NCBI GenBank assembly: GCA_025353525.1
Contig: JANXOO010001148.1
Coordinates: forward strand, 1-11,378
DNA from: Schlesneria sp.
Lineage (GTDB): Bacteria; Planctomycetota; Planctomycetia; Planctomycetales; Planctomycetaceae
DNA length: 11,378 bases
Direction of reading: 5' to 3'
Position numbers and translations under genes: made by a program
The notes under the pieces: generated by a model
Told to the model about the DNA's origin: nothing
What the model saw: only the letters and a program-made list of their open reading frames with translations
Databases searched by the model: none
Shown here: piece by piece, positions 1 to 11,378 of the stretch
Layout: each line of letters opens with the position of its first letter
Position numbering within the stretch: the stretch's first letter is position 1

Positions 1-562
1 GCCGCGATTCGACCAGCGTTCGACCGTACCATGCCGCCAGCCATGTCTGTTGGCCGCCACCCAGCCAGACTCCCGTTGATTCATCAAGAACAACCGAGAA
101 TTCCGGATCGTTCGATTCGGTCCGCGACTGCGAATGAAGCACATCGACCGACTTGACGTCGTATTTCAACCAGTCGTCGCGATATTGCCTGATCGTTCCT
201 TCGTCAACGTTTTCCGCAGGGATGACAACGATGCGGGCATTTCGTCCGCCCGCCAGTTCGATGAATCGCTGGCGAATCATTTCGGAAAGTTGACCTCCGC
301 CCGCAATTAACAGCGTGCCGCCCGATTGAAAGACGTTGGGATACGAACGGCCTTCGACGCGATGCACCCGACGGCGAATTTCCGCTCGCAGGCAGACACC
401 GATCCCGATTGATACGAAGATTGCACACATCCAGAAGACAATCCTGTGGCGCGGTATTTTCCACCAGGTTCGTTGCCCGGTCGATTGTCCTGACTCCGCA
501 GGGGGTCGCCGAGGATCAAGTTTCGCTAGGATGCGCCAAAGAGACTTTGGTTCTGCAGACAT
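1..562 (-). CDS. S51/cyanophycinase-like protein with N-terminal membrane anchor (partial, 3' end outside window)
   Basis: An uninterrupted frame runs from an ATG at 562 to the window edge (187 codons seen, no stop). After about 40 polar, basic residues comes one hydrophobic segment (about residues 41-58, starting IVFWMCAIFV), which suggests a signal anchor. The following domain has GGTLLIAGGGQLSEMIRQRF (81-100), RIVVIPAENV (110-119) and GVWLGGGQQTWL (164-175). This series resembles the start of the peptidase S51/cyanophycinase fold, a class-I glutamine-amidotransferase-like fold: strand and glycine turn, the 'IPAA'-like strand, then the GGxQ turn. In this family the catalytic serine lies shortly after the last motif, so it would fall outside the window and activity cannot be judged. 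True cyanophycinases hydrolyse cyanophycin; many planctomycete relatives have unknown substrates, so 'cyanophycinase' is only a family name here. It is divergent from the SixA-like gene. No good Shine-Dalgarno sequence precedes the ATG. Confidence 0.75.
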   Translation of the reverse strand, partial: MSAEPKSLWRILAKLDPRRPPAESGQSTGQRTWWKIPRHRIVFWMCAIFVSIGIGVCLRAEIRRRVHRVEGRSYPNVFQSGGTLLIAGGGQLSEMIRQRFIELAGGRNARIVVIPAENVDEGTIRQYRDDWLKYDVKSVDVLHSQSRTESNDPEFSVVLDESTGVWLGGGQQTWLAAWYGRTLVESR

Positions 563-614
563 AATGGCCCTCTGGTTCGAGCAGATGTGATCCGAACAGA
601 TATGACACAGAGTC

Positions 615-642
615 TTGAGAATGACGTGATGTCTTTAATTAT
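615..642 (+). promoter_or_regulatory. Possible sigma70-type promoter of the SixA-like gene
   Basis: TTGAGA (615-620, five of six matches to the -35 consensus) is followed after 16 nt by AATTAT (637-642, four of six at -10). It lies in the 106-nt gap between the divergent S51-like and SixA-like genes. Transcription would begin near 649, downstream of the possible TTG start at 642 and upstream of the ATG at 669. This agrees with the shorter reading of the gene. The -10 match is weak. Confidence 0.25.
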
Positions 643-668
643 TGTCGGTTGGTGACGAATTGGCAAGC

Positions 669-1169
669 ATGAAAAAAAACCTTTTGCTACTGCGGCATGC
701 AAAATCGAGCTGGAACTCGCCAGATCTGGATGACCGCGACCGTCCGCTGAATGCGCGCGGTCGCAAGGCGGCGACGCGGATGGGACGACTTTTGAACGAA
801 GAATCGCTGGTCCCTGAACTCGTTCTGTGTTCGATTGCCAGGCGAACGCAAGAGACGGCCGACCTGGCCTTTGCGCAGGTCCCGGCTGGTCCTTCTATTT
901 CACTGCGAGGCGAACTCTACCATGCTGATCCCCTCAAAATCGGCGCTGTTGTGATGACGGTCGCCGAACCGTTTCAATCGGTTTTGTTGATCGGCCACAA
1001 TCCTGGCCTTGAAGAATTCCTCGCTCAGTACACCGGGGAATTGCATCCAATGCCTACAGGAACACTGGCCTGGATCGAATTTGAACTGGACACATGGTCC
1101 CGATTAGGGAACGTCACCCGCGGATCATTGAAACGCATTTGGCGACCACGCGAAATTGATACCGATTGA
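669..1169 (+). CDS. sixA: SixA-type phosphohistidine phosphatase (histidine phosphatase superfamily)
   Basis: The 166-aa protein starts with a hydrophobic strand and the catalytic RHAKSSW motif (residues 9-15), whose His10 would be the phosphorylated nucleophile. The other pocket motifs are present: SIARRTQETA (55-64) with an arginine typical of the phosphate pocket, a downstream GELYHA segment (81-86), and LLIGHNPGLEE (107-117) carrying the second histidine, His110. Length and the RHAK start fit the SixA branch, which removes phosphate from phosphohistidine in phosphorelay domains; other small phosphatase substrates are possible. The ATG at 669 is preferred over an in-frame TTG at 642 because it places the first beta strand and RHAK motif at the N-terminus as usual, and because a weak promoter match overlaps the TTG. 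The Shine-Dalgarno sequence is poor. It converges with the ABC permease gene 29 nt downstream. Confidence 0.85.
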   Translation: MKKNLLLLRHAKSSWNSPDLDDRDRPLNARGRKAATRMGRLLNEESLVPELVLCSIARRTQETADLAFAQVPAGPSISLRGELYHADPLKIGAVVMTVAEPFQSVLLIGHNPGLEEFLAQYTGELHPMPTGTLAWIEFELDTWSRLGNVTRGSLKRIWRPREIDTD

Positions 1170-1198
1170 AAACGACGGGCCGGTCGCGAAACGGCGGT

Positions 1199-2314
1199 TC
1201 ACGAATCGTTTCTGCACCGAATCAGTCGACCCTGGATGACGAGCGCCAGCAGCAGTACGATCCCCAGCAGAAATGGGCGCAGCAATTCGAATTGCATCAC
1301 CCAACTTGCTTCCAGCAAATTGTCTTTGATGCTGTCGGTTAACGGTGACTGTTCGATCAACTGTTTGACATTTGTCAGATTGAGTCCCACCTTCAGCACG
1401 GTGAAACTGAAGACACCGACGAGTGTCTTTCCCATACTTCCTTCCCCGCCAAAAAGGCTGGTTCCCCCCAGTACGACACAAGCGACGGCGTCCAGCAACA
1501 GGTCTCCGTTTTGTTCCATACTGACACTGTTCATGCGGCCCGAATTGACCAATCCACCGCAAGCCGATGTCATGGCACAGATGGCCAGACAAGCAATCAC
1601 AATCCGATCGGTTCTGACACCGGCAAGTCGCGCTGCCTCACGATTGCCGCCCGTCATATAGACATAACGACCGAATCTTGTGTGTTGCAGGACCAGATGA
1701 GCGGTGATCATTACGAATGCTGCCAGGACCGCATTTTGCGGGATGATCAATGTTCCCGGTCGACCCGCATCAAGTTCAGCCAGGGACGAATTTCCGATCG
1801 TTCCGAGAATCGGCGGGACAGAGAATTTCTGGCTTTGCGTCAAAAAGCCTGCAAGTCCCCGTGCGATATTCATCATCGACAACGAGATAATGAAACTCGG
1901 CAACCCCGATGAAACCGTCAACCACCCTGATATCAGCCCAATCAACACAGCAACGATCAGCGGAAATGCCAATACAAATGCCGTCGTCATCGCACCGACG
2001 GACTCGGCTCCGTTCACTTCTTTGGGGCCGGCTGCGAACCGGGATTCCCACAAGATTCCGCATACGCAGGCGGACAAGAGCGCAACAGTCCCTACAGACA
2101 GATCAATTTCCGCGCAGAGCAAAACGAATGTCAGGCCCGTAGCAACAATCGCCAGTACCGACCCCTGCTTCAGGATCATGGACAGCGTTCCGAGATTCAG
2201 AAAATCCGAGGCCACGAGCGAAAAGACCAGGACCATCGTCGCCAGACTGATTAGCGGCGCAAAATCAGCAATCTGAATCCGGGGAGACTCCGCGATTTCA
2301 TTGAGCTTGGCCAT
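1199..2314 (-). CDS. Sugar-type ABC transporter permease (RbsC-like, BPD_transp_2 family)
   Basis: A 371-aa integral inner-membrane protein with many hydrophobic segments, starting with APLISLATMVLVFSLVAS and ending with FLLGIVLLLALVIQGRL. Family marks are the early GLTFVLLCAEIDLSVGTV segment and the cytoplasmic loop GGNREAARLAGVRTDR, which contacts the ATPase in ribose/xylose-type permeases, followed by VVLGGTSLFGGEGS. These place it with permeases that import monosaccharides from a periplasmic binding protein. A hydrophilic insertion (FAAGPKEVNGAES) follows the third hydrophobic segment. The ATG at 2314 is chosen over an upstream TTG at 2350, giving the usual short cytoplasmic N-terminus. 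No ATPase or substrate-binding gene is visible: upstream is the large dehydrogenase/cytochrome gene, separated by a terminator-like palindrome, and downstream is the convergent SixA-like gene. Substrate unknown; a sugar is inferred from the family. Confidence 0.85.
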   Translation of the reverse strand: MAKLNEIAESPRIQIADFAPLISLATMVLVFSLVASDFLNLGTLSMILKQGSVLAIVATGLTFVLLCAEIDLSVGTVALLSACVCGILWESRFAAGPKEVNGAESVGAMTTAFVLAFPLIVAVLIGLISGWLTVSSGLPSFIISLSMMNIARGLAGFLTQSQKFSVPPILGTIGNSSLAELDAGRPGTLIIPQNAVLAAFVMITAHLVLQHTRFGRYVYMTGGNREAARLAGVRTDRIVIACLAICAMTSACGGLVNSGRMNSVSMEQNGDLLLDAVACVVLGGTSLFGGEGSMGKTLVGVFSFTVLKVGLNLTNVKQLIEQSPLTDSIKDNLLEASWVMQFELLRPFLLGIVLLLALVIQGRLIRCRNDS

Positions 2315-2379
2315 TGGGTCGTTTCTTGTCCCGTCGCGGATTGATCGCAAATCTGTCCTGTCGGAATTTACCGATGTCT

Positions 2380-2397
2380 TTGAAGTTTGTTCTTCAA
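2380..2397. repeat. Short inverted repeat upstream of the permease gene
   Basis: TTGAAG (2380-2385) and CTTCAA (2392-2397) are perfect 6-nt inverted arms around a 6-nt spacer. The repeat lies about 65 nt upstream of the permease ATG, in the gap after the terminator-like palindrome. It could be an operator or a leader hairpin. At this length chance is also likely, and no convincing promoter elements were found near it. Confidence 0.25.
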
Positions 2398-2434
2398 TGT
2401 CTCAGGCGACGGTCAGTGGAAAATAGTCCTGCTC

Positions 2435-2488
2435 AAAAACGGGAACCCCGGCGCGCCGGGGGTCTTCCTGGTACCTGTCCCTCTTTTT
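2435..2488 (-). terminator. GC-rich palindrome flanked by A and T tracts: terminator-like or REP-like element
   Basis: A perfect 16-nt palindrome, CCCCGGCGCGCCGGGG (2446-2461), is extended by GGAA (2442-2445) pairing with TTCC (2465-2468) across a 3-nt bulge. Outside this lie near-inverted flanks, AAAAACGGGA (2435-2444) and TCCCTCTTTTT (2478-2488). Read on the minus strand, the stem lies about 45 nt after the stop of the dehydrogenase/cytochrome gene and is followed within about 10 nt by five T residues, which suits a terminator. The right half contains GGTACCTGTCCC (2470-2481). From memory, similar GGTACC/GGGACAGG strings occur in dispersed palindromic repeats of several bacteria, so a repeat-family copy is an alternative. 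Confidence 0.5.
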
Positions 2489-2506
2489 CAGCCCGATCTG
2501 GCTCGC

Positions 2507-5500
2507 CTATCGTTTTGCTTTCTTCAGTGTGGTCAGGTATTCGACAAGATCCGTCAGTTCTTCCTGTGAGAGCAGTTTCGCGAGGTCGGCGGGCATCAGC
2601 GAGATTTTTTGTTTGGTTCGTTCTTCAATCTCGGCAATCGCAAACGTTCGCACGATGGCGTCATTTCCTTTCAGACTCAGCTTTTCCGCATCTTCATTGG
2701 TGATGATTCCCGTTTGAGCGGTCCCGTTTTTCAGTTCAATGATCCATGATTCGTAGTTATGGCTGATCCCGGCACTCGGAAAAATGATCGATTCGAAAAG
2801 AGCCTGTTTACTGAGTTTTGCACCGATTTCCGACAGATTCGGACCGACTTCCTTCCCTTCGCCGTTGACGATGTGGCAGGTAATGCATTTGCCCGTTGTC
2901 GCAAACTGTTTTTGACCATTTTCAATGTTTCCCTTGACCCGCGCCAGTTCGGCCAATGGTGGCAGCGGTCTGGAATCTTTGCCCGGTGGAAGTGGAAACA
3001 ATTTCGCTGCCGCGACCCGAACGTCATCGAACGACGAACCATACAGCGCGGCGGAAAGTGCAGGAGCGAGTGAATCGTCAAATTTTCCGGATTCGGCCAG
3101 CGCCACCAGGTCGGCAGCCCCCGCTTTTGACTGGGCAGCGCCTTTGATCGCTTCGCGTCGCAAATCGGATGGCAATTTTGCATCTTTGGCGATCGGCAAC
3201 AACAAATCAACAGTTTTTGCATCACCCGAGTTGCTCAGCGCCGTTGCGGTCGCCACGGCGACTTTTCCAACCGTCGACCGAAGCGCGTTTTCCAGCAAAT
3301 CGGTCTTCTTCCTGGCCAGCAACAATCGCATCGCATCAATGCTCAGTTGTTCATCCGGTTTGCTCTGTGCAAGTGCAAGGAGTTCCGGGAACCGGTCCGT
3401 AACGTGGAACTTTTCGACCAGGGCAACAAACTGAGCTTGTCCCTTCACACCGTCCAGAACGCGATTCATTGCTGCACGATGTTCCGGATTTTTTGTGATG
3501 TCGAAATTTTGCAATCGGCTGATCGCTTCTGTGTTAATCAGCTTCGTTTTGGCCTCACCATTAAAACTTCCGAATGCAAGCTGGACCAGCGTTGCGTCCT
3601 TCGTCGGGCCTGACTGGAAGTCAAGCGCTCGCAGATAGCGTGGCGCTTCGGATTCGGAAACACTTTCTGAGGCCAGCAGCATTGCCAGAAGTCCCGTGGA
3701 GGTCGTTGCACGCGATCGCCAGATGATGTCGCGTGCGATGGCGCTTCCGAACAGTGGACCGGTGCCCGGATTCCCCACTTCTTTTGCAGCCGCTGCAAGG
3801 CAGGCATCCCAATCGTTTGTGGCTCCGATCCCCAGTGCTTCGAGGTACCATCGGTCCCTGCCGTCATGCTGTACGGCGAGTTTTCCCCACAGTTCGGCTT
3901 TCTGAGGATGCTTCAGAAGGCGCAGTGCGAGGGCACATTCGCGACGAACTTCGATCGAGGAATCCGTTACCAGGTGTCCCAGAATCGAGGCAATGCCATT
4001 CGAATGAGTTTGCTCGTCCGTGGAAGAGAGTTTTTGGCGAGCCAGACGAAGCCCTGCGATCCGAATTTCCGAATTCTTGTCCCGCACCGCAGCGTCGATC
4101 GATTTCTGGCGAAACGGAGCGGTTTTGGCGAGTACACCCAGGGCACGAGCCCGAATGCGTGGATTGGAATCTGTCTCGAAAACCGCCGACAGTGCCGGTC
4201 CCGTTTTATCCGCGTTGGACGTTGCCATCGCGTGCAATGCCGTCCATGCGACATAGCGAGCCACAAGATTCGGATTCTTCAGTCCTGCGATCGCGCCTTC
4301 GACCGTCGAGACATCGAACTTCGGAATCGCGTATGGACTCTTCGGAGGCGCGACACGGAACAGTCTCCCTTTATCAACGTCGCCCATACGATGGCCGCCA
4401 ACGCCGGGATCGTACCAGTCGGCGACGATTAACGAACCGTCAGGAGCAACGCAGACATCCGACGGCCGAAACCAGTTGTCGCGCGTGCCGACCAGAATAT
4501 CGACCATTTCGGCAGTGTAACCGGCACCCGCTTTTTTCGCCGGATAGGCTCTGACCACATTCGGACCAGCGTCACAGTGGATGATCTGATTCTGAAAGAC
4601 TTCGGGTAACAACGTCCCCTCGTAGAAGCAGATCCCTGTCGGCGAGCCGGCCCCGGTCTGGATCAGATTCGGCACAACACCCGGATCGTTCAGATGCCAG
4701 TGTCGCAGTGGAATTTCGGTCTCGATGTTTGTTCGCGGAACCTGCCAGGTCGCGCCCGTCATTTCGTCGGTGTAGCCGAAGTTACCACCTTCCATCACAT
4801 AGTTGATGCGGACCCCTTTGTTCCCATCGTCGTCGTTGTCAGATTGCCAGACAGTACCAAAGCTGTCGACCGTCAATTCATAATTGTTCCGGAAATTGTG
4901 ACCGAGAACTTCAAATTCAGAACCGTCCATATTGCACCGAAATGCCATCCCCTGCCGGTACGGTTTTCCGCTGTCATTTACCTCGAAACCCGCAATATCA
5001 ATGATCGGCTTTCCATCTTTGTCGCAAACGCGATGCCCGGTGTTGCCGACGTTCCAATAGAGTTTTCCGTCAGGGCCAAAGAGGAATGCGTGAGTCGAGT
5101 GATCGTGTTGCGGGTCCCCTGCCTTCGTAAAGAGCAACTCCTTTTTGTCGGATTTCAAATCTCCGTCGTCATCGGTGAAGACCCAGACGTTCGGTGCGCA
5201 CGAAACGATGACTTTTGTTCCTTTTCCGGATGGCGTCGGGAAGACGCCGATCCCCAGGGCGGAATCGACTTCATGCCCTTGGAAAAAGACCGTTTGCTTG
5301 TCAGAGATTCCATCACCGTTCGTATCTTCGACGACGAGGATTCGATCGCCCTCTTTGCGCTCGCCAAGGCGATGGCGATAGTTGACGACTTCGCAGACCC
5401 AGACCCGACCGAGATGATCGACATCGATATCCGACGGGCTGAGCATCCCGGATGACTCGGATGCAAACAGCGTCGCTTCGAGTCCTGGTGCGACATCCAG

Positions 5501-6079
5501 TCCGCTGACGGCATCTTTGGGATCGCGACTGCCAGCCGGTGCCGCAACCGTGGACCGAGTCAACTTTTCAGGAGGTGCCTGAGCAAAGACGAAAAACTGA
5601 ACGCTGCTTCCGGTTCCCTGGTCCGAGCCACCATTATCGATCCCGGCGCGGGCCTTGAATCGCGTCGTGCCCGGTGGAAGATCGTATGCAATCACTGAAT
5701 TAGCATGAGTGCCGATTCCGTATTCGACCGGCTTGCCGGCAATCTTCATCGGATCGCCATTGACATTCTTGTTGACGCCGACCTTGCCCCAATCGGCCGA
5801 TGCCGACTTCCACTTGATGTCCGTCAGCCTTTTTTCAGATCCTGCAACAATCAACCGAGGTTCGGCCCAATTCGCCCAGTCTGCCCCGTACCCGTCATCA
5901 CCATCGCGAACGACGAGATAGATCTCTTTGGCCCCGGATAAATCGACATCAATGTCAACGGCGAACCCCGGGGTTGAGGTATTGACGATGTTCGACCGGA
6001 ATCGAGGTTCCTGAGCGAAAGAGACCGTTATCATTCCGGTCAATAAAATGAACGGGGTCAATGTGGTACGTCGGTTCAT
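2507..6079 (-). CDS. Secreted PVC-type dehydrogenase with NPCBM-like domain, HEAT-like repeats and C-terminal CxxCH cytochrome domain
   Basis: A 1190-aa exported protein. Residues 1-22 form a signal peptide (NRR, then a hydrophobic core ending in SFA before Q). Residues 44-168 resemble an NPCBM carbohydrate-binding domain (YGIGTHANSVIAYDL). Residues 196-578 match the Pirellula/Verrucomicrobium 'membrane-bound dehydrogenase' propeller related to glucose/sorbosone dehydrogenases, with Ca-loop-like DTNGDGISDK and FTDDDGDLKSDK and a late CVAPDGSLIVADWYDPGVGG. Residues about 590-1020 are helical, HEAT-like repeats. The C-terminal domain (1045-1190) has the heme motif CITCH (1065-1069; DNA 2887-2873), PNLSEIG, and SLMP, whose Met is a likely axial heme ligand. 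The family is thought to oxidise an extracytoplasmic sugar-like substrate and pass electrons to heme; the substrate is not known. The ATG at 6079 is chosen because the signal peptide begins there; ATG 6100 is also possible, while ATG 6199 would overlap the upstream gene and bury the signal. It lies 104 nt after the DUF1080-ThuA gene, probably co-transcribed. Confidence 0.9.
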   Translation of the reverse strand: MNRRTTLTPFILLTGMITVSFAQEPRFRSNIVNTSTPGFAVDIDVDLSGAKEIYLVVRDGDDGYGADWANWAEPRLIVAGSEKRLTDIKWKSASADWGKVGVNKNVNGDPMKIAGKPVEYGIGTHANSVIAYDLPPGTTRFKARAGIDNGGSDQGTGSSVQFFVFAQAPPEKLTRSTVAAPAGSRDPKDAVSGLDVAPGLEATLFASESSGMLSPSDIDVDHLGRVWVCEVVNYRHRLGERKEGDRILVVEDTNGDGISDKQTVFFQGHEVDSALGIGVFPTPSGKGTKVIVSCAPNVWVFTDDDGDLKSDKKELLFTKAGDPQHDHSTHAFLFGPDGKLYWNVGNTGHRVCDKDGKPIIDIAGFEVNDSGKPYRQGMAFRCNMDGSEFEVLGHNFRNNYELTVDSFGTVWQSDNDDDGNKGVRINYVMEGGNFGYTDEMTGATWQVPRTNIETEIPLRHWHLNDPGVVPNLIQTGAGSPTGICFYEGTLLPEVFQNQIIHCDAGPNVVRAYPAKKAGAGYTAEMVDILVGTRDNWFRPSDVCVAPDGSLIVADWYDPGVGGHRMGDVDKGRLFRVAPPKSPYAIPKFDVSTVEGAIAGLKNPNLVARYVAWTALHAMATSNADKTGPALSAVFETDSNPRIRARALGVLAKTAPFRQKSIDAAVRDKNSEIRIAGLRLARQKLSSTDEQTHSNGIASILGHLVTDSSIEVRRECALALRLLKHPQKAELWGKLAVQHDGRDRWYLEALGIGATNDWDACLAAAAKEVGNPGTGPLFGSAIARDIIWRSRATTSTGLLAMLLASESVSESEAPRYLRALDFQSGPTKDATLVQLAFGSFNGEAKTKLINTEAISRLQNFDITKNPEHRAAMNRVLDGVKGQAQFVALVEKFHVTDRFPELLALAQSKPDEQLSIDAMRLLLARKKTDLLENALRSTVGKVAVATATALSNSGDAKTVDLLLPIAKDAKLPSDLRREAIKGAAQSKAGAADLVALAESGKFDDSLAPALSAALYGSSFDDVRVAAAKLFPLPPGKDSRPLPPLAELARVKGNIENGQKQFATTGKCITCHIVNGEGKEVGPNLSEIGAKLSKQALFESIIFPSAGISHNYESWIIELKNGTAQTGIITNEDAEKLSLKGNDAIVRTFAIAEIEERTKQKISLMPADLAKLLSQEELTDLVEYLTTLKKAKR

Positions 6080-6183
6080 AAAGTTCAAAGTCCGGATCAT
6101 GTGTCGATGTTTCTGAATTCCATATCGCGAGCGATAAAAAATGTCACTCTGGAATATGCCTGGCGCCATTGTCCATGAAACGC

Positions 6184-7785
6184 CTACTTTGTGTTCCATT
6201 GATCCAGCATGGCCTGGACTCTTGATTTGTTGAAATCTTTCGGGATCTCTTCATCGTGGTTCTGCAAAAGATCGTCGACGGTGACATGTCCGGCGGAAAC
6301 TCCGTCAGCAGGGACATCGACTTTGGCCGTCCAGACGATGGCGTTCAGGACGAGTTTGCGGAACTGGTCGTTTCCCCAGTTCCAGTGAACGTGTCCGCCA
6401 CTGGTCCCGAATCCGCGTCCGCCATCAGGTCGCTCGCGAGCCCAGGCCATGTGCTGCGGTTCTTTTCGTTCCAGAACGGCTTTGCGTACTTCGGGGTTGC
6501 CGCTGTGCGGACCGTCTTCGCGGCTGAGTGATTCTTTGGGCGGCAGGTCCGTCAGAATTGGTGTCACCCCGTCCATTTTTTCCAGAAACCGCATGTGATA
6601 GTACCACTCGTCGTTTGTCGAAAACGGCTTCACGCCGCGCGTGGTCGCGTGGACCGGAAGTTTTGTGTAGTGGGCGTCCCAGTGCGGATTCACGGACCAG
6701 TGCGGTTCAAAATAACCGCCGATCCAGTTCATAAACGCATCGCCATTTTTACCCGCTGTCGTTTCGACCCCGTAGTGGACACAGACGATTCCGGTTCCTT
6801 TACTGGCCAGGCTGTTCAGTTCGTCAAGATGCGCGTTGAAGGGATGCCCGCCCCCGCCATCGGAATAGATCAGGACTGTGTTGGCGGCAGCGAGCTTATC
6901 CGACGAGGGCCAGCCCTGTTTTTGCAATGAATGAACTTCGGCGTCGATCGGCAGACCGCTTTCGTTGAGCAGTTTGGCAAGCAGCGAACAACCGGCCAAA
7001 TGATCGTGTGCGCCGAATCCGTGACTTGGAAATCCCGCCAGCAACAGCGCTTTCTTTTTTGAAGCACTGCCCGTGGAGGCATCGCTTTTGAGGGGTTTCA
7101 GTTTGATGTTTCGGAACTGGACTTTCATCGCCGGCCCGGCATGCAACTGCAGTGCGAGGACACCTGACGCGCGACGTTCTGCCTTGTCCTCATCTGTCAC
7201 GACGGATGTCAGAACTCCATTGATCCGGTGCTCGAACGTAAATCCCCTGGCAGAGACGTGGTATTCGTTCCAGTCTTCCTTTTTGATTTTGGCCTGGATT
7301 TCGTTCGTATCGCCGAATTTTTCGACGACTTTCGGCTTGTGATCTTCGCCGATCACCGTTTTTTCTCCGCGTAACGCGAGGATACCGCGGAATCGTTCGC
7401 CGTAGTTGATCCCCGAATACGTGTCCCCCGCTTCAAAGTCTGCCTGATAGCCGCCAATGACCCACTTTTCGTTGGGAACTTCAAAGCTGCGGTACTGAAT
7501 TCCCGAATTTCCGTTGATGATTTTGTATTCGAGTTTCAATTCGAAATCGGCCGTGTCTCCGCCGCGCCAGACGATAAAGGTATTCCCCTTCGTTGGCTTG
7601 GCGTCAGTGGTCTGGCCGGTAATCGTTCCGTCTTCAACACGCCAGAAATCAGGATTCCCGTCCCATTTGTCGAGTGTCTTGCCGTCGAAAATCGAGGTCC
7701 AGCCGTCTTGTGCTTTAGCCGTGTCGACAGCGGTCAACATGCTGACGACCAGCGAACAAATTATCCATCCCGTTCGAAACCGCAT
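6184..7785 (-). CDS. Secreted DUF1080 (3-keto-disaccharide hydrolase-like) and ThuA-like fusion protein
   Basis: A 533-aa exported protein with a clean signal peptide (MRFRTGWIICSLVVSML, ending AKA before Q26). Residues 28-233 form a DUF1080 domain: WTSIFDGKTLDKWDG at the start, FELKLEYKIINGNSGIQYRS in the middle and VQFRNIKLKPL at the end. DUF1080 members belong to a jelly-roll group for which 3-keto-glycoside hydrolysis has been reported. A Ser/Lys-rich linker leads to a ThuA-like domain (about 244-490), with a class-I amidotransferase-like fold: KALLLAGFPSHGFGAHDH, a GGGGHPFN turn, GIVCVHYGVE, DEWYYHMRF and GGRGFGTSGGHVHWNW. ThuA was first described in trehalose use through 3-keto intermediates. 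Both domains point to oxidised sugar chemistry in the periplasm; the substrate is not shown. The start is set by an AGGAG six bases upstream. The next gene on the strand is the dehydrogenase/cytochrome. Confidence 0.9.
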   Translation of the reverse strand: MRFRTGWIICSLVVSMLTAVDTAKAQDGWTSIFDGKTLDKWDGNPDFWRVEDGTITGQTTDAKPTKGNTFIVWRGGDTADFELKLEYKIINGNSGIQYRSFEVPNEKWVIGGYQADFEAGDTYSGINYGERFRGILALRGEKTVIGEDHKPKVVEKFGDTNEIQAKIKKEDWNEYHVSARGFTFEHRINGVLTSVVTDEDKAERRASGVLALQLHAGPAMKVQFRNIKLKPLKSDASTGSASKKKALLLAGFPSHGFGAHDHLAGCSLLAKLLNESGLPIDAEVHSLQKQGWPSSDKLAAANTVLIYSDGGGGHPFNAHLDELNSLASKGTGIVCVHYGVETTAGKNGDAFMNWIGGYFEPHWSVNPHWDAHYTKLPVHATTRGVKPFSTNDEWYYHMRFLEKMDGVTPILTDLPPKESLSREDGPHSGNPEVRKAVLERKEPQHMAWARERPDGGRGFGTSGGHVHWNWGNDQFRKLVLNAIVWTAKVDVPADGVSAGHVTVDDLLQNHDEEIPKDFNKSRVQAMLDQWNTK

Positions 7786-7791
7786 GCTCAT

Positions 7792-7796
7792 CTCCT
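7792..7796 (-). promoter_or_regulatory. Ribosome-binding site that fixes the DUF1080-ThuA start
   Basis: Read on the minus strand, AGGAG is followed by a 6-nt spacer (ATGAGC) and then the ATG at 7785. The spacer contains an earlier in-frame ATG at 7791 that directly abuts AGGAG, too close for normal initiation. The longer frame opening at 7866 lacks a signal-peptide start. This supports 7785. Confidence 0.7.
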
Positions 7797-8078
7797 GTTG
7801 AGTCGTCGAGAAGTCGATCAGATCCGTTTCATCATTCTGCCGCGATGTGCATCGATGAAGCCCCATTTGACCATAATTCGATCCGATTTCGCAACTGGCA
7901 GCGGCGGCAAAGGCTCTTTACCTAACCATCGACCCGAGGTAACAGGAAGTCGTCACATAGAATATCTGCCACAGGGGTGATGCCAGAATTTTGAAAGGGA
8001 CCTTTGTCGAGAGTCGTCCGGAAAGTCGAATGACTGCAAAAACGAGGGGTATGATGCGAGCCCGATTCGACACGACAT
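7797..8078. other. Intergenic gap with no supported gene
   Basis: This stretch separates the DUF1080-ThuA gene from the upstream LON-domain gene on the same strand. I see no convincing coding frame, no tRNA and no clear -35/-10 pair. The only structure noted inside is a small AAAGG/CCTTT palindrome near 7994-8005, which is short enough to be chance. A promoter for the DUF1080-ThuA gene would be expected here but I cannot place it. Confidence 0.4.
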
Positions 8079-8100
8079 GATTTCAGTTGGAACTGAAATC
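8079..8100 (-). terminator. Perfect inverted repeat over the stop codon of the LON-domain gene
   Basis: GATTTCAGTT (8079-8088) and AACTGAAATC (8091-8100) are perfect 10-nt inverted arms around GG. In RNA from the minus strand this gives about 9 pairs with a 4-nt loop, and it contains the last codons and the TGA of the LON-domain gene. No T tract follows, so it is not a standard intrinsic terminator. It may stabilise the 3' end or act with other factors. CCCGATT (8061-8067) can pair instead with AATCGGG (8097-8103), an alternative longer-range fold. Confidence 0.4.
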
Positions 8101-8781
8101 GGGCGGAAAAGTACGGCCCATCGGATTGGGTGAGCGTTGCGTGGCGTTTTGAAGTAACGTCAACAACATCCCGCTGCGTGTATCGACATTCAATTCGTCG
8201 AGGAACTGTTGCAGTAATTCTGAAGGCAGCGGAAGTGAACCCAACAGCACATCGCACACCGTCGCCAGTGGAAGGTCTGAAACGGCTTCTGCGAACAATT
8301 GCTGAAGTTTCACTTCGGGAAACATTCGACCAAACTGCGCCACCAGTTCTTCGGCACGGCTCTCGCGATTGAACGAAGGCTGGTCGATTACGATGTCAGA
8401 ACAGATTTCAAGCTGCCCGATACGATATGGAAGATCGACACGTTGTTCGCTGAGCAAACTCGCCCGCGCCAAGCCTCGCAACACGAGAAAATAGCGTCCG
8501 TCCGGCAGTTTTTCGTGAGCGATGATTTTCCCGAGCCCGACAATGCGATGAACCGGTGCGGCGGCGTCCGAGGGCAACGTGTCCCAGCCGGGTCGCATCA
8601 GACTCATCGCAATCATCCGTTCGCCTTCGAGTGCATCCGCGGTCATCTGGCGGTAACGCGGTTCGAAGATTTGCAACGGTAACAGAGCGTTCGGAAACAG
8701 TACGACGTTCGGCAGCGGAAAAAGCGGAGCCAATCCGGAGAAGTCCTTCAGCGCCGCGTCGAGATCGCAGTGTGATGTCAT
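8083..8781 (-). CDS. LON N-terminal (substrate-binding, PUA-like) domain protein
   Basis: A 232-aa protein with the LON_substr_bdg signature near the start: APLFPLPNVVLFPNALLPLQ followed by IFEPRYRQM (residues 18-46). It continues with a conserved beta-rich section (GLGKIIAHEKLPDGRYFLVLRG) and a helical C-terminal half. It lacks the AAA+ ATPase and Ser-Lys protease domains of Lon, so it is not a protease; stand-alone LON-domain proteins are widespread and their role is unclear. The ATG at 8781 overlaps the TGA of the DUF309 gene as ATGA, and AAGGA eight bases upstream, inside the DUF309 gene, can serve as its ribosome site, so translation is probably coupled. A longer frame reaching 9081 exists only because that frame stays open through the DUF309 gene. 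The 3' end lies in a perfect inverted repeat. Confidence 0.85.
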   Translation of the reverse strand: MTSHCDLDAALKDFSGLAPLFPLPNVVLFPNALLPLQIFEPRYRQMTADALEGERMIAMSLMRPGWDTLPSDAAAPVHRIVGLGKIIAHEKLPDGRYFLVLRGLARASLLSEQRVDLPYRIGQLEICSDIVIDQPSFNRESRAEELVAQFGRMFPEVKLQQLFAEAVSDLPLATVCDVLLGSLPLPSELLQQFLDELNVDTRSGMLLTLLQNATQRSPNPMGRTFPPDFSSN

Positions 8782-9173
8782 CCGATCAGTCCTTTCGTGA
8801 TCGGCCGAATCCTGGGAACCAGTTCGTCTCGTAACGACACCGTCGTCGGATAGGTTTCCGTGTTGTCGAGCAGTTCCTGAAAGCAGCTTTGAAAGTCTTT
8901 CAGAAATTCGCCCAGCAAAATCCCCATGAATTCCTGCCCGAATGGTTCGAGGTTCTTTGTGGCCGAAAGATACAGTTTCTTTGCCCCGCCGAAGTTCTCG
9001 TTGCCGAAATGAAAGAGCGCGATCGATGCCTGGATCAGGCCTTGAAGAAATTTTCTGTCGGACCCGAGCGTTTCGGACCATAATTCTTCAAGGACATCGT
9101 GGCATTCAAAGAAGTCTTCTTCGTTGAAGAGACGCAGTCCTTCGCGATACTGTTCCGGAAACTCGTCAGTCAC
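8778..9173 (-). CDS. DUF309 domain protein
   Basis: A 131-aa, mostly helical protein carrying the family hallmark FFECHDVLEELW (residues 21-32), then KFLQGLIQASIALFHFGNEN (41-60) and GGAKKLYL (62-69). These match DUF309, a small all-helical family with conserved acidic and histidine residues and no assigned biochemical role. Length is typical. It starts with GTG at 9173, supported by GAGG six bases upstream. It is the first gene of a two-gene unit with the LON-domain gene, joined by a 4-nt ATGA overlap. The unit is divergent from nth, with 231 nt between them. No clear promoter was found for it on the minus strand. Confidence 0.85.
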   Translation of the reverse strand: MTDEFPEQYREGLRLFNEEDFFECHDVLEELWSETLGSDRKFLQGLIQASIALFHFGNENFGGAKKLYLSATKNLEPFGQEFMGILLGEFLKDFQSCFQELLDNTETYPTTVSLRDELVPRIRPITKGLIG

Positions 9174-9179
9174 AATTTA

Positions 9180-9183
9180 CCTC
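9180..9183 (-). promoter_or_regulatory. Ribosome-binding site supporting a GTG start for DUF309
   Basis: Read on the minus strand, GAGG is followed by a 6-nt spacer (TAAATT) and then GTG at 9173. Spacing is near ideal, and the DUF309 signature begins about 20 residues later, as is usual for the family. Confidence 0.55.
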
Positions 9184-9358
9184 GCGCGGCCATAAATCGA
9201 TTGGATGCCATATTCCGCACCACAACCAGAACACCTGGCGAAACCATCCCGACCAGGCCACTATTCGACCGCTTGATTTGAACGCCGATTTTAGCCGTTG
9301 CTCATGACCGTCGTCCACGACCAAATGACATTTCCGAAAACGAATCCTGAGGCGAAAG

Positions 9359-9387
9359 TTTTCCTGGGTTCGCGGACGGGTTATACT
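9359..9387 (+). promoter_or_regulatory. Possible nth promoter with a very short leader
   Basis: TATACT (9382-9387) matches five of six -10 positions. The hexamer 17 nt upstream is TTTTCC (9359-9364), which matches only three of six at -35. Transcription would start near 9393-9395, about 10 nt before the nth ATG. This would explain why no Shine-Dalgarno sequence precedes that gene. The -10 box is convincing, the -35 box is not. Confidence 0.4.
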
Positions 9388-9404
9388 TCGCGCGGTCTGA
9401 ACAG

Positions 9405-10082
9405 ATGACATTGGAAAATCGGGCAAATGCTGTGAAAACGAATGATGAAAAAAAGCAACGGATCGGGAAAATCGTACGAGGATTGGCTGCAACGTACCCG
9501 GAAGCTCTGTGTGCCCTGAACCACGAATCGCCGTTTCAGCTTCTTGCCGCCACGATCCTGTCGGCGCAATGCACGGACGAGCGAGTCAATCTGGTGACGC
9601 CGGCCCTGTTCTCAAAATATCCCGCAGCGCCAGAGTTGGCTTTGGCGAAGCAGGACGAACTGGAAGAGATAATTCGCTCGACAGGTTTCTTTCGAAACAA
9701 GGCCACCAATTTGATCGGGATGGCTCGAGCGATTGTTGCAAATCACGGTGGCGAACTTCCCAAAACGATCGAACAACTGGTGCAGTTGCCCGGTGTCGGA
9801 CGCAAAACTGCCAACGTCTTGCTGGGAACGGCATTTGGAATCATCAGCGGTGTCGTGGTCGATACACACGTCAAACGGATCAGCCGCCTGCTGGGATTAA
9901 CCATCAGCGAAAATCCGGAACAGATCGAGCGGGATTTGATGGAACTTGTCCCCCGCAAGGAATGGATCAACTTTTCGCACCGGTTGATTCACCATGGACG
10001 CAAAATCTGTATCGCCCGGCGGCCCCGATGCACTGAGTGCCCATTGTTCGCAAACTGCCTTCGGGTCGGATTGCCCGACTGA
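9405..10082 (+). CDS. nth: Endonuclease III (DNA glycosylase/AP lyase)
   Basis: A 225-aa base-excision repair enzyme that removes oxidised pyrimidines from DNA and cuts at the abasic site. The HhH-GPD fold is complete: [20 protein letters not shown] (residues 43-62), the helix-hairpin-helix [11 protein letters not shown] (128-138) with catalytic Lys134, and [14 protein letters not shown] (151-164) with catalytic Asp153. The C-terminal [4Fe-4S] loop has Cys202, Cys209, Cys212 and Cys218 in the exact C-x6-C-x2-C-x5-C spacing. Length is slightly above the roughly 210 residues of the E. coli enzyme because of a short polar N-terminal extension. The start could therefore be a little later, for example GTG at 9432, but the ATG at 9405 fits the -10 box upstream. 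It is divergent from the DUF309/LON unit. A stem-loop spans its stop codon. Confidence 0.95.
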
Positions 10083-10097
10083 CTCGGTTGTCGGGCA
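10072..10097 (+). terminator. Stem-loop spanning the nth stop codon
   Basis: TGCCCGAC (10072-10079) pairs perfectly with GTCGGGCA (10090-10097) around a 10-nt loop that includes the TGA stop. The stem is GC-rich but no T tract follows, so it may be a Rho-assisted terminator or a 3'-end stabilising hairpin rather than a classical intrinsic terminator. Confidence 0.45.
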
Positions 10098-10223
10098 GAT
10101 TAAAGTCATCCCTCGAATGCAGATTTCATCGAGTTGTTCCGAGAGCGCCGTCAAAATCACGGTTTTGAAAGTCAGCACTTTTTAGACATACGCATCATTC
10201 CTGACGGCGCGGGGCATATCCGA

Positions 10224-10251
10224 TTGACATGCAATCCGTTACGGATAGAAT
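10224..10251 (+). promoter_or_regulatory. Strong sigma70-type promoter before the structured leader
   Basis: A perfect -35 box, TTGACA (10224-10229), is followed after 16 nt by TAGAAT (10246-10251), five of six at -10. It is the best promoter match seen in the window. Transcription would begin near 10258, about 30 nt before the structured RNA element and about 280 nt before the first tatA-like gene, so the transcript would be either a long 5' leader or a separate small RNA. Confidence 0.6.
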
Positions 10252-10287
10252 CTGAGTAGCCGCTCTTCCCTCCTGCTCTCTCGCGGG

Positions 10288-10361
10288 CGAACCGAGTGGA
10301 TGACACGCGTAAATTTCAATCAGGGCGAGATGGTCGCCCGTCGAAATGCGTGTTCGGTTCG
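10288..10361 (+). ncRNA. Candidate structured RNA (tatA leader or small RNA), unrecognised class
   Basis: Four nested helices made only of Watson-Crick pairs: CGAACCGA (10288-10295) with TCGGTTCG (10354-10361); ACACGC (10303-10308) with GCGTGT (10348-10353); ATTTC (10313-10317) with GAAAT (10343-10347); and GGGCGA (10323-10328) with TCGCCC (10334-10339), closed by a 5-nt loop. That is 25 pairs in 74 nt. The 3' strands of the outer three helices are contiguous, whereas the 5' side has bulges of 7 nt (GTGGATG) and 4 nt (GTAA); a 5x3 internal loop precedes the apical stem. A second copy of GGGCGA at 10285-10290 can also pair with TCGCCC, extended to 7 bp by C10284 with G10340, giving an alternative fold. 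A promoter lies just upstream. It does not resemble a tRNA or any riboswitch I can name. The role is inferred. Confidence 0.5.
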
Positions 10362-10373
10362 TGACTGTTGATT

Positions 10374-10423
10374 CCGGATCCAAGTAAAAATCCGGCGAGC
10401 ACGTGTCTGACAATCGGATTTTT
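10374..10423 (+). promoter_or_regulatory. Mutually exclusive hairpins: possible attenuator or terminator
   Basis: AAAAATCCG (10386-10394) pairs perfectly with CGGATTTTT (10415-10423), a 9-bp stem with a 20-nt loop ending in five T residues. Part of the same segment, ATCCGG (10390-10395), can instead pair with CCGGAT (10374-10379). The two stems cannot form together, the layout expected of terminator and antiterminator. The terminator stem is AT-rich, its loop is large and its T tract lies inside the stem, so it would be weak; alternatively it marks the 3' end of a small RNA of about 165 nt. Confidence 0.35.
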
Positions 10424-10450
10424 CCGTTCAGAAATCGGGATAAAGAGCTT

Positions 10451-10476
10451 GTCTCTACGCTTTTGAAAGTAGAGAT
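10451..10476 (+). other. Leader hairpin before the first tatA-like gene
   Basis: TCTCTAC (10452-10458) pairs perfectly with GTAGAGA (10469-10475) around a 10-nt loop, with one extra G-T pair at the base. It lies about 50 nt upstream of the GAAGGAG ribosome site of the first tatA-like gene and adds to the structured leader. Apart from this and the promoter and hairpins listed separately, I see no gene in 10083-10538. Confidence 0.4.
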
Positions 10477-10538
10477 TCACCGCTGTCGTTACTCAAGTTG
10501 CGGTGTTTGATGCTGTAGCGAATTGAAGGAGAATCAAC

Positions 10539-10730
10539 ATGGTTCCCGTTCTTGCCTTTTTGGGTGGGATGGAATTGGTTGTCGTTGGCGGGATCTTCCT
10601 GCTGTTGTTCGGAAGTAGACTTCCATCAGTGATGCGGTCGCTCGGTCAAAGCGTGACATCATTCAAAAGCGGTTTGAACGACACGACCGATCAAGCTCCG
10701 GACGAAAACCTCGACGACAAGAAACGCTAG
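10539..10730 (+). CDS. tatA: Short TatA/E-family twin-arginine translocase subunit
   Basis: A 63-aa protein with TatA layout: a short N-terminus, the polar Glu12 at the start of a membrane helix (ELVVVGGIFLLLFG), the FG hinge, then an amphipathic helix (RLPSVMRSLGQSVTSFKSGL) and a short acidic-basic tail. TatA subunits oligomerise at the inner membrane and form the passage for folded proteins targeted by TatBC. It is shorter than typical TatA (about 80-90 residues). The start is well supported by GAAGGAG (10525-10531) seven bases before the ATG. A long structured non-coding stretch lies upstream, and a second TatA-like gene follows 198 nt later on the same strand. That gap has only a small hairpin (CGGAA/TTCCG near 10847-10862) and no convincing terminator. 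No tatB or tatC is visible. A TatE-like or specialised paralogue is possible. Confidence 0.85.
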   Translation: MVPVLAFLGGMELVVVGGIFLLLFGSRLPSVMRSLGQSVTSFKSGLNDTTDQAPDENLDDKKR

Positions 10731-10928
10731 TCGAAGCCTCGGCATCAGCGCAGTCAGCGATACCTGATATCGAGGAACGATGCGAAGCCTGATAACGGGC
10801 TCGTACAGAAAAACAGGATCATTGACGGTGTTCCCGCGTGAACTGCGGAACCGGGTTTCCGGTGAATGTGACATTGATTGCGGTGAACTTTAAAAAACCA
10901 CGAATTACTCAAATCAAGGAATAACTTC

Positions 10929-11231
10929 ATGTTTCCGATCGCGTTTATTCCAGGTGTTGGTCCTTTTGAAATGATCGTTGTCGGGATCATTGCCTTGTTG
11001 CTGTTTGGCAAAAGGCTTCCCGAAGTGGCGAAAAGCCTGGGAAAGGGTGTTGTCGAATTCAAAAAGGGATTGCGTGGAATCGAAGACGATATCGACGTGA
11101 ATGCCCATTCGTCGCGAGGCGACAGCAATTCCCGGCCGATCCACCGGGATGAAAGTGTCCAGACATCGGCGCCCAAATTCGAGCCACCGACATCGGAACC
11201 GGTCGATTCGCAAAAATCAGAATCAAACTGA
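10929..11231 (+). CDS. tatA: TatA-family twin-arginine translocase subunit (second copy)
   Basis: A 100-aa protein with the canonical TatA pattern: GPFEMIVVGIIALLLFG (membrane helix with Glu14 near its start and the FG hinge), then KRLPEVAKSLGKGVVEFKKG (27-46) as the amphipathic helix. A long polar, Ser/Pro/Glu-rich tail (about residues 55-100) is probably disordered. It matches the TatA consensus more closely than the first copy. AAGGA (10916-10920) lies eight bases before the ATG. The two genes are clearly paralogous in their first 45 residues but have unrelated tails, suggesting old duplication and divergent roles, or mixed oligomers. It is probably co-transcribed with the first copy, since no terminator separates them. 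Neither tatB nor tatC is nearby. Confidence 0.9.
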   Translation: MFPIAFIPGVGPFEMIVVGIIALLLFGKRLPEVAKSLGKGVVEFKKGLRGIEDDIDVNAHSSRGDSNSRPIHRDESVQTSAPKFEPPTSEPVDSQKSESN

Positions 11232-11245
11232 CGGTTACGACAGAA

Positions 11246-11263
11246 ACTTAAGAGCTTTTAAGT
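11246..11263. terminator. Weak AT-rich stem-loop after the second tatA-like gene
   Basis: ACTTAA (11246-11251) pairs with TTAAGT (11258-11263) around a 6-nt loop, starting 14 nt after the tatA stop. The short, AT-rich stem has no T tract after it on the plus strand, so terminator function is only a guess from its place between genes that probably converge. Confidence 0.25.
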
Positions 11264-11279
11264 CGATCCCGGGCTTAAT

Positions 11280-11378
11280 TTAACCGCTTGAACCGACGAC
11301 AATCAGTTGGTTCAAACAGTGGTCAGGATTGTGACGAGCATAGCCATAGTGGCCATAACTCAACGGAAAGTTCAGTTT
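11280..11378 (-). CDS. Possible 3' end of an unidentified minus-strand gene (partial)
   Basis: A frame enters from the right edge and stays open for 32 codons before TAA at 11282-11280. The visible end reads roughly LSYGHYGYARHNPDHCLNQL followed by IVVGSSG. I do not recognise the family. The composition is plausible for protein (few rare residues, mixed polar and hydrophobic), and the stretch would otherwise be empty, but 32 codons are too few to be sure. If real, it converges on the second tatA-like gene. The same DNA holds a 10-pair imperfect hairpin, TTGAACCGAC (11288-11297) with GTTGGTTCAA (11306-11315), including one G-T pair, so a structured intergenic sequence is the competing explanation. 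Confidence 0.35.
   Translation of the reverse strand, partial: KLNFPLSYGHYGYARHNPDHCLNQLIVVGSSG

Follow-up and report, generated by a model that had tools for sequence, protein, structure and literature searches.

A candidate leader RNA shared by tatA and tatC operons in the family Planctomycetaceae

What occupies the 456-nt gap between the stop codon of nth (10082) and the ATG of tatA (10539) in a Schlesneria sp. genome? The window, i.e. the whole stretch of DNA analysed (11,378 nt; GenBank assembly GCA_025353525.1, contig JANXOO010001148.1, forward strand), encodes by Pfam a HhH-GPD base-excision protein upstream of this gap and two TatA_B_E proteins downstream. The gap itself, whose size an earlier note on this DNA had given correctly, holds a near-consensus sigma-70 promoter followed, 8 nt past the -10 box, by a structured RNA region (Table 1). 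That note offered two readings, a leader that regulates the Tat genes in cis or a small RNA independent of them. Our analysis of homologues gives good support to the leader, through covariation and synteny, and speaks against the small RNA, through association with both tatA and tatC.

Table 1 Features of the nth-tatA gap and the genes that follow it.
Feature	Position	Strand	Basis
Sigma-70-type promoter, -35 TTGACA (10224-10229), -10 TAGAAT (10246-10251)	10224..10251	+	sequence and homologues
P1 5' strand, CCGCUC (GCUC invariant in 84 unique cores)	10260..10265	+	core alignment
P1a 5' strand, CCUGC	10272..10276	+	93.8% of cells paired
P1a 3' strand, GCGGG	10283..10287	+	core alignment
P3 5' strand, CGAACC (CRAACC in many relatives)	10288..10293	+	complementarity, covariation
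P1 3' strand, GAGUGG	10294..10299	+	504/504 cells paired, 84 unique cores
P2 5' strand, GACACGC in the window	10302..10308	+	complementarity, covariation
Inner hairpin, GGGCGA/UCGCCC	10323..10339	+	window fold; in 1/105 unique leaders, the window's
P2 3' strand, GCGUGUU	10348..10354	+	complementarity, window fold
P3 3' strand, GGUUCG	10356..10361	+	complementarity, covariation, window fold
Shine-Dalgarno-like GAAGGAGAA preceding tatA	10525..10533	+	sequence
tatA1 (TatA_B_E, PF02416)	10539..10730	+	Pfam, E 2.8e-9
tatA2 (PF02416)	10929..11231	+	Pfam, E 3.7e-14

Promoter and hairpin in the window

The promoter, described earlier as a perfect TTGACA with a good -10 box, has a 16-nt spacer and agrees with the consensus at 11 of 12 positions. 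It is the sole promoter-like site in 10080-10940; since shuffles of this region average 0.9 such sites, the window promoter alone is not beyond chance. The hairpin claimed downstream of it was recovered at 10287-10362 with its four helices, and with 26 nested pairs where 25 had been counted; only the larger bulges, not all of them, lie on the 5' side. None of 200 shuffles was as stable (z -3.84), in agreement with the claim that such pairing is unlikely by chance. The fold of 10258-10475 gave z -3.02 (2/200 shuffles as stable), and that of 10260-10362, which includes the 5' domain, a z of only -1.90 (6/200). This 40-nt 5' domain (10260-10299), lying 5' of the hairpin, is the most conserved stretch of the element.

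The repeated GGGCGA was indeed present at 10285-10290 and 10323-10328. However, the idea that it offers two alternative partners to TCGCCC did not hold in homologues: among 105 unique leaders a single one, the window's, has the inner hairpin, so the arrangement is not conserved, and 9/105 combine a GGGCGA core with some downstream TCGCCC.

Distribution and association with tat genes

In a DNA search of 99 relatives, the best matches fell on the promoter together with the 5' domain. R1, a covariance model for the 42-nt core built from 19 sequences (L025 being left out of the 20-locus alignment A1), matched 41 of the 99 relatives at E<=0.1, with at least two matches in 22 of the 41. Across the phylum, R1 matched 15 of 392 genomes at E<=0.01; two of these genomes lie outside the family, and their loci (L132, L133) lack both a clear promoter and a tat gene. 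Weak matches (23-26 bits, E<=0.1) in 4 of 38 genomes of other families likewise had neither. An exact-pattern scan of genome contigs returned at least 60 loci, and R1 scored all 60; among those listed, 58 carry planctomycete names and two are titled only 'bacterium' isolate RI_301. A broader model built on 84 unique cores (R2) matched 95 of 170 genomes of the window's family at E<=0.01 (at least two matches in 67 of the 95) and was without a match in the other 75 at E 0.01. Of the 49 matched among 297 genomes of the class, 48 belong to the family; the sole outsider (L319) lacks both promoter and tat gene. Matches with neither clear promoter nor tat gene were judged by eye to be chance (L132, L133, L278, L281-L285, L318, L319). 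Apart from such chance-like matches, the predicted element was found to be restricted to Planctomycetaceae. Three records titled Candidatus Kuenenia stuttgartiensis (L141, L159, L187) also carry it; as the remaining titles indicate Planctomycetaceae or close relatives, these three titles may be misassigned.

In all, 121 loci that overlap between collections yielded 77 unique cores (L132 and L133 excluded), or 84 once tatC loci were added; the unique-leader set omits L132, L133, L116, L158, L163 and L182. Among these homologues, a predicted promoter is conserved ahead of the element beyond chance. Within the 50 nt that precede the core, 90 of 105 unique leaders have a site with at least 10 of 12 consensus positions, compared with 0-1 of 105 in each of five shuffles, and none of the 105 has one inside the leader at +60..110. 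With the threshold lowered to 8/12, the counts were 101/105 upstream, 6-13 after shuffling and 7 inside the leader. The 101 leaders with a recognised promoter show a perfect TTGACA in 69, a 16-nt spacer in 93 and a distance of 6-16 nt from -10 box to core in 96.

The neighbouring genes were highly consistent. With tatA and tatC profiles built from the element's own neighbour proteins (five representative Tat proteins being confirmed by Pfam), a co-directional tatA or tatC followed within 1.5 kb at 115 of 121 loci, the nearest being tatA in 70 and tatC in 45. Of the other six, three sit at contig ends with 62-188 nt remaining, two are weak promoter-less matches in other families, and one is L116. 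Typically, a genome has one copy before tatA and one before an unlinked tatC; the window's genome also has its tatC copy (contig C144), recognised by eye and by R2. The earlier note had held that occurrence away from tatA would favour a small RNA or dispersed repeat. The element does occur away from tatA, but the copies there nearly always precede tatC, which favours a leader over a dispersed small RNA. Covarying pairs and synteny with tatA, named there as support, were both found; they concern the 5' domain as well as helices P2 and P3 of the hairpin.

Starting from the genes gave a compatible picture. PF00902 finds TatC in 58 of 59 genomes. The family's 33 tatC loci represent 32 distinct ones, as two are the same place; R1 matched directly upstream in 17 of these at E<=0.017 and in five more at E 0.05-0.41, one of the 22 being an R1 training sequence, and 10/32 had no match directly upstream up to E 0.41. 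Four R1 matches elsewhere in these loci all had E >=2.7. No R1 match lay directly upstream at 26 tat loci from other families, where the one weak match (15.5 bits) was about 1.1 kb from the gene. Ten weak R1 matches were inspected: three precede tat genes (one also among the family tatC loci), one closely copies a tatC leader but is an orphan, and the other six lack promoter and tat gene. Of fourteen R2 matches inspected (drawn from more than 150 in the family, plus one at class level), 11 precede tat genes, one precedes a small TatC-like ORF and two lack promoter and tat gene.

Several loci deserve separate mention. The tandem tatA pair of the window (10539-11231) recurs widely, at least two TatA matches being found at 66 of 70 tatA element loci. 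At L116 (G024:C197) and L316 (G029:C93), the leader precedes an ORF for a small membrane protein of 76-83 aa, which starts 184 nt and 189 nt after the core start, respectively. The product of the L116 ORF is similar to the C-terminal portion of TatC (PF00902 positions 161-208, E 5.7e-4, 20.2 bits, below the curated cut-off of 25.1), and fliN, which lies farther from the leader than this ORF, was rejected as its target; a database search with the L316 protein gave two proteins. L279 (G029:C183) nearly duplicates the tatC leader of the same genome and has a promoter, but no tat gene follows it; perhaps it is what a duplication left behind after decay, or else an RNA that stands alone. In three genera, an ORF of about 630 aa resembling a membrane protein lies just upstream of tatC (cluster c5; L126:4038-5945), with an N-terminal zinc-ribbon-like stretch (Pfam match below cut-off).

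Helices P1, P1a, P2 and P3

The 5' domain forms P1 and P1a. Invariant in all 84 unique cores are G3, C4, U5 and C6 of the 5' strand and G35, G37, G39 and G40 of the 3' strand. Every one of the 504 P1 cells is paired, 13 one-sided changes keep the pairing, and a G-U pair is kept in 79 of 84 cores. Two P1a pairs show one both-side change each. Taken together, P1 and P1a have 97.2% of cells paired, compared with 30-49% for slid partners; column shuffles still reach 96.9% because the core columns hardly vary, so that covariation hardly tests P1. The apical loop of P1a has 4-10 nt and is C/U-rich (C 0.42, U 0.37, G 0.09). An anti-Shine-Dalgarno role of its CCUCC was considered and rejected, as the loop bases are not conserved.

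Beyond GCGGG, CRAACC pairs with GGUUYG (P3) in many leaders, and GGACNNCC, which is the P2 5' strand in many other genera and begins at the last two G's of P1, pairs with GGNNGUCC (P2). Lineage-specific versions of P2/P3 include GGCCAACT/AGTTGGTC, GGCAAATC/GATTTGCC, GGACAGC/GCTGTCC and TGGGTACC/GGTACCCA. In 103 unselected leaders (two of the 105 were too short), the joint P2+P3 score averaged 1.94 sd above dinucleotide shuffles; it exceeded 2 sd in 51 and 3 sd in 33, and stayed at or below 2 sd in 52. For 68 non-redundant, likewise unselected leaders, their own P2/P3 partners beat those of swapped leaders with z about 10 (0/5000 permutations). This result held separately for tatA (35) and tatC (33) leaders and for P2 alone and P3 alone, and the covarying partners lie up to about 130 nt apart. 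When six strand pairs were tested, self-complementarity exceeded chance for a single one, the P1 3' strand with +58..200. Thus, comparison of sequences supports four predicted helices: P1, and P1a too, by conservation, and P2 and P3 by covariation.

The helix boundaries were examined by anchoring each helix on its non-overlapping part, which kept 18 of the 68 leaders (z >=1.5). P2 runs on into both G's of GAGUGG in 13/15 cases, and P3 runs on into GAG at about chance (8, 2 and 1 of 15 for the first, second and third base). That P2 takes the contested GG and P3 halts at the P1 boundary suggests that the GAGU between P3 and P2 keeps its GCUC partner. The simplest single structure would then be an H-type pseudoknot in which P1 abuts P3, the first loop holds P1a, the last loop holds P2, and two G's are probably contested between P1 and P2. 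Of its two crossing helices, P3 covaries, whereas P1 is paired in all 84 cores yet hardly varies. Counted on 12 leaders (alignment A3), the pseudoknot had 97.3% of cells paired, with 30-43% for slid partners and 94.1% for column shuffles; these counts are illustrative, as the leaders were picked for visible P2/P3 and A3 was trimmed at P3. L094, L136 and related tatC leaders, whose core recurs in records titled Gimesia (e.g. L140), carry an extra helix such as GAGUGGGUACU/AGUACCCACUC that crosses P3, presumably a lineage-specific competing or pseudoknotted pairing.

Possible function and relation to known RNAs

We consider it rather probable that the element is a family-specific cis-regulatory RNA that leads the tatA1-tatA2 message, with a second copy leading the tatC message, that adopts a pseudoknot and that responds to a common signal. 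Its own strong promoter would start transcription so that the leader becomes the 5' end of the tatA1-tatA2 message, and the second copy would form the 5' leader of a separate tatC message in the same genome. The strand GCGGG-CRAACC-GAGU-GGACNNCC would pair by segments, with CCUGC (P1a), GGUUYG (P3), GCUC (P1) and GGNNGUCC (P2), and P1 would cross P3 with zero nt between them while P1 and P2 compete for the two G's. A common signal, either a small ligand or an RNA-binding protein, would shift this fold, and the shifted fold would set how much both Tat operons yield, so that TatA and TatC stay in proportion. The element thus probably tunes both parts of the Tat machine together. A narrower proposal, which we put forward tentatively and regard as rather unlikely, is that a pseudoknot aptamer confined to Tat genes (tatA, tatC and the small TatC-like protein) senses the state of protein export and co-sets the unlinked operons.

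How such a fold would be read out was approached by scanning for known devices. The element is a conserved structured leader before functionally linked genes, as expected of a riboswitch, but both expression platforms looked for, an intrinsic terminator and Shine-Dalgarno sequestration, stayed at chance level. Terminator-like sites occurred in 19 of 105 leaders and in 11-19 of the shuffled ones, and there was none in 10080-10940 of the window; an intrinsic terminator was therefore rejected. Sequestration of the Shine-Dalgarno sequence by the 5' strand or the P1 3' strand was rejected as well, a leader's own strands being no more complementary than strands of different leaders (the score was reached in 1441 and 492 of 3000 permutations). 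Accessibility of the start site changed in no common direction between the folds, the Shine-Dalgarno region being freer with P1 in 7/29 leaders and with P2+P3 in 5/29. As neither terminators nor Shine-Dalgarno complementarity exceeded chance and accessibility changed in no common direction, we infer that control would act through ligand- or protein-dependent folding of the 5' end.

Instead of a pseudoknot, P1 and P3 might belong to mutually exclusive folds; in the P3 fold, the 5' strand, rich in pyrimidines, would be released and open to Rho, to a nuclease or to some other factor. In keeping with this strict two-state switch, the minimum-energy fold of 10260-10362 (P3+P2+P1a) and its centroid (P1+P1a+P2) are only 2.2 kcal/mol apart, although the energy model cannot score a pseudoknot. 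The same limit applies to 29 leaders picked for clear P2/P3, whose counts are illustrative: the forced folds lay within 5 kcal/mol in 23 (range -13.0 to +4.8), with P1 lower in 18 and P2+P3 lower in 11. Pyrimidines make up 68-79% of the 5'-strand loops and G 9-12%; in the boundary cases given above, P2 captures the GG of P1; and 8 of 14 Schlesneria tatC leaders have CTCGAA as their P3 partner, whose pairing through the GAG of P1 makes P1 and P3 mutually exclusive there. Against this, P3 extends into P1 about as often as chance would give, which is what a GAGU retained in P1 would predict. We regard the strict switch as possible, albeit on the unlikely side, and the pseudoknot as somewhat more likely.

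The pseudoknotted cis-regulatory leader also has to be weighed against simpler roles. A passive 5'-terminal structure that protects tat messages from decay or aids translation, free of any signal, would explain why P1 lies near the inferred 5' end, at the short distance from the -10 box noted above, and why the terminator and Shine-Dalgarno scans detected no read-out device; yet a protective stem would require less sequence conservation and no strand with several partners, and the element keeps to tat genes instead of serving many different messages, which makes this reading improbable. Still less can be said for an independent small RNA encoded upstream of the tat genes: the element has its own promoter and one orphan copy stands without a tat gene (L279 in G029), but terminators, which such an RNA should show between element and tat gene, are not in excess there, and its association with tatA and tatC at unlinked loci is not that of a gene at one fixed place. 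Least credible, and very improbable in our judgement, is an element that works as DNA, be it an operator or an extended promoter. Its invariant bases do adjoin the conserved promoter, but the variable length of the P1a apical loop argues against it, as do the retained G-U pair of P1 and the far-apart covarying partners.

To our knowledge, how bacteria balance TatA and TatC is little understood. A leader shared by two unlinked tat operons, with a structure open to testing, in a family whose genera Gimesia and Schlesneria we take to have cultured members, would make this question experimentally accessible, and a Tat leader would provide a handle on post-transcriptional control in planctomycetes.

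Riboswitches and the pseudoknotted leaders of ribosomal-protein messages are the general kind of RNA that the element resembles. It shares with them a structured, conserved and pseudoknot-capable 5' leader that serves a single pathway at unlinked operons; it differs in having no Rfam match and no recognisable terminator or Shine-Dalgarno platform, its ligand or protein being a proposal. Specifically, Rfam 15 gave no covariance-model match in the window at E<=10, consistent with the earlier note, which knew no class for it, and none of six matches at E<=1 in the loci of six relatives overlapped the element. No structured leader RNA of tat genes appeared in the titles and opening parts of abstracts of the open-licence literature matches listed, and a term search of the main texts of selected RNA discovery papers did not return tat genes. 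Accordingly, we could not match the element to a described RNA. The Rhodopirellula-1 motif is likewise a candidate RNA from Planctomycetes, but the table that lists it, with no Rfam number in its row, gives Proteobacteria as well, and by that description it is set apart from an element found only in the window's family, chance-like matches aside (Weinberg 2010, PMC2864571). The nearest case of RNA-based tatC control that we encountered is Mcr7 of Mycobacterium tuberculosis, a small RNA predicted to pair with the tatC ribosome binding site (PMC4038636). Compared by description, Mcr7 acts in trans, whereas the element would be a cis leader common to tatA and tatC in another phylum (PMC4038636).
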